Shown: piece after piece, positions 1 to 64,000 of the stretch
How the letters are laid out: every line of letters starts with the position of its first letter
How positions within the stretch are numbered: the first letter of the stretch is position 1
Made by a program: the position numbers and the translations under genes
DNA from: Pontibacillus chungwhensis
GTDB taxonomy: Bacteria > Bacillota > Bacilli > Bacillales > BH030062
Assembly (NCBI RefSeq): GCF_030166655.1
Contig: NZ_CP126446.1
Span: forward strand, 1,054,001 to 1,118,000
DNA length: 64,000 bases
Direction of reading: 5' to 3'
Notes under the pieces: generated by a model
The model's database searches: none
What the model was told of the DNA's origin: nothing
Seen by the model: the letters and a program-made list of their open reading frames with translations, nothing else

Positions 1-110
1 GTCAGTAAGTTTATGAGAGAACAATAGAGGTTTCATTAAACCGTATTCATATTGGTAGTCATAGAAGCATACACTTATTGTGCTTGCTTAAATTTTGGGG
101 AGGGGTACGA

Positions 111-1154
111 ATGAGGAGAACGACGAAGTGGAAAGGACTAAAGAGTCTTATTAGTATAACGGCATTCTTTCTTCTGCTAATTGGAACTCAAGTAGCAACA
201 GCAGCTGAGAAAGAATGGACAGGCAGTGGCAAAGAGGTGCCAGCCGATAAAGAGTGGACGATTACATTTAATACATCTGTTGAATATGATGAACTAAGTG
301 AAAGTATCACTGTAAAAGATCAAAGTGGTGAAAAAGTAAAAGTGACTGTTGAGAAAGTGAATGATCAAATGTTAAAGGTTCTTCCGCCGCAAGAAGGATA
401 TAAAGTTGGAGAATCTTATGCGTTACGAGTTGGAGAGATTGCTTCAAACCGTAAAGTCATGATGAAAGATGGCATTACGATGAAATTTACAATTGCTGAG
501 CCGGTGAAGCAAGATCCATCTTCTTACCAAGAGCTCGTGAGATCGATTAACCCTGAGATTCGTGATCTGCTTGTAAGTGGATGGGATGAAGAGGCGTTTA
601 AGCCAGGTGATTTCAAAAACATAGAAGAAGACCTGAAGAAGGTTGCTACTGATTCATTTGTTCAAAATACATTAAAACCTTACTTTGAAGAGACCATGTG
701 TCATCCATGTGATTCATCCATGTTTCCGTTTCAGATCGCACCAGAACTTCATTTTGAAGTGATGAAAGATACAGAGGATGAACGAGTGTTTCAAACGGCA
801 GAGCTTTCAAATGACCTCTCAATGGGAAGTCTTGTAACCTATACGTTTACCAAACAAAAGGATACTTGGTTGCTAGATGATTACCAGAGAGAGAGGTTTA
901 GTGGTAAGGGGCTAGACGTTAGCAAAGAGGAAGCCAGTGCCTATCTTAAAGAGGATTACTTAAGCGATCCTCATTATGGATTTGAAAGCGTCGATGTAAC
1001 GTTTTTAGCTGAAGGAACAGAAGAGAAATACGATCCGTATACAGAGAAACGCCACGATCGTACTTATTATGTGTTTGAAGTGAAGACAGATAAAGAAACG
1101 TTCAAGCGTAAATTCTACCCGTTTGATGGGTACGTTGAATATATTGCGGATTAA
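111..1154 (+). CDS. Secreted protein with SbsA-type Ig-like domain
   Basis: Predicted exported protein of 347 residues. The start at 111 is preceded by GGGGAGGGG and gives a clean signal peptide: a basic N-terminus, a hydrophobic stretch ending in an Ala-rich cleavage region near residue 32, then the mature protein. An earlier in-frame TTG at 78 has no such site. Residues about 35-120 look like a bacterial Ig-like (SbsA/Big-type) domain, with a short beta-rich repeat of the kind that describes strain and return to the extreme value. The C-terminal 220 residues are acidic, contain a CHPC pair in the middle, and match nothing I recognise. It appears monocistronic, closed by a strong terminator. 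The role is unknown; a cell-surface or wall-associated function is an inference from export and the Ig-like fold. Confidence 0.8.
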   Translation: MRRTTKWKGLKSLISITAFFLLLIGTQVATAAEKEWTGSGKEVPADKEWTITFNTSVEYDELSESITVKDQSGEKVKVTVEKVNDQMLKVLPPQEGYKVGESYALRVGEIASNRKVMMKDGITMKFTIAEPVKQDPSSYQELVRSINPEIRDLLVSGWDEEAFKPGDFKNIEEDLKKVATDSFVQNTLKPYFEETMCHPCDSSMFPFQIAPELHFEVMKDTEDERVFQTAELSNDLSMGSLVTYTFTKQKDTWLLDDYQRERFSGKGLDVSKEEASAYLKEDYLSDPHYGFESVDVTFLAEGTEEKYDPYTEKRHDRTYYVFEVKTDKETFKRKFYPFDGYVEYIAD

Positions 1155-1160
1155 GATGAG

Positions 1161-1190
1161 AAAAGCCTGAGGTGAGCCTCAGGCTTTTTC
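1161..1190 (+). terminator. Rho-independent terminator
   Basis: AGCCTGAGG, a TGAG loop, CCTCAGGCT, then a run of T, directly after the stop codon of the Ig-like protein gene. Confidence 0.9.
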
Positions 1191-1197
1191 TATTTTG

Positions 1198-1248
1198 TTG
1201 ACCTCTTCCTGAATCTGTTATATAATTATCTTGAATTCGAGATAATTA
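1198..1248 (+). promoter_or_regulatory. SigA promoter with overlapping MhqR-like operator
   Basis: TTGACC at 1198-1203, a 17-bp spacer and a perfect TATAAT at 1221-1226. From 1223 to 1248 there is a 26-bp inverted repeat with only one mismatched pair, whose core reads ATCTtGAATTCgAGAT. This strongly resembles the MhqR box described for Bacillus subtilis quinone and catechol stress genes. The operator covers the -10 box and the start-point region, as expected for repression. That the regulator is MhqR is inferred from the motif; no mhqR gene lies in this window. Confidence 0.8.
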
Positions 1249-1280
1249 ATCAATCTATTCTATAAAAAGGTGGTTCGAAT

Positions 1281-2255
1281 ATGAATTTATTAGGTATTCA
1301 TCACGTTTCGATATTAACGGGGAAAGCGGAGAAGAACTTTGAATTTTACACGAAAATCTTAGGTATGCGCCTTGTGAAAAAAGGCGTCAATCAGGACGAT
1401 ACGACTTCGTATCACTTATTTTACGGGGATGCAAAAGGGAACCCAGGCACGGAGCTGACCTTCTTTGATATCCCGATGCTCGCAAAGACTCATCCAGGAG
1501 TATCAAGCATTACAAGTACTTCGCTAAGGGTGAAAAGCTCAGCTTCCCTGGAGTATTGGAAGGAGCGTTTCCAGCAATTCGGAGTGGAGCATGAAGAGAT
1601 TAAGAAGCGGGCGAACCGTAGCACGTTGGCTTTTGAAGATTTCGAAGGAACAAAGTTGATCCTGGTCGCAGATGACAATGAGGAAGGGGTAGCGCCAGGT
1701 GAAGCCTGGAGTGAAACAGATATTCCTGTAGAACACGGGATTGTAGGACTTGGTGCTGTTCTTCTACGTGTCCGTGACCAGCAGCCGACAGCTCATGTTT
1801 TAACAAATATCTTAGGTTTTGAACATGTTGGTTCGTACCCTTCTGTTGATGGGGAAGGGTTGCCGGATGTCGACGTGTTCTCAACAGGTGAAGGCGGAGT
1901 TGGAGCAGAGGTCCATATCCAAGAGCGCAAAGATTTACCGAAAGAACGGATCGGAAGAGGTGGGGTGCACCATGTGGCCTTCCGTATCCCGAATGAAGAA
2001 GAGTACGATAAATGGGCAGAGTTAATCCAAAGAGCTGGATTAATGAACTCAGGGAAAGTGGATCGCTTTTACTTTAAGGCATTGTATTTCCGTGAACAGA
2101 ACGGCATTCTGTTTGAGCTCTCAACAGACACACCAGGGTTTGACGTCGATGAGTCCGTCGATTCTCTAGGTCAGAACTTATCCCTGCCACCGTTTATGGA
2201 GCATCAGCGAGAAGAGATCGAGCGGAAGTTACGTCCGTTAACATTAAGTGAATAA
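1281..2255 (+). CDS. Ring-cleaving dioxygenase of the glyoxalase/VOC superfamily (MhqO/CatE-like)
   Basis: Probable metal-dependent extradiol dioxygenase of 324 residues, the usual length for the MhqO/MhqA group that degrades hydroquinone and catechol-type compounds. Two tandem VOC modules are visible: the first opens with LLGIHHVSI, where the His is a metal ligand, and the second contains the RGGVHHVAF motif near residue 230. A late Glu in GILFELSTD would complete the 2-His-1-carboxylate site. The RBS AAAGGTGG lies just upstream. The MhqR-like operator overlapping its promoter supports induction by quinones or diamide-like electrophiles. It is monocistronic and ends in a terminator shared with the convergent gene. 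The exact substrate cannot be read from the sequence. Confidence 0.87.
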   Translation: MNLLGIHHVSILTGKAEKNFEFYTKILGMRLVKKGVNQDDTTSYHLFYGDAKGNPGTELTFFDIPMLAKTHPGVSSITSTSLRVKSSASLEYWKERFQQFGVEHEEIKKRANRSTLAFEDFEGTKLILVADDNEEGVAPGEAWSETDIPVEHGIVGLGAVLLRVRDQQPTAHVLTNILGFEHVGSYPSVDGEGLPDVDVFSTGEGGVGAEVHIQERKDLPKERIGRGGVHHVAFRIPNEEEYDKWAELIQRAGLMNSGKVDRFYFKALYFREQNGILFELSTDTPGFDVDESVDSLGQNLSLPPFMEHQREEIERKLRPLTLSE

Positions 2256-2265
2256 GATCCTATCA

Positions 2266-2306
2266 AAAAAACAGGGCTGCCTCTTTTCCGGGCAGCCCTG
2301 TTTTTT
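2266..2306. terminator. Bidirectional terminator
   Basis: A run of A, CAGGGCTGCC, a 9-nt loop, GGCAGCCCTG and a run of T. It serves the dioxygenase gene on the plus strand and the convergent CAP-domain gene on the minus strand. Confidence 0.92.
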
Positions 2307-2309
2307 ACA

Positions 2310-3443
2310 TTATTTAGCTAGAAAGTTCTCTGTATAATACGGTTGTGCATCGTCGTTAAAGGCAACGCCAACTGCCAGGGATTCAAAAGCGGGATGCAGG
2401 ATGTTTTCCCGGTGGCCAAGCGAATTCATTAATCCCTCATGAGCAAAGATGCTGCTCGATTGGCCTGCAGCCAAGTTCTCGCCAGCCGTTCTGTAGGCAA
2501 TCCCGTCTTCTGTCATCCGGTCAAAAGGAGATTGTCCCTCTTTATTCGTGTGACTGAAGTAGTTATTTACAGCCATGTCTTTACTGTGATCTCGAGCCGT
2601 TGCTTGAACAGCTTTGTCAAAGGAAAGGACACCGAGGCCATGTTCGACTCGCGCGGCATTGGTTAAATCAAAAAGTTGTGCTTCAAATCCTTCTTTAAGA
2701 GAAGCGCTTGGTTCTCCGAAGAATCCTTTCTTCTCTTCTTCTAAGTCTTCACTAATAATCTGGACAGCGGTTACTGTGTTATCTTCGTGTTGATCGTAGA
2801 AGACGGTTACGTAGCTTCCATCGATCTTGAATAAATCATATTCGCCTTTATTTTGAACCTGATAGCGGGTCAACCCTTTTCGGATGCTTGTTTCTTGCTC
2901 AGGCATTGCGGATCGAACGGCATCTTGTTGGCTTCCAATTGTGATGGAAGATTTAGAAGACACCAAATCCTGGTTCGTGTACAGCCCGGCAACTTGATCC
3001 TTGTCATTATAGGCTACCATGAAGAAATTGTGATAGTTTTCGTGATAGGTGACCCAGTTCACGCCGTATTCATTGAGTGAAGATCTCTTTGGACTGCCTG
3101 CTTGTTCTTCGACACTAGCCCGGGAGTCTCCGATTTCAATGTTGTAGACAGAAAAGGATTGATCAGAGGGGGCGTTAAGCTCTGGTTTCTCTACCGTTGT
3201 TTGTTCTTTGGTATCAATCCCGTTCTCATCTTCACCGGTGAGCTTGTCGAACAAGGACTCCACTTCTAAGGAAATGGCGTTGATCGCTCGACGTACTTCC
3301 GGATCTTCTCTGATCTCATTGATGTCTGTTTTGATCTCTTCATACACACCCTGAATACCAGCCTCTTCAAACGTATCTCCGTATATATACCACATACCCC
3401 CTGCTAGAAGGAGCAGTAAAATAAGTCTTCTTAATTTTGGCAT
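2310..3443 (-). CDS. CAP (SCP/PR-1) domain protein, YkwD-like
   Basis: Membrane-anchored or secreted protein of about 377 residues. The start at 3443 follows GGAGTG and begins with a short basic stretch and a hydrophobic segment (LILLLLLAGGMWYIYG) that acts as signal or anchor. An acidic linker follows, then a CAP-associated N-terminal domain (about residues 105-240) and a C-terminal CAP domain (about 255-377) with the typical motifs LTNAARVEHG, HSKDMAVNNYFSH and GENLAAG, and a later His-rich HRENILHP. The order CAP-associated domain then CAP domain is that of Bacillus YlbC/YkwD-type proteins. The biochemical role of these bacterial proteins is largely unknown; a wall or extracellular role is inferred. 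Confidence 0.88.
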   Translation of the reverse strand: MPKLRRLILLLLLAGGMWYIYGDTFEEAGIQGVYEEIKTDINEIREDPEVRRAINAISLEVESLFDKLTGEDENGIDTKEQTTVEKPELNAPSDQSFSVYNIEIGDSRASVEEQAGSPKRSSLNEYGVNWVTYHENYHNFFMVAYNDKDQVAGLYTNQDLVSSKSSITIGSQQDAVRSAMPEQETSIRKGLTRYQVQNKGEYDLFKIDGSYVTVFYDQHEDNTVTAVQIISEDLEEEKKGFFGEPSASLKEGFEAQLFDLTNAARVEHGLGVLSFDKAVQATARDHSKDMAVNNYFSHTNKEGQSPFDRMTEDGIAYRTAGENLAAGQSSSIFAHEGLMNSLGHRENILHPAFESLAVGVAFNDDAQPYYTENFLAK

Positions 3444-3622
3444 TGTGTCACTCCTGCCTGATCTGTCAGTTGTTCTTACCATTGTAGCACTCTATAGATC
3501 CAATATGCATCATAGAAGGATTCTTTAAACAGGGGCCAAATAATGGATTAAGAGAATGTGTTTTACATATGACAAAAAAAGGAACACGAAGAATGAGGAT
3601 GATCTAAAAGGAGTGAGCATAC

Positions 3623-4393
3623 ATGGGTAAATTAGACGATAAAGTAGCTGTTATTACAGGTGGGAGCGGTGAAATTGGAAAGGCTACAGCGAAGCTTTTC
3701 TTACAAGAAGGGGCAACTGTTGCTCTTGTTGATGTGAACGAAGATGCGCTGAAGGATGCAAAAGAAGAATTAAATGCAGGAGATACGGTGATGACCCTGA
3801 CAGCTGATGTGACGAAGGAAGAAGATGTAAGCAACTATGTGGAAAAAGTGATCGATGCACATGGTCGTATTGATGTGTTCTTTAACAATGCTGGAATTGA
3901 AGGGAAAGTGGCCCCGATCGTGGAGCAGTCCCTTGAGAACTTCCAGAATGTATTGAACGTAAATGTGAACGGGGTCTTCCTAGGATTAAAATACGTAATG
4001 AAAGAAATGATGAATAAGGGTAGCGGTAGCATTATCAATACATCATCTGTAGCAGGATTGATGGGAAGCCCAGGCGTTGCACCATATGTAACGTCTAAGC
4101 ATGGAGTAATCGGCTTAACCAAAACTGCAGCACTTGAAGGGGCACCGAGCAATGTGCGGGTAAATTCTATTCATCCATCTCCTGTAGAGGGTCGGATGAT
4201 GCGTTCTTTAGAAGAAGGAATGAACCCAGGCGGTGGAGAAGAAGCAAAGCAAAAACAAATGAGCGCCATTCCGTTACAGCGTTATGCGGAAAGTGAAGAC
4301 ATTGCCAAGCTTGTTCTATTTCTTGCCTCAGACGACAGTCAGTTTATAAGCGGTTCCCAGTATCGCATCGACGGTGGTATGGGGGCTACATGA
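3623..4393 (+). CDS. SDR-family oxidoreductase
   Basis: Classical short-chain dehydrogenase/reductase of 256 residues, the typical length. It shows the NAD(P)-binding glycine motif TGGSGEIG at residues 12-19, the structural NNAG motif near 90, a catalytic Ser in INTSSVAG and the YxxxK pair in YVTSKHG near residue 155. The C-terminus is GGMGAT, with SGSQYRIDGG just before, as in glucose-1-dehydrogenase-like SDRs. The RBS AAAGGAG is 8 bases before the ATG. The gene stands alone with its own terminator. Substrate unknown. Confidence 0.9.
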   Translation: MGKLDDKVAVITGGSGEIGKATAKLFLQEGATVALVDVNEDALKDAKEELNAGDTVMTLTADVTKEEDVSNYVEKVIDAHGRIDVFFNNAGIEGKVAPIVEQSLENFQNVLNVNVNGVFLGLKYVMKEMMNKGSGSIINTSSVAGLMGSPGVAPYVTSKHGVIGLTKTAALEGAPSNVRVNSIHPSPVEGRMMRSLEEGMNPGGGEEAKQKQMSAIPLQRYAESEDIAKLVLFLASDDSQFISGSQYRIDGGMGAT

Positions 4394-4405
4394 TTTAAGA
4401 TCTCT

Positions 4406-4439
4406 GTGCTTCTGCTTTATAGCAGAAGCACTTTTTTTT
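4406..4439 (+). terminator. Rho-independent terminator
   Basis: GTGCTTCTGC, a 6-nt loop, GCAGAAGCAC and eight T. Confidence 0.92.
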
Positions 4440-4534
4440 ATGGGCTTTTCCGGCTAGATGTCCTAGTCTTGATGTTCTGCCAGTACGAGATTTGCTATAC
4501 TTTTAATAGATTATTGAAGTAAAGGAGCATCACC

Positions 4535-4762
4535 ATGGCAAATATCAAGTACGAAATCATCTCTGAAATTGGGACGATCTCTGAAAACCCAAAAGGATGG
4601 AAGAAAGAACTGAATGAAGTAAGCTGGAATGGAAGAGAACCGAAATATGATTTAAGAGATTGGGCTCCAGATCATGAGAAGATGGGGAAAGGGGTCACCC
4701 TGACAAAAGAGGAGCTCGTCCAGCTAAAACATATGCTAAATGCGATAGATTTGGAAGATTAA
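4535..4762 (+). CDS. YdbC-like PC4-family ssDNA-binding protein
   Basis: Small protein of 75 residues matching the bacterial YdbC branch of the PC4/p15 transcription-coactivator family. These proteins form dimers that bind single-stranded DNA or RNA. Recognisable elements are the opening beta strand IKYEIISEIGTIS, the central conserved block LNEVSWNGREPKYDLRDW, and the C-terminal helix beginning KGVTLTKEEL. The RBS AAGGAG precedes the ATG. It is a single-gene unit between the SDR gene and a palindromic repeat element. Confidence 0.88.
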   Translation: MANIKYEIISEIGTISENPKGWKKELNEVSWNGREPKYDLRDWAPDHEKMGKGVTLTKEELVQLKHMLNAIDLED

Positions 4763-4855
4763 CGAACGAATTGTAAATATGTTAGATCAAGGGAAAGTAT
4801 AACATTTTTGTTGTCTTTAATTGAGAGGGCGGGATGTGAGCCCTTTTAAGCTGTA

Positions 4856-5026
4856 GGGCGTTCTTCCAACTAAGACAGGGATTGCCCGGGGACTTCGAGA
4901 CTCCCGCGGGAAGAGGAGCCTAGGGGAGACCCCGGAATGAGCGTAGCGAATGAGGAGGCTTCCCAGCTCCCCGCAGGAAAGCGAGTTGTCCCCGGGCAAT
5001 CCCAAGCACCTATAAACGTAACGCCC
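4856..5026 (+). repeat. Palindromic GC-rich element, type B, copy 1
   Basis: Outer inverted repeat GGGCGTT (4856-4862) / AACGCCC (5020-5026); inner perfect 16-bp arms at 4878-4893 and 4988-5003 (GGGATTGCCCGGGGAC and its complement). Between them lies the core shared by all copies: GAGACTCC, GAGGAGCC, GGGGAGACCCCG, GAGGAGGCT, CAGCTC, GAAAGCGAG. The arms differ from every other copy yet remain fully complementary. There is no coding potential worth keeping. Confidence 0.85.
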
Positions 5027-5303
5027 CCCCTCCACCCTTACTGGCCTATGCTACACGTTATCAGAAGAACAAACAGAGCACCTTTACCACAACGTTCAAG
5101 GTGATACCGGAATCATGAAAGGTGTTAATTTCCTAGCAGGCTTATTGCCTTATGGCTCAGGAATTATTGCGAATAATGGCTTTTCAACAGAAGACCGGGA
5201 AGCTATTGAGGAAGCCTACCATGATGATGTTGGTGTGAGAGTCACCATTGAAATGGCAGTCACTTCGTACGGAGACGATGTCACGTATGAACCTTTAAAC
5301 TAA
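5022..5303 (+). pseudogene. Probable 5'-truncated gene remnant, unknown family
   Basis: An open frame runs from within the repeat element's right end to the stop at 5303 with no start codon before an internal ATG at 5115. The translated stretch upstream of that ATG (LSEEQTEHLYHNVQGDTGI) reads like real protein and joins smoothly to the rest, MKGVNFLAGLLPYGSGI and a charged C-terminal half ending VTYEPLN. I infer that the 5' end was lost where the palindromic element now lies. Alternatively a 62-residue protein starts at 5115 using AAGGTGA 10 bases upstream. I do not recognise the family. A good terminator follows. Confidence 0.5.
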
Positions 5304-5310
5304 TTATTTT

Positions 5311-5338
5311 ACTCCTCCCCTTAGGGAGGAGTTTTTAA
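5311..5338 (+). terminator. Rho-independent terminator
   Basis: ACTCCTCCC, a 4-nt loop, GGGAGGAGT and a T-rich tail, directly after the gene remnant. Confidence 0.85.
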
Positions 5339-5524
5339 TTTGGTTGTAAGTTATAAATCCCCAACTCAGCAAATTTCACCCCCTTCTGATAAAATTGTAA
5401 AAGTAGTTTGACGTATGCTCATAAGTGAGCAAGACCTAAATTGTGGTAGAGATCCATTTTATTTTCAGTAACACATAGATTGAAAACGATTCAAAGAAAA
5501 GGAAATAAAGGTGTGTAAAAACGA

Positions 5525-6415
5525 ATGACTGAAGAAGAAATAATAAAAGCAGCGTCTGCTCATCGGGGGCTTTCGAAGTTAGAAATCATCAGAAGGGCCG
5601 TTATTATTGCGATCGGAATTGGGTTAGAAGCGGTTGCTCTTGAGATGTTCCTTGTGCCAAATGGCATTATTGATGGAGGGATTGTCGGTGTTTCGATTAT
5701 GCTTCATCACATAACGGAGTTTCCCCTAGGGGCGTTTTTATTCTTACTTAACCTTCCGTTTTGTTATTTAGGGTATAAGCAAATCGGGAAGACGTTTTCT
5801 ATTACGTCGATCTTAGCCATTATTGGTTTAGCTGTTCTGACCACTGTTTTAATACCCGTACCTAAATTCACGGACGATTTGCTGCTAGCTGCTGTGTTTG
5901 GCGGTGTTTTACTTGGTCTAGGCGTTGGACTTGTTGTCCGTAATGGGGGCTCGTCTGATGGGACAGAGATTCTGGCGATTTTCATTAATAAGCTATCTCC
6001 TTTTTCAGTAGGAGAAACGGTGATGTTTATTAATCTCTTTATTCTAGGGAGTGCGGGTTTTGTCTTCGGATGGAACAATGCGATGTATTCCTTGATTGCC
6101 TACTTTATTGCTTTTAAAATGATCGATGTGACAGCAGAAGGACTTGAATCCTCTAAATTCGCCTGGGTAATCAGTGATAAGTACAATGAAATTGGTGAAG
6201 CGTTGACGGACCGTTTAGGACGAGGGGTAACCTATCTGAACGGGGAAGGGGCTTATACCGGCGATAATAAAAAGGTAATCTTAATTATTATTACACGGCT
6301 TGAAGAAGCGAAAGTGAAGAACATTATTAATGATTTAGATCCGAAAGCCTTTCTCGCTTTAGGCGATATCCACGACGTTAAGGGTGGGGGCTTTAAGAAG
6401 AAGAATATCCATTAA
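5525..6415 (+). CDS. YitT-family membrane protein (DUF161 + DUF2179)
   Basis: Integral membrane protein of 296 residues. After a short charged N-terminus come five or six hydrophobic segments (about residues 22-185), with the family block GGIVGVSIMLHHITEFPLGAFL and the glycine-rich GLGVGLVVRNGGSSDGTEILA. A soluble C-terminal domain of about 85 residues follows, opening near FAWVISDKYNEIGEAL and ending in the typical DPKAFLALGDIHDVKGGGF. This is the complete YitT/YpjC architecture; the function is not established, although transport is assumed. The region upstream has TTGACG at 5408 and an inverted repeat TGCTCA-N4-TGAGCA (5416-5431) that could be an operator. The RBS AAAGGTG is somewhat distant. 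Confidence 0.9.
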   Translation: MTEEEIIKAASAHRGLSKLEIIRRAVIIAIGIGLEAVALEMFLVPNGIIDGGIVGVSIMLHHITEFPLGAFLFLLNLPFCYLGYKQIGKTFSITSILAIIGLAVLTTVLIPVPKFTDDLLLAAVFGGVLLGLGVGLVVRNGGSSDGTEILAIFINKLSPFSVGETVMFINLFILGSAGFVFGWNNAMYSLIAYFIAFKMIDVTAEGLESSKFAWVISDKYNEIGEALTDRLGRGVTYLNGEGAYTGDNKKVILIIITRLEEAKVKNIINDLDPKAFLALGDIHDVKGGGFKKKNIH

Positions 6416-6423
6416 CAAAGAAA

Positions 6424-6458
6424 TCCTGACCTAGTAGAATGCTGGGTCAGGATTTTTT
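6424..6458. terminator. Terminator between convergent genes
   Basis: TCCTGACC, a 13-nt loop, GGTCAGGA and six T. Downstream of the YitT-type gene and just before the end of the convergent PAS-STAS gene. Confidence 0.88.
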
Positions 6459-6462
6459 AGTA

Positions 6463-7206
6463 TTAAACAGTATGAGACTTCGAATAGATCGCTTCTACTG
6501 CATTTTGCAGAGTTTGATAGATTGCGGTGTTGTTTGGTTGCTCATAACTTGTGCTCCATTCTTTAGCTACAGCGGCTTGTATGCCTGTAAGGGTCACATT
6601 GATTCCGATTAGCTGAACGGTTTGAATGAGTTTTTCTACTTTCTTTAGAAACTCTAAGTCTATGGAATGAATGGCAGAGAAGTCTAGAATAAGATCTTTT
6701 GTGTTCATTTTAGATATGTTCTCAATTCCCTTATCAAGTATGTAATGAAACTCCAGGTTGTCAATAACCGGCTGAAGCGGGAAAAGTGCAATATGGTTGG
6801 TGACAGGAATGATCGTGACGGACATATTCTCCATGTTTGAAATGAGATCTTGCTGCTTCTCTTGATAGGCGGTAACATCTTGAAATTCAGCCATTGCTCC
6901 GATTTGTTCGTCGCCGTCCTTCAGAACTTTAGTTTTAAGAGAGAGATAGAGGCGGTAATTTCCCCATCTGTAAGGCATGGCCTCTAGTTCAATCTCTTCA
7001 CCTGTGCGAACGGTATTTTCGATATGCCGGATATCGGCAGGGGCATCTGGGAATAGGTCGTACACGTTCTGGCCAATGGCTTCTTCTTGATTCACTTCAA
7101 GTAAACAAGCCCCCACTTCGTTTAATGCTGTAATACGGTATTCCATGTCGATTGCCATAACTCCAAACGAGAGATAATCCATCATTTGATTCGACATCTG
7201 GCTCAT
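6463..7206 (-). CDS. PAS-STAS protein, RsbR-like
   Basis: Cytosolic protein of 247 residues. Residues about 8-120 form a PAS domain (YLSFGVMAIDMEYRITALNE at its start, FQDVTAYQEKQ at its end). Residues about 135-240 form a STAS domain of the RsbR type, with IPVTNHIALFPLQPVID and the helix-capping segment LILDFSAIHSIDLEFL. RsbR-type proteins build the stressosome and are phosphorylated on Ser/Thr by RsbT; the Ser in DFSAIHSID is at the usual place. Here the N-terminal sensor is PAS instead of the globin-like fold of B. subtilis RsbR paralogs. No rsbS, rsbT or sigB is nearby. Role in general stress sensing is an inference from domain order. Confidence 0.85.
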   Translation of the reverse strand: MSQMSNQMMDYLSFGVMAIDMEYRITALNEVGACLLEVNQEEAIGQNVYDLFPDAPADIRHIENTVRTGEEIELEAMPYRWGNYRLYLSLKTKVLKDGDEQIGAMAEFQDVTAYQEKQQDLISNMENMSVTIIPVTNHIALFPLQPVIDNLEFHYILDKGIENISKMNTKDLILDFSAIHSIDLEFLKKVEKLIQTVQLIGINVTLTGIQAAVAKEWSTSYEQPNNTAIYQTLQNAVEAIYSKSHTV

Positions 7207-7571
7207 ATGAAACGCTCCTTAAAAGTAGATTGCGGTTCTTAGCAACATTCTTACTCTCTTTTTTATACAAGAATAAGAATTCTTCTACCTTCATCATACT
7301 CCTCTTATATAAGGAAGCAAAATTTGAATAGCTTTAAGAGTAAATTAGTTTTATAAAAGTCTCCTTTTTTTTCTTGGTAAATGTTATTCATGTTATTATC
7401 CGTTTTTCTTGCGTGGTGAGGACGTTTGAACATAGTTTGAACCAGTGCAAATTTTTCAACTAAAATGTTTTTCCCAATAAGTTGGAATGTGGATAAGTTG
7501 TTCCCTATAGGTATGATAATGCGCGTCAAAAGCCTTATTCCTTTATAAGGAAAATTAATGGAGGTGCATGA
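7207..7571. other. Divergent intergenic region, 365 bp
   Basis: AT-rich region between the divergent PAS-STAS gene and the surface-protein gene, holding both promoters. I see no gene. A small palindrome TTCCTTTATAAGGAA lies about 25 bases before the surface-protein start, and a possible -10 TATGATAAT about 60 bases before it. No copper-island type direct repeat is present. Confidence 0.5.
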
Positions 7572-9953
7572 ATGGGAGAAAAACATTCGAGGTTACCGAA
7601 AGGGAAGAAAGATATCTTAAAACCAATCCTTACAACAGTTGTGACCACCTTTGTGCTTACGACACCATTTACGTTTACCGTACTAGATGGGGATTCTTCT
7701 TCTTTGATACAAAAGCGGGTTGTCTCTGCTGCTGATGTAAGTGTATTGACAGGAGCTTCTTTATCAGCTACTCAATCAGGCAACCAGATTACGCTAACGT
7801 TATCAGGAGGAGGAGCGGTCGCCCTCAGTTTACTTAACGAGGCAACGGCGTACTACCAATTGCCTCAGGAATTTATTGATGCAGGTCTTGTGAGTCAAGC
7901 GTCTTATAGTGGAGCTTACAGCGTTTCTTTAGTGGGGATCGGCGGAGTATCTTTATTAAATGATAGTGGAAATGTACCTTCTTCCTCTATTTCTGTCAAT
8001 TCAAGCACAGGGGTCGTTTCCTTTGATGTTGGAACCCTTTTAAGCCTTGGTGCTCTCACATCTTTTGATAACAGTACTCAGACGTATAGCTTAACGATTC
8101 AGCTCCCGGAGTTACCAACCTCAGCAGATGGGACTTATACATTCTATGGGCAGGTGTTTGATTCACTCGCTACAGTTAGCTTACTTTCAAGTAGTGGTGC
8201 AACGGCTAGTGTAGCAGCTCCTCAAGCACCAGTAGATAGTGATGGAGATGGGTTAACAGATGAAGAAGAAGGCAACCTCGGAACAGACCCGAATGATGCG
8301 GATAGTGACGATGACGGGATCAATGATGGAGATGAGGTGGAAAATGGAACGGATCCTCTAGACCCAAATGACCCAGGGGACGGAGAGCCAGCAGATAGCG
8401 ATGGGGATGGCCTGACGGATGAAGAAGAAGGCAACCTCGGAACAGATCCAAATGATGGAGATAGTGACGATGACGGGATCAATGATGGAGATGAAGTGGA
8501 AAATGGAACGGATCCTCTAGACCCAAATGACCCAGGGGACGGAGAGCCAGCAGATAGTGATGGAGATGGGTTAACAGATGAAGAAGAAGGCGATCTCGGA
8601 ACAGATCCAAATGATGGAGATAGTGACGATGACGGGATCAATGATGGAGATGAAGTGGAAAATGGAACGGATCCTCTAGACCCAAATGACCCAGGGGACG
8701 GAGAGCCAGCAGATAGTGATGGAGATGGGTTAACAGATGAAGAAGAAGGCGATCTCGGAACAGATCCAAATGATGCGGATAGTGACGATGACGGGGTCAA
8801 TGATGGAGATGAGGTGGAAAATGGAACGGATCCTCTAGACCCAAATGACCCCGGAGATGGAGAGCCAACGGATAGTGATGGGGATGGCCTGACGGATGAA
8901 GAGGAAGGTAACCTCGGAACAGATCCGAATGATGGAGATAGCGACGATGACGGGATTAATGATGGAGATGAGGTAGAGGACGGGACAGATCCTCTTGATC
9001 CCAATGACCCGGATCCAACAGATAGTGATGGAGATGGTCTGACGGATGATGAAGAGCGTGATCTTGGAACGGACCCAAATGATTCAGATACGGACGGGGA
9101 TGGGGTAGACGATGGAGAAGAAATTTTAGATGGAACGGATCCGCTTCGAGAAGACAGTGACGGAGATGAATTGACAGATGGAGAGGAGAAAGCGTTAGGA
9201 ACAGACCCAACTGATCCCGATACAGACGGGGATATCGTCAGTGATGGAGATGAAGTGATGAACGGGACCGATCCATTCCGTACGGATAGTGATGGGGATG
9301 AGTTAGATGACGGGGAGGAACGTTCCCTTGGTACCGACCCAACCGATCCGGATACGGACGGGGACATCGTTAGCGATGGAGGTGAGGTCTTAAACGGCAC
9401 AGACCCACTTGATCCAGACACAGACGGAGATGGTTTGGATGACGGAGAAGAGAGAAGCAGAGGAAGCGATCCACTGGATCCAAATGATCCATTTAACCCC
9501 GAAGAGGATTTGGACGGTGATGGATTGTTGAATAGGGAAGAAGATGAATTGGGAACGGACCGAGAAAATGCAGATACGGACGATGACGGTCTGAACGATG
9601 GAGCCGAAGTCGACATGGGCACAGATCCTTTAAATCCGGACACTGATGGAGACGGAATCTGGGATGGCAATGAATTGGAGTTAGGCACAGACCCGCTAGA
9701 TCCAGATACGGATGGGGATGGCCTATCAGATGGAGATGAAGTGCTTGGATCAGATCCGTTAGACCCGAATGATCCGATCATCTTGGAAGATGAAGAAGAG
9801 CAGGTTCAGGATGATGAAGAGGAATCAAAGGGCGATAAGCTACCAGATACAGCGACCAATTCTTCAAACTGGCTGTTTACAGGCATTAGTGCAGCGCTTC
9901 TTGGCTTGGGAATGAGATTCCGCAAAAAGAAAAAGCCACAAGAAGAGGAATAG
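7572..9953 (+). CDS. Wall-anchored surface protein with calcium-binding (TSP3-like) repeats
   Basis: Protein of 793 residues with RBS GGAGGTG. The N-terminus is basic with a hydrophobic signal (about 15-40). Residues 40-215 form a Ser/Thr-rich beta domain I do not recognise. From residue 222 to about 740 the protein is an unbroken run of thrombospondin type 3-like calcium-binding repeats: [12 protein letters not shown] alternating with [12 protein letters not shown] and [16 protein letters not shown]. The C-terminus is a sortase signal: LPDTA near residue 757, a hydrophobic segment and a KKKK tail. The immediately following gene is a class D sortase, the likely attaching enzyme. The repeats should make a rigid, calcium-stiffened stalk holding the N-terminal domain away from the wall; that is inference. 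Confidence 0.88.
8235..9020 (+). repeat. Tandem 159-bp coding repeats
   Basis: Four units of exactly 159 bp (53 residues) start at 8235, 8394, 8553 and 8712; a fifth shorter unit (150 bp) starts at 8871. Units are nearly identical at the DNA level with a mosaic of shared variants (for example NLGTDP versus DLGTDP, GDSDDD versus ADSDDD), suggesting recent duplication or recombination. More diverged repeats continue to about 9780. Confidence 0.9.
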
Positions 9954-9965
9954 GAGGGGGCACGT

Positions 9966-10655
9966 ATTAAACGACTGGGGGAGATCCTAGCAGTAGCAGG
10001 TTTAGTCATGATTGTGATGGCGATAGCTCAAATGGTTCACCATGAGCGAAGTATTAGCGATTCTCTTGAAGAAGCGAAAGCCCTAATTCGGGAACAAGGA
10101 GTTCAAGCAGGGAAAGACCTCCTCCCGTCAGCTCCTTTAGCAAAAGCGTCTGATCACTCCCAAGCTCTGCAAAAGGAAGAAGGGGAGGAAGAACCAGAAG
10201 GAAAGGGTAACAGTCCTCATCAAGAGGAAGAAGAGAAACCAAACATAAAAACTGAGGAGCATCCACAAGGAGAAGTAATCGGTATACTCGAAATTCCAAG
10301 ACTACAAGCGGAACTTCCTATTGTTGAAGGAACAAGTGCCGATCAGCTCCGGAAAGGGGTAGGGCATTATGCGACCACCCTCTTACCGGGGGAAGGCGGA
10401 CAGATCCTTCTGTCAGGTCACCGAGATACAGTGTTTACAAGAATGGGTGAACTGAAGGAAGGGGATCAGTTTATCGTAAGGACTCGTCAAGGGAGTTATA
10501 CCTATACCTTTACGCGCTCAAAGATAGTGGCTGCAGATGATACGACTGTAATCCGAACTTCGGACCGTGAGGAACTTGTGTTGTCGACGTGCTATCCGTT
10601 CTCGTTTCTTGGGAACGCACCAGATCGGTATGTGATTTATGCTTACCCAATGTAG
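9966..10655 (+). CDS. Class D sortase
   Basis: Transpeptidase that cleaves an LPXTG-type signal and joins the protein to the wall. Catalytic residues are visible: His in LSGHRDT, Cys in LSTCYPF and Arg in APDRYVIY. A Glu/Lys-rich linker separates the N-terminal anchor from the catalytic domain. The first ATG (10008) has no RBS and would cut the anchor short. A strong AGGAGGGGG at 9952-9960 overlaps the previous stop and points to ATT at 9966 (or CTG at 9975), which restores KRLGEILAVAGLVMIVMAIA as a full membrane anchor. I therefore place the start at 9966 as a non-ATG start; a mutated ATG is the alternative. The substrate is probably the LPDTA protein just upstream. Confidence 0.82.
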   Translation: MKRLGEILAVAGLVMIVMAIAQMVHHERSISDSLEEAKALIREQGVQAGKDLLPSAPLAKASDHSQALQKEEGEEEPEGKGNSPHQEEEEKPNIKTEEHPQGEVIGILEIPRLQAELPIVEGTSADQLRKGVGHYATTLLPGEGGQILLSGHRDTVFTRMGELKEGDQFIVRTRQGSYTYTFTRSKIVAADDTTVIRTSDREELVLSTCYPFSFLGNAPDRYVIYAYPM

Positions 10656-10685
10656 ACGCTATAGACCTATCTATAGCGTTTTTTT
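10656..10685 (+). terminator. Rho-independent terminator
   Basis: ACGCTATAG, a 6-nt loop, CTATAGCGT and seven T after the sortase gene. Confidence 0.92.
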
Positions 10686-10699
10686 GTGGTTTTGGCATT

Positions 10700-10732
10700 C
10701 TGCATCATTTCTCCACACCTATTTGATATAAA
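10700..10732 (+). promoter_or_regulatory. 11-bp direct-repeat operator/promoter, site 1
   Basis: CTGCATCATTT (10700) followed in register by CTCCACACCTA (10711), then TATAAA at 10727, exactly 27 bp after the first repeat start. There is no -35 box, so an activator bound to the repeats is likely. Same layout as the sites at 11341, 12345, 17047 and 18694. Confidence 0.65.
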
Positions 10733-10766
10733 GGGACAAGATTATGTAACGAAAAGGAGTGGGAAT

Positions 10767-11309
10767 GTGAAAAAAAGAAAAAGATTGGTATTCCGAACAA
10801 CCCTTTTGCTCTTATTTGCAGCTGCTATTAGCTATGCGGTTGTGCAAAGCTTCTCGGATGGTCGTTCTAAGTTGATCACAGAAGGAGACCAAGCTCCAGA
10901 CTTTACGCTTGAAACATTAGATGGAGAAACGGTTCAGCTAAGTGACTACCGGGGGCAGGGGGTGTTCTTAAATTTTTGGGCTACCTATTGCCCACCTTGC
11001 AAAGAAGAAATGCCTTATATGGAATCACAGTATCAATCTTTTAAGGATGAAGGGGTCCAGGTGATCGCGGTTGATGTTGCAGAGCCCCGCGTGACGGTGA
11101 ATCGGTTTGTAACGAAATATAACCTTTCCTTTCCGATCCCCATGGACTCAAATGAAGAGGTTATGAACGCGTATGGAGTGGGGCCGATTCCGGTCACCTT
11201 TTTGATTAACGAAGATGGTGTGGTGGTGGATCGTATTACAGCCGGTCTAACAGAAGAAGATATAAGAGGGTACATGAAGCAAATTCAACCAGAATCTTAT
11301 CGAGAATAA
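10767..11309 (+). CDS. ResA-like thiol-disulfide oxidoreductase
   Basis: Membrane-tethered thioredoxin-fold protein of 180 residues. The GTG at 10767 follows AAAAGGAGTGGG and starts a basic segment and one transmembrane helix (about 8-27). The extracytoplasmic domain contains the TlpA/ResA features APDFTLETLDGETVQLSDYRG, FLNFWATYC and the redox motif CPPC, then the cis-Pro loop in VGPIPVTFLI. ResA-type proteins reduce disulfides outside the membrane, classically in cytochrome c maturation. Here it heads the copper island and carries the same direct-repeat promoter as the multicopper oxidase, so a role in repairing or reducing thiols oxidised by copper is inferred. No ccdA or res genes are nearby. 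Confidence 0.85.
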   Translation: MKKRKRLVFRTTLLLLFAAAISYAVVQSFSDGRSKLITEGDQAPDFTLETLDGETVQLSDYRGQGVFLNFWATYCPPCKEEMPYMESQYQSFKDEGVQVIAVDVAEPRVTVNRFVTKYNLSFPIPMDSNEEVMNAYGVGPIPVTFLINEDGVVVDRITAGLTEEDIRGYMKQIQPESYRE

Positions 11310-11340
11310 GGTGAAAATGGACACGGGAACGCCACCGTTT

Positions 11341-11373
11341 CTGCACAAATTCTCCACAAAATTCTTTTATAGT
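11341..11373 (+). promoter_or_regulatory. 11-bp direct-repeat operator/promoter, site 2
   Basis: CTGCACAAATT (11341) and CTCCACAAAAT (11352) in tandem, then TATAGT at 11368, 27 bp after the first repeat start. It supports translation of the next gene from 11404, not from the in-frame codon at 11311, which lies upstream of this promoter. Confidence 0.7.
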
Positions 11374-11403
11374 GAAGGAAGGTTTAAGGAAGGAAGGATG
11401 ACG

Positions 11404-12342
11404 ATGATGATTTTTAGAAAAGTAGGAGCTGTATTCTTCTCCGCGACGTTTCTTTTGGCGGCATGTGGACAAGGTGAGGAAGAGAGTAGCACATCTTATA
11501 GAGAGCCCTTTGAAGGAAAAGTCGAACACGTACATGGAGTGGGGTTTGTTGGAGGAGATGATTTAGCACTAGCAGCTCACGATGGATTGAAGTTCTATAG
11601 TGATGGAAACTGCCAGCGCACAACAAGTGAGAACAATGACTACATGGGATTTAATGCAGTGGATAACGGTTTTTATACGAGTGGACATCCAGGGAAGGAT
11701 TCACCTTTACCGAATCCAATAGGAATTCAAAAAAGTAACGATCTTGGCCAAAATTTAGATGCGGTAGCATTTGAAGGAGAATTTGACTTCCACCTCATGG
11801 GGGTAGGCTATGAAAATCATGCGATTTATATATGGAACGAGCACGGGAATGAAGCATTAGAGGAAGGGTTACACAAAAGCCTGGACGAGGGCAAGAGCTT
11901 TGAAGCAGTAGAGAGCAGTGGGGTTAAAGGAGAAATCAAGGATCTAGCAGTCCATCCAACAAATGAAGAAATGATAGCAGTTGCTACGAAACAAGGAATT
12001 TTCCTCTCAGAAGACGGTGGTCAAACGTTTGATGCTCTTTCAGAGAAACCAAATGGAACGTTTGTTTATTTTAAAGAGGATACGCTAACCTATGGTACGT
12101 TCGATAGCCAAGCTCATGTTATTCGATATGCGATAGAGGATCAAAGCTTTGAGGAAATAGCCATTCCTAAATTTGAGCAAGATGCGGTAGCCTATTTTTC
12201 AAGCGATCCGGAAGAGGAGAATCGAATGATGATCTTCTCTTTTAAAAATGATGGCTATTACACAGAAAATGGAGGAAAGAACTGGAGTAAAATAGTCGAT
12301 CAAGGAAAAAGTGAAAGAATAAAACGTGAAGATAACCATTAA
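11404..12342 (+). CDS. F510_1955-family beta-propeller lipoprotein
   Basis: Exported lipoprotein of about 312 residues. The ATG at 11404 has GGAAGG 7 bases upstream; the signal peptide ends in the lipobox LLAAC. The mature protein begins with an HVHGVGF motif and carries Asp-box-like repeats of BNR/sialidase propellers (SEDGGQTFD, ENGGKNWSK), the pattern of the F510_1955-type glycosylhydrolase-like proteins. Such propellers often occur beside copper and redox genes in Bacillaceae; enzymatic activity is not shown. The direct-repeat promoter at 11341 places it in the copper regulon proposed here. Confidence 0.8.
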   Translation: MMIFRKVGAVFFSATFLLAACGQGEEESSTSYREPFEGKVEHVHGVGFVGGDDLALAAHDGLKFYSDGNCQRTTSENNDYMGFNAVDNGFYTSGHPGKDSPLPNPIGIQKSNDLGQNLDAVAFEGEFDFHLMGVGYENHAIYIWNEHGNEALEEGLHKSLDEGKSFEAVESSGVKGEIKDLAVHPTNEEMIAVATKQGIFLSEDGGQTFDALSEKPNGTFVYFKEDTLTYGTFDSQAHVIRYAIEDQSFEEIAIPKFEQDAVAYFSSDPEEENRMMIFSFKNDGYYTENGGKNWSKIVDQGKSERIKREDNH

Positions 12343-12344
12343 GA

Positions 12345-12377
12345 TTGCATAGAATCTGCAAATTTAGTGGTTATTTT
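12345..12377 (+). promoter_or_regulatory. 11-bp direct-repeat operator/promoter, site 3 (weaker)
   Basis: TTGCATAGAAT (12345) and CTGCAAATTTA (12356), then TATTTT at 12372, again 27 bp from the first repeat start. Its sequence match is the poorest of the five. It would drive the two-component system (autoregulation) through a leader of about 170 nt. The leader, 12380-12551, shows no gene or clear structure. Confidence 0.5.
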
Positions 12378-12551
12378 ATTATTGTCAGGTGAGGATGACT
12401 TTAAGGCCAGTGGTTCTGTCGACTTCATAAGTGGTGTCCTGCCAACCAATGTTTATTCTTGGAACGACACGTTGAAATGTATATGATGAAATTGTGGGGG
12501 CTCACCCATCATACGTACTGAGAATAAAGATCAGACAAGCGAGGCGGGCAA

Positions 12552-13940
12552 ATGAATAAATTATCATTTAAATTAGGTGTTTTCATTTTCACCATTATTA
12601 TTTTAGTAGAGGCGATCTTGTTTCTATTTCTATATACGAATTTGGCGAACAGTCGCGAGGAAGAAGTGCTTGAAAACCTGCTGGCAAGAGGAAACAGTCA
12701 CAGAGATGTATTGGAGAAGCGCTTTGATCAGGCTACCCTGAACCACGTAGCCCTGATGGAATCTGAAGCAGAATCCCTTGTGGTCATCACGAACAGGGAT
12801 AAGGAAGTAATTGTTCAATCGGAACCTCTTCAGCCTGAAATTCAGCATCTATTAAATAAGTCGCTTCAAGATGTGAACCATTCAGGAAAAGTGTTAGATG
12901 GACATTGGCGAAGCAGTCAATACGTGGCTACGGTCAGTCCGATCACGCTTGAAGGGGAGATGGCAGGGTATGTGTATATGTTCTCCCCTACCATGGTTGT
13001 TCAACGAGTCATCAATCAGTTATCAAATCAATTCCTTCTTGTTGGGTTCATTGCTTTATTTCTTACAGTACTTGCGATTTTTATCCTAAGCCATTTTATA
13101 ACAAGACCTTTAGTCAGAATGAAGAAAGCGACAGAAGGTTTAATTGAGGGGAAGGATCAAGTTAACCTCCATTACAAGCAAAACGATGAGTTAGGTCAGT
13201 TGGCTCATTCAATTGTTACGTTATCCAACGAACTGAACCGTCTCAAGCAAGACCGGAAAGATTTCTTAGCCAGTATTTCACATGAACTACGAACCCCTCT
13301 TACCTATATCAAAGGGTATTCGAACATAGCGAGTCGCAAAGGCCTCTCTGAGGAAGAGCAGAATCATTATCTTGGTATTATTAAAGAAGAAACGGAACAT
13401 CTCACTCAGCTTGTGAAGAACTTATTTGACCTTGCCAAGATGGACCAAAATGAATTTTCCATTGAGAAGAGTCCGGTTTCCTTATGTGATTTAATGGCTA
13501 AAGTTCATGAGAAAGTGAGGCCGATCTTATCTGAACATGATCTTTCACTTCGCGTTCGTTGTGACGCGAAGGTGGTGGTGAATGTGGATGCAGAGCGCTT
13601 CCAGCAGGTGCTCTTGAATTTACTCGACAACGCGATTAAACATACTCCTGCTCACTCTCATATTGACATGAGTGTTTCTGTGGAAAATGGGAGAGTCGGT
13701 ATTTCTGTTACAGATGAAGGAGAAGGCATCCCTGAGGAGGAATTACCCTACATTTTTGAACGCTTATACAGGGTGGATAAATCGCGCTCGAGAGAATATG
13801 GAGGATCTGGACTTGGGCTTTCCATTGTAAAAGAAATAGTAGAGAAGCATGAAGGAGAAGTAGCTGTGAAGAGTGAGCTTGGGCAAGGAACATCGCTCAC
13901 CATTGTGTTGAAGAAGGAGGATCTACTTACTTATGAGTAA
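12552..13940 (+). CDS. Sensor histidine kinase
   Basis: Membrane-bound kinase of 462 residues. Order: TM1 (about 8-29), an extracytoplasmic sensor of about 130 residues, TM2 (about 162-184), HAMP (185-237), HisKA with phospho-accepting His244 in SISHELRTPL, then HATPase with N box LLNLLDNAIKH, G1 DEGEGIPEEELPYIF and G2 GGSGLGLSIV. It overlaps the response-regulator gene by 8 bases, but the order is kinase first, the reverse of most Bacillus pairs. Its position between copper genes suggests it senses extracytoplasmic copper; no clear His/Met copper site is obvious in the sensor loop, so a redox or envelope signal is also possible. The RBS (GAGGCGGG) is mediocre. Confidence 0.92.
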   Translation: MNKLSFKLGVFIFTIIILVEAILFLFLYTNLANSREEEVLENLLARGNSHRDVLEKRFDQATLNHVALMESEAESLVVITNRDKEVIVQSEPLQPEIQHLLNKSLQDVNHSGKVLDGHWRSSQYVATVSPITLEGEMAGYVYMFSPTMVVQRVINQLSNQFLLVGFIALFLTVLAIFILSHFITRPLVRMKKATEGLIEGKDQVNLHYKQNDELGQLAHSIVTLSNELNRLKQDRKDFLASISHELRTPLTYIKGYSNIASRKGLSEEEQNHYLGIIKEETEHLTQLVKNLFDLAKMDQNEFSIEKSPVSLCDLMAKVHEKVRPILSEHDLSLRVRCDAKVVVNVDAERFQQVLLNLLDNAIKHTPAHSHIDMSVSVENGRVGISVTDEGEGIPEEELPYIFERLYRVDKSRSREYGGSGLGLSIVKEIVEKHEGEVAVKSELGQGTSLTIVLKKEDLLTYE

Positions 13941-14622
13941 TTTATTATTAGTCGATGATGAACAACGAATGCTTGAGTTACTGGAGCTTTATTTATCTCC
14001 TCACGGATACACATGTACAAAGGTGCAATCGGGTAAGGAGGCGATTCGCGCTGTAGAAGATCAGCCGTTCGATTTAATCTTACTAGATGTGATGATGCCA
14101 AAGTACGATGGGTGGAAAACGTGCGAAAACATTCGTGCGATCTCTGAAGTTCCAATTATTATGGTAACAGCCAGGGATCAAAAAACGGATATCGTTAAGG
14201 GCCTAAATATGGGGGCTGACGATTATGTGACGAAGCCCTTTGATGAGGATGAGTTGTTAGCAAGAGTAAATGCACTGCTTAGAAGAACGACGAATGAAGA
14301 TCGAATCGAAGTAGATGGATTAATATGGGACGGGGAGAAATACCAATTAAGTTACCAAGGACACCTCATTCCTGTTACGCCTAAGGAGTTTGCCATGATG
14401 GGCCTTTTAATGAAGAAACCAGATCGTGTATTCAGCCGTGAACACCTGATTGATATGGTTTGGGGCATTAATGCCGAAACAGAAGGGCGAACGATTGATT
14501 CGCACGTGAGGAATATAAGAGAGAAAGTGAGACAAACCGGTTTCCCCATTGATGAATATTTTCAAACCGTTTGGGGAGTTGGGTATAAATGGGTGAAGGG
14601 AAAAGGGAAAGCTGTGCCATGA
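13933..14622 (+). CDS. OmpR-family response regulator
   Basis: Regulator of 229 residues: receiver domain (1-115) with acidic pocket DDE near residue 8, phospho-acceptor Asp52 in LLDVMMP, Thr in MVTARD and Lys in VTKPFD. The C-terminal winged helix (about 125-225) ends GRTIDSHVRNIREKVRQ...WGVGYKW, typical of OmpR/PhoB. PhoB-type regulators bind 11-bp direct repeats just upstream of a -10 box; that arrangement is found before five genes of this island, making this protein the best candidate to bind them. Translation is coupled to the kinase gene. Confidence 0.93.
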   Translation: MSNLLLVDDEQRMLELLELYLSPHGYTCTKVQSGKEAIRAVEDQPFDLILLDVMMPKYDGWKTCENIRAISEVPIIMVTARDQKTDIVKGLNMGADDYVTKPFDEDELLARVNALLRRTTNEDRIEVDGLIWDGEKYQLSYQGHLIPVTPKEFAMMGLLMKKPDRVFSREHLIDMVWGINAETEGRTIDSHVRNIREKVRQTGFPIDEYFQTVWGVGYKWVKGKGKAVP

Positions 14623-14703
14623 TAGCTGGCATAGAACGTAGCGATCGGGCTACGACAATCTTTTATATACCCTGGTAAGTATTTTAAAAAGGAGGAATCA
14701 CTT

Positions 14704-14931
14704 ATGATGAATGGACAAGGAATGGGTGGATTTGGTGGAATGGGATTCACCTGGATGCTTGTAATAGGCATCATTTTTATCGCTGTCGCAATTCTTTTAA
14801 TGAAAGGATTCAATTCGAGTAAACCGAAGCAATCATCCTCCTCACTCGATTCTCTGAAAGAACGGTTAGCTAGAGGAGAAATTTCAGAAGAAGAATACGA
14901 TCGTTTAAAAAAGAAACTAGAGGAACACTAA
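14704..14931 (+). CDS. SHOCT-domain small membrane protein
   Basis: Protein of 75 residues. The N-terminus is Gly/Met-rich (MMNGQGMGGFGGMGF), followed by one transmembrane helix (about 17-34), a Ser-rich linker and a C-terminal SHOCT motif (SLKERLARGEISEEEYDRLKKKL). SHOCT domains are short oligomerisation modules. RBS AAAGGAGG. It lies between the two-component system and the copper ATPase gene with 33 bases to the latter, so the two are probably co-transcribed. The Met-rich start could bind copper; that is speculative. Before it, CGTAGC-N5/6-GCTACG (about 14636-14653) forms a small hairpin. Confidence 0.82.
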   Translation: MMNGQGMGGFGGMGFTWMLVIGIIFIAVAILLMKGFNSSKPKQSSSSLDSLKERLARGEISEEEYDRLKKKLEEH

Positions 14932-14964
14932 GATCAAAATGACTTACATGTGGAGGGGTAAAGT

Positions 14965-16977
14965 ATGGAGCACGAACATCACCAACATGAACATGAAGAA
15001 CACGATCATGGAGATCACGAAGGCCATGATCATCACGATCATGGGGCGATGGTTGAAGATTTCAAAAAACGTTTCTATATTTCTTTAGTCGCTACCATCC
15101 CCATCTTACTCTTGTCACCCATGATTCAAGACTTTATCGGATTTGATTGGACATTTCCTTACGATCAATATGTATTATTTCTGTTAGCTACATTTGTTTT
15201 CTTCTATGGTGGGTGGCCGTTTCTTACAGGGGCCAAAGACGAGCTAAAGCAAAAGAGTCCAGGCATGATGACACTTATTGGTCTGGCCATAGCGGTTGCT
15301 TATCTTTATAGCTCACTAGTGGTCTTTGGACTCCAGGGGCGAAACTTCTTCTGGGAACTAGCCACTCTCGTCGACATTATGCTACTTGGCCATTGGATTG
15401 AGATGAAATCTGTTATGGGAGCATCCAATGCGTTAGAAGAATTAGTCAAGCTAATGCCAAATGAGGCTCACAAGGTCGACCAAGATGGAAATGTTGAAGA
15501 TGTAGAAGTTTCCAAGCTACAAGAAGGAGATCATGTACTAGTCAAACCAGGTGAGAAAATACCAGTAGATGGGCAGATCATTGATGGGAAGACAACCATA
15601 GATGAATCCATGCTCACAGGAGAATCGGTACCTGTTGAGAAGGGTGAAGGAGAAGAGGCAATTGGTGGTGCCGTGAATCAGGAAGGGTCTGTGACGATTA
15701 GCGTTGAGAAGACCGGAGATGACACGTATTTATCCCAAGTCATACAATTAGTGAAAGAAGCGCAGGACTCCAAATCGAAAACTCAGGACATTTCCAACCG
15801 AGCCGCGAAATGGTTGTTTTACTTAGCGCTTGGAAGCGGACTACTTACATTTATCATTTGGTTAGCACTTGGTTTTCCACTTGATGTTGCAATGGAGCGC
15901 ATGGTGACCGTCATGGTTATTACCTGCCCCCATGCGTTAGGATTAGCGGCTCCGTTAGTTGTAGCTGTTTCAACGTCGATTTCAGCGAAAAAGGGACTCT
16001 TAATTCGTAATCGTGCCAACTTTGAAGGTGCAAGGCAGTTGAATGCGGTTGTATTTGATAAGACAGGTACACTAACAAAAGGAGAGTTTGGAGTAACCGA
16101 TATTATTCCAGTAGAAGGCCACGAAGAACAAGAAGTGCTACAATGGGCTGCTTCTTTGGAACAAAACTCTGAACACCCCCTTGCAGCCGGAATCGTAGAA
16201 AAGGCAAAGAAGGATTCTGTATCTTTAAAGTCAATCGAAGAATTTGAATCGTTGACCGGCAAAGGATTGAGGGGCACTGTAGATGGACATGAAGTGAATG
16301 TAGTGAGTCCAGGCTTTGTGGATGATCGGGGCTATACCTATGATCAGCAGGTTTTTGCTGACCTTTCTGAAGAAGGGAAAACAGTTGTCTTTGTCGTTGT
16401 AAATGAAGAGCTGTTCGGAATGATTGCACTAGCGGATATCGTAAGAGAGGATGCTAAAGAAGCCATAGACGCCCTGAAGGAATTGGATGTCCACTCCATA
16501 ATGCTTACTGGAGACAATCAAAAAGTGGCAGACTGGGTTGCCAACCAGTTAGGAATAGATGAGGTGTACGCAGAAGTTCTGCCAGACCAGAAAGCGGAAC
16601 AGGTGAAAAAGATCAAAGAAAAAGGATGGAAAGTGGCCATGACAGGAGACGGGGTAAATGATGCCCCAGCCTTAGCTACGGCGGATCTTGGCGTTGCCAT
16701 TGGCACAGGAACAGATGTCGCAATGGAATCAGCCGATATTGTTCTAGTTAAAAGCAATCCGAAAGATGTCCTTTCCATAATGGAACTATCAAAGAAAACC
16801 TACAGAAAAATGATTCAGAATCTTTGGTGGGCGGCTGGGTATAATATTCTGGCCATTCCGTTAGCGGCCGGCGTTCTTGCCCCAATAGGCGTTATTTTAA
16901 GTCCGGCAGTAGGAGCGGTATTAATGAGTCTGAGTACGGTTGTGGTAGCGGTAAACGCTAAATTATTAAAAGCTTAA
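14965..16977 (+). CDS. copB: CopB-type copper-translocating P-type ATPase
   Basis: P1B ATPase of 670 residues. It has no CxxC metal-binding domain; the first 30 residues are a His/Asp/Glu-rich tail, characteristic of CopB. The intramembrane motif is CPH (Cys321-Pro-His), which defines the P1B-3/CopB group associated with Cu(II) or Ag export, distinct from the CPC of CopA. Other hallmarks: TGES actuator loop, phosphorylated Asp365 in DKTGTLT, HP motif in SEHPLA, and GDGVNDAP in the hinge. Eight membrane helices are expected. It exports copper from the cytoplasm, complementing the multicopper oxidase outside. Confidence 0.94.
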   Translation: MEHEHHQHEHEEHDHGDHEGHDHHDHGAMVEDFKKRFYISLVATIPILLLSPMIQDFIGFDWTFPYDQYVLFLLATFVFFYGGWPFLTGAKDELKQKSPGMMTLIGLAIAVAYLYSSLVVFGLQGRNFFWELATLVDIMLLGHWIEMKSVMGASNALEELVKLMPNEAHKVDQDGNVEDVEVSKLQEGDHVLVKPGEKIPVDGQIIDGKTTIDESMLTGESVPVEKGEGEEAIGGAVNQEGSVTISVEKTGDDTYLSQVIQLVKEAQDSKSKTQDISNRAAKWLFYLALGSGLLTFIIWLALGFPLDVAMERMVTVMVITCPHALGLAAPLVVAVSTSISAKKGLLIRNRANFEGARQLNAVVFDKTGTLTKGEFGVTDIIPVEGHEEQEVLQWAASLEQNSEHPLAAGIVEKAKKDSVSLKSIEEFESLTGKGLRGTVDGHEVNVVSPGFVDDRGYTYDQQVFADLSEEGKTVVFVVVNEELFGMIALADIVREDAKEAIDALKELDVHSIMLTGDNQKVADWVANQLGIDEVYAEVLPDQKAEQVKKIKEKGWKVAMTGDGVNDAPALATADLGVAIGTGTDVAMESADIVLVKSNPKDVLSIMELSKKTYRKMIQNLWWAAGYNILAIPLAAGVLAPIGVILSPAVGAVLMSLSTVVVAVNAKLLKA

Positions 16978-16987
16978 ATCTCAACAA

Positions 16988-17014
16988 AGCCAGGGTGTAA
17001 AGCCCTGGCTTTTT
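16988..17014 (+). terminator. Rho-independent terminator
   Basis: AGCCAGGG, a short loop, CCCTGGCT and five T after copB. Confidence 0.88.
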
Positions 17015-17046
17015 ATATGATCATGTTCTTTTAATCTTCAAAGAAT

Positions 17047-17079
17047 CTGCACGTTTCTTGCACATTTCTCGGATATAGT
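17047..17079 (+). promoter_or_regulatory. 11-bp direct-repeat operator/promoter, site 4
   Basis: CTGCACGTTTC (17047) and TTGCACATTTC (17058) in tandem, then TATAGT at 17074, 27 bp from the first repeat start; no -35 box. Confidence 0.72.
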
Positions 17080-17122
17080 ACGCCTAGGGGTACATAAAAG
17101 TAACTAAGAAAGGATGAAGGAT

Positions 17123-18622
17123 ATGAAGAAAATGGTGATCTCCCTTTTACTTGGAGCCGGAGTTCTGTTGATTGGAATCTGGGGAGTCATGCAATTCCAA
17201 GATGGATCAGGGGAGAGTACGGCCTCGGTCCTTAATGAAGCCAAAGGCGAAAGCATCACGGACCTTAAAGGGGACGATGCAAAAGGTCATCCTATTAAGA
17301 AATTTGATATAACAGCTTCAAAGAAACAATGGAACATTAATTCAAGCACTAGTGTCGAAGCATGGACGTATAATCAATCTGTTCCCGGGAAGGAACTGCG
17401 AGTGCAGGAAGGGGACTATGTAAAAGTTCATTTAAAGAATAACTTGGATGTACCTGTAACGATCCATTGGCATGGTGTATTGCTGCCAAACAAAATGGAC
17501 GGCGTACCAGGGGTAACACAAGATGCGGTACTGCCAGGGGAAGAGTTTACGTACGAGTTTCTGGCAGATCATCCGGGCACCTACTGGTATCACTCTCACC
17601 AGCATAGCTCAAAGCAAGTAGACAAAGGATTGTATGGGGCCTTTATTGTGGAGAAAGAGAAGCCAGACTATGCCATCGATCAGGCGTTTATTGTAGATGA
17701 ATGGGCCGTGTATGAAGATAAGCAAAGCCTCACCAATATGGGCAGTATGATGACAGGTGGAATGTCCGGGGACGGTGAAGCTGACACAAAAGCGATGTAT
17801 GATACAGTGACCATCAATGGGAAGAATGGGGAAGCTGTAAAGCCTTTAGATATACAAGAAGGAGAGAAAGCAAGACTACGGTTTATAAATGCCGGCTACC
17901 AGACGCACTATGTTCAATTCCCGAATCAAATGCGAGTTATCGCAGTCGACGGAGACAAAGTGAAAAGTGAGGAGAAGAGCTCTGAATTAGAGATTGCTCC
18001 AGGTGAAAGAATCGATGTGGAGTGGACGAATGAAGGCAATGCCATACGTTTATTATCACAGTCAGAGGAAGTCGATGATGTGACCATTCCTCTAGGCAAC
18101 CAAGAGTCATCAACTAGTTCGTTGGCAAGAGATGAGGGAAGGACTGTGAGTGGAACGAGTTATGAAAGTGAAGAGTTGTTGTTCAAAGACATTCCACAGA
18201 ATCCTGACGTCACCTATAAGATGAACCTAAACATGGGAATGAACATGGGTGAAGGAATGGTGTTTCAGATCAACGAGGACACCTTCCCCGATACGCCTCC
18301 TATTAAAGTAAAAGAAGGGGACTTGGTGAAAGTAGAACTTAAAAATACAGGAATGTTGAATCACCCCATGCACTTACATGGCCATAAGTTTCAGGTCGTC
18401 TCTAAAGACGGAAGAAAGCTAGAAAAGCCAATCGTGAAAGACTTACTGAATGTAAAACCAGGAGAGACCTATGAAATCTATTTCAAAGCTGATAACAAAG
18501 GAGAATGGCTCTTCCATTGTCATGACAATAACCATGCAGACCGTGGAATGATTACCATTGTAGATTACAAAAGCGTCTACTCTCCATTTAAGTTTGGAGA
18601 AGCTTCCAAAAATACACCTTAA
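17123..18622 (+). CDS. Exported multicopper oxidase
   Basis: Laccase/CueO-like oxidase of 499 residues. The ATG at 17123 fits the RBS better than the ATG at 17114, which touches it. An N-terminal hydrophobic segment (about 5-24) is a signal or anchor. Copper ligands are all present: HWHG and HSHQHSS in the first cupredoxin domain, HPMHLHGH and HCHDNNHADRGM in the last, giving type 1 Cys/His and the type 2/3 cluster. Such enzymes oxidise Cu(I) to less toxic Cu(II) outside the cell. Met-rich runs (MGSMMTGGMSG and MNLNMGMNMGEGM) resemble the Met-rich inserts of copper-resistance oxidases. Monocistronic behind direct-repeat site 4. Confidence 0.93.
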   Translation: MKKMVISLLLGAGVLLIGIWGVMQFQDGSGESTASVLNEAKGESITDLKGDDAKGHPIKKFDITASKKQWNINSSTSVEAWTYNQSVPGKELRVQEGDYVKVHLKNNLDVPVTIHWHGVLLPNKMDGVPGVTQDAVLPGEEFTYEFLADHPGTYWYHSHQHSSKQVDKGLYGAFIVEKEKPDYAIDQAFIVDEWAVYEDKQSLTNMGSMMTGGMSGDGEADTKAMYDTVTINGKNGEAVKPLDIQEGEKARLRFINAGYQTHYVQFPNQMRVIAVDGDKVKSEEKSSELEIAPGERIDVEWTNEGNAIRLLSQSEEVDDVTIPLGNQESSTSSLARDEGRTVSGTSYESEELLFKDIPQNPDVTYKMNLNMGMNMGEGMVFQINEDTFPDTPPIKVKEGDLVKVELKNTGMLNHPMHLHGHKFQVVSKDGRKLEKPIVKDLLNVKPGETYEIYFKADNKGEWLFHCHDNNHADRGMITIVDYKSVYSPFKFGEASKNTP

Positions 18623-18693
18623 CATTGTCCTGATAAGTAAATGATAAACTGCGGAAGCTCTGAAACTGGAATATTAATCCTTGAATTTAAAAA

Positions 18694-18726
18694 CTGCACA
18701 AGATCTGCACATTATCTGGGCATAAC
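18694..18726 (+). promoter_or_regulatory. 11-bp direct-repeat operator/promoter, site 5
   Basis: Three repeats in register: CTGCACAAGAT (18694), CTGCACATTAT (18705) and CTGGGCATAAC (18716). The expected -10 position (27 bp in) reads CATAAC. This is the clearest copy of the repeat. Confidence 0.72.
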
Positions 18727-18757
18727 TACTATGTAAACTAATTTAAAGGAGTGATTG

Positions 18758-19090
18758 ATGATGGCACACCAGACCCATCCAGAAGCGATTAAAGCATTGC
18801 ATGAGTGCATGGAGGCTTGTAACCATTGTTATGATGCATGCCTGAAAGAAGAAGATTTAAACAGTATGAGAGACTGTGTTCGCCTTGATCGTGAGTGTGC
18901 AGATATTTGTGCGTACTTAGAACAAGCGATTACAAGAGGGACTCCGTTCGTAGCAGAATTAGCACAAGCGTGTGCGACCATCTGTGAGCGTTGCGGTGAA
19001 GAGTGTAAAAAGCACGATCATAAGCATTGCCAAGATTGTGCAGATGCATGTTTCAATTGTGCAGAAGCTTGTAAGAAATTAATCGCATAA
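18758..19090 (+). CDS. Cys-rich four-helix-bundle copper-binding protein (DUF326/Csp-like)
   Basis: Protein of 110 residues with 16 cysteines, mostly in CxxxC and CxxC spacing along predicted helices (ECMEAC, HCYDAC, RDCVRLDREC, CATICERC, CQDCADACFNCAEAC). This is the signature of DUF326 and the Csp copper-storage proteins, whose Cys-lined bundle binds many Cu(I) ions. No signal peptide, so a cytosolic store (Csp3-like) is likely. RBS AAAGGAG; ATG at 18758 (18761 also possible). It has its own direct-repeat promoter, and is closed by a terminator. It ends the copper island. Confidence 0.9.
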   Translation: MMAHQTHPEAIKALHECMEACNHCYDACLKEEDLNSMRDCVRLDRECADICAYLEQAITRGTPFVAELAQACATICERCGEECKKHDHKHCQDCADACFNCAEACKKLIA

Positions 19091-19104
19091 GAAGAAATTC
19101 CAAA

Positions 19105-19133
19105 AGCACCCACCTTTTAGGTGGGTGCTTTAT
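19105..19133 (+). terminator. Rho-independent terminator
   Basis: AGCACCCACC, a 5-nt loop, GGTGGGTGCT and a T-rich tail. Confidence 0.9.
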
Positions 19134-19197
19134 TTGTTTTTCTAATATAATAATGTTATAGTGGGAACACGTCACATAAAAAGAGGAGTTTTCATCC

Positions 19198-19431
19198 ATG
19201 GAACTACTTCAGTTCTTGAAAGATGAAGGGTACTCCGAGACGATCGTTCACGATCAACAGAGTAGACCGATTTATTTCAATTTGAATGATATACGTGACG
19301 ATATGCAGCTTTACTCTAAATTAAACATTCAACCTGTTCGAATTGAATATTTCCCCTTCGACGCTAGACCGTATTTTGTCAGTGTAGAAGAGAGTCGTAA
19401 ACAGATTATATATGTCCAAAAAGGTAAATAA
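19198..19431 (+). CDS. Hypothetical protein, 77 aa
   Basis: Soluble, acidic protein with GAGGAG 9 bases before the ATG and a plausible promoter (TATAAT at about 19145-19150) upstream. Beta strands alternate with aromatic residues (RPIYFNLNDI, VRIEYFPFDARPYFVS). I do not recognise the family. No membrane segment or signal peptide. It stands alone between the copper island and the sugar operon. Confidence 0.65.
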   Translation: MELLQFLKDEGYSETIVHDQQSRPIYFNLNDIRDDMQLYSKLNIQPVRIEYFPFDARPYFVSVEESRKQIIYVQKGK

Positions 19432-19444
19432 ATTGTAGTGAAAA

Positions 19445-19545
19445 AGCAAAAGGTCCTCACCTTGAGCTTTGCCTGACATCAACAATCTTACAGTAGAGTC
19501 TGCCAGCCGCCCCTCCAACATGGCTTTTGCGGGTTGTTGATGCCA
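19445..19545. other. Structured non-coding stretch
   Basis: A GC-richer block in an AT-rich gap. CATCAACAA (19477-19485) pairs with TTGTTGATG (19534-19542), enclosing about 48 bases; next to it GCAAAAG and GCTTTGC (19446-19472) can also pair. A weak minus-strand frame (MLEGRLADSTVRLLMSG) runs through it, so it could be a gene or transposon scar. Its nature is unresolved. Confidence 0.4.
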
Positions 19546-19635
19546 ATTGATTTTTAGATTTTCATCCCCCTCCTATATGCAATCTCTCATTCTCGTATTC
19601 TTAAAAAGAAAAGAATTTTTATTTCCAAGATTTGA

Positions 19636-19664
19636 TTGACACCCTTTTTGAAACCGTTTACAAT
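19636..19664 (+). promoter_or_regulatory. SigA promoter with overlapping cre site
   Basis: TTGACA (19636-19641), a 17-bp spacer, TACAAT (19659-19664). TGAAACCGTTTACA at 19649-19662 matches the CcpA consensus TGWNANCGNTNWCA at every position and covers the -10 box. Glucose repression of the operon is therefore expected. Confidence 0.82.
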
Positions 19665-19682
19665 AAAGTTATTAAAAGTTGG

Positions 19683-19788
19683 ATACGTAAACGATTAAAT
19701 GAGCTGAATTGGAAGCTTCTACACATGATATGAACGAGAGCCGTTCATCTTTTTTTACCCCTTAGGTAATCGATTACGTAAACGATTT
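19683..19788 (+). promoter_or_regulatory. LacI-type operator cluster upstream of the sugar operon
   Basis: TACGTAAACGATT occurs at 19684-19696 and again at 19775-19787; between, GTAATCGATTAC (19766-19777) is a perfect palindrome identical to the centre of the 18-bp operator before the LacI gene (25827). Together these give two or three operator sites between promoter and first gene. The local LacI-type regulator is the likely ligand. Confidence 0.75.
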
Positions 19789-19810
19789 TATAAAAGGTGA
19801 GGTGAGATCT

Positions 19811-20776
19811 ATGGAGACCAAAGTTAAGACGTTGCCTTGGCGAAGGACTAGGACGAAGTCGGAGCCTAAAGTAAAGCGTTCTTCGAAGAAAAAGATCTGG
19901 CAAAACTATGAATTGTATTTATTCCTTCTTCCTACCATTATCTACTTTATTATCTTTCACTACATTCCGATGTATGGCATCCTCATAGCTTTCCAAGATT
20001 ATATGCCCACACAAGGCGTCTGGGGTAGCCCTTGGGTAGGGTTTGAACATTTCATTCGTTTCTTTAACTCCTTTCAATTCTGGAATCTGTTAGAAAATAC
20101 ACTTGAACTTAGTTTCTTACAGCTGCTGTTTGGTTTCCCGCTACCGATTATTGTAGCGCTATTGTTAAACCAGCTAAGAAATCAGAAGTATAAGAAGTTC
20201 GTACAGACAGTCATCTATGCCCCGCACTTTATCTCAGTCGTTGTTCTTGTTGGGATGGTGTACGTATTCTTCTCTCCAAACGGACTCATTAATAACTTCA
20301 TCATGATCTTTGGAGGAGACCCCATCTACTTTATGTCGGAAGCGTCCTGGTTTAAGCCGCTCTATATTTCTTCAGGGTTATGGCAAGAGACCGGTTGGGC
20401 AGCAATTATTTACTTGGCGGCCCTGGCTGGTGTGAGTCCTGAAGTTCACGAAGCAGCCATAATGGATGGCGCGAGTAAAATGCAGCGGATCAGGCATGTT
20501 GATATCCCGGCCATTATGCCAACGGCTATGATTCTACTCGTATTGTCCGTTGGGAACTTAATGAATATCGGTTTTGAAAAGGCTTACCTCATGCAAACGC
20601 CTTTGAACGTCTCAGCAGGAGAAATTATTCCTACATATGTGTATAAGGTTGGTTTGCAGTCTGCACAATATAGCTTTGCTGCTGCTGTTGGTCTCTTTAA
20701 CGCGGTGATTAACTTTATCTTATTATGGGCTGTAAACCGTGCGGCTAAAAAACTATCAGGCTCTGGCCTGTGGTAA
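19811..20776 (+). CDS. Carbohydrate ABC transporter permease 1 (LplB/YtcP-like, CUT1)
   Basis: Inner permease subunit of 321 residues. The ATG at 19811 follows AAAGGTGAGGTGAG. A basic N-terminal tail precedes six membrane segments; the cytoplasmic EAA loop for ATPase contact is EVHEAAIMDGASKMQRIRHVDIPAI. The sequence type (YFIIFHYIPMYGILIAFQDY) is that of the LplB branch that imports oligosaccharides. It is followed after 12 bases by the second permease. No ATP-binding subunit is encoded in this operon; a shared MsmX-type ATPase elsewhere in the genome is expected. Confidence 0.92.
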   Translation: METKVKTLPWRRTRTKSEPKVKRSSKKKIWQNYELYLFLLPTIIYFIIFHYIPMYGILIAFQDYMPTQGVWGSPWVGFEHFIRFFNSFQFWNLLENTLELSFLQLLFGFPLPIIVALLLNQLRNQKYKKFVQTVIYAPHFISVVVLVGMVYVFFSPNGLINNFIMIFGGDPIYFMSEASWFKPLYISSGLWQETGWAAIIYLAALAGVSPEVHEAAIMDGASKMQRIRHVDIPAIMPTAMILLVLSVGNLMNIGFEKAYLMQTPLNVSAGEIIPTYVYKVGLQSAQYSFAAAVGLFNAVINFILLWAVNRAAKKLSGSGLW

Positions 20777-20788
20777 GGAGGGGCGAAG

Positions 20789-21706
20789 ATGAGTAATTTC
20801 GTCATGAATCGTACAAAGTTTTGGGCGCGGAAGTCGAGAGAAGATAAGATCTTCGATGTCTTAAATCTCTTTCTCTTATCCGGTCTCATGTTAGTTGTCC
20901 TCTATCCACTCTATTTTGTCGTCATCGCTTCAATTAGTAATCCAGACTACGTTTATAACGGTGAGGTATGGCTCTGGCCGAAGGAGATTACCTTTGAAGG
21001 GTATCAACGAATTTTCCAGGATGGACGGATCTGGACAGGGTACAAGAATACGATTGTGTACACGGTGGTTGGAACCTTTGTGAATGTAGCCCTTACCTTG
21101 ATGGCTGCTTATGCGCTGTCTCGGAAAGACTTAGCAGGTCGGAACTTCTTCATGTTTATGTTCTTGTTTACTATGTTCTTCTCAGGTGGTCTGATTCCGA
21201 CTTACCTCGTTGTGAAAAACCTGGGTCTTGTAAACACGATGTGGGCACTGATCCTACCGAAAGCTGTTGCCGTGTGGAATCTGATTGTAGCAAAGACATT
21301 CTTCCAATCTACTATTCCAGATGAATTACTAGAATCAGCTCAAATGGATGGATGCTCCAATACGAAATTCTTCTTCAAAATTGTGCTTCCACTGTCGAAG
21401 CCGATTGTAGCTGTTATGGTTCTTTTCTATGCTGTAACACACTGGAACTCTTTCTTTGACGCTCTAATCTACTTAAACGATGAAGAACTATACCCCTTAC
21501 AACTTGTGCTTCGCTCGATTTTAATTCAAAACGAAGCATCAGCCAGCATGCTTGGGGACGTGGAGTCGTTTGCAGCTCAACAGCGTATAGCTGACTTAAT
21601 TAAGTACGGGGTCATTATTGTAGCAGCTGTTCCACTTCTAATCTTATATCCTTTCATTCAGAAGTACTTCGTGAAAGGTGCCATGATTGGAAGTATTAAA
21701 GGATAA
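20789..21706 (+). CDS. Carbohydrate ABC transporter permease 2 (CUT1)
   Basis: Second permease, 305 residues, six membrane segments, EAA loop ELLESAQMDGCSNTKFFFKIVLPLSKPI. It belongs to the YesQ/LplC-type branch that pairs with LplB-type permeases. RBS AAGGAGG. Together with the first permease it forms the membrane channel of the oligosaccharide importer. Confidence 0.92.
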   Translation: MSNFVMNRTKFWARKSREDKIFDVLNLFLLSGLMLVVLYPLYFVVIASISNPDYVYNGEVWLWPKEITFEGYQRIFQDGRIWTGYKNTIVYTVVGTFVNVALTLMAAYALSRKDLAGRNFFMFMFLFTMFFSGGLIPTYLVVKNLGLVNTMWALILPKAVAVWNLIVAKTFFQSTIPDELLESAQMDGCSNTKFFFKIVLPLSKPIVAVMVLFYAVTHWNSFFDALIYLNDEELYPLQLVLRSILIQNEASASMLGDVESFAAQQRIADLIKYGVIIVAAVPLLILYPFIQKYFVKGAMIGSIKG

Positions 21707-21802
21707 TAGAAAGTTTTAAAAGGCTTGATGGAGGTGAGGCTTGGAGCTCGACTGGTCAATTTCTTGGGTTACTTACCACAATTTAATCGAGGGGGAAATG
21801 AA

Positions 21803-23401
21803 ATGGTTCTAAAGCGGAAAAATTGGTCTCTTATTTTATTAAGTGTGATGCTCTGTTCACTTTTTGTATTGAGTGCTTGTCAGTCTGAAGCTGATTCTGA
21901 AGAGAAGAAAGATGCGGCTGAGTTTAATGAAGAAGGTTTACCGATTGTTGATGATCAAGTAACCCTTGAGTTTGTATCACCGAAAGCACCACTCGCTCCA
22001 AACTACAATGAAATGGAAATTATTCAAACGTTAGAGGATATGACAAATGTTCATATTGAATGGAACAACATCCCAGAGGATGGGTATGAAGAGAAGAAGA
22101 ACTTGATGCTTGCAAGTGGAGATCTTCCAGATGCCTTCTATGGCGCGAATTTAACGGATCTTGATATTGTAAAGTACGGTAGTAACGGCACGTTAATCCC
22201 GCTTGAAGATCTGATTGAAGAACATGCTCCAAACATTCAGAAGCTGTTCGAACGACGGCCGGAATTAAAGAGCATGGTAACTGCTCCAGACGGTCATATC
22301 TATACTCTTCCAAGAGCTGAAGAAGCAGGACTTGGAGCTGTACCGAACTTTACTTCGATTAATAAAGCTTGGTTGGATGAACTAGGCTTAGAAATGCCTA
22401 AGACGCTTGAAGAGTATAAAGACGTGTTAGTCGCATTTAAAGAACAAGATCCAAACGGGAACGGGGAGCAGGATGAACTTCCAATTAGCTTCATGTATAA
22501 CTTCTGGACTGGGAACTTTGGAGATATGTTTGCAGCATTCGGTGTCCCAGATAACACAGAACACCGCATCGTTCGTGACGGAGAAGTCCTCTTTACAGCG
22601 GTACAGCCTGAATTTAAAGAAGCAATCGATTACTACCATGGCTGGGTAGAAGAAGGGTTAATTGATAAAGAATCCTTCACACAAGATGTATCTCAATACT
22701 TTGCTAAGGGTAAAGGCGAACGATATGGATCGTACATCTGGTGGGAAACTGCAGAGGTGGTAGGACCGGAATTACGTGATGATTACGTATTACTTCCTCC
22801 GCTAGAAGGGCCAAACGGTGACATCCTTGTTGGTCGTGCGAACAACTCTGATTACAGTCGTGGTGCATTTGCGATTACGTCAGAGAACAAGAATCCTGCA
22901 CTTACCATGCGCTGGGTTGATCAGCTTTATGATACGAAGATGTCTGCTCAGATTAACTGGGGCCCAATTGGTACGATCTTTGAAGAAAAAGGAGACCAAC
23001 TCGTTCTTAAAGAGCAGCCAGATGATGTGATTATGGGCGAACTTCGTCAAAAAGTTGCACCGAACGGACCAATTGCCATTTTAAAAGAAGACTTTGAGAA
23101 CACAGTTGAAATGGAACCACGTGCCAAGCAGCGTCTTGAAGACTTAAATGAAATCTATGCTCCTTATTTAGCTGATGAGAATTACCCAATGATCTTCTTC
23201 ACACCAGAAGAACTTGATGAACTGAACCGTCTTGAAGTAGACATTAAAGAATTCGTTAACCAGAAGAAAGCGACCTGGTTAATGAAAGGCGGCGTAAATG
23301 ATGAGTGGGATCAATATGTGGATCAGCTTAAAGCAATGGGCTTAGACCGTATGATGGAAATTTATCAGGACGGACTAGACCGTTTTAACGAAAACCAATA
23401 A
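21803..23401 (+). CDS. Extracellular solute-binding lipoprotein
   Basis: Substrate-binding protein of 532 residues, LipO/YtcQ size class. The ATG at 21803 follows GAGGGGGA; the signal peptide ends in LSAC, giving a lipidated Cys. The mature protein has the usual features of large CUT1 binding proteins, including DPNGNGEQDELPISF, a loop resembling a calcium site. Between its stop and the next gene is a stable hairpin that may protect the upstream mRNA and raise binding-protein levels. Given two GH32 genes in the operon, the ligand is probably a fructan-derived oligosaccharide or sucrose-like sugar; that is inference. Confidence 0.9.
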   Translation: MVLKRKNWSLILLSVMLCSLFVLSACQSEADSEEKKDAAEFNEEGLPIVDDQVTLEFVSPKAPLAPNYNEMEIIQTLEDMTNVHIEWNNIPEDGYEEKKNLMLASGDLPDAFYGANLTDLDIVKYGSNGTLIPLEDLIEEHAPNIQKLFERRPELKSMVTAPDGHIYTLPRAEEAGLGAVPNFTSINKAWLDELGLEMPKTLEEYKDVLVAFKEQDPNGNGEQDELPISFMYNFWTGNFGDMFAAFGVPDNTEHRIVRDGEVLFTAVQPEFKEAIDYYHGWVEEGLIDKESFTQDVSQYFAKGKGERYGSYIWWETAEVVGPELRDDYVLLPPLEGPNGDILVGRANNSDYSRGAFAITSENKNPALTMRWVDQLYDTKMSAQINWGPIGTIFEEKGDQLVLKEQPDDVIMGELRQKVAPNGPIAILKEDFENTVEMEPRAKQRLEDLNEIYAPYLADENYPMIFFTPEELDELNRLEVDIKEFVNQKKATWLMKGGVNDEWDQYVDQLKAMGLDRMMEIYQDGLDRFNENQ

Positions 23402-23422
23402 TGGATAAATAGCACATCCCCT

Positions 23423-23462
23423 GAGAAAGCTGGAACAGATCTATACATGTTCTGGCTTTCTC
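23423..23462 (+). other. Intercistronic hairpin
   Basis: GAGAAAGC...GAAC and GTTC...GCTTTCTC pair around a 12-nt loop between the binding-protein gene and the first GH32 gene. No T-run follows, so it is probably an mRNA-stabilising or partial attenuation structure. Confidence 0.55.
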
Positions 23463-23483
23463 TATCATGAAGGAAGTGATGGA

Positions 23484-25673
23484 ATGTTCTCAAATGAAAC
23501 AAAACAGATTGTGGCGCACTGGGCTTTCAATGAAGGCTATGGGAGCAAGGTAAATGATGGGGTGAGTAGGCAACAGGACTCAATTCATTATGTGTTCAGC
23601 AACCATTCCGTTGAAGCCATCCGTGAACCACAGTGGCGACAAGGAATAGTGGATCAAGCGCTCCTCTTTGACGGATACTCAACGTGGATTGAACGTGAAG
23701 AGGGGATAAGAGATGCGATGACAGATTCTTTTACCATTCAGGCCTGGGTTGCCCCTCGTTCATTTGGAGGCAATGAGGATGAACGGTTAACTGGTATCGT
23801 AAGCCAGTTGAATAGCAGGAACAAGCAAGGGTTTATGTTAGGCTTGCATCAGCACGGAAAATGGGCTCTAAAGGTAGGGACTGGGGAAACATTGATTAAA
23901 GTATGGGCCTCTAAATCTCTCCCGATTCGAGAGTGGTCGTACATCGTTGCAACGTTTAGTGGCGAGGCTATTACTCTTTATTTGAATGGGGAGCGAGTAG
24001 CCTGTGAATCGTTTGCCTCTCCTATTAAAATGGAACCCTTTCCTGGTCCTTTCTATATCGGAAGGCATAATGATCCAATCTCTATTGGCGGCGTTTTTAA
24101 TCTGAACACGTTTGGTGGACTTATCGATGAAATTTCTATTCAAAATGAAGTGCAGTCCGATCAAGAGATTCAGGAGCGATTTCAAAATAAGCTTAATAAA
24201 ACGAAGGGGATCCTTCCATCAATTAGCTATGAAGAAATATCGATCAGGCGTGAGATCTATGACCAGGACCCACATAAACCGAAGTATCATCTAACAGCAC
24301 CAGGTCACTGGATGAATGAACCACATGCGCCCCTCTATTTTAATGGGTATTATCATTTATTCTACCAGCATAATCCTCAAGGACCTTACTGGGGCAATAT
24401 TCAATGGGGCCACTGGGTGAGTGAGGATTTGGTGCATTGGCGCGATTTACCTGTAGCCATTGAAACTGAAGACGATGACCTTGCTCCTGATGGAATTTGG
24501 TCAGGCAATGCCACTTACGGGGAAGACGGGACACCTGTCTTATTCTTTACAGCAGGGAACAAAACAAAAGCCCCCAATCAAATGACGGGTCTCGCCCAGA
24601 GTACATACACCGAGGATCAAGACCCCATGTTAACGAAGTGGGAGAAGCATCCTGAACCTGTCACGTTACAACCTGAGGGTGAAGGGCTTCATCACGATGG
24701 CTTCCGGGATCCGTTTGTATGGAAAGAAGGGGAGACGTGGTATCAGATTGTCGCTTCAGGAATTGAGGGAGTATGTGGCGCTGTTCTACTTTTTGCTTCT
24801 AATAATTTAGTAGATTGGGAGTATAAAGGCGTTCTTCGTTCAGATCGGGAGCAGAACTACCCTTATTTAGGTGAAGTGTGGGAGTTGCCGATTCTGCTGC
24901 CAATCAGTGACAAGAAACACATCTTCATTATTAGCCCTGTTGGAGAAGGAGCTGATGTTGAAGTGTTTTACTGGATTGGAGAGTGGGATGTAAGCTCCCT
25001 TACGTTTACTGCTGACTTTGATGAGCCAAAGCTTATGGACCTTGGAGATTTTCATTTCACAGGACCAAGCGCCATGAAAGATCCGAAAACAGGGAGAGTC
25101 ATCCTGTTTACAATTGCTCAGGGGCGGAGAAGTTTGCAGGAAGAATATGATGCGGGCTGGGCTCACAATGGAGGACTTCCTGTTGAGTTGTGGCTCAGGG
25201 AAGATGGTCAGTTAGGTATGAGGCCAATTGAGGAGCTTCAACGTTTACGCGGGGAGAAGTTGCTCACATTTAAAGATGGTTCGTTGGATCAGGCCAGTGA
25301 ACAATTAGCTCACGTAAAAGGAGATCGGCTTGAGATTCGCTTAAAGGTAAGTGGAGACAGAGCTGGCGTGAAAGTGCGTCAATCGGAAGACCGTTCAGAA
25401 GGGACGCTTGTCTATTACAACCGGGAGAAAGGGACGTTAAATGTTCGAAAGGCTAATGGAGAGGAACAAGGAGGCCCCCTTGATATTGGTGGGAAGGACA
25501 TAGATCTTCACATTTATGTGGATCGTTCTATGGTTGAGTGCTATGCCAATGGGTTAAAAAGCATCACGACAAGGACATATCCTAGAGTTATAGCAGAGGG
25601 AGTTGAGCTCTGGGGAAGTGATGAGGCAGAGATTGTTTCTTTAGACGTTTGGGAGATGAATTCGATTCACTAA
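23484..25673 (+). CDS. LamG-GH32 fusion protein (beta-fructosidase-like), atypical active site
   Basis: Protein of 729 residues with RBS GAAGG. Residues 1-225 form a LamG/concanavalin-type domain (opening VAHWAFNEGYGSKVND, FTIQAWVAPRSFGG), then a GH32 five-blade propeller (about 265-560) and a C-terminal beta-sandwich. The GH32 nucleophile motif normally reads WMNDPNG; here it is WMNEPHAP, with Glu279 at the nucleophile position. The stabilising Asp is kept in FRDPF (Asp409) and the acid/base Glu in VWELP (Glu467). There is no signal peptide, so it acts in the cytosol on imported oligosaccharides. The substitution keeps a carboxylate but may mean a different linkage or a non-hydrolytic role. 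Confidence 0.88.
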   Translation: MFSNETKQIVAHWAFNEGYGSKVNDGVSRQQDSIHYVFSNHSVEAIREPQWRQGIVDQALLFDGYSTWIEREEGIRDAMTDSFTIQAWVAPRSFGGNEDERLTGIVSQLNSRNKQGFMLGLHQHGKWALKVGTGETLIKVWASKSLPIREWSYIVATFSGEAITLYLNGERVACESFASPIKMEPFPGPFYIGRHNDPISIGGVFNLNTFGGLIDEISIQNEVQSDQEIQERFQNKLNKTKGILPSISYEEISIRREIYDQDPHKPKYHLTAPGHWMNEPHAPLYFNGYYHLFYQHNPQGPYWGNIQWGHWVSEDLVHWRDLPVAIETEDDDLAPDGIWSGNATYGEDGTPVLFFTAGNKTKAPNQMTGLAQSTYTEDQDPMLTKWEKHPEPVTLQPEGEGLHHDGFRDPFVWKEGETWYQIVASGIEGVCGAVLLFASNNLVDWEYKGVLRSDREQNYPYLGEVWELPILLPISDKKHIFIISPVGEGADVEVFYWIGEWDVSSLTFTADFDEPKLMDLGDFHFTGPSAMKDPKTGRVILFTIAQGRRSLQEEYDAGWAHNGGLPVELWLREDGQLGMRPIEELQRLRGEKLLTFKDGSLDQASEQLAHVKGDRLEIRLKVSGDRAGVKVRQSEDRSEGTLVYYNREKGTLNVRKANGEEQGGPLDIGGKDIDLHIYVDRSMVECYANGLKSITTRTYPRVIAEGVELWGSDEAEIVSLDVWEMNSIH

Positions 25674-25703
25674 TATTCATGTGAAAGAGCACATCAAAAA
25701 GGG

Positions 25704-25733
25704 CTTCCTTCCCCTCCTTGTAGGGGAAGGAAG
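25704..25733 (+). terminator. Strong hairpin after the transport operon
   Basis: CTTCCTTCCCCT and AGGGGAAGGAAG pair perfectly around a 6-nt loop. There is no proper T-run, so termination may be partial. Confidence 0.6.
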
Positions 25734-25737
25734 AGGT

Positions 25738-25844
25738 TTGACAATAAGACTATGAAAACCGTATACTATTGATAGATCAACAATGAAAACGGTTTCTATT
25801 CGTGTTTGCTAAATTTTTTTACTAGAAACGTAATCGATTACGTT
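25738..25844 (+). promoter_or_regulatory. Promoter, cre-like site and perfect LacI operator
   Basis: TTGACA (25738-25743), 18-bp spacer, TATACT (25762-25767). TGAAAACGGTTTCT at 25784-25797 is a 13/14 match to the cre consensus. AACGTAATCGATTACGTT at 25827-25844 is a perfect 18-bp palindrome, sharing its centre with the operators at 19683-19788, so the regulator probably controls its own gene and the transport operon. Confidence 0.8.
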
Positions 25845-25918
25845 CGATCATTATAATACTTGCTAGATTTTTTAGATATGAATGGAAAAATAGTACTTAA
25901 TGCAGAGGAGAATATGCT

Positions 25919-26947
25919 ATGAGCACCATAAGAGATGATGGAAACGGAATGAGATCAAGAATGAAGGATGTCGCACAACAGGCGGGGGTTTCAACTGCTA
26001 CCGTTTCTCATGTGATTAACGGAACGCGGTATGTCGCGGAGAATACAAAGAAAAAAGTATACGACGCGATGAAAGAACTCAACTATAGCCCGAACTTCAT
26101 TGCAAGAAGTCTTAGGAGTAATGCTTCTAAAACGATTGGCTTGATTATTCCGGCGAAAGAAATGGATACATCCGGATTCTTCTTTATGGCTGTGGCTCAT
26201 AGCATTGAGAAGAAGCTGAAGGAAGTCGGTTATCAGCTGATCTTAAGCAACTCTAATGAAGATATTGAGAGTGAAATGCAGCAAATAAACATGTTCAAAA
26301 ACCAAATGATTGATGGCCTCATTATGGCCCCGACCTACGGGGATCATAGTTACCTGAAGGAATTCGAGCAACAAATGCCAATCGTGTTTATAGACCGAGA
26401 ACCAATGGGCATAGATTGTGACTGCGTTCTTGTCGATAACTATAAGGGCACATACGATGCGATTCGTTTATTAATCGAGAAAGGTCATAAAGATATTGGC
26501 TATATCTCAGGTCCCCTCGGATTAACCACAAGTAATGAACGAATAGCTGGATATAAAGATGCTTTAAGAGAGTATGATCTCTCCTATAAAGAAGAACATG
26601 TAGTCATTGAAGAGCCTTCATTAGAAGCGGGTAAAAAAGCGATGGCGCAATTGCTTGAGGAAACAAACTGTACAGCGGTGATGGTGGCCAACAATATCCT
26701 CACCTTAGGATCTGTGGTGACATTGAACGAACGGAATATTAAAGTCCCAGACGACCTCGCCATGATTGGTTATGATAACTACGAGTGGACGGAGGCTACG
26801 AATCCGCCTCTGACGGTGATCAAGCAGCCTATTCATGAAATCGGAGAACAAGCAGCTGAATTATTGATTGCGAGATTGGAAGATCGTGAGGCGGAGACGA
26901 GGCATATCAGTCTACCTTCGCGCCTTGAAGAAAGACAGTCATGCTAA
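25919..26947 (+). CDS. LacI-family transcriptional regulator of the fructan operon
   Basis: Regulator of 342 residues. The N-terminal helix-turn-helix is MKDVAQQAGVSTATVSHVING, followed by the hinge helix (SPNFIARSLRS) and a periplasmic-binding-protein-like sugar domain (about 70-340). RBS AGAGGAG. It is probably a repressor released by a sugar or sugar phosphate from the imported fructan. It leads a second transcription unit with the DUF624 and second GH32 genes. Confidence 0.92.
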   Translation: MSTIRDDGNGMRSRMKDVAQQAGVSTATVSHVINGTRYVAENTKKKVYDAMKELNYSPNFIARSLRSNASKTIGLIIPAKEMDTSGFFFMAVAHSIEKKLKEVGYQLILSNSNEDIESEMQQINMFKNQMIDGLIMAPTYGDHSYLKEFEQQMPIVFIDREPMGIDCDCVLVDNYKGTYDAIRLLIEKGHKDIGYISGPLGLTTSNERIAGYKDALREYDLSYKEEHVVIEEPSLEAGKKAMAQLLEETNCTAVMVANNILTLGSVVTLNERNIKVPDDLAMIGYDNYEWTEATNPPLTVIKQPIHEIGEQAAELLIARLEDREAETRHISLPSRLEERQSC

Positions 26948-26974
26948 CGCGCTAAAGAAAGGGAGGAACACGAA

Positions 26975-27577
26975 ATGGGGATTTATAAGAGTAAGCTGTT
27001 CGTATATATCGAGAAGCTCGTTGACTTTCTGCTTTTAAGCGTTGTTTGGGCGATTTCTTGTATCCCTGTTATCACGATTTTCCCTTCTACTGTGGCGATG
27101 TTTGGTGTCGTGAGAGCGTGGCAGCTAGAGAACAAGGAGGACGGCGTTTTCCGTCCATTCTTTAAGCTGTTTAAAGAAAACTTCCGTCAAGGTATAGGGC
27201 TATCTGTCATATGGACGATTATCGGTCTTTCTCTATATGGGAACTTTCAGCTGATTGAACCCTCAGGCTCTATCACCCAAACGATTCTTTTCTGTTTAAC
27301 CATCGCAGTAGCGCTCTTGTATGGTCTTCTTACGATGTATGTGTTCCCAATGATGGCTCATGTACAAACGACGTGGTATTTCCTAATCCGGAATGCGCTT
27401 CTTTTATTAATAGCTAATCCGCTTTATACCATCCTTTTAAGCTTCGTTTCAATTGGAACCGGATACTTTTTATTTATGAATCCGGCAGGCTTATTTTTCA
27501 TAACGAGTTTCTTTGCCTATTTTGTTTGCTTCATTTTCTTAAAAGCGTTTAACACGCTGAGCGTATATGAATCCTAA
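26975..27577 (+). CDS. DUF624 (YesL-like) membrane protein
   Basis: Membrane protein of 200 residues with about five hydrophobic segments and the family opening (IEKLVDFLLLSVVWAISCIPVITIFPSTVAMFGVVR). DUF624 genes are regular companions of LplB-type oligosaccharide transporters and may be accessory transporter subunits; the function is not proven. RBS AAAGGGAGG. Its 3' end overlaps the possible upstream starts of the next gene. Confidence 0.88.
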   Translation: MGIYKSKLFVYIEKLVDFLLLSVVWAISCIPVITIFPSTVAMFGVVRAWQLENKEDGVFRPFFKLFKENFRQGIGLSVIWTIIGLSLYGNFQLIEPSGSITQTILFCLTIAVALLYGLLTMYVFPMMAHVQTTWYFLIRNALLLLIANPLYTILLSFVSIGTGYFLFMNPAGLFFITSFFAYFVCFIFLKAFNTLSVYES

Positions 27578-27602
27578 CGATGGAGTAGAAAGGATGTTCA
27601 CG

Positions 27603-29108
27603 ATGACAGTCGAGCATACAGCATCAACAAGCTATTACCAGGAGAAATACCGGCCGCAGTTCCACTTTACGCCAGAGAAGAACTGGATGAATGACCCGAA
27701 TGGAATGGTGTATTACAACGGGGAGTATCATCTCTTCTACCAATACCATCCTAATAGTAATGTGTGGGGACCGATGCACTGGGGCCACGCGGTCAGTAAA
27801 GACTTGGTACACTGGGAGCACTTGCCGATTGCGCTTAAGCCAGATGAGAACGGCATGATTTTCTCAGGAAGTGCCGTGGTGGATTGGCATGATACTACCG
27901 GCTTCTTTGGAGGCGAAAGCGGGCTTGTGGCCATTTTTACACATGCGGATGAGTATCCTGGAACGGATAAACCCCGTCAGCGCCAGAGTCTTGCGTATAG
28001 TAAAGACAATGGACGGACATGGACGCCTTATGATGGAAATCCGGTTCTCGCTGAGCCAAGAATTATAGATTTCCGGGATCCGAAAGTATTCTGGCACGAG
28101 GATACAGGGCGCTGGGTGATGGTGATTGCTTCTGGCCAAACGGTCAGCATGTATACGTCTCTTAATCTTATAGACTGGGAGTTTGTAAGTGAGTTTGGCG
28201 ACGGAGAAGGGTCTCATCAGGGTGTATGGGAATGCCCGGACTTGTTTCAGCTTCCGGTTGATCACTCGACGGATAAGAAGAAGTGGGTGCTTCTCGTCAG
28301 CCTTGGAGATGAACCGGATGTAGAAGAAGGCTCGAAAACGCAGTACTTTGTAGGCGAGTTCGATGGCAAGACGTTTGTAAATGACCACGATAGTGCGAAG
28401 GTTCTGTGGGTAGACCGTGGCTGGGATAACTATGCAGGAGTCACATGGTCTGACCTTCCGATGGCGTCAGGGAGACGTGTATTTATGGGATGGATGAGCA
28501 ACTGGCGCTATGCCATTGATACGCCGACCTCAACCTGGAGAAGTGCGATGACGCTTCCTAGAGAACTTTCTTTAAAAACAACGCGCGAAGGGTTCCGCTT
28601 AATCCAGACACCAGTTCCTGATATTGAATCGATTCGTAATGAGGGTCAAACGTTTGAAGATATGGAGTTAAAGTCTGGTGGGAATCTGTTTAAAGGGCTT
28701 AAAGGGAATGCACTTGATCTTGAGCTTGATCTTGATGTGACGTATACAGGGAGCGTTCGACTCGGGCTTTTACAATCAGAGAAAGAAGAGACTGTCATCG
28801 AGTACGATGTCTCAAGCAGCACGCTATCATTTGATCGAAGACGCTCAGGAGATGCCTCTTTCCATCAATCTTTCGCCATGACGCAATCGATTACGTTAAA
28901 CGTACCTGATGGACGTCTGAAACTCAGGGTGTTTGTGGATTGGTCATCTGTTGAGGTGTTCGGTGGAGACGGTGAGGTCGTGCTGACGAATCTTGTTTTC
29001 CCAGGTGAAGAAAGTCTTGGGCTCGAGCTCTCAACAGATGGAACGGCTTATGTGCACAAAGCAAGGGTTTCGCCACTTAAATCGGTGTGGAAACAGGTTT
29101 CAGAATAA
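27603..29108 (+). CDS. GH32 beta-fructosidase (levanase/sucrase type)
   Basis: Glycoside hydrolase of 501 residues. All three GH32 motifs are intact: WMNDPNG with the Asp nucleophile near residue 32, FRDPKVFW and WECPDLF. A C-terminal beta-sandwich follows (DWSSVEVFGGDGEVVLTN is the typical end). The start at 27603 fits GAAAGGATG 9 bases upstream; 27594 is an alternative. No signal peptide, so it should hydrolyse imported fructo-oligosaccharides or sucrose in the cytosol, releasing fructose. Contrast with the first GH32 protein, whose nucleophile motif is altered. Confidence 0.93.
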   Translation: MTVEHTASTSYYQEKYRPQFHFTPEKNWMNDPNGMVYYNGEYHLFYQYHPNSNVWGPMHWGHAVSKDLVHWEHLPIALKPDENGMIFSGSAVVDWHDTTGFFGGESGLVAIFTHADEYPGTDKPRQRQSLAYSKDNGRTWTPYDGNPVLAEPRIIDFRDPKVFWHEDTGRWVMVIASGQTVSMYTSLNLIDWEFVSEFGDGEGSHQGVWECPDLFQLPVDHSTDKKKWVLLVSLGDEPDVEEGSKTQYFVGEFDGKTFVNDHDSAKVLWVDRGWDNYAGVTWSDLPMASGRRVFMGWMSNWRYAIDTPTSTWRSAMTLPRELSLKTTREGFRLIQTPVPDIESIRNEGQTFEDMELKSGGNLFKGLKGNALDLELDLDVTYTGSVRLGLLQSEKEETVIEYDVSSSTLSFDRRRSGDASFHQSFAMTQSITLNVPDGRLKLRVFVDWSSVEVFGGDGEVVLTNLVFPGEESLGLELSTDGTAYVHKARVSPLKSVWKQVSE

Positions 29109-29113
29109 ATGGA

Positions 29114-29147
29114 AACACTCTGGTCTTTTAGGTCAGAGTGTTTTTTT
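29114..29147 (+). terminator. Rho-independent terminator
   Basis: AACACTCTG, an 11-nt loop, CAGAGTGTT and a T-run after the second GH32 gene. Confidence 0.9.
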
Positions 29148-29193
29148 GTGGGCTTTTGAAGCGGGGTCTGTCTCGGGTGGCTCTGCTGGTGGT

Positions 29194-29395
29194 TCTGTGA
29201 CATTTCGGGGTACATTTTAGTCTAAAAGGGAAGAGAGAGGCTTAATCTGTTACCTTTTCATTGTTAAAGAGTGTGAAAAGGTCATAGAAGAGCTAGATCT
29301 GTGACCTTTTTCATGACATTAGACCTTAAAAGGTAAGAGAGCCTTTGAGTCTGTGCCCTTTCGAAGGTTAAGAGCTTTCAAAAGGGCACAGATGA
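29194..29395. repeat. Tandem array with 52-bp period, array 1
   Basis: Units start at 29224, 29276, 29328 and 29380 (each exactly 52 bp apart), with half a unit in register before (29194). Each full unit begins AAAAGG and has TCTGT-NN-CCTTT at offset 22. The second half of one unit is complementary to the start of the next, so the array can fold into a row of hairpins with roughly 17-nt loops; the last pair (TCTGTGCCCTTT with AAAGGGCACAGA) is perfect. Loop sequences are not conserved. No gene. Confidence 0.85.
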
Positions 29396-29426
29396 ATCCA
29401 GATAATGAAGGGGGGGATTTTTTTGA

Positions 29427-29465
29427 ATATAAGCATTGACTTATATAAAAGAACGCTTATATAAT
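29427..29465 (+). promoter_or_regulatory. ars promoter and ArsR operator
   Basis: TTGACT (29436-29441), 18-bp spacer, TATAAT (29460-29465). ATATAAG-N6-CTTATAT (29427-29446) is a perfect inverted repeat over the -35 box, and a further CTTATAT at 29456 lies 16 bp on, over the -10. Typical of ArsR/SmtB repressor sites. Confidence 0.8.
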
Positions 29466-29521
29466 CGTATTGGATTTGCATATGAAACTACATATCACCC
29501 CTTAAAAAGGAGGTCAGGTAG

Positions 29522-29866
29522 ATGAGTCAACCATTATTATCAGTAGAGGAAAGCTCTAAAGTTCTGAAACTAGTAGGGGATCAGACGCGCTTGACGATTG
29601 TTGGGCTTTTGAAGGATCAGGAACTTTGCGTGTGTGAACTGGTGGAGATCTTGGAGATGTCTCAGCCTTCTGTCAGTCAGCATCTAAAAAAATTACGCAG
29701 CGCGGGAATTGTGAAGGAGAAGCGGCAAGGGCATTGGATGTTTTATTCTCTTAATGAGGATCATGCGGCCGTTGATCTCATTTCAGACATACTTACGCAT
29801 ATGCCTGATCAGAAGGAGAAAATAGAAGCACTCGAGCAGTCTGGTAAACGGATTGTGTGTGAGTAG
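29522..29866 (+). CDS. arsR: ArsR-family arsenic-responsive repressor
   Basis: Winged-helix repressor of 114 residues. The metalloid-binding motif ELCVCEL (Cys36, Cys38) sits at the start of the recognition region, and the HTH is MSQPSVSQHLKKLRSAGIV. It binds the ars promoter and releases on arsenite or antimonite. RBS AAGGAGG. First gene of the ars operon, 15 bases before arsB. Confidence 0.94.
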   Translation: MSQPLLSVEESSKVLKLVGDQTRLTIVGLLKDQELCVCELVEILEMSQPSVSQHLKKLRSAGIVKEKRQGHWMFYSLNEDHAAVDLISDILTHMPDQKEKIEALEQSGKRIVCE

Positions 29867-29881
29867 GAGGAGTTTTAGAGA

Positions 29882-31174
29882 ATGAATGTAGGAATTGCAG
29901 TCGCGATCTTCCTCATTACGCTTGTCTTTGTTATCTGGCAGCCGAAGAACCTTGGAATCGGTTGGAGCGCATGTGCCGGAGCTGTATTGGCATTAGTGGC
30001 GGGCGTTGTGGATTTCGGAGACGTTGTAACGGTAACCGGCATCGTATGGAACGCGACCTTAGCGTTTATTGCTATTATTATCATTTCATTAATTTTAGAT
30101 GAGATTGGATTTTTCGAATGGGCCGCTCTTCATATGGCTCGCCTTTCTGACGGTAATGGATTAAAAATGTTTATATTCATATCTGTACTCGGGGCAGGGG
30201 TCGCTGCTCTTTTCGCAAATGACGGGGCTGCTTTGATCTTAACGCCGATCGTACTTGCGATGGTACGGGCGCTGAACTTCGAGGAAAGAAAGATCTTTCC
30301 ATTTATTATGGCAAGTGGATTTATCGCCGACACGACTTCATTGCCACTTGTGGTGAGTAACCTCGTGAATATCGTATCAGCTGACTTCTTTGATATCGGA
30401 TTTATTGAATATGCTTCCCGCATGATTATTCCGAATATCTTCTCATTAGTGGCTAGTATTATTGTGCTCTTCTTGTATTTCCGCAAAGACATTCCGCGTA
30501 AATACGACGTCACTCAGTTACGGGAGCCGAAAGAAGCCATTCAGGATCACACGATGTTCCGCCTTTCGTGGTGGGTACTTGGGGTCCTCCTTGTTGGCTA
30601 CTTCGCCAGTGAATTTTTGACCGTACCGGTGTCGATTATCGCAGGAATTGTTGCGATCTTCTTCTTACTGATGGCACGAAGAAGCTCGGTTGTGGAGACA
30701 GGTAAGGTTGTAAAAGGAGCACCGTGGGCGATTGTGTTCTTCTCGATCGGCATGTACGTTGTCGTATACGGACTTCGTAATGTTGGATTAACCGACGTGT
30801 TAGCGAACGTGATTGAAGCAGCAGCGGATCAAGGCTTGTTTGTCGGCACAGTAGCGATGGGCTTCATTGCTGCGCTATTATCTTCTGTTATGAATAACAT
30901 GCCGACTGTCATGATTGATGCCATCGCGATCGCTGATTCTAGTGCAACGGGCATTATGAAAGAAGGACTCATTTATGCGAACGTAATCGGAAGTGACTTA
31001 GGTCCGAAGATTACGCCAATCGGTTCCCTGGCAACGTTACTCTGGCTTCATGTTCTATCTCAAAAAGGCGTGAAGATCTCATGGGGATACTACTTCAAGA
31101 TCGGGATTATTCTTACGGTACCAACACTATTTATTACACTAGTGGGGCTTTATCTCACGTTGCTACTGCTGTAA
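29882..31174 (+). CDS. arsB: ArsB arsenite efflux pump
   Basis: Arsenite/proton antiporter of 430 residues with about twelve membrane segments, member of the ArsB/NhaD-type transporter superfamily. Family blocks are visible: [55 protein letters not shown] and [13 protein letters not shown] near the C-terminal half. RBS GGAGG. It extrudes arsenite made by ArsC. Confidence 0.95.
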
Positions 31175-31199
31175 GTCTAACCTTAAATAGGAGAAAAGA

Positions 31200-31349
31200 A
31201 TGCCATTCGTTATACTAGTTTCATTTCTAATCATCATTTATCTATCGTTCAAAGTTCATCATCTTGGAACGATGCTAAAAAAGCAGCAAAAAGACCAGGA
31301 AGAGATGAAGTCTCTTCTTAAAATCATCATTAAAAATAACGAACAATAA
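31200..31349 (+). CDS. Small membrane protein between arsB and arsC, 49 aa
   Basis: Short gene with RBS AGGAG 6 bases before the ATG. It encodes one N-terminal membrane helix ([14 protein letters not shown]) followed by a charged amphipathic helix ([18 protein letters not shown]). It lies 25 bases after arsB and 13 before arsC on the same strand, so it is part of the ars operon. I do not know a characterised homologue; a role as a small partner of ArsB is speculation. Confidence 0.68.
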
Positions 31350-31362
31350 AGGAGACACCAAC

Positions 31363-31782
31363 ATGAACAAACCCGTTTTATACTTCTTATGTACAGGAAA
31401 CTCTTGCCGTAGCCAAATGGCTGAAGCGTGGGGCAAACACTACCTTGGTGACAAATGGGACGTGAAAAGCGCTGGTATTGAGGCACACGGCCTGAATCCG
31501 AATGCGGTAAAAGCGATGAAAGAAGTGGATATGGATATCACAGATCAAACGTCAGATATCATTGATCCAGAGATCCTAAATAACGCTGCCTTTGTCGTAA
31601 CCCTTTGTGGCGATGCAAACGACAAATGTCCAATGACACCGGCTCACGTTCGAAGAGAGCACTGGGGATTTGATGACCCAGCGAAAGCAGAAGGAACAGA
31701 AGAAGAAAAATGGGCATTCTTCCAGCGTGTCCGTGACGAGATTGGCGAGCGCATTAAGCACTTTGCTGAAACAGGGGAATAA
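31363..31782 (+). CDS. arsC: Thioredoxin-coupled arsenate reductase
   Basis: Enzyme of 139 residues of the low-molecular-weight phosphatase fold. The catalytic loop is CTGNSCR (Cys10, Cys15), and the redox pair that passes electrons to thioredoxin is Cys82 and Cys89 in [10 protein letters not shown]. This is the pI258/B. subtilis type. It reduces arsenate to arsenite for export by ArsB. RBS AAAGGAG; last gene of the operon. Confidence 0.96.
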
Positions 31783-31835
31783 ATCTAAGAAAAGCAGTTG
31801 CACTTTTGTTAGAAACATTCGAATAGCAGATCAAC

Positions 31836-31880
31836 TAGCACAAAGACAATAGCTGTTGTCTTTGTGCTATTTCTTTTTTG
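31836..31880 (+). terminator. Rho-independent terminator of the ars operon
   Basis: A 14-bp perfect stem (TAGCACAAAGACAA and its complement) with a 6-nt loop, followed by a T-rich tail. Confidence 0.92.
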
Positions 31881-32042
31881 GAGTAAATGTTTATACATTT
31901 GCTGATTTATTAAATTAGGATAGTGGACTGTTAGAATATGTTAAAATGATTGGTGAGTTTGTGAAGGGATGTACGTAAACTAACGCGGCAAGATTGTTTA
32001 ATAAAGGAATTATGAATATGGCTAAACAGGGAGTGTTACATA

Positions 32043-32243
32043 GTGAAAGTGAAAAAAGCTGAAAAAAAGAGAAATGAAGGACTAACATTAATATCTGTAA
32101 TTGGAGGAGGCGTAGCAGGATGGACGGTTAATGCTGTATTAAGTATTTCGTCAGATTCCGACATGACTCACCTTTATGGGATATCAATATTTTTAGGTGT
32201 TATTGTCGGTTTATTATGGGATATAGCGGATAAGTTAAATTGA
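32043..32243 (+). CDS. Hypothetical small membrane protein, 66 aa
   Basis: GTG start with AGGGAG upstream. A basic N-terminus (MKVKKAEKKRNEG) is followed by two hydrophobic segments. Notably AT-rich codons compared with the operons on either side. Family unknown. First of a run of small membrane genes. Confidence 0.6.
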   Translation: MKVKKAEKKRNEGLTLISVIGGGVAGWTVNAVLSISSDSDMTHLYGISIFLGVIVGLLWDIADKLN

Positions 32244-32279
32244 AATACAGATATAACAAAACGCAAGGGGGAGTAACTA

Positions 32280-32531
32280 ATGACAAATGTATGGGCTACT
32301 TGTTCATGTTTTCATAAGATGAACAATGTAATGAAAGTGGCTGTAATTACATTAATAGTTATGGTTATTAGTGCATTACTATATTTTGTATTGCCTCAAA
32401 TAGTACCAAGTAACTTTTTTATACTTTTTGTAATGTTACCTATGGCACTTCTTGGATTACTATTTGGATTAACATTATTTGGATTTGCGTTTGGTGTAAA
32501 CAAATTATGTGAATGGTTCAAAAGAAAATAA
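32280..32531 (+). CDS. Hypothetical small membrane protein, 83 aa
   Basis: RBS AGGGGGAG. Two strong membrane helices (about 19-40 and 44-70) and a short basic tail (KLCEWFKRK). Two Cys near the N-terminus (CSCFH). Family not recognised. Probably co-transcribed with the preceding gene, 36 bases away. Confidence 0.6.
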   Translation: MTNVWATCSCFHKMNNVMKVAVITLIVMVISALLYFVLPQIVPSNFFILFVMLPMALLGLLFGLTLFGFAFGVNKLCEWFKRK

Positions 32532-32885
32532 TTTGTTACTGCACTAAGGGGTGCGATAGCTGAACAAGAAACTGTCAAATGTGGCAGTTAATATTGAGAG
32601 ATGCTAGAAGAATTTATGTTTACGACAAATTGCACAAGGGTTTAACATATCGAGGAGCCCATTTTTCCAAAAATAAAAGACGTCCTATGAAGGACGTCTT
32701 TGCGTATTGCGGCGAGAGACAGCACTCCACATTAGTGCCTTGCCATAAAGGCGCGTCAATCTCGTCTTATGCAATTCAGCTCATCGCTAGACTAGTATAG
32801 CATAATGGAACTATTAAATCTAATAGAAATTTTCCTTGTAGTATTAACGGGGTGGGTTAAATGTTTAAATAGCAAAGGGGATTAT
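32532..32885. other. Intergenic region, 354 bp
   Basis: No convincing gene: the frame at 32579-32800 lacks an RBS and a recognisable product. A hairpin AAAGACGTCCT-N4-AGGACGTCTTT lies at 32676-32701; with an A/T-rich flank it could terminate on either strand. Further weak pairing (AGCACT/AGTGC, GCC/GGC) occurs at about 32720-32755. Confidence 0.5.
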
Positions 32886-33257
32886 ATGAAATATGTAGTT
32901 TTTTTTCTAGTTTTACTTCTTTTGATGCTTGTTATAGAAAAAGTAACAAACAAAACATTTGGGATACAAAAGAAAAAAGTTTCGGAAACACCTGGTAAAC
33001 ATATCGATAGATGGGGCCGGGGGATTTTACTAGTCATCTTCTTAAGCACATTATGGTTTGCCATCGAAGAAGGTTCAGATCACTTTGTGAAGTTATATTG
33101 GATGACCTATCTAGCCTTATTGTTAGGATTTCAGGCAGTTATAGAGTTTATCTATATAAAAGATTCAAAACAGTATATTAGTACAACCATAGTGCTAATA
33201 GTTGGTCTTATTATTATGGCTAATATAGAATCTCTATTAGGATGGATTAGTAGCTAG
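32886..33257 (+). CDS. DUF4181-like membrane protein
   Basis: Protein of 123 residues with four hydrophobic segments. The start at 32886 has AAAGGGG at good spacing; the frame upstream to 32805 has none. The cytoplasmic loop after the first helix, FGIQKKKVSETPGKHIDRWGR, is the hallmark of Bacillaceae DUF4181 proteins. Function unknown. Confidence 0.72.
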   Translation: MKYVVFFLVLLLLMLVIEKVTNKTFGIQKKKVSETPGKHIDRWGRGILLVIFLSTLWFAIEEGSDHFVKLYWMTYLALLLGFQAVIEFIYIKDSKQYISTTIVLIVGLIIMANIESLLGWISS

Positions 33258-33281
33258 TAAACTCAATAAATAAGATTTAAA

Positions 33282-33309
33282 AACGCTTGGGTTTTATAAC
33301 CCAAGCGTT
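33282..33309. terminator. Bidirectional hairpin terminator
   Basis: AACGCTTGGGTT, TTAT loop, AACCCAAGCGTT between convergent genes; T-rich on both sides. Confidence 0.8.
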
Positions 33310-33328
33310 CTTATTTGCCGTTTGTGCA

Positions 33329-33514
33329 TCACGGAGACGCACTCTTATAATTTCTATACATTCCCATCGCAGAGATAGGAGAACTGATGACAAAAAACCA
33401 CAACAACCAGTCGGGATAGTTTCCCTCAGGTCCAAAGGCAAGTTGGTATAGCCCCATGCCAAATAACAAGATACAGCCAATGATCCCAACTATAAATCGA
33501 ACACGATTATTCAT
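33329..33514 (-). CDS. Hypothetical two-helix membrane protein, 61 aa
   Basis: RBS AGGGGGA before the ATG. Two hydrophobic segments (about 6-25 and 36-52) separated by a short loop with GPEGNYPDW. Family not recognised. The overlapping minus-strand frame 33277-33489 is a shadow. Confidence 0.6.
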   Translation of the reverse strand: MNNRVRFIVGIIGCILLFGMGLYQLAFGPEGNYPDWLLWFFVISSPISAMGMYRNYKSASP

Positions 33515-33605
33515 TAAATCCCCCTAACCAACATTTTCTTTATTATAATGTTAACACAAAAATATTTAGAGTTAACAGAAAATGTATAGTCGATTAAGTT
33601 CATAT

Positions 33606-33908
33606 CTAATCTAAGTAAAGGAGGCCCATGAAAAGAGTAAATAAAGAAACCGCGGAAAGAAGCAGTGATCCGATCATGACGCCTAGATTAACCAAAGAAG
33701 TTATAGGTTGATTCACTTTAACCAACTCAACGATTCCCCACACAAAAACAAAAAGAGGAACGATGATTGTAACTAGTAACGGATGCCATCCGATCTCATG
33801 CAGAACAAATCGATGAAACCCTTCTGAAAAAGCAGATAAGAAAAACCAGACCACACATAACATGAGGCCAATGAAAGACTGGCTCAAAAAAGCATGACGT
33901 TTACCCAA
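33606..33908 (-). CDS. Hypothetical membrane protein, 100 aa
   Basis: TTG start with AAGGAG 9 bases upstream. Three hydrophobic segments. It overlaps the end of the preceding gene by 25 bases, which suggests translational coupling. Family not recognised. Confidence 0.6.
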   Translation of the reverse strand: MGKRHAFLSQSFIGLMLCVVWFFLSAFSEGFHRFVLHEIGWHPLLVTIIVPLFVFVWGIVELVKVNQPITSLVNLGVMIGSLLLSAVSLFTLFMGLLYLD

Positions 33909-34042
33909 GTCAAAACACTCCTTCCTCTAAAGCAACCCTCAACATCCGGACAGGAGCGATCAACTGGGAGACGAACAGCCTGATACGGAATGTCCCTGCC
34001 ATCTACAATCAGTTGAAGAGGACCAAAGGGTGTAGCTAACAT
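33884..34042 (-). CDS. Hypothetical small protein, 52 aa
   Basis: A strong AGGAGGG lies 6 bases before the ATG at 34042, which is why I keep this short frame. The product (MLATPFGPLQLIVDGRDIPY... ending LTWVNVMLF) is soluble with two Cys. Its end overlaps the start of the next minus-strand gene. It may be the remains of a longer protein. Unknown function. Confidence 0.45.
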   Translation of the reverse strand: MLATPFGPLQLIVDGRDIPYQAVRLPVDRSCPDVEGCFRGRSVLTWVNVMLF

Positions 34043-34111
34043 ATCCATCCCTCCTATATCCAATATATTACCATTTAATGTATGAATCTGCACGAACCTT
34101 CTAACCTGAAT

Positions 34112-34170
34112 GGACCGTCATGTTTGAAGAGTCTTGGAATGGGAGACTACTCGCTTTTCACGGCCCCCTC
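34112..34170. repeat. Degenerate end fragment of the palindromic element (type B-like)
   Basis: GGACCGTC, GAGTCTTGGAAT and ACTCGCTTTTCACGG match the left part of the composite copy near 47035 (GGACCGTTACG, GTGTCTTGGGAAC, ACTCGCTTTCCACGG). The right half is missing. Confidence 0.5.
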
Positions 34171-34209
34171 TTAAGAGCGGGAAGGTACTTGAATTTCCGC
34201 ATATGGTAT

Positions 34210-34386
34210 GTTTCCGTTACACCATATATGGCAGAGGTGGTTCGGGAAATTGCGAGACTCCTGCGGCAGTAGGAGCCTAGGGGAGACCCCGGAAAGCGCG
34301 TAGCGATTGAGGAGGCTCCCCAGCTCGCCGCGGAAAGCGAGTGATTTCCCGAACCACCTTTCACTCCAACATAAGCTAACGGAAAC
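34210..34386 (+). repeat. Palindromic GC-rich element, type A, copy 2
   Basis: Outer inverted repeat GTTTCCGTT (34210-34218) / AACGGAAAC (34378-34386); inner 16-bp arms AGGTGGTTCGGGAAAT (34235) and its exact complement (34344-34359). The shared core lies between. Located just upstream of the ribose operon promoter. Confidence 0.87.
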
Positions 34387-34442
34387 ATTCTCTAAACCTC
34401 CTGAGTTAACACAAAGAAACAATTAAATTAAAAAAATAGTAT

Positions 34443-34494
34443 TGAAAACGATTACAAACCTATGTTAAGTTATGTGTAACCGGTTACACATAAC
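34443..34494 (+). promoter_or_regulatory. cre site and RbsR operator at the rbs promoter
   Basis: TGAAAACGATTACA (34443-34456) matches the cre consensus TGWNANCGNTNWCA perfectly and overlaps a TTGAAA -35. From 34469 to 34494 there is a perfect 26-bp palindrome centred on AACCGGTT with flanks TTATGTGT / ACACATAA, the presumptive RbsR operator. The ATG of rbsR is 15 bases further on. Confidence 0.85.
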
Positions 34495-34509
34495 CCAGGG
34501 AGTGAAAAC

Positions 34510-35487
34510 ATGATTACCATTAAAGACGTTGCCCGTGAGGCAGGTGTATCAGTAGCCACCGTTTCACGCGTGCTAAACGAAAATGGCTACGTAGGGGAAG
34601 AAACGAAAAAGAAAGTCCAGAAGGCCATGAATACATTAAATTATAGTCCGAACGAAGTCGCTCGCTCCCTGTATAAACGGGAATCGAAACTGATCGGACT
34701 ATTATTACCAGACATAACGAACCCATTCTTCCCTCAGCTTGCCAGAGGGATTGAAGATACAGTGAATCAGTCGGGCTATCGGCTGTTACTTGGAAACAGC
34801 GATGAAGAACTAGAGAAAGAACTTGATTATATTCAGACGTTCGTCCAGAATAACGTCGTTGGCATGATTTCAGCGACAAACCATGTGGATCAAAATATTT
34901 ATGACGCCTTACAGATTCCCCTTGTCCTATTAGATCGTACAACAGATCAGTATCCTTCTGTTTATAGCGATGGTCGGGAAGGTGGAAGGCTAGCGGCGCG
35001 CACCCTCATTGAAAAAGGAGCCGAGAGGATTACACTCATGAAAGGGCCTGCCCACGTGAAACCTGCACAAGACCGTTTCAAAGGAGCGGTAGAAGTGTTG
35101 AGTGAAGCGGATATTGATTTTTCTGTACTCGCCACCACGTCTTATTCTTTTGAAGACGCAAAAGGATGGGCGGAAGAGCTGTTTCAGAAATATCCGAACA
35201 CAGACGGGGTCATCGCCAGTAATGACATTGTTGGAATCGCCATTATCCACGAAGCGCTTAGGCTCGGTAAGCGAATTCCTGAAGACTTACAAATTATCGG
35301 GTATGACGATATCCCGCAAAGCAGTCTTTCTTACCCGCCCCTATCCACGATCCGCCAGCCAGCTTATGAAATGGGGCAAGCGGCAGCGGAGTTACTTTTA
35401 CAGACGATTAAGAAAGAACCAGGGATCGAGACGACGATTGAGATGCCAGTTGAATTTATAGAACGAGATACGACTAGAAAGGAATGA
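34510..35487 (+). CDS. rbsR: RbsR, LacI-family ribose repressor
   Basis: Regulator of 325 residues. HTH: TIKDVAREAGVSVATVSRVLNENGYV; hinge helix YSPNEVARSLYKR; then a ribose-binding-protein-like effector domain. It precedes rbsKDACB in one operon, as in B. subtilis. RBS AGGGAGTG. The perfect palindrome just before the gene is the expected operator, so the operon is autoregulated. Confidence 0.94.
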   Translation: MITIKDVAREAGVSVATVSRVLNENGYVGEETKKKVQKAMNTLNYSPNEVARSLYKRESKLIGLLLPDITNPFFPQLARGIEDTVNQSGYRLLLGNSDEELEKELDYIQTFVQNNVVGMISATNHVDQNIYDALQIPLVLLDRTTDQYPSVYSDGREGGRLAARTLIEKGAERITLMKGPAHVKPAQDRFKGAVEVLSEADIDFSVLATTSYSFEDAKGWAEELFQKYPNTDGVIASNDIVGIAIIHEALRLGKRIPEDLQIIGYDDIPQSSLSYPPLSTIRQPAYEMGQAAAELLLQTIKKEPGIETTIEMPVEFIERDTTRKE

Positions 35488-35492
35488 AGATC

Positions 35493-36383
35493 ATGAATAA
35501 ACCAAAAATTGCAGTTATAGGCAGTTCGTCGATGGACTTAGTGGTTACCTCGGACAGACGTCCATTAGCTGGGGAGACGGTTTTAGGGGAGTCTTTTGAA
35601 ACCGTCCCAGGAGGAAAAGGAGCCAATCAAGCCGTTGCGGCCGCTAGACTTGGAGCTGACGTCCACATGATCGGACGGGTAGGAGATGATCCATATGGAA
35701 CGGAAATTTTGGAGAATCTGAACCGGGAAGGGATTCATACCGACTATGTGGAACCGGTTACACATACCAAGAGTGGAACGGCGCACATTATTTTAGCTGA
35801 AGGAGATAACAGCATCGTAGTTGTGAAAGGCGCGAATGATCACGTTACGCCAGACTACGTGAACAAAGCTCGCGTGCGACTAGCCGAGTGTGATGTGGTC
35901 TTAATTCAGCAAGAGATACCAGAAGAAACGGTGATCGAGACAGCTCGCTTGTGTAAAGAGTTAGGCGTTCCACTTCTATTAAATCCGGCACCAGCGAGAG
36001 AGATCCCACAAGAGGTCATTGAACAAGTGAGTTATCTCACGCCTAATGAACACGAAGCTGCCCTTTTATTTGAGGGAGAGACCCTTTCAGATATATTGAA
36101 GCGTTATCCGAACAAGCTGTTTATAACAGAAGGAAAAGCGGGCGTTCGTTTCTTTAATGAACAGGAGGAGGTCGTTGTGCCATCTTTCCCGGTAGAAGCT
36201 GTTGATACAACAGGGGCAGGAGACACGTTTAACGCAGCCTTTGCAACAGCCATCGCTGAAGGTAAAGCGTTGTTTGACTCCTTGCGATTTGCGAATCAAG
36301 CAGCTGCCTTATCGGTTACAGCCTTCGGGGCCCAGGGTGGCATGCCAACCAGAACGGAAGTAGAGAAGGAGCTGAACAAATGA
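35493..36383 (+). CDS. rbsK: Ribokinase
   Basis: PfkB-family kinase of 296 residues converting ribose to ribose 5-phosphate. Motifs: GGKGANQAVAAARLGA near the N-terminus and the catalytic DTTGAGDTFNAAF near residue 240. The ATG at 35493 is 9 bases from AAAGGA; 35484 touches the RBS. The rbsR stop overlaps the upstream region and rbsD starts within the rbsK stop (4-base overlap). It contains a second copy of the RbsR operator (35745-35766). Confidence 0.95.
   Translation: MNKPKIAVIGSSSMDLVVTSDRRPLAGETVLGESFETVPGGKGANQAVAAARLGADVHMIGRVGDDPYGTEILENLNREGIHTDYVEPVTHTKSGTAHIILAEGDNSIVVVKGANDHVTPDYVNKARVRLAECDVVLIQQEIPEETVIETARLCKELGVPLLLNPAPAREIPQEVIEQVSYLTPNEHEAALLFEGETLSDILKRYPNKLFITEGKAGVRFFNEQEEVVVPSFPVEAVDTTGAGDTFNAAFATAIAEGKALFDSLRFANQAAALSVTAFGAQGGMPTRTEVEKELNK
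35745..35766 (+). promoter_or_regulatory. Intragenic copy of the RbsR operator inside rbsK
   Basis: 22 bp matching the promoter operator at 21 positions: left arm TATGTGG versus TATGTGT, then the identical AACCGGTTACACATA. It encodes YVEPVTHT in RbsK. Centre-to-centre distance to the promoter operator is 1,274 bp. Confidence 0.7.
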
Positions 36384-36766
36384 AGCGTAACGGGATCCTA
36401 AACAGTCATATAGCCAAAATACTCGCTGATCTCGGTCATACCGACACCATTGTTGTGGCCGATGCCGGCCTTCCGATACCAGTTGGGGTGCCTAAGATCG
36501 ACCTATCCTTACAGCAGGGGGTTCCCCGCTTCTTGGATGTCGTTGCTCTATTAAAGGAAGAGATGGTTGTGGAGAAAACGACCGTTGCGAACGAAATGGA
36601 ACAGAATCAAGACGTACATGAGGGGTTTAAGAAATCATTCGAAGACGTTGCTTACATCTCACATGAATCGTTGAAACAACAGCTGAAGAACGCTAAAGCC
36701 GTCATTCGAACAGGGGAAGTTACCCCTTATGCAAACTGTATCCTGCACGCTGGCGTTACGTTCTAA
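36380..36766 (+). CDS. rbsD: D-ribose pyranase
   Basis: Protein of 128 residues that interconverts beta-pyranose and furanose forms of ribose before phosphorylation. It shows the family start MKRNGILNSHIAKILADLGHTD and the conserved end TGEVTPYANCILHAGVTF. It overlaps rbsK by 4 bases. Confidence 0.95.
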   Translation: MKRNGILNSHIAKILADLGHTDTIVVADAGLPIPVGVPKIDLSLQQGVPRFLDVVALLKEEMVVEKTTVANEMEQNQDVHEGFKKSFEDVAYISHESLKQQLKNAKAVIRTGEVTPYANCILHAGVTF

Positions 36767-36782
36767 CAAAGGGGGATGAAAC

Positions 36783-38273
36783 ATGAAGATCTCTATGGAG
36801 AACATTCACAAAGCCTTCGGGACCAATAAGGTGCTCGAAGGTGTGGATATGGAAATTGAATCAGGAGAGGTTCACGCTCTAATGGGAGAGAACGGAGCGG
36901 GGAAATCGACATTAATGAAAATTCTCACAGGCCTTCATCAGAAAGACGAAGGGACCGTTATGATCGACGGGGAAGCGCGTACGTTTGCTAATCCAAAAGA
37001 AGCCGAGGAATTTGGGATCGCGTTTATCCATCAAGAGCTCAATGTTTGGCCGGATCTAACGGTATTAGAGAACTTGTTTATCAATAAAGAGCCTGTGACC
37101 AAGTTTGGTCTTATTCAAACGAAAAAAATGAAAGCGATTGCGAACGAGCAATTTGAGAAACTAGCGGTTTCGATTCCCCTTCATAAAGAAGCTGGTCAGT
37201 GCTCAGTCGGGGAACAGCAAATGATTGAAATCGCAAAAGCACTCATGACCGATGCGAAAGTGATCATTATGGACGAGCCGTCAGCTGCTCTTACTGACCG
37301 TGAGATTGAGAAGCTATTCGATGTTATTCGTTCGTTAAAAAAACAAGGGGTATCAATCGTGTACATTTCGCACCGTATGGAAGAGATCTTTACGATTTGC
37401 GACCGGATTACCGTCATGCGAGATGGTCAAACGGTTGATACCACACCAATTCCAGAGACGAGTTTTGATGATGTCGTAAGGAAGATGGTCGGAAGAGAAC
37501 TTACAGACCGATTCCCGGAACGAACTCCCGAGCCGGGTGAGTCAGTGCTTGAAGTGAAAGGGCTCGGGCGAAAAGGGGTCTTTCGGGATGTTCACTTTAC
37601 CGCTCGCGCTGGTGAAATTGTCGGAGTGGCCGGATTAATGGGAGCAGGCCGCACAGAGATCATGCGTACGCTTTTTGGCTTAGATGGGAAGTACGAAGGC
37701 GAGATCTTCGTCAATGGCCAGAAAGTAGATGTAAAGAATCCAAGTCAGGCGGTGAAGCTAGGTCTAGGATTTATTACAGAAGACCGAAAAGGAGAAGGTC
37801 TTGTTTTAGACTTTCCGATTAAAGACAACATTGCCTTACCGAGCTTACGGAGCTTTACGAAGAATAGCTTAATTCAGGAAAAAGAAGAACAAGAATTTGT
37901 CGACATGCTAATTAAACGCCTCACGGTTAAAACAGAATCTTCTAAAACAGAAGCGAAGAATCTATCAGGCGGAAATCAGCAAAAAGTCGTCATTGCGAAA
38001 TGGATTGGGATTGGTCCGAAAGTGCTGATCTTAGATGAACCAACTCGCGGAGTAGACGTCGGGGCGAAGCGGGAGATCTATCAGTTAATGAATGAACTGA
38101 CAGACCGCGGAGTAGCCATCATTATGGTGTCTTCAGAACTACCAGAAGTTCTTGGCATGAGCGACCGTGTTCTCGTTGTACATGAGGGGACCATTGCAGG
38201 AGAGCTGAACCGGGATGAAGCCGATCAGGAGAAAATAATGACATTAGCAACAGGGGGTCAAGTGAATGGATAG
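36783..38273 (+). CDS. rbsA: Ribose ABC transporter ATP-binding protein
   Basis: Double ATPase of 496 residues. The first half has Walker [10 protein letters not shown], signature [15 protein letters not shown] and Walker [14 protein letters not shown]; the second half has the degenerate [10 protein letters not shown], signature [14 protein letters not shown] and Walker [13 protein letters not shown], as expected for sugar CUT2 transporters. RBS AAAGGGGG. It overlaps rbsC by 8 bases. Confidence 0.96.
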
Positions 38274-39222
38274 TGCAATCAAAGGGGCAAAACAGGTAGG
38301 AAACATCACACAGAAATTAGGTCCGTTTGTCGGACTGCTCGCTCTTATTATCGTTGTATCGATTTTTAACTCAAGTTTCTTAGATCCATTGAACTTATTA
38401 AATCTTTTCAGGCAAGTCGCGATTAATGCACTAATCGCTTATGGAATGACGTTCGTTATCTTAACAGGTGGAATTGATTTATCGGTCGGTTCCGTACTGG
38501 CATTGTCGAGTGCTTTAATGGCAGGCATGATGGTGTCTGGTCTTGATCCGATTCTATCAATTATTATTGGTTGTTTACTAGGTGCGGTAATGGGAGCTGT
38601 GAACGGTCTACTCGTGACAAAAGGAAAAATGGCACCGTTTATCGCAACTCTTGCAACCATGACGATGTTCCGCGGTTTAACGCTTGTGTATACAGACGGA
38701 AACCCGATTACAGGTCTTGGCGATAGCTATGCATTCCAGTTGTTCGGACGTGGGTACTTCCTAGGCATTCCGGTACCAGCGATTACGATGTTTCTTGCTT
38801 TCGCTGTTCTGTGGGTGATTTTACACAAAACGCCATTCGGTCGTAAGACGTATGCGATTGGTGGAAATGAAAAAGCGGCTCTTATTTCAGGAATTAATGT
38901 ATCACGCGTGAAAGTAATGGTGTATTCCCTTGCAGGTCTATTGTCTGCCCTTGCAGGTGCAATTCTAGTATCCCGTCTTGATTCGGCTCAGCCAACAGCG
39001 GGTGAAGCGTACGAGTTAGACGCAATTGCCGCTGTTGTACTAGGTGGAACGAGTCTATCAGGTGGACGTGGTTTAATTGTAGGAACACTAATTGGTGCAC
39101 TTATTATCGGTACGCTGAATAATGGCTTGAATCTACTTGGCGTTTCTTCCTTCTTCCAGATGGTTGTGAAGGGTGTCGTTATTATCATCGCCGTATTAAT
39201 TGACCGAAAGAAAGCAGCATAG
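38266..39222 (+). CDS. rbsC: Ribose ABC transporter permease
   Basis: CUT2 permease of 318 residues with eight to ten membrane segments. Family blocks: [26 protein letters not shown] and [19 protein letters not shown]. Translation overlaps the end of rbsA. Confidence 0.95.
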
Positions 39223-39232
39223 GGGGATAAAC

Positions 39233-40165
39233 ATGAGAAAATTACGTCTATTATTAACGATGAGCCTCGTCCTTATTTTCCTTAGCGCCTGTTCCCTGCA
39301 ACCGCCTGAATGGGCGAAGCCAAGCTCAGGCAACGGGGAAGGGGACGTGAAGGTCGGACTATCCGTTTCTACATTAAATAATCCTTTCTTCGTATCGATG
39401 AAAGAAGGCGTCGAGCAAGAGGCGAAAGCACAGGGAATGGAAGCCGTAGTCGTTGACGCTCAGAATGACGCAGCGAAACAGGTCAACGATGTAGAGGATT
39501 TAATTCAACAGGGCGTTGATGTTCTGCTCATTAACCCAACGGACTCAGCAGCAATCTCAACAGCCGTTCAGTCTGCTAACAGTCTAGGCATCCCAGTCAT
39601 TACACTGGATCGCTCCGCTGAAAAAGGAGACGTCGAAACGTTAGTCAGCTCAGATAACGAAAAAGGCGGCGAAATGGCCGGGAAGTACATTGTGGAGCAA
39701 GTTGGTGAAGGCGCCAAAGTCGCTGAACTAGAAGGCGTTCCAGGTGCATCTGCTACCCGTGAACGTGGAGCAGGATTCCACAATATCGCTGATGAACAGT
39801 TAGACGTTGTGGCGAAACAAACCGCCAACTTCGACCGCACAGAAGGTCTGAATACGATGGAAAACATGCTACAAGGGAACCCAGACATCGAAGCCGTCTT
39901 CGCGCACAATGACGAAATGGCCCTTGGGGCGTATCAAGCGATACAAAGCTCAGGCCGCGATATTCTTGTTGTAGGATTTGACGGTAATGACGATGCCATG
40001 AGTAGTATCAAGAGCGGTAACCTATCCGCAACCGTCGCTCAGCAACCGATTGAGATCGGTAAACTTGCTGTACAAGCTGGCCAAGATGTCCTTGATGGAG
40101 AAGAAGTTGAAGAAACAATTCCGGTACCGCTTAAACTTGTGACAGAAGAAAATGTAGAAGAATAA
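39233..40165 (+). CDS. rbsB: Ribose-binding lipoprotein
   Basis: Periplasmic-binding-type I protein of 310 residues. The ATG at 39233 follows AGGGGGAT; the signal peptide ends in LSAC, which is lipidated. Mature protein shows VGLSVSTLNNPFFVSMKEGV at the start and NPTDSAAISTAVQSAN, DEMALGAYQAIQSSG in the two lobes. It captures ribose for RbsAC. Confidence 0.95.
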   Translation: MRKLRLLLTMSLVLIFLSACSLQPPEWAKPSSGNGEGDVKVGLSVSTLNNPFFVSMKEGVEQEAKAQGMEAVVVDAQNDAAKQVNDVEDLIQQGVDVLLINPTDSAAISTAVQSANSLGIPVITLDRSAEKGDVETLVSSDNEKGGEMAGKYIVEQVGEGAKVAELEGVPGASATRERGAGFHNIADEQLDVVAKQTANFDRTEGLNTMENMLQGNPDIEAVFAHNDEMALGAYQAIQSSGRDILVVGFDGNDDAMSSIKSGNLSATVAQQPIEIGKLAVQAGQDVLDGEEVEETIPVPLKLVTEENVEE

Positions 40166-40178
40166 AAATGTTATAGAG

Positions 40179-40218
40179 AACCCGGGTCTTATGCAGTAAA
40201 CTGTCTAAGACCCGGGTT
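40179..40218. terminator. Hairpin between rbsB and the convergent DJ-1-like gene
   Basis: AACCCGGGTCTTA and TAAGACCCGGGTT form a perfect 13-bp stem. The T-run is poor on the plus strand. Confidence 0.78.
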
Positions 40219-40223
40219 TCGTA

Positions 40224-40790
40224 TTAACTTCTTAACTGATTTTTAAAGAATAAAACGGTCTCTAGTTCATCCTCACGATCTTCAAATAAAGCAAGCTCTT
40301 TCCCAACAGCCACCGCAAATTCAACATACGCATTTCCTTCAGCGGTAATCAAATTCTCGCACACCGTCACATCAGCTTTACTTTTATAAGCCGGATCAAA
40401 GCAAGTAGGAAAGTCTTCTATTTCGATCGATGTAGAATACTCCCTTTCTCGTAAAACAGAGCTTCTCCCTAAGAAAGTAGAAGCTCCGCAAATCGCAGCA
40501 ATCCACTTGTTCTTCTGATCAAATTCCTGAATGAGGTTCAAGATTTGACGTTCTTCTAAAAGCGGCTCAGGATCTCCTCCTGGAATAATGAAAAGATCAT
40601 ACTCATCAGCCACGCATTCGTCTATCGTTTTTGTAACGTTCACTGTAAATTGTCCGCAGTGCGTCACCTCCGACTGGAGAGCCGTCGTTTCAACCTCACA
40701 ATTGGTCACGCTTAGGATGTAGGAAAGAGGGCTAATCTCCCAATCAACATAGCCATCATATAATAGGAATAATGCTTTCAATGGATCCAT
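40224..40790 (-). CDS. DJ-1/PfpI-family protein
   Basis: Protein of 188 residues with the class I glutamine-amidotransferase-like fold. The nucleophile Cys101 lies in the elbow AAICGAS, Glu18 (DWEIS) is the usual partner that stabilises it, and DLFIIPGG precedes. Members act as glyoxalases, chaperones or stress hydrolases; the specific activity cannot be told. It is followed by 12 bases to the metallopeptidase-like gene upstream on the same strand, probably one operon. Confidence 0.85.
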   Translation of the reverse strand: MDPLKALFLLYDGYVDWEISPLSYILSVTNCEVETTALQSEVTHCGQFTVNVTKTIDECVADEYDLFIIPGGDPEPLLEERQILNLIQEFDQKNKWIAAICGASTFLGRSSVLREREYSTSIEIEDFPTCFDPAYKSKADVTVCENLITAEGNAYVEFAVAVGKELALFEDREDELETVLFFKNQLRS

Positions 40791-40802
40791 CCTTTCATTT
40801 TT

Positions 40803-41657
40803 TTATTTTCTTGATACGTACCTTATCTGTTGTAGTTCTTCCTTCATGATCGCCGTAAACGAATCCTTCTCCCATAACATTAAGATCTCTTCTATATCAT
40901 ACCGTTTGAGCAGATTGGTAACGATTTGGTACCCAAGGTAATACCCCAAACGCGTAACTCCAAGATGAGCTCCACCATTTATAGAAAACCACTCTTTCAT
41001 CATGGAACGAGCGTCTATATTTTCGACGTCTTCTTGGAATAAGCTAGCGATCCTTGCCTCCTGTTCTTGAGCGAAGGAAATCCATTCTACATCTGCTTCA
41101 AACGAGAAGTATTCATCAAGATCAGCTTCAACGATTCTTGTGGAAAGGTAAGTAGCAATCCCTTCCTGCAATAGCCAAGTGTAGGGACTATTCCAATCGA
41201 CAAGGTCCCAAGAAAGGTTGTTCTGATTGCTATAAACAAAGTGCGTGGCATGACCGAATTCATGGGCAATAATTAACCGAATCGATTTCTCATTGTAAGG
41301 AAGTTTCTCTAAACAAAAAGCCACTTCCGGGTTATATTGACGATAGGTAAACGCATTACTTCCATATAACCCAACCAGTAAATGGACGTCTTTCGTAAAT
41401 TGAATCGAAAACATTGATTCATACTCACCAGCAATCCGCGGAATCTCTCTCAGGAATACATCCCGCATAGGCAAAAGCTCTGGTAGTTTCTTAGGATGTA
41501 GACGAATCGCTCGCTCTTTCTTTTGTTCCTTATGTAAACAGTGATACATGAAGTACTGCTCATAATCTTGCTGATAGGTGCTGTAATACTCATCTAAGTA
41601 AAAGACGGTTGGTTTGTAATCCTTTACAAAAGGCTCTACCACATCAATAATCTTCAT
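40803..41657 (-). CDS. Zinc metallopeptidase-like protein (HExxH)
   Basis: Soluble protein of 284 residues. HEFGH at residues 132-136 is a zinc-binding HExxH, and Glu165 in LLQEGIATYL is well placed as the third ligand, giving a gluzincin-like site. I do not recognise a named family (DUF2268-like is possible). No signal peptide. The ATG at 41657 has AAGG close upstream. It probably shares a transcript with the DJ-1-like gene. Confidence 0.7.
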   Translation of the reverse strand: MKIIDVVEPFVKDYKPTVFYLDEYYSTYQQDYEQYFMYHCLHKEQKKERAIRLHPKKLPELLPMRDVFLREIPRIAGEYESMFSIQFTKDVHLLVGLYGSNAFTYRQYNPEVAFCLEKLPYNEKSIRLIIAHEFGHATHFVYSNQNNLSWDLVDWNSPYTWLLQEGIATYLSTRIVEADLDEYFSFEADVEWISFAQEQEARIASLFQEDVENIDARSMMKEWFSINGGAHLGVTRLGYYLGYQIVTNLLKRYDIEEILMLWEKDSFTAIMKEELQQIRYVSRK

Positions 41658-41831
41658 CAACCTTCCCCTTTCCTCTATATCCCTTCACACTACCTTTCTA
41701 CAAAAATTTCCATAAACCTTGTTATAATGTTACGTAGTAATAATGTCATCGTATTCAGTAGAGACAGAAACTGAGGTTTATGGATCATCTATAGAATAAT
41801 AGGAAGAGGATGAAATAGAAGGGGTGAAGGT

Positions 41832-42059
41832 ATGGAGAAAAAAGTATTCTGGCAGCATATCGAACATTCAGGGAGTGAACACTTAAAGATTAGTAAAGAG
41901 GAAGGGAACATTACAGCACAAGGAGTCGTCCTTTTTGCCTCAAAAGAAGATATTCATCATATTACCTACCGCATCACCATGGACAAGAATTGGCTAACAA
42001 GACGCGTTGATGTGCAAGAAGACGAGAATCATTCCTACTCTTCATCCACTGTATGGCGC
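41832..42059 (+). pseudogene. Glycolipid-binding domain gene truncated by a palindromic element
   Basis: RBS AAGGGGTGAAGG and about 75 residues that fit the start of the putative glycolipid-binding family (KVFWQHIEHSGSEHL, GNITAQGVVLFAS, ITYRITMDKNWLTRRVDVQ). At 42060 the frame enters element copy 3 and continues into meaningless repeat sequence to a stop at 42131. The normal C-terminal two-thirds of the family is not found after the element. I therefore call it a pseudogene broken by element insertion or an associated deletion. Confidence 0.72.
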
Positions 42060-42226
42060 GTTTCCGTCTCCTCCCAATTTGGCAAAGGCGGGCCTGGAAA
42101 CTGCGAGACTCCTGCGGCAAGAGGAGCCTAGGGGAGACCCCGCAGGAACGAGGAGGCTTCCCAGCTCGCCGCGGAAAGCGAGTGGTTTCCAGGCCCGCCT
42201 TATCCTCCATTAAAGCAAACGGAAAC
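42060..42226 (+). repeat. Palindromic GC-rich element, type A, copy 3
   Basis: Outer GTTTCCGT (42060-42067) / ACGGAAAC (42219-42226). Inner arms AGGCGGGCCTGGAAAC (42086) and its exact complement (42185-42200): a different arm from the other type A copies, yet fully paired. The core is the same. It interrupts the glycolipid-binding gene. Confidence 0.88.
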
Positions 42227-42313
42227 AATTCCTCAACATTTAGTGAGCAGGAATAAATCCGCACTATTCAGGGAAAACAGAAACCATGATCATTCCATTA
42301 AAGGAGAGGGACC

Positions 42314-42763
42314 ATGGAGGAAAAGAAGACCTATCAACAACGCTTAAAAAACCTAAACCCAGCCCGCGCCATAGAACGAGGGCGTGCCTATTTCTCAGAA
42401 AAAGAATTCGGCGAGAAAGTACGCGCCTATAGCGGTCGCCTTGGAAAGAAAGGCGTATACTATAGCCTGCTCCTATTCTACGCATTCAAAAATCCAGACA
42501 CCCCAAAGAAAGCGAAACTAACCATTGCCGGCGCACTCGGATACTTAATCCTACCAGTAGATGCAATCCCCGACTTAATTCCGGCAGTTGGGTTCGCTGA
42601 TGACAGTGCCGTTATTATTTACGCCGTGTACCAGGTGTTGTCTCATATCAATGACGATGTTCGCGCTGAAGCGAAGGAGCGCATGAAGAAGCTCTTCGGA
42701 GATTCGATTAATGTGGATGACTTAGAAGATCCCCATGAATCGGACCGCCCCGCTGAAGGCTGA
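42314..42763 (+). CDS. DUF1232 (YkvA-like) membrane protein
   Basis: Protein of 149 residues. The DUF1232 core KLTIAGALGYLILPVDAIPDLIPAVGFADDSAVI (about 74-108) holds the conserved DxIPD; charged helices flank it on both sides. Function of the family is unclear. RBS AAAGGAGAGG. Ends in a terminator. Confidence 0.88.
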   Translation: MEEKKTYQQRLKNLNPARAIERGRAYFSEKEFGEKVRAYSGRLGKKGVYYSLLLFYAFKNPDTPKKAKLTIAGALGYLILPVDAIPDLIPAVGFADDSAVIIYAVYQVLSHINDDVRAEAKERMKKLFGDSINVDDLEDPHESDRPAEG

Positions 42764-42769
42764 TCGTGA

Positions 42770-42808
42770 AGACTTTTCTGAGTAGGGTTACTTAGAAAAG
42801 TCTTTTTC
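42770..42808 (+). terminator. Rho-independent terminator
   Basis: AGACTTTTCT, 14-nt loop, AGAAAAGTCT and TTTT. Confidence 0.82.
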
Positions 42809-42849
42809 TGTATGATGAGAGTAGATTGAAATTCGGGAAGGGCGTGGGA

Positions 42850-42948
42850 ATGATGTTTGAATGGGCATACGTTCCGGACTGGTTTGTGTGGATGACGGCA
42901 GTTGTCGTCGTGTTGTTTATTGCAGCAACCGAATATTTCTTAAGGTAA
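42850..42948 (+). CDS. Small membrane peptide, 32 aa
   Basis: Short gene starting MMFEWAYVPDWFVW, then a hydrophobic helix (MTAVVVVLFIAATEYFL) and stop. GGGAAGGGCG lies upstream as RBS. It sits between the DUF1232 gene and the lysA promoter. No family known to me. Confidence 0.5.
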   Translation: MMFEWAYVPDWFVWMTAVVVVLFIAATEYFLR

Positions 42949-42973
42949 GATACTTTTTCCAAGAGGCGTATGA

Positions 42974-43003
42974 TTGACAGTCGTTCAAAAAGAATGGTAT
43001 AGT
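42974..43003 (+). promoter_or_regulatory. lysA promoter
   Basis: TTGACA (42974-42979), 18-bp spacer, TATAGT (42998-43003), shortly before the lysine riboswitch. Confidence 0.8.
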
Positions 43004-43040
43004 TTTGAACCATAATAAACTATATAATAACTCTCTCTGA

Positions 43041-43271
43041 CAATAGAGGCGCGAGTATGATGAGTAGCTTTCCAGAGGACAATGGGTCCGGCGAAGGGAA
43101 GGGAAAGGCAGATCGCCGAGACTAAGAATAGCCATTCTATTCTTTGTTGGGCTGGTATTAAACAAATGCCAGACTGTCGCAATGTTAAATTGTGGAGCAC
43201 TATTGAAGAGATGTTGTACATATTCTTCAAATAAGAAGAACCGTATGAACATCGCTTCATACGGTTTTTTT
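43041..43271 (+). promoter_or_regulatory. Lysine riboswitch (L box) with terminator
   Basis: The aptamer shows L-box landmarks in order: AGAGGCGCGAGTAT, GAGTAGCTT, CCGGCGAAGGG, AGATCGCCGA, TTGGGCTGGT, AGACTGTCGCAATG and TGTGGAGCAC. Expression platform: ACCGTATGAA-N6-TTCATACGGT with seven T (43240-43271). Lysine binding should favour the terminator and shut off lysA. Confidence 0.94.
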
Positions 43272-43303
43272 GTGTTGCAGAGGAGACAAAAGGAGATTTA
43301 TAC

Positions 43304-44590
43304 ATGCAAACAGTTGAAGCGAACGTACGACATTCATTAGAAATCGGTGGGGTGAGTACGGATAAGCTAGTAGAAGAATACGGCACACCGCTCATGGTGT
43401 ATGATGAGGGCATGATTCGACGTAACGCCCGTGCTTTCCGTAGCGCTTTCGAGTCAAGCGAACTCGACTTTCAGGTGGCTTATGCGAGTAAAGCTTTCTT
43501 ATGTAAAGAAATGGCCCGATTAGCTAATGAAGAAGCGTTATCCCTAGATGTCGTTTCAGGTGGTGAGCTTTACACGGCTCTTGAAGCTGGATTCCCGGCA
43601 GCCCGCATTCACTTTCATGGAAATAACAAATCAGAAGAGGAATTAGCGATGGCACTCGATGCAGAGATCGGCTGTTTTGTCGTTGATAACTTCCTAGAGC
43701 TTGAGATGCTACATGATCTTGCCAGCAAGCGTAATCAAGAAGTGAGTATCCTGCTCCGTGTAACGCCTGGTGTAGAAGCTCATACGCACGAATACATTAT
43801 GACGGGACAAGAAGATTCGAAATTCGGATTCGGTTTATCAAACGGCCAGGCTGAAACGGCGATCCAAATTGCTGCCCGTAAACCTCAATATAAACTGCTA
43901 GGCATCCATTCTCATATTGGTTCGCAAATGTTTGGAACAGAAGGTTTTGATCAGGCGATTCAGATCTTAACAGGATTTGTGTATCAGATGAACAAGAAGT
44001 ACGGATTAGCGCTACCTGTTCTGAACGTTGGAGGAGGATTTGGCGTTCGATACACAGAAGACGATCAGCCGCTGACCATTTCTGAATATGTTACGGCTAT
44101 TTCAGAAAGTGTGAAAAAGCATTATACGACTCACGAACTCCCTTATCCGGAAGTGTGGATAGAACCAGGTAGAAGCATGGTAGCAGAAGCGGGGACAACG
44201 CTTTATAAAGTCGGATCGAAGAAAATCATCCCCGATCTCCGCACGTATATCACGGTGGACGGTGGGATGACAGACAACATCCGCCCAGCGCTTTATCAGG
44301 CAAGGTACCAGGCGATGTTAGCCAATCGACCGGACGAGGATTCGACAGAACTCGTAAGCGTAGCCGGAAAGTGCTGTGAATCAGGAGATATGCTGATCTG
44401 GGATCTGATGTTGCCTCCTACCAATTACGGAGATATTCTCGCTGTGTTCAGTACAGGAGCTTACGGGTATTCCATGGCGAGCAACTATAATCGCATTCCA
44501 CGACCCGCTGTTGTATTCGCCGACAAGGGGGAGTCCCGCGTCGTAATCGAGCGTGAGACGTATGAGGATTTGGTAAGGAAAGATCAATAG
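43304..44590 (+). CDS. lysA: Diaminopimelate decarboxylase
   Basis: PLP enzyme of 428 residues making lysine from meso-diaminopimelate, the last step of the pathway. Lys63 in YASKAF binds PLP; other signatures are HGNNKSEEEL, GIHSHIGSQ, EPGRSMVAEAG and CCESGD. RBS AAAGGAG. Controlled by the lysine riboswitch just upstream and transcribed alone. Confidence 0.96.
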   Translation: MQTVEANVRHSLEIGGVSTDKLVEEYGTPLMVYDEGMIRRNARAFRSAFESSELDFQVAYASKAFLCKEMARLANEEALSLDVVSGGELYTALEAGFPAARIHFHGNNKSEEELAMALDAEIGCFVVDNFLELEMLHDLASKRNQEVSILLRVTPGVEAHTHEYIMTGQEDSKFGFGLSNGQAETAIQIAARKPQYKLLGIHSHIGSQMFGTEGFDQAIQILTGFVYQMNKKYGLALPVLNVGGGFGVRYTEDDQPLTISEYVTAISESVKKHYTTHELPYPEVWIEPGRSMVAEAGTTLYKVGSKKIIPDLRTYITVDGGMTDNIRPALYQARYQAMLANRPDEDSTELVSVAGKCCESGDMLIWDLMLPPTNYGDILAVFSTGAYGYSMASNYNRIPRPAVVFADKGESRVVIERETYEDLVRKDQ

Positions 44591-44695
44591 AAAAGGATAT
44601 GTGTGGTAAAGGATTCCTCCCTATGTTAAGCTTAGTACAATATTTACCAACTTTTGGATGGTGAAGGTTCGGTTCGTTTAAGAGGGGGCTTAAAC

Positions 44696-44920
44696 ATGGT
44701 TTTGCAGAAAGTGAACTTAGGTTTGGCAGCTGTTATGATCGGTTTATGTGTGTATCATCTGTTGATCAATCCGATTGATTGGCCGATTGAGGTTATTTTT
44801 CCTCTTGTGGCTGTTCTGAATTTAGGATTTGGGATAGAAGAATTAAGAGATAAAAGTAAAAGGCGGGGGATTGTTTATTTAGCTGTATCTTTGAGCCTGT
44901 TTATCGCAGCACTCTTGTAA
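44696..44920 (+). CDS. Small membrane protein (possibly DUF3953), 74 aa
   Basis: The ATG at 44696 follows AGAGGGGG; the frame upstream has no RBS. Three short hydrophobic segments, with GFGIEELRDKSKRRG between the second and third, which resembles small Bacillus DUF3953 proteins. Function unknown. Confidence 0.62.
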   Translation: MVLQKVNLGLAAVMIGLCVYHLLINPIDWPIEVIFPLVAVLNLGFGIEELRDKSKRRGIVYLAVSLSLFIAALL

Positions 44921-44952
44921 AGTATGAGTACAGGGCGAATTCGTTCGCCCCG

Positions 44953-45234
44953 TTATTCCATTTCCGTGCTTGGTACAAACTGAAGGATAATAAAGTTGAA
45001 CCAAGTCAGGATCGGGATGGCAAAGATCAGTTCATAAACGTTCGTCTGCCCGATTCCAAATACCGTTGCCTCCGCACTCATGCGGTAAGAAATCCATGTC
45101 AGCGTTCCGAGTAGAGAGGCGTTTAAGACAAGCGCTAGTAGCATGCTTAAACGTTTGTGGCTTTTCTTTTTGAGTAGCAGAACAGATCCCAAAGTGGATA
45201 AAACTAAAGAACATAAAAGAATAACGTAATTCAA
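44953..45234 (-). CDS. Hypothetical membrane protein, 93 aa
   Basis: TTG start preceded by AAGGAGAGG. Three hydrophobic segments with a basic loop LLKKKSHKRLS. Family not recognised. Confidence 0.62.
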   Translation of the reverse strand: MNYVILLCSLVLSTLGSVLLLKKKSHKRLSMLLALVLNASLLGTLTWISYRMSAEATVFGIGQTNVYELIFAIPILTWFNFIILQFVPSTEME

Positions 45235-45305
45235 TGTGATCCTCTCCTTGTTTTTTTCATTTAATGGGTTGTGTATATTCCTTTTTTAAATCGTATAAGG
45301 TATTG

Positions 45306-45472
45306 TATAATTAAAGTAGATTAACCATACTATTAAGAAAGAGCCCAGTGCTGGTACACTGGACTCAACAACAGCTTATCCGCTTTGAAGAGCGGCCGGC
45401 TGCGATGATTTTAGAGATGAAATAATCCACCCTAAACACCTTTCCGGCGGCGTTGGGGTGGATTATTTTTTG
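45306..45472 (+). ncRNA. Predicted antitoxin RNA of a type I toxin-antitoxin pair
   Basis: A TATAAT at 45306-45311 would start a short RNA near 45318. It contains the hairpin CCAGTG-N6-CACTGG, a second CCGCT/AGCGG hairpin, and ends in AATAATCCACCC (45421) / GGGTGGATTATT (45456) plus T-run. Its 3' end overlaps the 3' end of the toxin mRNA on the other strand, as in Bacillus txpA/ratA-type loci. Confidence 0.75.
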
Positions 45473-45558
45473 TTACTAATCTTTTCGATTAATACGACAA
45501 TTAAGTTGAGCAACGCTACAAGAAAAATGCCAAACGTTATTACAACTTGTAAATCCAC
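45463..45558 (-). CDS. Putative holin-like type I toxin, 31 aa
   Basis: Short gene with GTG start and GGAGGTG 6 bases upstream. The product has one hydrophobic helix (VVITFGIFLVALLNLIVVLI) and a basic tail (EKISNKK), the layout of the holin-like toxin family of Bacillus, Lactobacillus and relatives. The Shine-Dalgarno is locked in a perfect 7-bp hairpin (45567-45584) with a GAAG loop, typical of type I toxin mRNAs, and the stop codon lies in the terminator stem shared with the antisense RNA. A promoter with TATACT lies near 45630 on the minus strand. Confidence 0.82.
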   Translation of the reverse strand: MDLQVVITFGIFLVALLNLIVVLIEKISNKK

Positions 45559-45566
45559 GGCTTTCA

Positions 45567-45584
45567 CCTCCGCCTTCGCAGAGG
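45567..45584 (-). promoter_or_regulatory. Shine-Dalgarno-sequestering hairpin of the toxin mRNA
   Basis: On the minus strand CCTCTGC, GAAG loop, GCGGAGG; all seven pairs form (one G-U) and the GGAGG is fully inside the stem. Confidence 0.8.
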
Positions 45585-45720
45585 AATAGACCGCCCACCC
45601 CAACGGTTAAACTGTTAGGAACAGTATACCATAACTGTTTTACAATATTTAACTTATTGTCATAAGGTTCTTGCTTCCATCAATCCTTATACAAGGGATG
45701 GTGCTAAAGTTACATAAAAA

Positions 45721-45757
45721 ACGGACTCCTAATTGGAATAGGGAGTCCGTTTTTTTT
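45721..45757 (-). terminator. Rho-independent terminator of the symporter gene
   Basis: On the minus strand ACGGACTCC / GGAGTCCGT form the stem and a run of T follows; T-rich on the plus strand too. Confidence 0.88.
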
Positions 45758-45765
45758 ATCAAGGT

Positions 45766-47007
45766 CTAGGCTGTTTTCTTCGTCTTCCCAACCTTTTCTT
45801 CTGAACGATCCACGACGGCCGCTCCAACAATATCTCCAAATACGTTCGAAGCCGTACCGGCCATACCAATTAAAACATCGACACCCGCAATGAGCGCGAC
45901 GATTTCAAGGGGCAGGTTGAACATCGTTAATACTGCAGATAAGGTCACAAGACCAGCTGCTGGAACCCCTGCTGTTCCGACGGATAGAAGGGTTCCGATC
46001 ACTACGATCGTGAAGAAGTCTCCAACAGACAGGGATAAGTCTGTAATGTTTGCCGCGAACACAATCGAAACGCCCATACGCAGGGCTCCGCCATCAGAGT
46101 TGAAGACTGCCCCGAGCGGAAGGGTGAAATGAGCGACACGCTCTGAGATGCCAGCCTTCTTAGCTGTATCAATGGCAACTGGGAGGGACGCCACACTACT
46201 TGAAGTGAAGAAGGCTGTTGTATAGGCGTCCTTCGTAGCAGAGAAGAACGGCTTCAGCGAATGACCTGATAGCTTAAGGAATGATGTATACACAAGAATC
46301 CATAGAAGAGCCACACCTGCATAAAAGACAGCTGTAAAGCTAAGCAAGGACTGAAGCGTTTCCCATCCTTGGCCACCAAAGGACGAGGCACTCACCCCGA
46401 AGATTCCAATCGGCGCATATAACAGAATGCCTTTTAAGAGCTTGTAAAAGAGTTCATTTAGCGCCTGGAAGAAGCGGTCTAAAAGCTCACCATATTCCTT
46501 CATCTTCTCATCAGTTGAGAACTTCATCGTTGAAATCGCAATGCCGATAATGACCGATAAGAAAAGAATCGACATCAGATCCCCGTTTACAAACGGTGCG
46601 ACAATATTGTCCGGGATAATGTTCATCAACACATCACCGAAAGACGGTGTATCTGGTTTCTCGACGTCTGCATTCGGAAGCTCAAGATTCTTACCAGGGT
46701 CGACTAGAAAGCCAAGTCCAAGACCGATGAACACCGCAGCTGCCGTTGTAGCGATATAGTAAAGGATGAGCTTTCCACCCATACGGCCGAGAGTGGGTAG
46801 GTTCATTTGATCCACAGCTAGGACGACCGTTAGGAAGATGACCGGAATCGCAATGAGTTTTAACAAGTTAATTAATAAATCGCCTAGTGGTTTAACCACT
46901 GTTGCCTGTTCCCCGATCGCAAGGGCGAGCAGTGTACCGGCTAGAAAGCCGACAAACATTTTAAGTACGAAAGATGTTTCTATGTAGGTGTTGAAGAGTT
47001 TTTTCAA
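45766..47007 (-). CDS. Dicarboxylate/amino acid:cation symporter (GltT-like)
   Basis: DAACS-family secondary transporter of 413 residues importing glutamate, aspartate or C4-dicarboxylates with Na+ or H+. Hallmarks: the serine-rich re-entrant loop FFTSSSVASLPVAIDT, the GxxGxP-like TVGTAGVPAAGLV, and MFNLPLEIVALIAGVDVLIGMAGTASNVFGD at the end. TTG start with AAAGGAGG. Monocistronic. Confidence 0.93.
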   Translation of the reverse strand: MKKLFNTYIETSFVLKMFVGFLAGTLLALAIGEQATVVKPLGDLLINLLKLIAIPVIFLTVVLAVDQMNLPTLGRMGGKLILYYIATTAAAVFIGLGLGFLVDPGKNLELPNADVEKPDTPSFGDVLMNIIPDNIVAPFVNGDLMSILFLSVIIGIAISTMKFSTDEKMKEYGELLDRFFQALNELFYKLLKGILLYAPIGIFGVSASSFGGQGWETLQSLLSFTAVFYAGVALLWILVYTSFLKLSGHSLKPFFSATKDAYTTAFFTSSSVASLPVAIDTAKKAGISERVAHFTLPLGAVFNSDGGALRMGVSIVFAANITDLSLSVGDFFTIVVIGTLLSVGTAGVPAAGLVTLSAVLTMFNLPLEIVALIAGVDVLIGMAGTASNVFGDIVGAAVVDRSEEKVGKTKKTA

Positions 47008-47034
47008 CGAGTTTCCTCCTTTGTCTTTATAATT

Positions 47035-47263
47035 GGGACCGTTACGTTTGATGAGTGGTTGGGGTGTCTTGGGAACGACTCGCTTTCCACGGGCCCCACA
47101 CGAGGTGGGGTCATTCGACGTTGGCGATTGACGTGACGGTCTTAGTCGAACTTCATTATTCCCTTAAAAGCCTCCTCCACGCTGGAACTAGACTGGCTCC
47201 TTTTGCCGCAGGAGTCTCGCAATTTCCCGAACCACCTTTGCCATATTTAGAAGAACGGAAAAC
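47035..47263. repeat. Composite palindromic element, copy 4
   Basis: The left end is type B-like (GGACCGTTACG, GGGGTGTCTTGGGAACG, CTCGCTTTCCACGGG) while the right end is type A (TTTCCCGAACCACC, ACGGAAAAC). The two ends are not complementary, so this looks like a fusion of two copies. It carries CCTCCACGCTGGAACTAGAC (about 47174-47193), also present in copy 6. Confidence 0.7.
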
Positions 47264-47313
47264 ATGCCATATTAGAAAATAGAGTTGAATCTACGCGACC
47301 ACCCAAAGCTGGA

Positions 47314-47490
47314 GGGCCGTCTCATCAAACTTAGATAAGGAGTGTCTGGGGAACGGGGAGACTCCTGCGGGAGAAAGAAGTCGACGAGACCCCGCAGGGC
47401 ACGATTTTTGCCCGAGGAGGCTCGACAGCTCGCCCGTGGAAAGCGAGTCGTTCCCCAGACACCCCAAGCACTAGTCAATAAAGACGGCCC
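47314..47490 (+). repeat. Palindromic GC-rich element, type B, copy 5
   Basis: Outer GGGCCGTC (47314-47321) / GACGGCCC (47483-47490); inner GTGTCTGGGGAACG (47342) with exact complement (47449-47462). Core as in the other copies. Confidence 0.88.
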
Positions 47491-47629
47491 CATCTACTAT
47501 GATGTCCTTACGAATTTTATCATGGATTGTGTAGAAGGGATAGTTCTGTTGTTCGGAATGTAGGACAGTTTAGATCCATCTAACGTGTTTGGTCCTTTTA
47601 TAATGACTTGAAATGAATTCCAAAAGTAA

Positions 47630-47679
47630 TTGACAGAAGTCTTGTCCTAAGGGTATATTGTGTATATAAGGTATACACA
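47630..47679 (+). promoter_or_regulatory. Promoter and GntR (YtrA-type) operator
   Basis: TTGACA (47630-47635), 18-bp spacer, TATATT (47654-47659). TGTGTATA-N5-TATACACA (47659-47679) is a perfect inverted repeat at the start point and suits the GntR-family gene at the end of the operon. Confidence 0.8.
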
Positions 47680-47709
47680 GTATATACGGTTTTGGAGAGG
47701 AGCTTTCCT

Positions 47710-48564
47710 ATGATGGCTTTGGAAGTCAAAAATCTGAACAAGAAATATGAGCAATTTCAGTTAAAAGATGTTTCTTTTCAACTACAGAAAGGATATATCA
47801 TGGGATTTATCGGTGCGAATGGGGCTGGTAAAACAACCACAATAAAATCCATTTTGAATCTGACTCAGTTTGATAGTGGGGAAATTAGTACCTTGGGTAA
47901 GAACTTCATCGAGCATGAACTCGAAATGAAGCAAGTGATTGGGTATGCCTTTGGCGGGGTCAATTATTATACGAGAAGTAAAATCAAAAACGTGACGAAT
48001 GTGATTAAGAAGTTTTATACGAATTGGGATGAAGAAACCTACAACAATTATCTTAAAAGGTTTGACTTAGATGAGAACAAAAAAATCGCCCAATTGTCTG
48101 AAGGGATGAAAGTAAAGTACAATTTGGCGCTTGCTTTATCCCATGGTTCGAAACTACTTATCCTTGATGAACCGACAAGTGGACTTGATCCTGTAGCAAG
48201 AGACAATTTGTTAGACCTATTTCAAGAGTTGGTGGAGGAAGGCGAAATTAGTATTCTTTTCTCGACTCATATTACTTCTGATTTAGAAAAATGTGCGGAT
48301 TATATTACCTATATTCATAACGGAGAAATCATTAATAGCGCTGAGAAAGATGAATTTATTAACACATATCGGTTGTTGAATGGGGATGAAAGTCAACTTG
48401 AAAAGGTTAAAGACGATTTAATTTCCTACAAAAAGAATTCATTTGGCTTTACAGGATTGATCCATAATCAAGATTTTGACCCGACGCTCGATATTCGCTC
48501 AGCGCGGCCTAATCTTGAAGAGATCATGATCTATTTCTCAAAAAGGGAGGGGCAGTATGTATAA
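47710..48564 (+). CDS. ABC transporter ATP-binding protein
   Basis: ATPase of 284 residues with Walker A GANGAGKTT, an atypical signature LSEGMKVKYNLALAL and Walker B LLILDEPTSGLD. The ATG at 47710 follows GGAGAGGAG. The C-terminal 60 residues extend past the ATPase core. It belongs to the YtrB/PmtA-like type that, with a small permease and a YtrA-type GntR regulator, responds to cell-envelope stress. Overlaps the permease gene by 8 bases. Confidence 0.9.
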   Translation: MMALEVKNLNKKYEQFQLKDVSFQLQKGYIMGFIGANGAGKTTTIKSILNLTQFDSGEISTLGKNFIEHELEMKQVIGYAFGGVNYYTRSKIKNVTNVIKKFYTNWDEETYNNYLKRFDLDENKKIAQLSEGMKVKYNLALALSHGSKLLILDEPTSGLDPVARDNLLDLFQELVEEGEISILFSTHITSDLEKCADYITYIHNGEIINSAEKDEFINTYRLLNGDESQLEKVKDDLISYKKNSFGFTGLIHNQDFDPTLDIRSARPNLEEIMIYFSKREGQYV

Positions 48565-49210
48565 TTTACTTTTGAAGGAATTAAAGCTAGGCGTAAATCC
48601 CTTCTTTTATCTATTACCCTTTCTGACCGGAGCGTTAATGTTAATTCCAGGATGGTTATACTTTATTGTACTCCTGTACTTTTGCTGGATAACAGTACCT
48701 AATATATGCGGGGCTTATAAATCACAGAATGATTTAGAGTTTTCTCTTATGATGCCTGTCACGAAAAACGATATAGTAAAAGCGAAAGTGGCCGTTATTG
48801 TAATCTTAGAATTATTGCACATTGTAACGGCAGTGTTCTTTGGCATCATTAGTACGCACTTATATCCGAATATCCAAAACTTCTTCTTTGGGCCAACGGT
48901 AGGGTTTTGGGGACTTGGTTTTATCATGCTAGCCATATTCAATCTAATCTTCATATCTATGTATTTTAAGACAGCCTACAAATTTGGCGCCCCTACCATA
49001 GCTGCCATCACAGGTGCGATGCTATTTGCGGGAGGTGCTGAGTGGTTAGGAATCAAAAATTCTATGATGTTTGATCTGTTTAAAGGCAGCGGTTCAGATA
49101 ATCTAGCGATCCACGTTCCCATTCTATTAGCTGGAATGGCAATATTTGCAGGATTTACGATTATTGCTTATTATATTGCTATTAAACGATTTAAGAAAGT
49201 GGATATTTAA
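48557..49210 (+). CDS. ABC-2 type transporter permease
   Basis: Membrane subunit of 217 residues, six hydrophobic segments, with the conserved segment FSLMMPVTKNDIVKAKV after the second helix found in ABC-2 permeases of this group. Partner of the preceding ATPase. Its stop codon overlaps the start of the regulator gene. Confidence 0.87.
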   Translation: MYNLLLKELKLGVNPFFYLLPFLTGALMLIPGWLYFIVLLYFCWITVPNICGAYKSQNDLEFSLMMPVTKNDIVKAKVAVIVILELLHIVTAVFFGIISTHLYPNIQNFFFGPTVGFWGLGFIMLAIFNLIFISMYFKTAYKFGAPTIAAITGAMLFAGGAEWLGIKNSMMFDLFKGSGSDNLAIHVPILLAGMAIFAGFTIIAYYIAIKRFKKVDI

Positions 49211-49575
49211 TGAACATAGCTATTTCAAATACCTCTGAAAAACCAATCTATCAGCAGCTTTTTGAACAGATTAGTGCTCAAATCCTCAAGGGTGAAATTG
49301 AAAAAGGATATCACTTACCCTCCATACGCCAAGCTGCGAAGGAACTGCGTGTGAGTATTATAACGATCAAAAAAGCGTGGGAAGAGCTTGAGCGATGTGG
49401 GTTGATCTATACAATAACGGGGAAGGGATGCTTCGTGGCTGAACTCTCCTCTGAAGAGATGATTCAAAAGCGTAATGAAATGGTCGAAGAGCAAATGGCT
49501 GTTGATATTTCGTATTACAAATCCTTTGGTCTGACGATAGAAGAAGTTATGGAACTTCTGAAGAAGGTTTATTAA
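49210..49575 (+). CDS. GntR-family regulator, YtrA subfamily
   Basis: Regulator of 121 residues: a winged helix (KPIYQQLFEQISAQILKGEIEKGYHLPSIRQAAKELRVS) and only a short C-terminal dimerisation helix, which defines the YtrA subfamily. It probably represses its own operon through the palindrome at 47659-47679. Here it is the last gene, whereas YtrA-type regulators are usually first. Confidence 0.92.
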   Translation: MNIAISNTSEKPIYQQLFEQISAQILKGEIEKGYHLPSIRQAAKELRVSIITIKKAWEELERCGLIYTITGKGCFVAELSSEEMIQKRNEMVEEQMAVDISYYKSFGLTIEEVMELLKKVY

Positions 49576-49612
49576 GTGGATTTAAAAAATGGAAATACGA
49601 ATGAAACCCACT

Positions 49613-49637
49613 AAGAGCCGCATTTTATGCGGCTCTT
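49613..49637. terminator. Bidirectional terminator
   Basis: AAGAGCCGCAT, 3-nt loop, ATGCGGCTCTT between the GntR gene and a convergent gene. Confidence 0.85.
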
Positions 49638-49877
49638 TTATACTGTCACCATAACTGTCACCATGGTTGCAATAACAATAGGTAACCAACCAAAATCAAT
49701 AAGTTTATTGTTAGTGGATCGGTCAAATTCATACCTTAGAGCTAGTCTTTGGATCACGACATAGATTACACTAATAGCAAAAAAGTTAAGATAGTTTAAA
49801 GAATCAGAGAATAATAACACTAGAACCAATAAGCAATATACGACCGCCCTGAAAATAGGGAGCCTTACAATCGACAT
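49638..49877 (-). CDS. Hypothetical membrane protein, 79 aa
   Basis: The ATG at 49877 has GAAAGGGTG 9 bases upstream; an in-frame GTG at 49889 lies inside that RBS. Three hydrophobic segments. The C-terminus runs directly into the terminator. Family not recognised. Confidence 0.6.
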   Translation of the reverse strand: MSIVRLPIFRAVVYCLLVLVLLFSDSLNYLNFFAISVIYVVIQRLALRYEFDRSTNNKLIDFGWLPIVIATMVTVMVTV

Positions 49878-50054
49878 ATTTACTAACACCCTTTCAAAAT
49901 ATAGACACTACTGTAATACGTTCTTTTGTATAAACACAGTTTAGCAAAGATTTTAATATAACGTAATTAAGGGTTTTACTTCCATATATCATCCAGTAAA
50001 ATGGGGTCAGAAAAATTTATGATAGGTTTAAGAGGGAAATAGGGGGATTGTGTT

Positions 50055-50135
50055 TTGAAGCTACTAAAAGGGATCATTATAGGTATTGTGGTGTTATTTG
50101 TAATATTTGCGATTATAGGAGTGGTTGCATTTTAA
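50055..50135 (+). CDS. Small hydrophobic peptide, 26 aa
   Basis: TTG start with AGGGGG 8 bases upstream. The product is a basic start (MKLLKG) and one pure hydrophobic helix (IIIGIVVLFVIFAIIGVVAF). It has no neighbours in operon. It could be a small membrane regulator or a toxin-like peptide; nothing more can be said. Confidence 0.5.
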   Translation: MKLLKGIIIGIVVLFVIFAIIGVVAF

Positions 50136-50250
50136 GGTACCAGCGAATGTAACCCATTCGAGTTATGAATATGATTCCAGACACATGATTCGAACTCGAT
50201 TAGGGCAATAACTTGTTCATCAATATACTCCTTCTATTCATATATAAAAC

Positions 50251-50284
50251 CAGAAAAAAGGTACATCGTGTACCTTTTTTCTGG
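50251..50284. terminator. Rho-independent terminator
   Basis: CAGAAAAAAGGTAC, short loop, GTACCTTTTTTCTG; serves the minus-strand redoxin gene and possibly the small peptide on the plus strand. Confidence 0.8.
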
Positions 50285-50293
50285 TTATACTTA

Positions 50294-50941
50294 TTATTTC
50301 GAGCTTTTGAGATGCATTAGAACTTCTCTTGGTTCAGCCCGGTACATATAATCAACATTTGCACTCGACTTGATGATGGTTCCATCTTGATTGATGACAA
50401 CCGTTCCAGCAACAGGCAATCTCCAAGGATTATCTTGGTTATTGTAGAGATTCAAGTCGATATTGAAATCTTCTTTATACGTTTTGACAAGGTAGTCGGG
50501 TAATTCAAACAACAAGTTGTACTGCTTGATAACTTCTTGTGTTGGATCACTTACTACTTCATATGAGAGGTTGTTCTTCTCACGTGTAGTCAAGGATTGG
50601 TCAGGAGTTTGAGGGGAGATGGCGATTAATTGAGCTCCCTCAGCTTTTATATCATTCAGAATTTCTTCATAAGCTCTCAACTCAAGGTTACAGTAAGGAC
50701 ACCAACCTCCTCTGTAGAAATTCAAAATAACAGGGCCTTTCTTCAGTTCATCATATAAAGTAACGAATTCCCCGCTGGCGTTTTCCAATGTGAAATCTGG
50801 GGCTTTGTCACCTTCCGCCAATCCAGAGGCTATTCCCGACTCGATAAGCTCGTTAGTTGCTTGTGTTACGTTATTCGTCACGTGCTCAGGAGCTTTTGAA
50901 AAGAACTTCTCCCGAACTGCTTGTAGTTCGTCCTTTAACAT
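50294..50941 (-). CDS. Peroxiredoxin-like (AhpC/TSA family) protein
   Basis: Redoxin of 215 residues. An N-terminal helical part (about 1-45) precedes the thioredoxin-like domain with APDFTLENASGEFVTLYDELKKGPVILNFYRGGWCPYC; the WCPYC pair is the redox centre. Likely reduces peroxides or disulfides in the cytosol. RBS AGGTGAG. It neighbours an SDR and a quinone reductase on the same strand, suggesting a local group of electrophile/oxidant-response genes. Confidence 0.87.
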   Translation of the reverse strand: MLKDELQAVREKFFSKAPEHVTNNVTQATNELIESGIASGLAEGDKAPDFTLENASGEFVTLYDELKKGPVILNFYRGGWCPYCNLELRAYEEILNDIKAEGAQLIAISPQTPDQSLTTREKNNLSYEVVSDPTQEVIKQYNLLFELPDYLVKTYKEDFNIDLNLYNNQDNPWRLPVAGTVVINQDGTIIKSSANVDYMYRAEPREVLMHLKSSK

Positions 50942-50984
50942 ACTCTCACCTCAAGATTTCTTTTGAATGGTATCTCTTAAAAAA

Positions 50985-51117
50985 TTACTTTAATCTATCG
51001 CAATATGAATGAAGCGTCGAATATGCCCGAAGTTCTGTTAAATAGTTGTCGATATGAGGGTTCTTCATAACGTCGTGAACTCCGAAACTTTTCAGTGGCT
51101 TAAGACCGACGCAATTG
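50985..51117 (-). pseudogene. 3' remnant of a second NAD(P)H-dependent quinone-reductase gene
   Basis: Translating the minus strand gives VGLKPLKSFGVHDVMKNPHI followed by DNYLTELRA, nearly the same as the C-terminus of the intact quinone reductase at 52048-52596 (VGLEPLKSFGAHDVMKNPDI). An in-frame stop lies just before it and the remaining 140 residues are missing. It is the decayed end of a duplicated gene. Confidence 0.85.
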
Positions 51118-51123
51118 TTCTAT

Positions 51124-51143
51124 AATTCAAAAACAATCGAACT
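51124..51143. promoter_or_regulatory. Degenerate copy of the quinone-reductase operator
   Basis: (A)ATTC-N10-GAACT with neighbouring bases like those of the site at 52622-52641, next to the pseudogene fragment; a leftover of the same duplication. Confidence 0.5.
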
Positions 51144-51189
51144 ATTGATTGCAAAAAGCATATTATAGGAGTCTGTAGTCCTGCTATAC

Positions 51190-51975
51190 TTATATTTTCG
51201 CTTCCCAATTCTGCGCTTCCGCTTCTTTAATCATATCTTCTGCATCTTGTGGATATGCGGTTCGGAAAGCATGGTGGTCAGCTGCGATTACCTCTACCAT
51301 CTTATCGATCATTTCTTGAGGATGGTATTGATTTTCTAACATTTTTCCTGTTCCAGCCATAGATTTGCGAGGTGTAAAGTTTTTGTCTTCATCATACCAT
51401 TTCTGCTTCTCTTCAAACATTCGGTCATTAAAACCAGTTTCGTATGGTCCAGGATTGATTGTGGCGACTTGGACGTTAAACTCTTCAAGCTCAGCCTTCA
51501 TATTCTTCGCTATCGCTTCAACTGCATGCTTAGATGCTACATAAGGCCCTAGGTAAGGGATGCTAACGGCACCTGCAATAGAGCTAAGGAATACGATTTT
51601 TCCTGCTTTCTTTTCTACGAATTTTTTGGCTGCAATTTGAGCATTTTCCAAGGTACTAAACACATTCGTCTCGAAGATATTCCGTACACGATCAACGGGG
51701 ATCTCTGCGACGGGACCACCTTCACCAATCGCTGCATTGGCTACGAAAATATCATAATCATACTCACGGATTAATTCCTGATCACGCTTATTATTGATGT
51801 TGAGTTTGATGATTTCTAACTCTACACCTTCTAGTGAAGCGGCCTCTTTTAAGCTGGTAATTTGGGAAAGAATTTCAACAGAAGCGATTACACGATGTCC
51901 TTGTTTAGCTAACCCAATGGCTGCACCTTTACCTAAGCCGCTGCCTGCGCCCGTGATAAAAACAGTTTTGCTCAT
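51190..51975 (-). CDS. SDR-family oxidoreductase
   Basis: Short-chain dehydrogenase of 261 residues. TGAGSGLGKG (residues 8-17) is the cofactor loop, NAAIG replaces the usual NNAG, and the active-site Ser and YxxxK lie in VFLSSIAGAVSIPYLGPYVASKHA. RBS AGGAGG. Substrate unknown; expressed with neighbouring redox genes is plausible. Confidence 0.9.
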   Translation of the reverse strand: MSKTVFITGAGSGLGKGAAIGLAKQGHRVIASVEILSQITSLKEAASLEGVELEIIKLNINNKRDQELIREYDYDIFVANAAIGEGGPVAEIPVDRVRNIFETNVFSTLENAQIAAKKFVEKKAGKIVFLSSIAGAVSIPYLGPYVASKHAVEAIAKNMKAELEEFNVQVATINPGPYETGFNDRMFEEKQKWYDEDKNFTPRKSMAGTGKMLENQYHPQEMIDKMVEVIAADHHAFRTAYPQDAEDMIKEAEAQNWEAKI

Positions 51976-52047
51976 TCTGATTTCCTCCTATAAGAGATAA
52001 GGATTTGTTTATTAGGAACGTTTCCATCTGCCATAATTGTAATTAAA

Positions 52048-52596
52048 TTAAACGTTGAATACTTCTTTTAAATGTGCGCGAAGTTCTGTGAGGTATTTAT
52101 CGATGTCAGGGTTCTTCATAACGTCATGAGCTCCGAAACTCTTAAGTGGCTCAAGTCCGACATATTTATTCATATTGTGGAAGTGATCAAGGGCACCTTC
52201 AATATCCTGCCCTTTAAAGAATTTGTCTTTGGCATTAAAAGCGTACTCTGGAGCGTTCCATGTTGTCGAGAACATATACTTGCCATTAATCATTCCATTA
52301 TGGCCATATTCAGCATCGCCTCCGAAGAAGACACCTGGTTCATATACGGCATCAATATATGATTTAAAGGCGCCTGGCAAGCTAAACCAATTGATGGGTG
52401 TTTGGAAGATAATTGTATCTGCCCATTTGAATTTTTCCTGTTCTTCTTTCACATCATATCCTTCCTGTACAACAGTGGTCTTGATGTTATAGGAGCCTTC
52501 CAATTGGCTTATGATTTCATCAAATAACGTTTTGTTCAGTCTTCCTGGTGCAAATGACCAATATTCATGTCCATTGATGACTAAGATGTTTTCCAT
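52048..52596 (-). CDS. NAD(P)H-dependent oxidoreductase (MdaB/NQO1-like)
   Basis: Flavodoxin-fold protein of 182 residues. The N-terminus ILVINGHEYWSFAPGRLNKTL is the FMN/FAD phosphate loop, and FQTPINWFSLPGAFKSYID is the conserved central block of quinone reductases. Two-electron reduction of quinones protects from redox cycling. RBS AGGAGG. An inverted repeat lies just upstream. A decayed second copy lies at 50985. Confidence 0.92.
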   Translation of the reverse strand: MENILVINGHEYWSFAPGRLNKTLFDEIISQLEGSYNIKTTVVQEGYDVKEEQEKFKWADTIIFQTPINWFSLPGAFKSYIDAVYEPGVFFGGDAEYGHNGMINGKYMFSTTWNAPEYAFNAKDKFFKGQDIEGALDHFHNMNKYVGLEPLKSFGAHDVMKNPDIDKYLTELRAHLKEVFNV

Positions 52597-52621
52597 GATT
52601 ATTCCTCCTAAGTGGTTTTAT

Positions 52622-52641
52622 AGTTCGAAAACCATTGAACT
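52622..52641 (-). promoter_or_regulatory. Putative operator upstream of the quinone reductase
   Basis: AGTTC-N10-GAACT inverted repeat 25-45 bases before the start codon. A damaged copy lies beside the pseudogene (51124-51143), which argues that it is a functional part of the gene unit. The regulator (MarR or HxlR type?) is not in the window. Confidence 0.6.
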
Positions 52642-52779
52642 GTTGAAAATAATAGCATCACTTTATGTGGATTGCAATCATTTCGATTTTTTGATGAATC
52701 AGTGTTATTTCTTTTAGCAAACGCTGAAGGAGGATGGGTGAATGTCTTACTAAAATTCATAAGCGATCGTTCTATGCTA

Positions 52780-52812
52780 AAAAAGCACTCCAACATGGTT
52801 GGAATGCTTTTT
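52780..52812 (-). terminator. Terminator of the thiamine-precursor transport operon
   Basis: AAGCA-C-TCCAAC, 3-nt loop, GTTGGA-A-TGCTT with poly-T tails on both strands. Confidence 0.85.
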
Positions 52813-53553
52813 TCACTGTATTGTTCCCTTCAATTCCTGATAAATCTCCCGCTTCCACCGAAGCATCTCCTCTGATAAAAAAAGCGACTCTTCCCTCGGC
52901 CGAGGAAACGGAACCTGAAATTCCCTTTGTACTGTAGCCGGTCGTTCTGATAACACCACAACCCGGTCAGATAGGAACAGAGCCTCTTCAATGTTATGCG
53001 TCACAAATAGAACAGACCGCTTATGCTCGCTCCAAAGATCAAGGAGCCATTTCTGCATCTCGAGCCTTGTGAATTCATCGAGTGCAGAGAAGGGTTCATC
53101 TAAGCAGATCAAAGGTTGTGGGCTAAGTAAACTCCTGACAAAAGCGGCTCGTTGCTTCATTCCACCAGACAGCTGATGAGGATAAGTGTTCTCATAGCCT
53201 GATAAACCTGCCCGGTCAAGCATTGAGAGCGCAGCACGTTTGTCTGTCTTTCCTGCGATTTCACTCCCGAGCATTACGTTCTCAACAATCGTCCGCCACG
53301 GAAAAAGGGAAGGACTTTGTGGCATGTAACTAATCGATCCTCTTGTGCCCTTAATGTCTTTACCACCTAGTGTGATCTCGCCTTGTTCAGGTTGGTACAA
53401 GCCTCCGATCAGGTTAAAGAGGGTACTTTTCCCGCTGCCGGAGGGGCCGAGGATGGAGACGAATTCCTCATCTCCGACCCGGAGGTTCACGTCGTTTAAA
53501 ATGAGTTGGCCGTCAAAAGACTTTGATAGGTGTTGTAATGTGAGTTCAGCCAT
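52813..53553 (-). CDS. thiZ: ABC transporter ATPase for thiamine precursor (ThiZ)
   Basis: ATPase of 246 residues, of the SsuB/TauB/ThiZ type. Walker A GPSGSGKST, signature LSGGMKQRAAFVRSLL, Walker B LICLDEPFSALD. The ATG at 53553 has AAAGGAG upstream and overlaps the permease gene by 8 bases. The TPP riboswitch ahead of the operon assigns it to uptake of a thiamine precursor such as formylaminopyrimidine (HMP-type). Confidence 0.88.
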   Translation of the reverse strand: MAELTLQHLSKSFDGQLILNDVNLRVGDEEFVSILGPSGSGKSTLFNLIGGLYQPEQGEITLGGKDIKGTRGSISYMPQSPSLFPWRTIVENVMLGSEIAGKTDKRAALSMLDRAGLSGYENTYPHQLSGGMKQRAAFVRSLLSPQPLICLDEPFSALDEFTRLEMQKWLLDLWSEHKRSVLFVTHNIEEALFLSDRVVVLSERPATVQREFQVPFPRPREESLFLSEEMLRWKREIYQELKGTIQ

Positions 53554-54316
53554 CTGTCTCAACTCCTTTCGTTTTCCAGGCAATGACTCGCTTCTCGACG
53601 AGTGTGATCAGCGCAAAGAAAGTGAGGCTCAACACCATAATTAAAAAGATCGCCACGAAAACTCGGTCAGTTCGGAATGAGGAAGAGGCGAGCGTCATAT
53701 AAACGCCAATCCCTTCTTTCGCCCCTAACCACTCGGAAATGACGGCGCCCATTACACTGTATGTAGCAGAGATCTTTAACCCGGAGAATAAAGAAGGCAG
53801 CGCATGGGGCCACTCTAATTTCCAAAACGTCTGGCGTTTTGTTGCGCCCGCCATTTTCATATAATGAAGCAATTCCGTGCTCGTCTGTCTTAATCCGTCC
53901 ATCGTTGAAACGGCAATCGGGAAGAAGCAAACGAGTGTGATAATGATCAGTTTTGGCAACATACCGAATCCGAACCAGATGACAAGGAGTGGTGCGAGCA
54001 CGATGATCGGGATATTCTGTGAGAAAATAATAAGCGGGTAAAACATGTTTCGGAACACAGGGGTGACGTGCAAAAGAATCGCCACGACGATGCCAAACGT
54101 GGACCCGATCAGAAATCCAATCACGGTGAGCCAGATGGTCGAGTAGAGGTGATGGTTATACAACGACCATCCGGCTATTCCTTCCTCCCACACTTGAAAT
54201 GGGGAGGGGATGAGCCATTCTGGAATATCAAATAGTCGACTAGCGCCTTCCCAACTAATAAAGAGAAGGATGATGACCAGTGCAGGCCGCCATCCTTTTA
54301 AGACTGCTTGTTTCAC
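53546..54316 (-). CDS. thiX: ABC transporter permease for thiamine precursor (ThiX)
   Basis: Permease of 256 residues with six membrane segments and an EAA-like loop (ELLHYMKMAGATKRQTFWKLEWPHALPSL). GTG start overlaps the stop of the preceding gene, so translation is coupled. Confidence 0.88.
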   Translation of the reverse strand: MKQAVLKGWRPALVIILLFISWEGASRLFDIPEWLIPSPFQVWEEGIAGWSLYNHHLYSTIWLTVIGFLIGSTFGIVVAILLHVTPVFRNMFYPLIIFSQNIPIIVLAPLLVIWFGFGMLPKLIIITLVCFFPIAVSTMDGLRQTSTELLHYMKMAGATKRQTFWKLEWPHALPSLFSGLKISATYSVMGAVISEWLGAKEGIGVYMTLASSSFRTDRVFVAIFLIMVLSLTFFALITLVEKRVIAWKTKGVETDG

Positions 54317-54606
54317 TCGGAATACTTCTCCGTTAACGCATCCATTGAAGCACCACTTGGCTGATAGAGCACTTTAACCTGTGAGATCACATTCAGGCAC
54401 CCTAGTTCGACCATGCGCGCATTCATCTTTTCGATGATCTGAAACAGCTCGGATAGATCTCCCTCCATCGTCGTTTCAAGGGGATGGACCTCGTACTTCA
54501 CTCCGGATTCTTGAATAATGGAAATCGCTTCGTCCACCATCGGAATGGTTGGTTCTCCGTTTGGTGTCTTTGGTATGATTTGAATACTGACTAATGAATT
54601 GGCCAT
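54313..54606 (-). CDS. MTH1187-family thiamine-binding protein
   Basis: Protein of 97 residues with the small ferredoxin-like fold of the MTH1187/YkoF group: VSIQIIPKTPNGEPTIPMVDEAI, GVKYEVHPLETTMEGDL and NVISQVKVLYQPSGA. Members bind thiamine or its pyrimidine part. The ATG at 54606 fits GAGGAG 8 bases upstream. Located between the binding-protein and permease genes of the TPP-controlled operon; a cytosolic carrier or sensor of the imported precursor is likely. Confidence 0.88.
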   Translation of the reverse strand: MANSLVSIQIIPKTPNGEPTIPMVDEAISIIQESGVKYEVHPLETTMEGDLSELFQIIEKMNARMVELGCLNVISQVKVLYQPSGASMDALTEKYSE

Positions 54607-54611
54607 TGTCA

Positions 54612-55601
54612 TCACTCCTCTGGTAAGAATTCGTTCGTAAAGGCTTCACTTGCCTTCAGTTCTTGGTCGAGCAACCCGTTTTCGTACATCCAATCGGTAT
54701 AGTTTTCCCAAACGGCTTGATCTTGTACGCCCCACTGTTCCGCGTCGTCTTTGTATTTCGGTGACAGCCATTTCTGACTTGCTTTGACGAGCTCTTTGTC
54801 AAGGTCTGGTACGGCGTCTATTAAAATATTAGCTGACTTCTCTGGTTCGTCGATCGCAAATTGATAGCCTTGGGACACGGCTTTCGTGAACGATTCAACG
54901 AGCTCAGGATCTTCATCGATGTGTTTCTGGTTCGTTGTGAGGACGGGGGTATAATAATCAAGTTTCTCTGAGTAATCAGTTAAGTACAGCATGTTTAATT
55001 CCTGACCACGGAGCTCGGCCTCAACGCCTGTCCACCCGTAGTAGATCCATGCGAAATCAACATCTCTCTCAACGGCTGTGAAGAAGTCGGTATTTCCCAT
55101 GTTCACGATGTCCACTTTGTCAGGATCCCCGTTCTCTCCTTTCATTAGAGAAGAGATGACTTCTTGCTCAACTGGGTCGCCCCAGCCGCCATATGTCTTT
55201 CCTTCAAAATCTTTTGGTGATTCAATATTTTTCTCCGCTGGAGAAGCGAACCCTGATGTATTGTGCTGAATAATTGCTGCGATTGATACGACCGGGATGT
55301 CCTGCACGCGCGCTTTCGTAAGAGCTTCCTGTGCGCTAATGCCAAAGTCTGCTTTCCCTGATGCGACAAGCTGATCAGCTCCGGCCTCTCCTGGCATAAT
55401 AATATCCACATTCAAGCCTTGTTCTTTGAAATAGCCTTTTTCTTTCGCTACATATAGGCCGGTGTGGTTCGTGTTTGGCGTCCAATCGAGGACAAGTGTC
55501 ACGTCTTGTAGAGACTCCCTTTCGCCTCCATTTTCCCCACTTGTACTTGAGCAAGCGGTTAAGAGGACGATTAGACACGTCAAGATCCATAGTTTCTTCA
55601 A
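54612..55601 (-). CDS. thiY: Thiamine-precursor-binding lipoprotein (ThiY-like)
   Basis: Substrate-binding protein of 329 residues, NMT1/THI5-SsuA fold: LVLDWTPNTNHTGLYVAKEKGYF is the family hallmark for pyrimidine-precursor binding proteins. TTG start at 55601 with GGGAGG 8 bases upstream; the signal peptide ends in LTAC, giving a lipoprotein. First gene of the operon behind the TPP riboswitch. Confidence 0.92.
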   Translation of the reverse strand: MKKLWILTCLIVLLTACSSTSGENGGERESLQDVTLVLDWTPNTNHTGLYVAKEKGYFKEQGLNVDIIMPGEAGADQLVASGKADFGISAQEALTKARVQDIPVVSIAAIIQHNTSGFASPAEKNIESPKDFEGKTYGGWGDPVEQEVISSLMKGENGDPDKVDIVNMGNTDFFTAVERDVDFAWIYYGWTGVEAELRGQELNMLYLTDYSEKLDYYTPVLTTNQKHIDEDPELVESFTKAVSQGYQFAIDEPEKSANILIDAVPDLDKELVKASQKWLSPKYKDDAEQWGVQDQAVWENYTDWMYENGLLDQELKASEAFTNEFLPEE

Positions 55602-55674
55602 AATGATTCCTCCCTTTTGTAATGAGAGCGTTAAACGGTAAGGGACTTTTAGAGAATCGTAGAAAATTTTCCAA

Positions 55675-55707
55675 TAAAAAAAGCACCAGGTACCATACCT
55701 AGGGTGC
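55675..55707 (-). terminator. Riboswitch-controlled terminator
   Basis: On the minus strand GCACC-(2-nt bulge)-AGGTA, loop, TACCT-GGTGC and seven T, between the TPP aptamer and thiY. Confidence 0.85.
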
Positions 55708-55730
55708 ATATCATTAAAAACGTTTAGATA

Positions 55731-55817
55731 TGTTTCCTACGCTGGTCTCAACCAGATCAGGTTCTAAGGGTCCGTCTGTCTACAGGACGTCTCAACCAGT
55801 CACACTGGTTCCCCTAC
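55731..55817 (-). promoter_or_regulatory. TPP riboswitch (THI element)
   Basis: On the minus strand: GGGGAACCAGTGTGACTGG, TTGAGACGTCC, GACGGACCCTTAGAACCTGA, TCTGGTTGAGACCAGCGTAGG. These are the conserved GCUGAGA-like, ACCCUU-GAACCUGAUC and CCAGCGUAGGGA blocks. Followed by a terminator; TPP should switch the operon off. Confidence 0.95.
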
Positions 55818-55902
55818 ATGTTACGTGTTCCTATTAAATTATGATTAACGCTCTTTCTCTTAAGACTTTGCCACACTCGTTTCGGAATTGCAAGAGGGCT
55901 TT

Positions 55903-56123
55903 TCGTAGAGGAGAGATTCTGAGATCTGTTCCCTTTTTCGGGGGAGAAGGGCTCGGAAAGTAAGAGAGAAGCGCTCTCTGTGACATTTTCGTTGCTTTAT
56001 GACTTCAAAAGGGAACAGATAGGTCGAATCTATGACCTTTTCGCAGCTGAAAGGGTGAAAAGGTAAGAGAGACGTGGGCTCTGTGACCTTTTAGGAACAA
56101 AGTGCTTTTAAAAAGTCACAGAT
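55903..56123. repeat. Tandem array with 52-bp period, array 2
   Basis: Units start at 55903, 55955, 56007, 56058 and 56110 (52, 52, 51, 52 bp). TCTGT/TCTAT-NN-C(C/A)TTTT occurs at offset 22 of each, and GGAAAGTAAGAGAG, AAAAGGGAACAGAT or AAAAGGTAAGAGAG at unit starts. Same unit, period and pairing scheme as the array at 29194-29395, with different loops. Confidence 0.83.
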
Positions 56124-56166
56124 AGCCCTGTAGCCGTATGATTCTTCTCTAGTAAAAGGTACGGAC

Positions 56167-56223
56167 GTGGAGCAATACAAGAGACAAATTCACAATCACT
56201 TTGCGGAAGTTTTCGTAGATTAA
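56167..56223 (+). CDS. Possible 18-residue peptide
   Basis: GTG with AAAAGG 7 bases upstream, coding for VEQYKRQIHNHFAEVFVD, with a good terminator 7 bases after the stop. Perhaps a real micro-protein or the scar of a lost gene. Confidence 0.3.
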   Translation: MEQYKRQIHNHFAEVFVD

Positions 56224-56229
56224 TGACAA

Positions 56230-56266
56230 AGAGCAATCTCTTTGCTGAGGGGATTGCTCTTTTTTA
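56230..56266 (+). terminator. Rho-independent terminator
   Basis: AGAGCAATC, 13-nt loop, GATTGCTCT and six T. No recognised long gene lies upstream, so it closes a short transcript. Confidence 0.85.
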
Positions 56267-56358
56267 CATTCATAGGTTACACTTGGTCGGAATTGGGGAA
56301 ATAAATTATTTTGTAACTTTTTTTGTAAGGGCTTTATAAAAGAAGGAGGAACATACAT

Positions 56359-57339
56359 ATGAAAGAGATTCGATGGGGGATCATTGGCTGTGGCGATGTG
56401 ACTGAAGTGAAAAGCGGGCCAGGGTTTCAACTAGCGGAAAACAGTTCGCTCGTGGCTGTGATGAGACGAAGTGGTGAGCTTGCGAAAGATTATGCAGAGC
56501 GACACAACGTGCCAAAGTGGTATGACAAAGCAGATGATCTTGTGTCAGATTCTGAAGTAGATGCGGTGTACATAGCAACGCCACCAGGTTCACATAAGGA
56601 GTATACAGACCTCGTGGCGAAAGCGGGAAAGCCTGTATACGTCGAAAAACCAATGGCACTGAACACAGAGGAATGCCAGGCGATGATCGATGTTTGTGAG
56701 GAACATCATGTGCCTTTATATGTGGCCTATTATCGCCGCCGTCTGCCTCGTTTTCTTAAAGTAAAAGAACTGCTCGATGAAGGTGCCATCGGGGATGTGC
56801 GCTTTGTGACGATGGAACAAACCCAGAGGCAATTAGAAAAGGATGAAAACGGAGAATGGCCTTGGAGGGTTCGGCCTGAAGTGAGCGGTGGAGGTTTATT
56901 TTACGACGTCGCTTCTCATACACTTGACCTCTTTGACTTTCTTCTTGGACCAATTGAACAGGTAAAAGGGTATGCGGACAATCTGGCAGCTTCTTACCCT
57001 GCTGAAGATAGTGTAAGTGGAACGTTCCGATTTGAAAGCGGGGTTATGGGAACTGGTGTGTGGAACTTTTCTTCCTATAAGAATGAAGATCGAAACCGAA
57101 TTGTTGGGACGAAAGGGGAAATTATTTTCTCAACGTTTGATGAAGTGCCAATCAAATTAATCAATCGTTTCGGAACAGAGGAATTTCATATCGATCGCCC
57201 AAGTCCGATTCAGCAGCACCTGATTCAAACGATTGTCGATGAGCTGTTAGGAGAAGGAGAATCACCGAGTACCAGGCGTTCTGCGCTTCGGACGAACCGA
57301 GTGATGGATGAAATGGTACAAGCTTACTATAACGGATAA
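56359..57339 (+). CDS. Gfo/Idh/MocA-family oxidoreductase 1
   Basis: NAD(P)-dependent sugar/polyol dehydrogenase-like protein of 326 residues. The Rossmann start is WGIIGCGDVT; the conserved EKP motif is VYVEKPMALNTEEC (Lys near residue 96), and the catalytic-helix region reads GGGLFYDVASHTLDLFDFL. RBS AAGGAGGA. It is followed 13 bases later by a second family member; together they likely act on one sugar pathway, substrate unknown. Confidence 0.9.
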   Translation: MKEIRWGIIGCGDVTEVKSGPGFQLAENSSLVAVMRRSGELAKDYAERHNVPKWYDKADDLVSDSEVDAVYIATPPGSHKEYTDLVAKAGKPVYVEKPMALNTEECQAMIDVCEEHHVPLYVAYYRRRLPRFLKVKELLDEGAIGDVRFVTMEQTQRQLEKDENGEWPWRVRPEVSGGGLFYDVASHTLDLFDFLLGPIEQVKGYADNLAASYPAEDSVSGTFRFESGVMGTGVWNFSSYKNEDRNRIVGTKGEIIFSTFDEVPIKLINRFGTEEFHIDRPSPIQQHLIQTIVDELLGEGESPSTRRSALRTNRVMDEMVQAYYNG

Positions 57340-57352
57340 AGGGGCGAACGAT

Positions 57353-58396
57353 ATGAATCGGAAACTTAGAATTGGGATTATCGGCGCAGGAGGCATCGCA
57401 AGGAGTGCTCATATTCCCAATTATCAAAACTACGGAGATGCAGTAGAAGTCGTTGCCGTGGCGAATCACAATAAGGAAAAGGCTGAAGACTGTGCCCGTG
57501 AGTTCTCCATCTCCCATGCGTACGAAGATTATCAGGATATGCTTCGTGAAATGGATTTAGATGCGGTCAGCATTTGCACCCCGAACGCGTTTCATGCGGA
57601 GCAGGCGATCGCCGCGATGGAATCAGGTTGCCACGTGTTATGTGAGAAGCCACCAGCGATCTCATCGAGTGATGCAGAGAAGATGGAAGAAGCGGCAAGC
57701 CGATTAGGCAAGCACCTTATGTATGGATTCCACTTTCGCTTTCGTCCGGAAGTCGAAACAGTGAAGCGTTTCATAGATGAAGGGGAAATGGGAGAGATCT
57801 ATGCAGCGGAAGCGAAATGGAACAGAAGGCGAGGCATCCCAGGCTGGGGCGTCTTTACGAACAAGGAGCTTCAAGGTGGTGGAACGCTAATCGATAATGG
57901 CATCCATATGCTTGATTCAGCCTTGTATTTGATGGGGTATCCGGAACCAAAAACGGTACTTGGAGTGACGTACGATAAAATTGGGAAACGTCCTGGTGTA
58001 GGTCTCTTAGGGGAATGGGATCATGAGAACTTTTCCGTCGAAGACATGGCCCGGGGCATGATTGCGTTCCAAAACGGCGCTTCCCTTTTATTTGAATCCT
58101 CCTTCGCGGCGAACATTGCTGATAAGGATGCGAGAGTTCTAAAAGTAATGGGTGACCAGGGAGGGGCGGATGTTTTTCCGCTCACGATGTATCAGGAAAA
58201 ACACGATACCCTTCTGGATCTCACGCCTCCCTATGTGGATAAGGGCAATGCCCATAAAGACATGGTGCACCACTTTATTGAATCGATTCTTATGGGTCAA
58301 AAAACGAGTGGACACACCCACCAAGGAACGCTTGTTCAAAGAATTATTGAAGCTTTATACGAATCAGCAGCTACTGGAAAAGCGGTTGAGATGTAA
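57353..58396 (+). CDS. Gfo/Idh/MocA-family oxidoreductase 2
   Basis: Protein of 347 residues with Rossmann motif GIIGAGGIARSAHIPNY, EKP motif HVLCEKPPAISSSDAE and C-terminal domain motif GGGTLIDNGIHMLDSALYLMG. The ATG at 57353 follows AAAGGGGCG. Paired with the preceding paralog in one operon with a strong terminator. Confidence 0.9.
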   Translation: MNRKLRIGIIGAGGIARSAHIPNYQNYGDAVEVVAVANHNKEKAEDCAREFSISHAYEDYQDMLREMDLDAVSICTPNAFHAEQAIAAMESGCHVLCEKPPAISSSDAEKMEEAASRLGKHLMYGFHFRFRPEVETVKRFIDEGEMGEIYAAEAKWNRRRGIPGWGVFTNKELQGGGTLIDNGIHMLDSALYLMGYPEPKTVLGVTYDKIGKRPGVGLLGEWDHENFSVEDMARGMIAFQNGASLLFESSFAANIADKDARVLKVMGDQGGADVFPLTMYQEKHDTLLDLTPPYVDKGNAHKDMVHHFIESILMGQKTSGHTHQGTLVQRIIEALYESAATGKAVEM

Positions 58397-58398
58397 AA

Positions 58399-58432
58399 AA
58401 GCGTTTGTGCTTCGGCACAAACGCTTTTTTTA
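58399..58432 (+). terminator. Rho-independent terminator with UUCG loop
   Basis: AAGCGTTTGTGC, TTCG loop, GCACAAACGCTT and T-run. Confidence 0.94.
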
Positions 58433-58685
58433 TGCGCAATGCTCACATGCACTCGGGCAGAGGTATCCTACAAAGTACCCAAAAATTGATGTACTAACAT
58501 AACATATTTAAGGTTATACAGGATTAATATTCTGAGGTTTTAAGAAAGAAGTTTGAAAAGTTGGTATAGATGGAATGAATAGTAAAAGACCGATACTATA
58601 GCGATAGACGAGGCAGATCCTCCGTAATCTGAGCACGATCTATTAGAAGAGGTCTGTAATAAGAACAATCAAGAGGAGGGACACA

Positions 58686-59558
58686 ATGAATTATACTGGC
58701 ATACTTTTTATTCTGACTTCTGCAGTTTTATGGGGGATTACAGGCGGCGTTGGAGATATTTTGATGAACAGAGGCTGGAATCCAGCGGTTATTGCCTTTT
58801 ACCGTGGGTTTATAGGGTTTATTTGCTTTGCACTCTGGTACTTAATCAGACGGAAAGTCATTAAGATCAAGAACAAAAATCCTTACTTTTACTCATGGGC
58901 AGCGGTGGCTGGAATAGGTGTAGCAGGGAACTTCCTGTTTTACTTTCTAGCGATAGAATCAACCGGCATCCCGATTGCGGCAACGTTAATGTATACAGCA
59001 CCTATCTTTGTGTTACTCGTTTCCTTTTTACTTGGCATTGAGCGCTCTTCCCTATTTAAATGGGCAAGCATTGCTTTCGTTCTTGTAGGGGTAATCTTGT
59101 TAACAGGGGCTTACAACTCAGGTAGTTCTGTTTCGTTTATGGGGATCGTCGCTGGTTTAAGTGCAGGGATCTCTTACGCTTTATTTATATTTGGATTTAA
59201 GAAAGCCGCTAAATTAGGTAGTCCTCAAGCTACACTAACGGTTGCTTTCCTATTCTTTATTCTGGTGCTTGCCCTCCGTATAGACTTCGGAGAAGCGGTT
59301 TCCGTCGTAAGCTCAGATGATATTGGAATGTTTATCATTTTAGGAATTATCGGTGCTGGTCTGTCGTTTATCCTTTATGTCCGCGGGGTCAAACGAACAG
59401 CTCCTTCTACAGCTTCCATAATAGCTATGGTGGAACCTGTAACAGCTTCCTTGTTCGGTATTGCGTTACTTGGAAATGAGTTAACGCTAATGCAATATGC
59501 CGGAATGGGACTAATCTTAGCCACCATTACCATTTTAAGCGTGAAACAATCTTCTTAG
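58686..59558 (+). CDS. EamA-family (DMT) transporter
   Basis: Membrane protein of 290 residues with ten predicted helices in two EamA repeats; GITGGVGDILMNRGWNPAVIAFYRGFIGF opens the first and PSTASIIAMVEPVTASLFGIALLGN marks the second. Probably an exporter or importer of amino acids or other metabolites; substrate unknown. RBS AGAGGAGGG. The 285-bp gap before it holds no gene I can support. Confidence 0.9.
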   Translation: MNYTGILFILTSAVLWGITGGVGDILMNRGWNPAVIAFYRGFIGFICFALWYLIRRKVIKIKNKNPYFYSWAAVAGIGVAGNFLFYFLAIESTGIPIAATLMYTAPIFVLLVSFLLGIERSSLFKWASIAFVLVGVILLTGAYNSGSSVSFMGIVAGLSAGISYALFIFGFKKAAKLGSPQATLTVAFLFFILVLALRIDFGEAVSVVSSDDIGMFIILGIIGAGLSFILYVRGVKRTAPSTASIIAMVEPVTASLFGIALLGNELTLMQYAGMGLILATITILSVKQSS

Positions 59559-59616
59559 GAAGGGGGCTAGGGAAGTGTTCTAGACGCACGGAAATCCTCA
59601 TAGGCTAAAATGTAGA

Positions 59617-59646
59617 TTGACAGAATATTAAGTAAACGCTTACAAT
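59617..59646 (+). promoter_or_regulatory. hut promoter with cre site
   Basis: TTGACA (59617-59622), 18-bp spacer, TACAAT (59641-59646). AGTAAACGCTTACA (59631-59644) matches the cre consensus at 13 of 14 positions over the -10 box: carbon catabolite repression is expected. Confidence 0.8.
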
Positions 59647-59699
59647 TTAAGTTAGTTACTAGTCATTCGTACAGTTTATGTGGAATTTAGGTGAAGTCA

Positions 59700-60140
59700 A
59701 TGAGTCCAAAGATTCCGATAGGGAAGTTAGCGCTGTTAGTATCATCCTTAACAGATGAAGAATTAGAGCCGTTCACGGATCAGTTAAAAGACGTCGAGTA
59801 TTGCACAGGCAAAGCCGGATCCATGAATATGCAAAAAATTATCGCTGCCGTGGAAACAGCAGCGAAGCGAAATCATATTATAGTAGATGACGTATACAGA
59901 GAAACCCACGCCCTTTACCATGCTATTTTAGAAGCATTAAACGGCGTCATGAGAGGTCAGATCGGTGCTGGGGATATGATGCGAACCGTTGGTTTAAAGT
60001 TCGCCATCGTGAGAGGCTCCCCGTACGTCGAGTTAGAAGAAGGAGAATGGATCGCCGTCGCGTTTTACGGCACCATCGGAGCACCTGTAAAAGGGCTTGA
60101 GCACGAGGCCTTTGGTCTTGGTATTAATCATATTGGATAA
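59700..60140 (+). CDS. hutP: HutP, histidine-responsive antiterminator
   Basis: RNA-binding regulator of 146 residues. The body carries the family blocks [42 protein letters not shown], the histidine/Mg-binding [14 protein letters not shown] and [32 protein letters not shown] at the end. With histidine and Mg2+ it binds NAG triplets in the hut leader and prevents termination. The ATG at 59700 follows AGGTGA. Confidence 0.95.
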
Positions 60141-60154
60141 TTAAGAGTTGCCTA

Positions 60155-60215
60155 TAGTCATTAGTTATGAGGAGGCGACAATGGTATTCCTATGCCATTG
60201 TCGCCTCCTTTTTTT
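60155..60215 (+). promoter_or_regulatory. HutP binding site and hut terminator
   Basis: TAG-N4-TAG-N4-GAG (60155-60171): three NAG triplets spaced by exactly 4 nt, the HutP recognition pattern. The last triplet touches a 14-bp perfect terminator stem (GGAGGCGACAATGG with its complement at 60195-60208) and T-run. HutP bound here would open the terminator when histidine is present. Confidence 0.92.
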
Positions 60216-60246
60216 GGCTCAATATCTCTTGCGAAGTTGAGAGGAA

Positions 60247-60545
60247 GTTTCCGTCAGTTTGGTGGGGTGTAAGGTGGTTCGGGAAATCACTCGCTTTCCG
60301 CGGCGAGCTGGGAAGCCTCCTCGTTCGCTTACGCTCTCTGTGGGGTCTCCCCTAGATAGAAATGTGCAAGCGTGGTGCCTAGGACCGTACGGGCAAGGCT
60401 GCTTTTTGGAAAAGGCGATAAGCCTTTGGAAAAAAGATGACTTGTCTCGCTAGGTCCTCCACGCTGGAACTAGACTGGCTCCTACTGCCGCAGGAGTCTC
60501 GCGATTTCCCGAACCACCTTTGCTATATATGGGGAAACGGAAACT
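60247..60545 (-). repeat. Palindromic GC-rich element, type A with insert, copy 6
   Basis: Outer GTTTCCGT (60247-60254) / ACGGAAAC (60538-60545), inner AGGTGGTTCGGGAAATC (60272) with exact complement (60504-60520). The core is on the minus strand and is split by about 120 bp near 60355-60475, which includes CCTCCACGCTGGAACTAGAC, shared with copy 4. Confidence 0.8.
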
Positions 60546-60600
60546 TGCCAAAAACCTACTAAAAGCCATTTTGAAGACTGCTTGCCATAGTCAAACAAAG

Positions 60601-60774
60601 GGGCTGTTCAGTCAAATTAGGCCAAGGGGTGTCTTTGGAACGGGGAGACTCCTGCAGGAGAAAGAGGTCGACGAGACCCCGCAGGGTGTTTTTCCCGAGG
60701 AGGCTCGACAGCTCGCCTGCGGAAAGCGAGTCGTTCCAAAGACACCCCTAGCACTCACCCATGGGAACAGACCC
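60601..60774 (+). repeat. Palindromic GC-rich element, type B, copy 7
   Basis: Outer GGGCTGTT (60601) / AACAGACCC (60766-60774); inner GGGGTGTCTTTGGAACG (60626) with exact complement (60732-60748). Core as in copy 5. Only 84 bases before the hutH start. Confidence 0.87.
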
Positions 60775-60857
60775 ACTCATGCTAAAATGTCTCAGCCTCG
60801 GCTGCTCAATAGTACCCCTGATCTTAAACAAAACAATTTTAATAGGAGTTGATCAGT

Positions 60858-62378
60858 GTGATTGAATTAACGGGATCTACGTTAACTTTAAAAGAAATGA
60901 AACGAATCCTTTTTGACAAAGAGAAGATCGTAATTGCGCCTCGGAGTTTAGAGAATGTTAAGAAGAGTCGAGATGTTGTGGAAGGTATTGTGAGAGAGGG
61001 GAAGACGGTCTACGGGATTAACACTGGCTTTGGAAAGTTTAGTGATGTCAGGATTCATGAGAAAGATGTGAATAAGCTGCAGCTCCATTTAATACGCTCT
61101 CACGCGTGCGGGGTTGGGGAACCTTTCCCGAAGCTTGTCAGTAAAGCGATGGTGGTTTTACGATTAAACGCTTTATTGAAAGGGGTTTCAGGCGTTCGTC
61201 CTTGTCTTGTGGAGCGGCTTCGTGACCTTGTTAATGAAGAGATCATACCTGTCGTTCCGTCACAAGGGTCCCTTGGGGCGTCTGGAGATCTTGCTCCTTT
61301 ATCTCACCTTGCTCTCGTGCTTGTCGGTGAGGGAGAGGTGTATGACGGAGAGGCGACGAAACCGACGGCTGAAGTCTATGATGGGCGAGGAATGGCCCCT
61401 CTTGAATTAAAGGCGAAAGAAGGATTGGCGCTTATAAACGGTACACAAGCGATGACGGCGATGGGCGTATTAAATTATTTGAAAGCGGACCAGCTTATGG
61501 AGCAGTGCGACTGGATTGCTGCGATGACGTTAGAATCACTTGAAGGCATTATCGATGCGTTTCACCCAGCCATTCATGAAGCCCGCGGGTATCCGGAGCA
61601 AATGGAAGTGGCCGAGCGGATCCGAACGATTACAAAAGGAAGCAAGCTAATCACAAGACAAGGGGAGAAGCGCGTGCAGGATGCGTATTCCCTTCGCTGC
61701 ATCCCTCAGGTGCACGGTGCTTCGAGGCAGAGTTTATCCTATGTAAAAGAAAAGCTTGAGATCGAAATGAATGCAGCGACAGATAATCCCCTTATTTTAG
61801 ACGACGGGGCAACAGTCGTTTCAGGTGGGAATTTCCACGGGCAGCCGATTGCTCTTGCGATGGACTTTATGAAGATTGCGGTGGCCGAACTTGCGAACAT
61901 TTCAGAACGTCGCGTCGAGCGCCTAGTCAATCCGCAGCTCAATGACCTGCCTGGGTTCTTAAGCCCTGATCCTGGACTGCAATCAGGAGCTATGATTTTG
62001 CAATATACCGCAGCTTCTCTTGTTTCAGAGAACAAAACGCTCGCGCATCCGGCAAGTGTAGATTCCATACCGTCATCTGCAAACCAGGAGGACCACGTCA
62101 GTATGGGCACGATTGGAGCCCGGCACGCGTATCAGATTGTCTTAAACGCCCAGAAGGTGCTTGCGATCGAGTTGATCTGTGCCCTTCAGGCTTTAGAGTA
62201 CCGGGGAGTGGATAAGGCGTCAAAAGCTATTCAAGATCTACATCAAAATGCGCGGACCGTCGTCGCGTCTATGGAAGAAGACCGTGTCTTTGCCCGTGAC
62301 ATTGACGCGCTAACAGGATGGCTTGAGCGTACAGCGTTTCAATGGGAACTTACAAAGAACGAATCGATTACAAACTGA
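60858..62378 (+). CDS. hutH: Histidine ammonia-lyase
   Basis: Enzyme of 506 residues converting histidine to urocanate. The MIO prosthetic group forms from Ala141-Ser142-Gly143 in [14 protein letters not shown]. Other signatures: [35 protein letters not shown]. The GTG at 60858 is 9 bases from AGGAG. It is far (about 640 bases) from the HutP terminator because two repeat elements lie in between. hutU, hutI and hutG do not follow; instead a transporter gene does. Confidence 0.95.
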
Positions 62379-62393
62379 TAAAGGGGGAATTTC

Positions 62394-63725
62394 GTGTTCA
62401 CAAATGCTGTTCTAATAAGTGTGCTTATAATGGTCGTCCTAAGTCTTGTCAGGGTAAATGTTATTTTTGCTATTTTGATTGCTGCGATTACAGCAGGACT
62501 GGTTTCCGGATTGAATGTAACAGAAGCCGTTGAAGTGATCGTTTCAGGAATGGGCGGTCAATCGAACACGGCCCTTAGCTATATTTTGCTCGGAATCTTC
62601 GCTGTCATGATTGGCCTCTCAGGTATTACGACCATTCTTGTGCAGCATATGCTACGTATTATAGGAAAGCAAAAAATCATCCTCGTCCTGGTGATTGCGG
62701 GTATTGCGTGTTTATCTCAAAACGCAGTCCCGGTACATATTGCGTTTATTCCAATACTGATCCCGCCGCTCTTGCCGCTCTTTAATAAACTGAAAGTGGA
62801 TCGTCGCGCGGTTGCTGCTGCTCTTACATTTGGATTGAAGGCTCCGTACATTATGATCCCGGCGGGCTTTGGATTAATCTTTCAGGGCATTATAAGGGAT
62901 GAGATGAAAGCGAACGGGATGGAGATTGCTCTTAGCGATGTGACTCAAGCGATGCTTCTTCCAGGACTCGGCATGGTTGTAGGATTACTCATTGCTGTTT
63001 TCGTCACGTATCGTAAAGACCGTGTGAGTAAGAAAAAAGATGGACTTCACGTTGAGCCTGAAGATGAAGGGATTCCTGAAGACTTTTATGAACAAGAGAA
63101 GGTTACGTGGAATCTCGGCCATACCATGACCGTCTTAGCCATTCTCGTCGCACTTGTTACGCAGCTTATGACGGATTCTCTCGTTATTGGAGCGTTATCT
63201 GGTATTATCGTGATGTTTGCAACCAGGGTGGTGAAATTCTCTCAAGGAGAACGGGTTGTTCACGAAGGCATTGGAATGATGGGGATGATCGCCTTCGTCA
63301 TGCTAATTGCTTCAGGTTACGCAACGATATTAAAAGAAACAGGTGCTGTATCTGAACTAGTAGAACGAACCGATGGGTGGCTCGACGGGAACCACGCCCT
63401 TATTGCGACGGTTATGTTACTTGTGGGGCTTGTCATTACGATGGGAATTGGCTCTTCATTCGGAACCATCCCGGTCATCGCAGCCCTTTACGTTCCCATT
63501 TGCCTAGCGACCGGTTTCTCACCCGTCGCAACAGCAGCGCTAATTGGCACAGCAGGAGCCCTGGGCGACGCAGGCTCCCCAGCATCAGACAGCACCTTAG
63601 GCCCCACATCAGGACTGAATGCCGACGGGCGCCATAATCACATCTGGGAAACCTGCGTCCCCACCTTCCTCCACTACAACATCCCGCTCTTTATCTTTGG
63701 CGTGCTAGCGGCTGTGTTGTTTTAG
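62394..63725 (+). CDS. NhaC-like Na+/H+ antiporter-family transporter (YuiF-like)
   Basis: Integral membrane protein of 443 residues, about eleven helices, GTG start with AAAGGGGGA. Family blocks: GMGGQSNTALSYILLGIFAVMI, ACLSQNAVPVHIAFIPILIPPLL, GALGDAGSPASDSTLGPTSGLNADGRHNHIWETCVPTF. Only 15 bases after hutH, so co-expressed with it. Annotated relatives are called Na+/H+ antiporters, but this position strongly suggests uptake of histidine. Confidence 0.88.
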   Translation: MFTNAVLISVLIMVVLSLVRVNVIFAILIAAITAGLVSGLNVTEAVEVIVSGMGGQSNTALSYILLGIFAVMIGLSGITTILVQHMLRIIGKQKIILVLVIAGIACLSQNAVPVHIAFIPILIPPLLPLFNKLKVDRRAVAAALTFGLKAPYIMIPAGFGLIFQGIIRDEMKANGMEIALSDVTQAMLLPGLGMVVGLLIAVFVTYRKDRVSKKKDGLHVEPEDEGIPEDFYEQEKVTWNLGHTMTVLAILVALVTQLMTDSLVIGALSGIIVMFATRVVKFSQGERVVHEGIGMMGMIAFVMLIASGYATILKETGAVSELVERTDGWLDGNHALIATVMLLVGLVITMGIGSSFGTIPVIAALYVPICLATGFSPVATAALIGTAGALGDAGSPASDSTLGPTSGLNADGRHNHIWETCVPTFLHYNIPLFIFGVLAAVLF

Positions 63726-63746
63726 AGGTTGGATAGAGGGGGGGAT

Positions 63747-63809
63747 GTTTCCGTTGCCGTTAGGTAGAGGAAGGTGGTTCGAGAAATCACTCGCTTTCCG
63801 CGGCGAGGT
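63747..63809 (-). repeat. Truncated palindromic element, type A, copy 8
   Basis: GTTTCCGTT (63747-63755), AGGTGGTTCGAGAAATCACT and CTCGCTTTCCGCGGCGAG, then the similarity stops. Only one end is left. Confidence 0.75.
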
Positions 63810-63919
63810 GTTAAAACCTGATGCTCAAGAATGGTAATAGCCATCGCCCCTCTTGTATGAAACTGGTTCGTAAATCTCATCCTAATGGTGTAAGGTGGAT
63901 CAGTGAGGAGGAAATACAG

Positions 63920-64000
63920 ATGAAACAAACAGATGAACAATTTATGAGAAAAGCGATTGAAATGGCTAAGCAAGCCCGCGCAGAGGGGAACGAGCCCTTT
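63920..64000 (+). CDS. Nucleoside deaminase, 5' part only
   Basis: ATG with GAGGAGGAA upstream, then MKQTDEQFMRKAIEMAKQAR and AEGNEPF up to the window edge: the N-terminal helix of the cytidine/deoxycytidylate deaminase fold (guanine deaminase/TadA-like group). The zinc motifs lie beyond the window. Specificity cannot be told. Confidence 0.72.
   Translation, partial: MKQTDEQFMRKAIEMAKQARAEGNEPF

Follow-up and report, generated by a model that had tools for sequence, protein, structure and literature searches.

Five promoters of a copper gene island, contained in a stretch of 64 kb that we analysed as a whole (hereafter the window), share a layout in which tandem repeats of the type YTSCAYA-N4, with an 11-bp period, are followed by a hexamer that starts at +27, counted from the first base of the first repeat. 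Very probably, these repeats are the operators of the island's own LcoR-branch response regulator, which would function as a copper-sensing, PhoB-like activator. From sequence comparisons we infer that copper is the signal in this species, and that the regulator is phosphorylated, binds the repeats and activates transcription. Descriptions of copper control in Bacilli usually centre on CsoR and CopY, and a recognisable operator for an extracytoplasmic copper sensor would provide a direct handle on a second control layer; the promoter is compact, and its spacing rule is testable by reporters.

Island genes and their five promoters

All genes of the island lie on the forward strand. They encode a ResA-like thiol-disulfide oxidoreductase (10767..11309; NCBIfam NF002854 ResA, 241.7 bits, cut-off 170), a propeller lipoprotein of the F510_1955 family (11404..12342; NCBIfam NF045728, 251.5 bits, cut-off 175), an LcoS-like sensor histidine kinase (12552..13940), an LcoR-like response regulator of the OmpR/PhoB family (13933..14622; Response_reg, PF00072, and Trans_reg_C, PF00486), a SHOCT-domain small membrane protein (14704..14931; PF09851), a copper-translocating P1B ATPase (14965..16977; TIGR01511, 643 bits, cut-off 397), a multicopper oxidase (17123..18622; Pfam Cu-oxidase, Cu-oxidase_2 and Cu-oxidase_3) and a Cys-rich four-helix-bundle copper-storage-like protein (Csp/DUF326; 18761..19090; PF03860 with 38.4 bits, cut-off 20.4, and TIGR04401 with 51.5 bits, under its cut-off of 100). 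Profile hits thus place copper genes, a multicopper oxidase gene among them, beside the kinase-regulator pair.

The operator-promoters, likewise on the forward strand, precede the ResA-like gene (site 1, 10700..10732; CTGCATC-attt-CTCCACA, -10 TATAAA at 10727), the F510_1955 gene (site 2, 11341..11373; CTGCACA-aatt-CTCCACA, -10 TATAGT at 11368), the kinase gene at a distance of 207 bp (site 3, 12345..12377; TTGCATA-gaat-CTGCAAA, TATTTT at 12372), the multicopper oxidase gene (site 4, 17047..17079; CTGCACG-tttc-TTGCACA, -10 TATAGT at 17074) and the Csp gene (site 5, 18694..18726; CTGCACA-agat-CTGCACA and a third partial repeat CTGGGCA, with CATAAC at 18721). All five repeats of the preliminary description are therefore present at the spacing it gave. 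Its claim of a -10 element at +27 in every case stands in part: hexamers matching TATAAT at 5, 5, 4, 5 and 4 of 6 positions (sites 1–5) are there, but CATAAC is weak and TATTTT doubles as a terminator tail, and only sites 2, 3 and 4 (three of five) have TANNNT at +27, site 1 having TATAAA. The absence of a -35 box, also claimed before, is borne out: at spacers of 16–18, no window site has more than three of six matches to TTGACA. When each site was scored with a matrix built from the other four, on both strands of the 64 kb and with positions within ~25 bp of the five sites excluded, 0, 0, 2, 2 and 0 positions matched or beat sites 1–5, respectively; the matrix scan of the window found no operator of its own for the P1B ATPase gene. 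An autocorrelation count of upstream regions, in which the 11-bp spacing was visible but the 9- and 18-bp signals were stronger, was superseded by matrix and de novo tests.

Counterparts of the sites are found in congeners: weaker ones of site 1 before resA at three loci (L051, L052 and L054), those of site 2 before the F510 gene in L050–L053, those of site 3 in L050, L051, L054 and L055, and those of site 4 in L050–L052 and L054. Site 3 forms part of an intrinsic terminator: it lies within the hairpin (-20 kcal/mol, z -4.9), and TATTTT is the U-tract. The distance of site 3 from the kinase gene is explained by the loss of a DsbD_2 (CcdA/TauE-like) gene, which in two close relatives (L050 and L051) is intact and follows the site 3 counterpart; remnants lie within 12378..12551 on the forward strand, a stretch with both ends aligning with the surroundings of the intact gene, and a search of the own genome at E 1e-5, run without a positive control, gave no hit for this DsbD_2 protein. 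The -10 element of the Csp promoter is uncertain, because no TANNNT stands at +27 in any of the seven Csp promoters that we compared and because the third partial repeat follows: CATAAC, which lacks the first and last T of TATAAT, is kept in two congener Csp promoters, and four others have CACAAC or AACACA/AACACC in its position.

The oxidase promoter carries a second element, a CsoR-like palindrome (GTACGCCTAGGGGTAC, 17078..17093, forward strand) that adjoins the -10 element of site 4. Under mixed control, the island regulator would activate and CsoR would repress some promoters, that of the oxidase at any rate, an arrangement we regard as possible if rather unlikely. The TACG...GGGTA outline of the palindrome is kept in four aligned Pontibacillus oxidase promoters, the own csoR promoter (L133) carries ATACTTAACGGGGGTAT, and the CsoR operators reported from Staphylococcus aureus are ATACCtataGGGGGTAC and ATACCctggGTGGGTAT (PMC5947656). 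However, GTACGCCTAGGGGTAC is one base shorter than these operators, and the degenerate CsoR pattern, which in the window matches at this place only, once per strand, is not improbable by chance (0.83 expected on average; 22 of 100 shuffles reach two). Given this palindrome, and given that the genome holds a distinct csoR locus that includes an ATPase gene, the earlier statement that the regulon is not controlled by CsoR is unsupported as worded.

Recurrence of the promoter layout in relatives

When we scanned 46 loci outside the genus Pontibacillus with a matrix built from the window's own five sites, 70 sites, spread over 36 loci, had TANNNT at exactly +27; these are 68 distinct sequences, two pairs being overlapping registers of a triple repeat. 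Other repeat spacings gave 0–5 sites, other -10 offsets (20 to 35) 0–9 and the reversed matrix none; ten loci lack a site that reaches the threshold. Enrichment at the -10-linked position in orthologous loci, on which the preliminary description had staked its reading, is thus found, in loci that were selected by kinase homology, so that enrichment near the kinase is partly due to selection, and that are not independent where they share descent. None of the 68 distinct sites has a -35-like hexamer with at least four matches to TTGACA at spacers of 15–19, and -35 matches are below the shuffled expectation. In a de novo test on 46 kinase/regulator promoters, TCTGCA was the commonest of the hexamers that contain two or more G/C and recur at 11 bp (12 promoters), compared with 4–6 in ten shuffles and 9 for the top hexamer of this kind at the other spacings from 8 to 15; A/T-rich hexamers outscore it at 11 bp (TTTTTT, 18). 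Half-sites are variable (CTGCACA, CTCCACA, TTGCATA, CTTCATA), and some site calls are therefore uncertain.

The genes that follow the 70 sites, which were selected heuristically and took their names from resemblance to a small set of references, encode the kinase or regulator (17), DUF1541 proteins (12), multicopper oxidases (10), DsbD_2 (9), F510 (4), ResA (2), CueP (2), PCYCGC (1) and SHOCT (1) proteins, with 12 classed as other or none. Together with the genes after the window sites, this set agrees with the regulon of copper and extracytoplasmic thiol genes that had been predicted. That 17 of the 70 sites stand upstream of the kinase or regulator gene, and that the motif precedes the operon beside lcoRS in Lactococcus, also argues for the earlier proposal that the cluster's OmpR-family regulator is the likely ligand.

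The repeats could instead be bound by another OmpR-family regulator, of the ResD, PhoP or WalR type, with the island regulator acting elsewhere. Such regulators have sites with TTCACA-like half-sites, which the half-site seen here resembles, and ResA is a ResD target in Bacillus subtilis. In 397 sampled genomes of the order, the kinase was found in 164 (E 1e-95 or better), and the 233 scored without it retain some motif excess (112 hits versus 63 for the control). Querying the genome collection with the kinase yielded 11 loci, four of which were taken as relatives. However, the motif is commoner in the kinase-bearing genomes (151 hits versus 32 for the control), occurs beside lcoRS on Lactococcus plasmids and marks the promoters of this kinase/regulator pair in different genera, and we consider control by another such regulator improbable.

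That the repeats reflect chance or composition and have no function is hardly credible because of the exact +27 geometry, the spacing specificity, the gene context, the de novo result and the recurrence in 36 of 46 loci, even with the degenerate pattern giving 53 hits in the own genome versus 48 for the reversed control at one mismatch. At two mismatches the counts are 144 and 130, and with the pattern hardly above its control single short matches prove little. Among the 30 hits that were read out of the 53, two have TANNNT at +27 and both are island sites (L104 and L105); the same set includes the resA site (L121) with TATAAA and the Csp site (L106) with CATAAC, and the oxidase site, with two mismatches to the one-mismatch pattern, is absent from the 53. 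A genome-wide pattern search for further targets was dropped, its hits being near the reversed-control level. The targets of the regulator in this genome appear to be confined to the island.

Proposed mechanism and its reach

In the mechanism that we propose for the island regulator, the kinase would sense copper outside the membrane via conserved His and Met residues of a PAS-like extracytoplasmic domain. H50, H65, M69, E70, W119 and M143, which lie between two membrane helices, are near-invariant: H65 is present in 98% and the other five in all of 54 aligned kinases, and the Lactococcus kinase retains all six. In a fold search, the best solved-structure matches of the sensor model were WalK and PAS/Cache domains, so that the search says little about the identity of the ligand; no CusS entry is among the best 50 matches listed. 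The phosphorylated regulator would bind in head-to-tail fashion to a pair, in some cases a trio, of 11-bp half-sites, the first base of which lies 27 bp before the -10 element, and would occupy the place of sigma's -35 contact, and we propose that it therefore recruits RNA polymerase, as PhoB does. Its targets would be, on the copper side, the oxidase, the storage protein and copper lipoproteins and, on the thiol redox side, ResA and, in relatives, DsbD_2; the system would also activate its own genes.

More broadly, we lean slightly towards the view that a single rigid, -35-less copper promoter design is spread through Bacilli on chromosomes and plasmids. It would link the handling of copper outside the cytoplasm to thiol reduction (ResA, DsbD_2) and, among lactic acid bacteria, also to lipoprotein maturation (Lgt). 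The operator alone would then predict a copper function for lipoproteins (F510_1955, CWB2-domain and PCYCGC), and thus assign candidate functions to unassigned members.

Comparison with known systems

An OmpR/PhoB-type regulator, 11-bp direct repeats set at a constant distance before the -10 element and the lack of a -35 box are all found here, and this geometry is consistent with the PhoB/OmpR-type activator layout proposed earlier. Pho boxes have an 11-bp period, and PhoB replaces -35 contacts at them; their half-site differs from that of the island. The effector domains of PhoB/PhoP are described as binding direct repeats in head-to-tail tandem (PMC4415409); the tandem direct repeats are alike, whereas signal and gene set are unlike.

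Among copper systems, CusRS of Escherichia coli is reported to be a two-component system for periplasmic copper sensing, the metal ligands of which are given as His, Phe and Met residues (PMC10100754); the island system would share with it the two-component sensing of extracytoplasmic copper and differs in its cluster. The copper-responsive CsoR regulon of S. aureus, to which copXL belongs, covers a P1B ATPase as well as CopL, a DUF1541 lipoprotein (PMC5947656); CsoR is a repressor, unlike the proposed activator of the island, and DUF1541 genes follow 12 of the 70 repeat operators in the sampled relatives. CopRS of Corynebacterium glutamicum is reported to be copper-responsive, with a DNA-binding response regulator that activates an oxidase and a CopB ATPase, and its operator TGAAGATTTgaTGAAGATTT is an 11-bp direct repeat, tested by EMSA and mutation (PMC3140484). 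The reverse complement of TGAAGATTTgaTGAAGATTT contains TCTTCA twice at 11 bp, near to half-site variants seen here. Compared by description, CopRS is thus alike as a copper system with an 11-bp direct-repeat operator and an oxidase target, and unlike in its single site in the genome, with no fixed -10 linkage stated in that text (PMC3140484).

The island system is homologous over its full length to LcoRS of Lactococcus plasmids: the regulator is 55% identical over 222 residues and the kinase 38% over 452 residues to a plasmid-encoded pair, the same two protein accessions of which are carried by pNZ712. PMC5152845 states that lcoRS regulate lcoABC and that a strain bearing pNZ712 is copper-resistant, which it credits to lcoRSABC and/or an ATPase gene; LcoRS is reported as copper-inducible there and in titles it cites. 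The literature search, with the original 1999/2002 Gene papers on lcoRS outside its reach, found no description of this operator in Bacilli. In the 13.4 kb of pNZ712 examined there is one stringent-repeat match; it lies downstream of lcoS, ahead of the operon that comes next, and has TATAAT at +27. LcoRS-lcoABC (pND306, pNZ712) and the island are therefore alike in their homologous kinase and regulator, in having a multicopper oxidase among the clustered genes and in the same repeat, with the -10 element at +27, before the downstream operon, whereas the Lactococcus system has the order regulator-kinase, downstream genes that begin with lgt and DUF2933, and a plasmid location.

The copper island and its tandem repeats

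The copper island spans 10.7-19.1 kb of the window, within a genome of 4.17 Mb, and encodes ResA, the F510_1955 lipoprotein, a sensor kinase, an OmpR/PhoB-family regulator, a SHOCT protein, a copper P1B ATPase, a multicopper oxidase and a Cys-rich protein (Csp/DUF326). The stretch directly upstream of the island, 7572-10655, encodes a 793-aa acidic surface protein, which has repeats of the DxDxDG type and an LPDTATN motif at its C terminus, and after it a class D sortase (LPxTATN-specific by its NCBIfam model).

The five tandem 11-bp repeats (YTSCAYA-N4) of the preliminary description are present as claimed, at 10700 (ResA), 11341 (F510_1955), 12345 (kinase-regulator), 17047 (oxidase) and 18694 (Csp), each with a hexamer starting 27 bp after the first base of the first repeat (+27). 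With a leave-one-out matrix, three of the five sites are unmatched elsewhere on both window strands, and the remaining two are each equalled or beaten by two other window positions. The view that all five hexamers are -10 boxes fared less uniformly: three have the form TANNNT, which 1.5% of window positions share, and TATAAA differs from TATAAT by a single letter, but the Csp hexamer is not TANNNT. The Csp promoter, which carries a third partial repeat after the pair, has TANNNT at +27 in none of the seven versions compared (the window and the congeneric stretches L050-L055). The third site is located inside an intrinsic terminator hairpin (12325-12390; -20 kcal/mol, z -4.9), so that operator, -10 and terminator use the same bases. 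A DsbD_2 (CcdA/TauE-like) gene is intact directly after this site in two congeners, L050 and L051; only its remnants remain in the window (12378-12551), with the promoter before it retained, and the kinase start therefore lies 207 bp downstream of the site.

Conservation of the promoter design in relatives

Of 397 genomes of the order, 164 have kinase matches at E 1e-95 or better, the nearest named relatives of the window kinase being those of P. chungwhensis (83%) and P. salipaludis (81%). The relatives' sample comprised 53 stretches, seven congeneric and 46 drawn from 29 other families (a hand count of genome family labels), and copper genes are repeatedly found beside the kinase. With a matrix derived from the window sites, the 46 loci gave 88 matches at spacing 11 at threshold 14, compared with 4-25 at other spacings and seven with the matrix reversed; of the 85 unique matches, 58 have TANNNT at +27 and 0-7 have it at any other offset from 18 to 37. 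The predicted enrichment of the motif at -10-linked positions was found at threshold 12, where 70 sites with TANNNT at +27 are spread over 36 of the 46 loci (other spacings 0-5, other offsets from 20 to 35 0-9, reversed matrix 0); ten loci have no such site at this threshold. In none of 68 distinct sites does the -35 match reach 4, against 23% in shuffles.

Independent checks were also made. In a motif-free search of 46 kinase/regulator promoters, TCTGCA at spacing 11 was the top hexamer having at least two G/C (12/46, against 4-6 in ten shuffles and at best 9 at other spacings), outranked by A/T-only hexamers (TTTTTT 18 at spacing 11). The repeat pattern with at most one mismatch gave 151 matches (control 32) in the 164 genomes with the kinase and 112 (control 63) in the 233 without it (Mann-Whitney p = 5e-6 over 397 genomes); the excess in the latter may stem from kinases that are more distant or from matches that recur in coding sequence.

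With the next gene chosen by a rule of thumb, the 70 sites precede kinase (15), DUF1541 (12), MCO (10), DsbD_2 (9), F510 (4), regulator, ResA and CueP (2 each), PCYCGC and SHOCT (1 each) and other or no genes (12). DUF1541 is a domain of the copper-resistance lipoprotein CopL, according to PMC5947656. Three of the 12 other sites precede CWB2-domain proteins above the Pfam cut-off (L068:10482-11705, L087:7705-8919, L100:13260-14561); like a fourth, L063:7389-8696, whose operator-like site has TAAAAC at +27 and not TANNNT, they have lipoprotein-like N-termini, and all four are possible new copper proteins. In L095, two identical repeat pairs on the minus strand (first bases 11535 and 12044, TTTAGG at +27) lie about 60 bp before tandem Csp-like genes on the opposite, plus strand (11595-11918, 12104-12427). 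Overall, the shared design is real, conserved and copper-centred.

Regulator, sensor and CsoR

The island's own regulator is by far the likeliest ligand of the repeats, which are very probably the operators of a copper-sensing, PhoB-like activator. In the kinase, H50, M69, E70, W119 and M143 are invariant among 54 sequences and H65 is kept in 98%; we infer that these residues ligate copper. A structure model built with five sequences has a PAS-like domain flanked by two long helices (pLDDT 80.6), nearest, among the fold matches listed, to WalK and other PAS/Cache sensors.

The further proposal that these genes are not controlled by CsoR is unsupported as worded, as a CsoR-like palindrome, GTACGCCTAGGGGTAC (17078-17093), adjoins the oxidase -10. 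Its outline is kept in four aligned Pontibacillus promoters, and it is one base shorter than ATACTTAACGGGGGTAT, the element upstream of one of the two CsoR-family genes in the genome, which is followed by an ATPase gene whose translation shows two CxxC metal-binding stretches. The oxidase may be under dual control, CsoR included.

Comparison with LcoRS

A tblastn search of 72,556 plasmids returned 36 records, 12 labelled Lactococcus. On named Bacillales plasmids, repeats precede the kinase and oxidase in Priestia megaterium, F510_1955 and a TauE/SafE gene on Bacillus methanolicus pBM69, and ydhK and a TauE/SafE gene, with none before the kinase, on a Planococcus lenghuensis plasmid. PMC5152845 describes pNZ712 (KX138409), states that lcoRS regulate lcoABC and cites a 1999 paper in Gene on transcription that this pair makes copper-inducible; there, of the strains tested, the pNZ712 carrier NCDO712 alone grew at copper sulfate concentrations up to 4 mM, which is attributed to lcoRSABC and/or an ATPase gene. 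In the 13.4 kb of pNZ712 fetched, the stringent repeat pattern has one match, with TATAAT at +27, lying between the kinase gene (34 bp upstream) and lgt (150 bp downstream), and the best matrix match is likewise placed in three other Lactococcus stretches and in the Latilactobacillus sakei and Lactiplantibacillus plantarum ones. In Lactococcus (L135 7552-8578) and Latilactobacillus (L138 7469-8764), the operator is followed by the prolipoprotein diacylglyceryl transferase gene and a DUF2933 gene, which hints at a link between copper control and lipoprotein maturation. The Lactococcus kinase shares all six conserved sensor residues, and the C-terminal stretches of the Lactococcus and island regulators are closely similar. 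The island system is of a known kind, that of LcoRS; within the open-access literature searched, the operator code and its distribution across the Bacilli seem undescribed.
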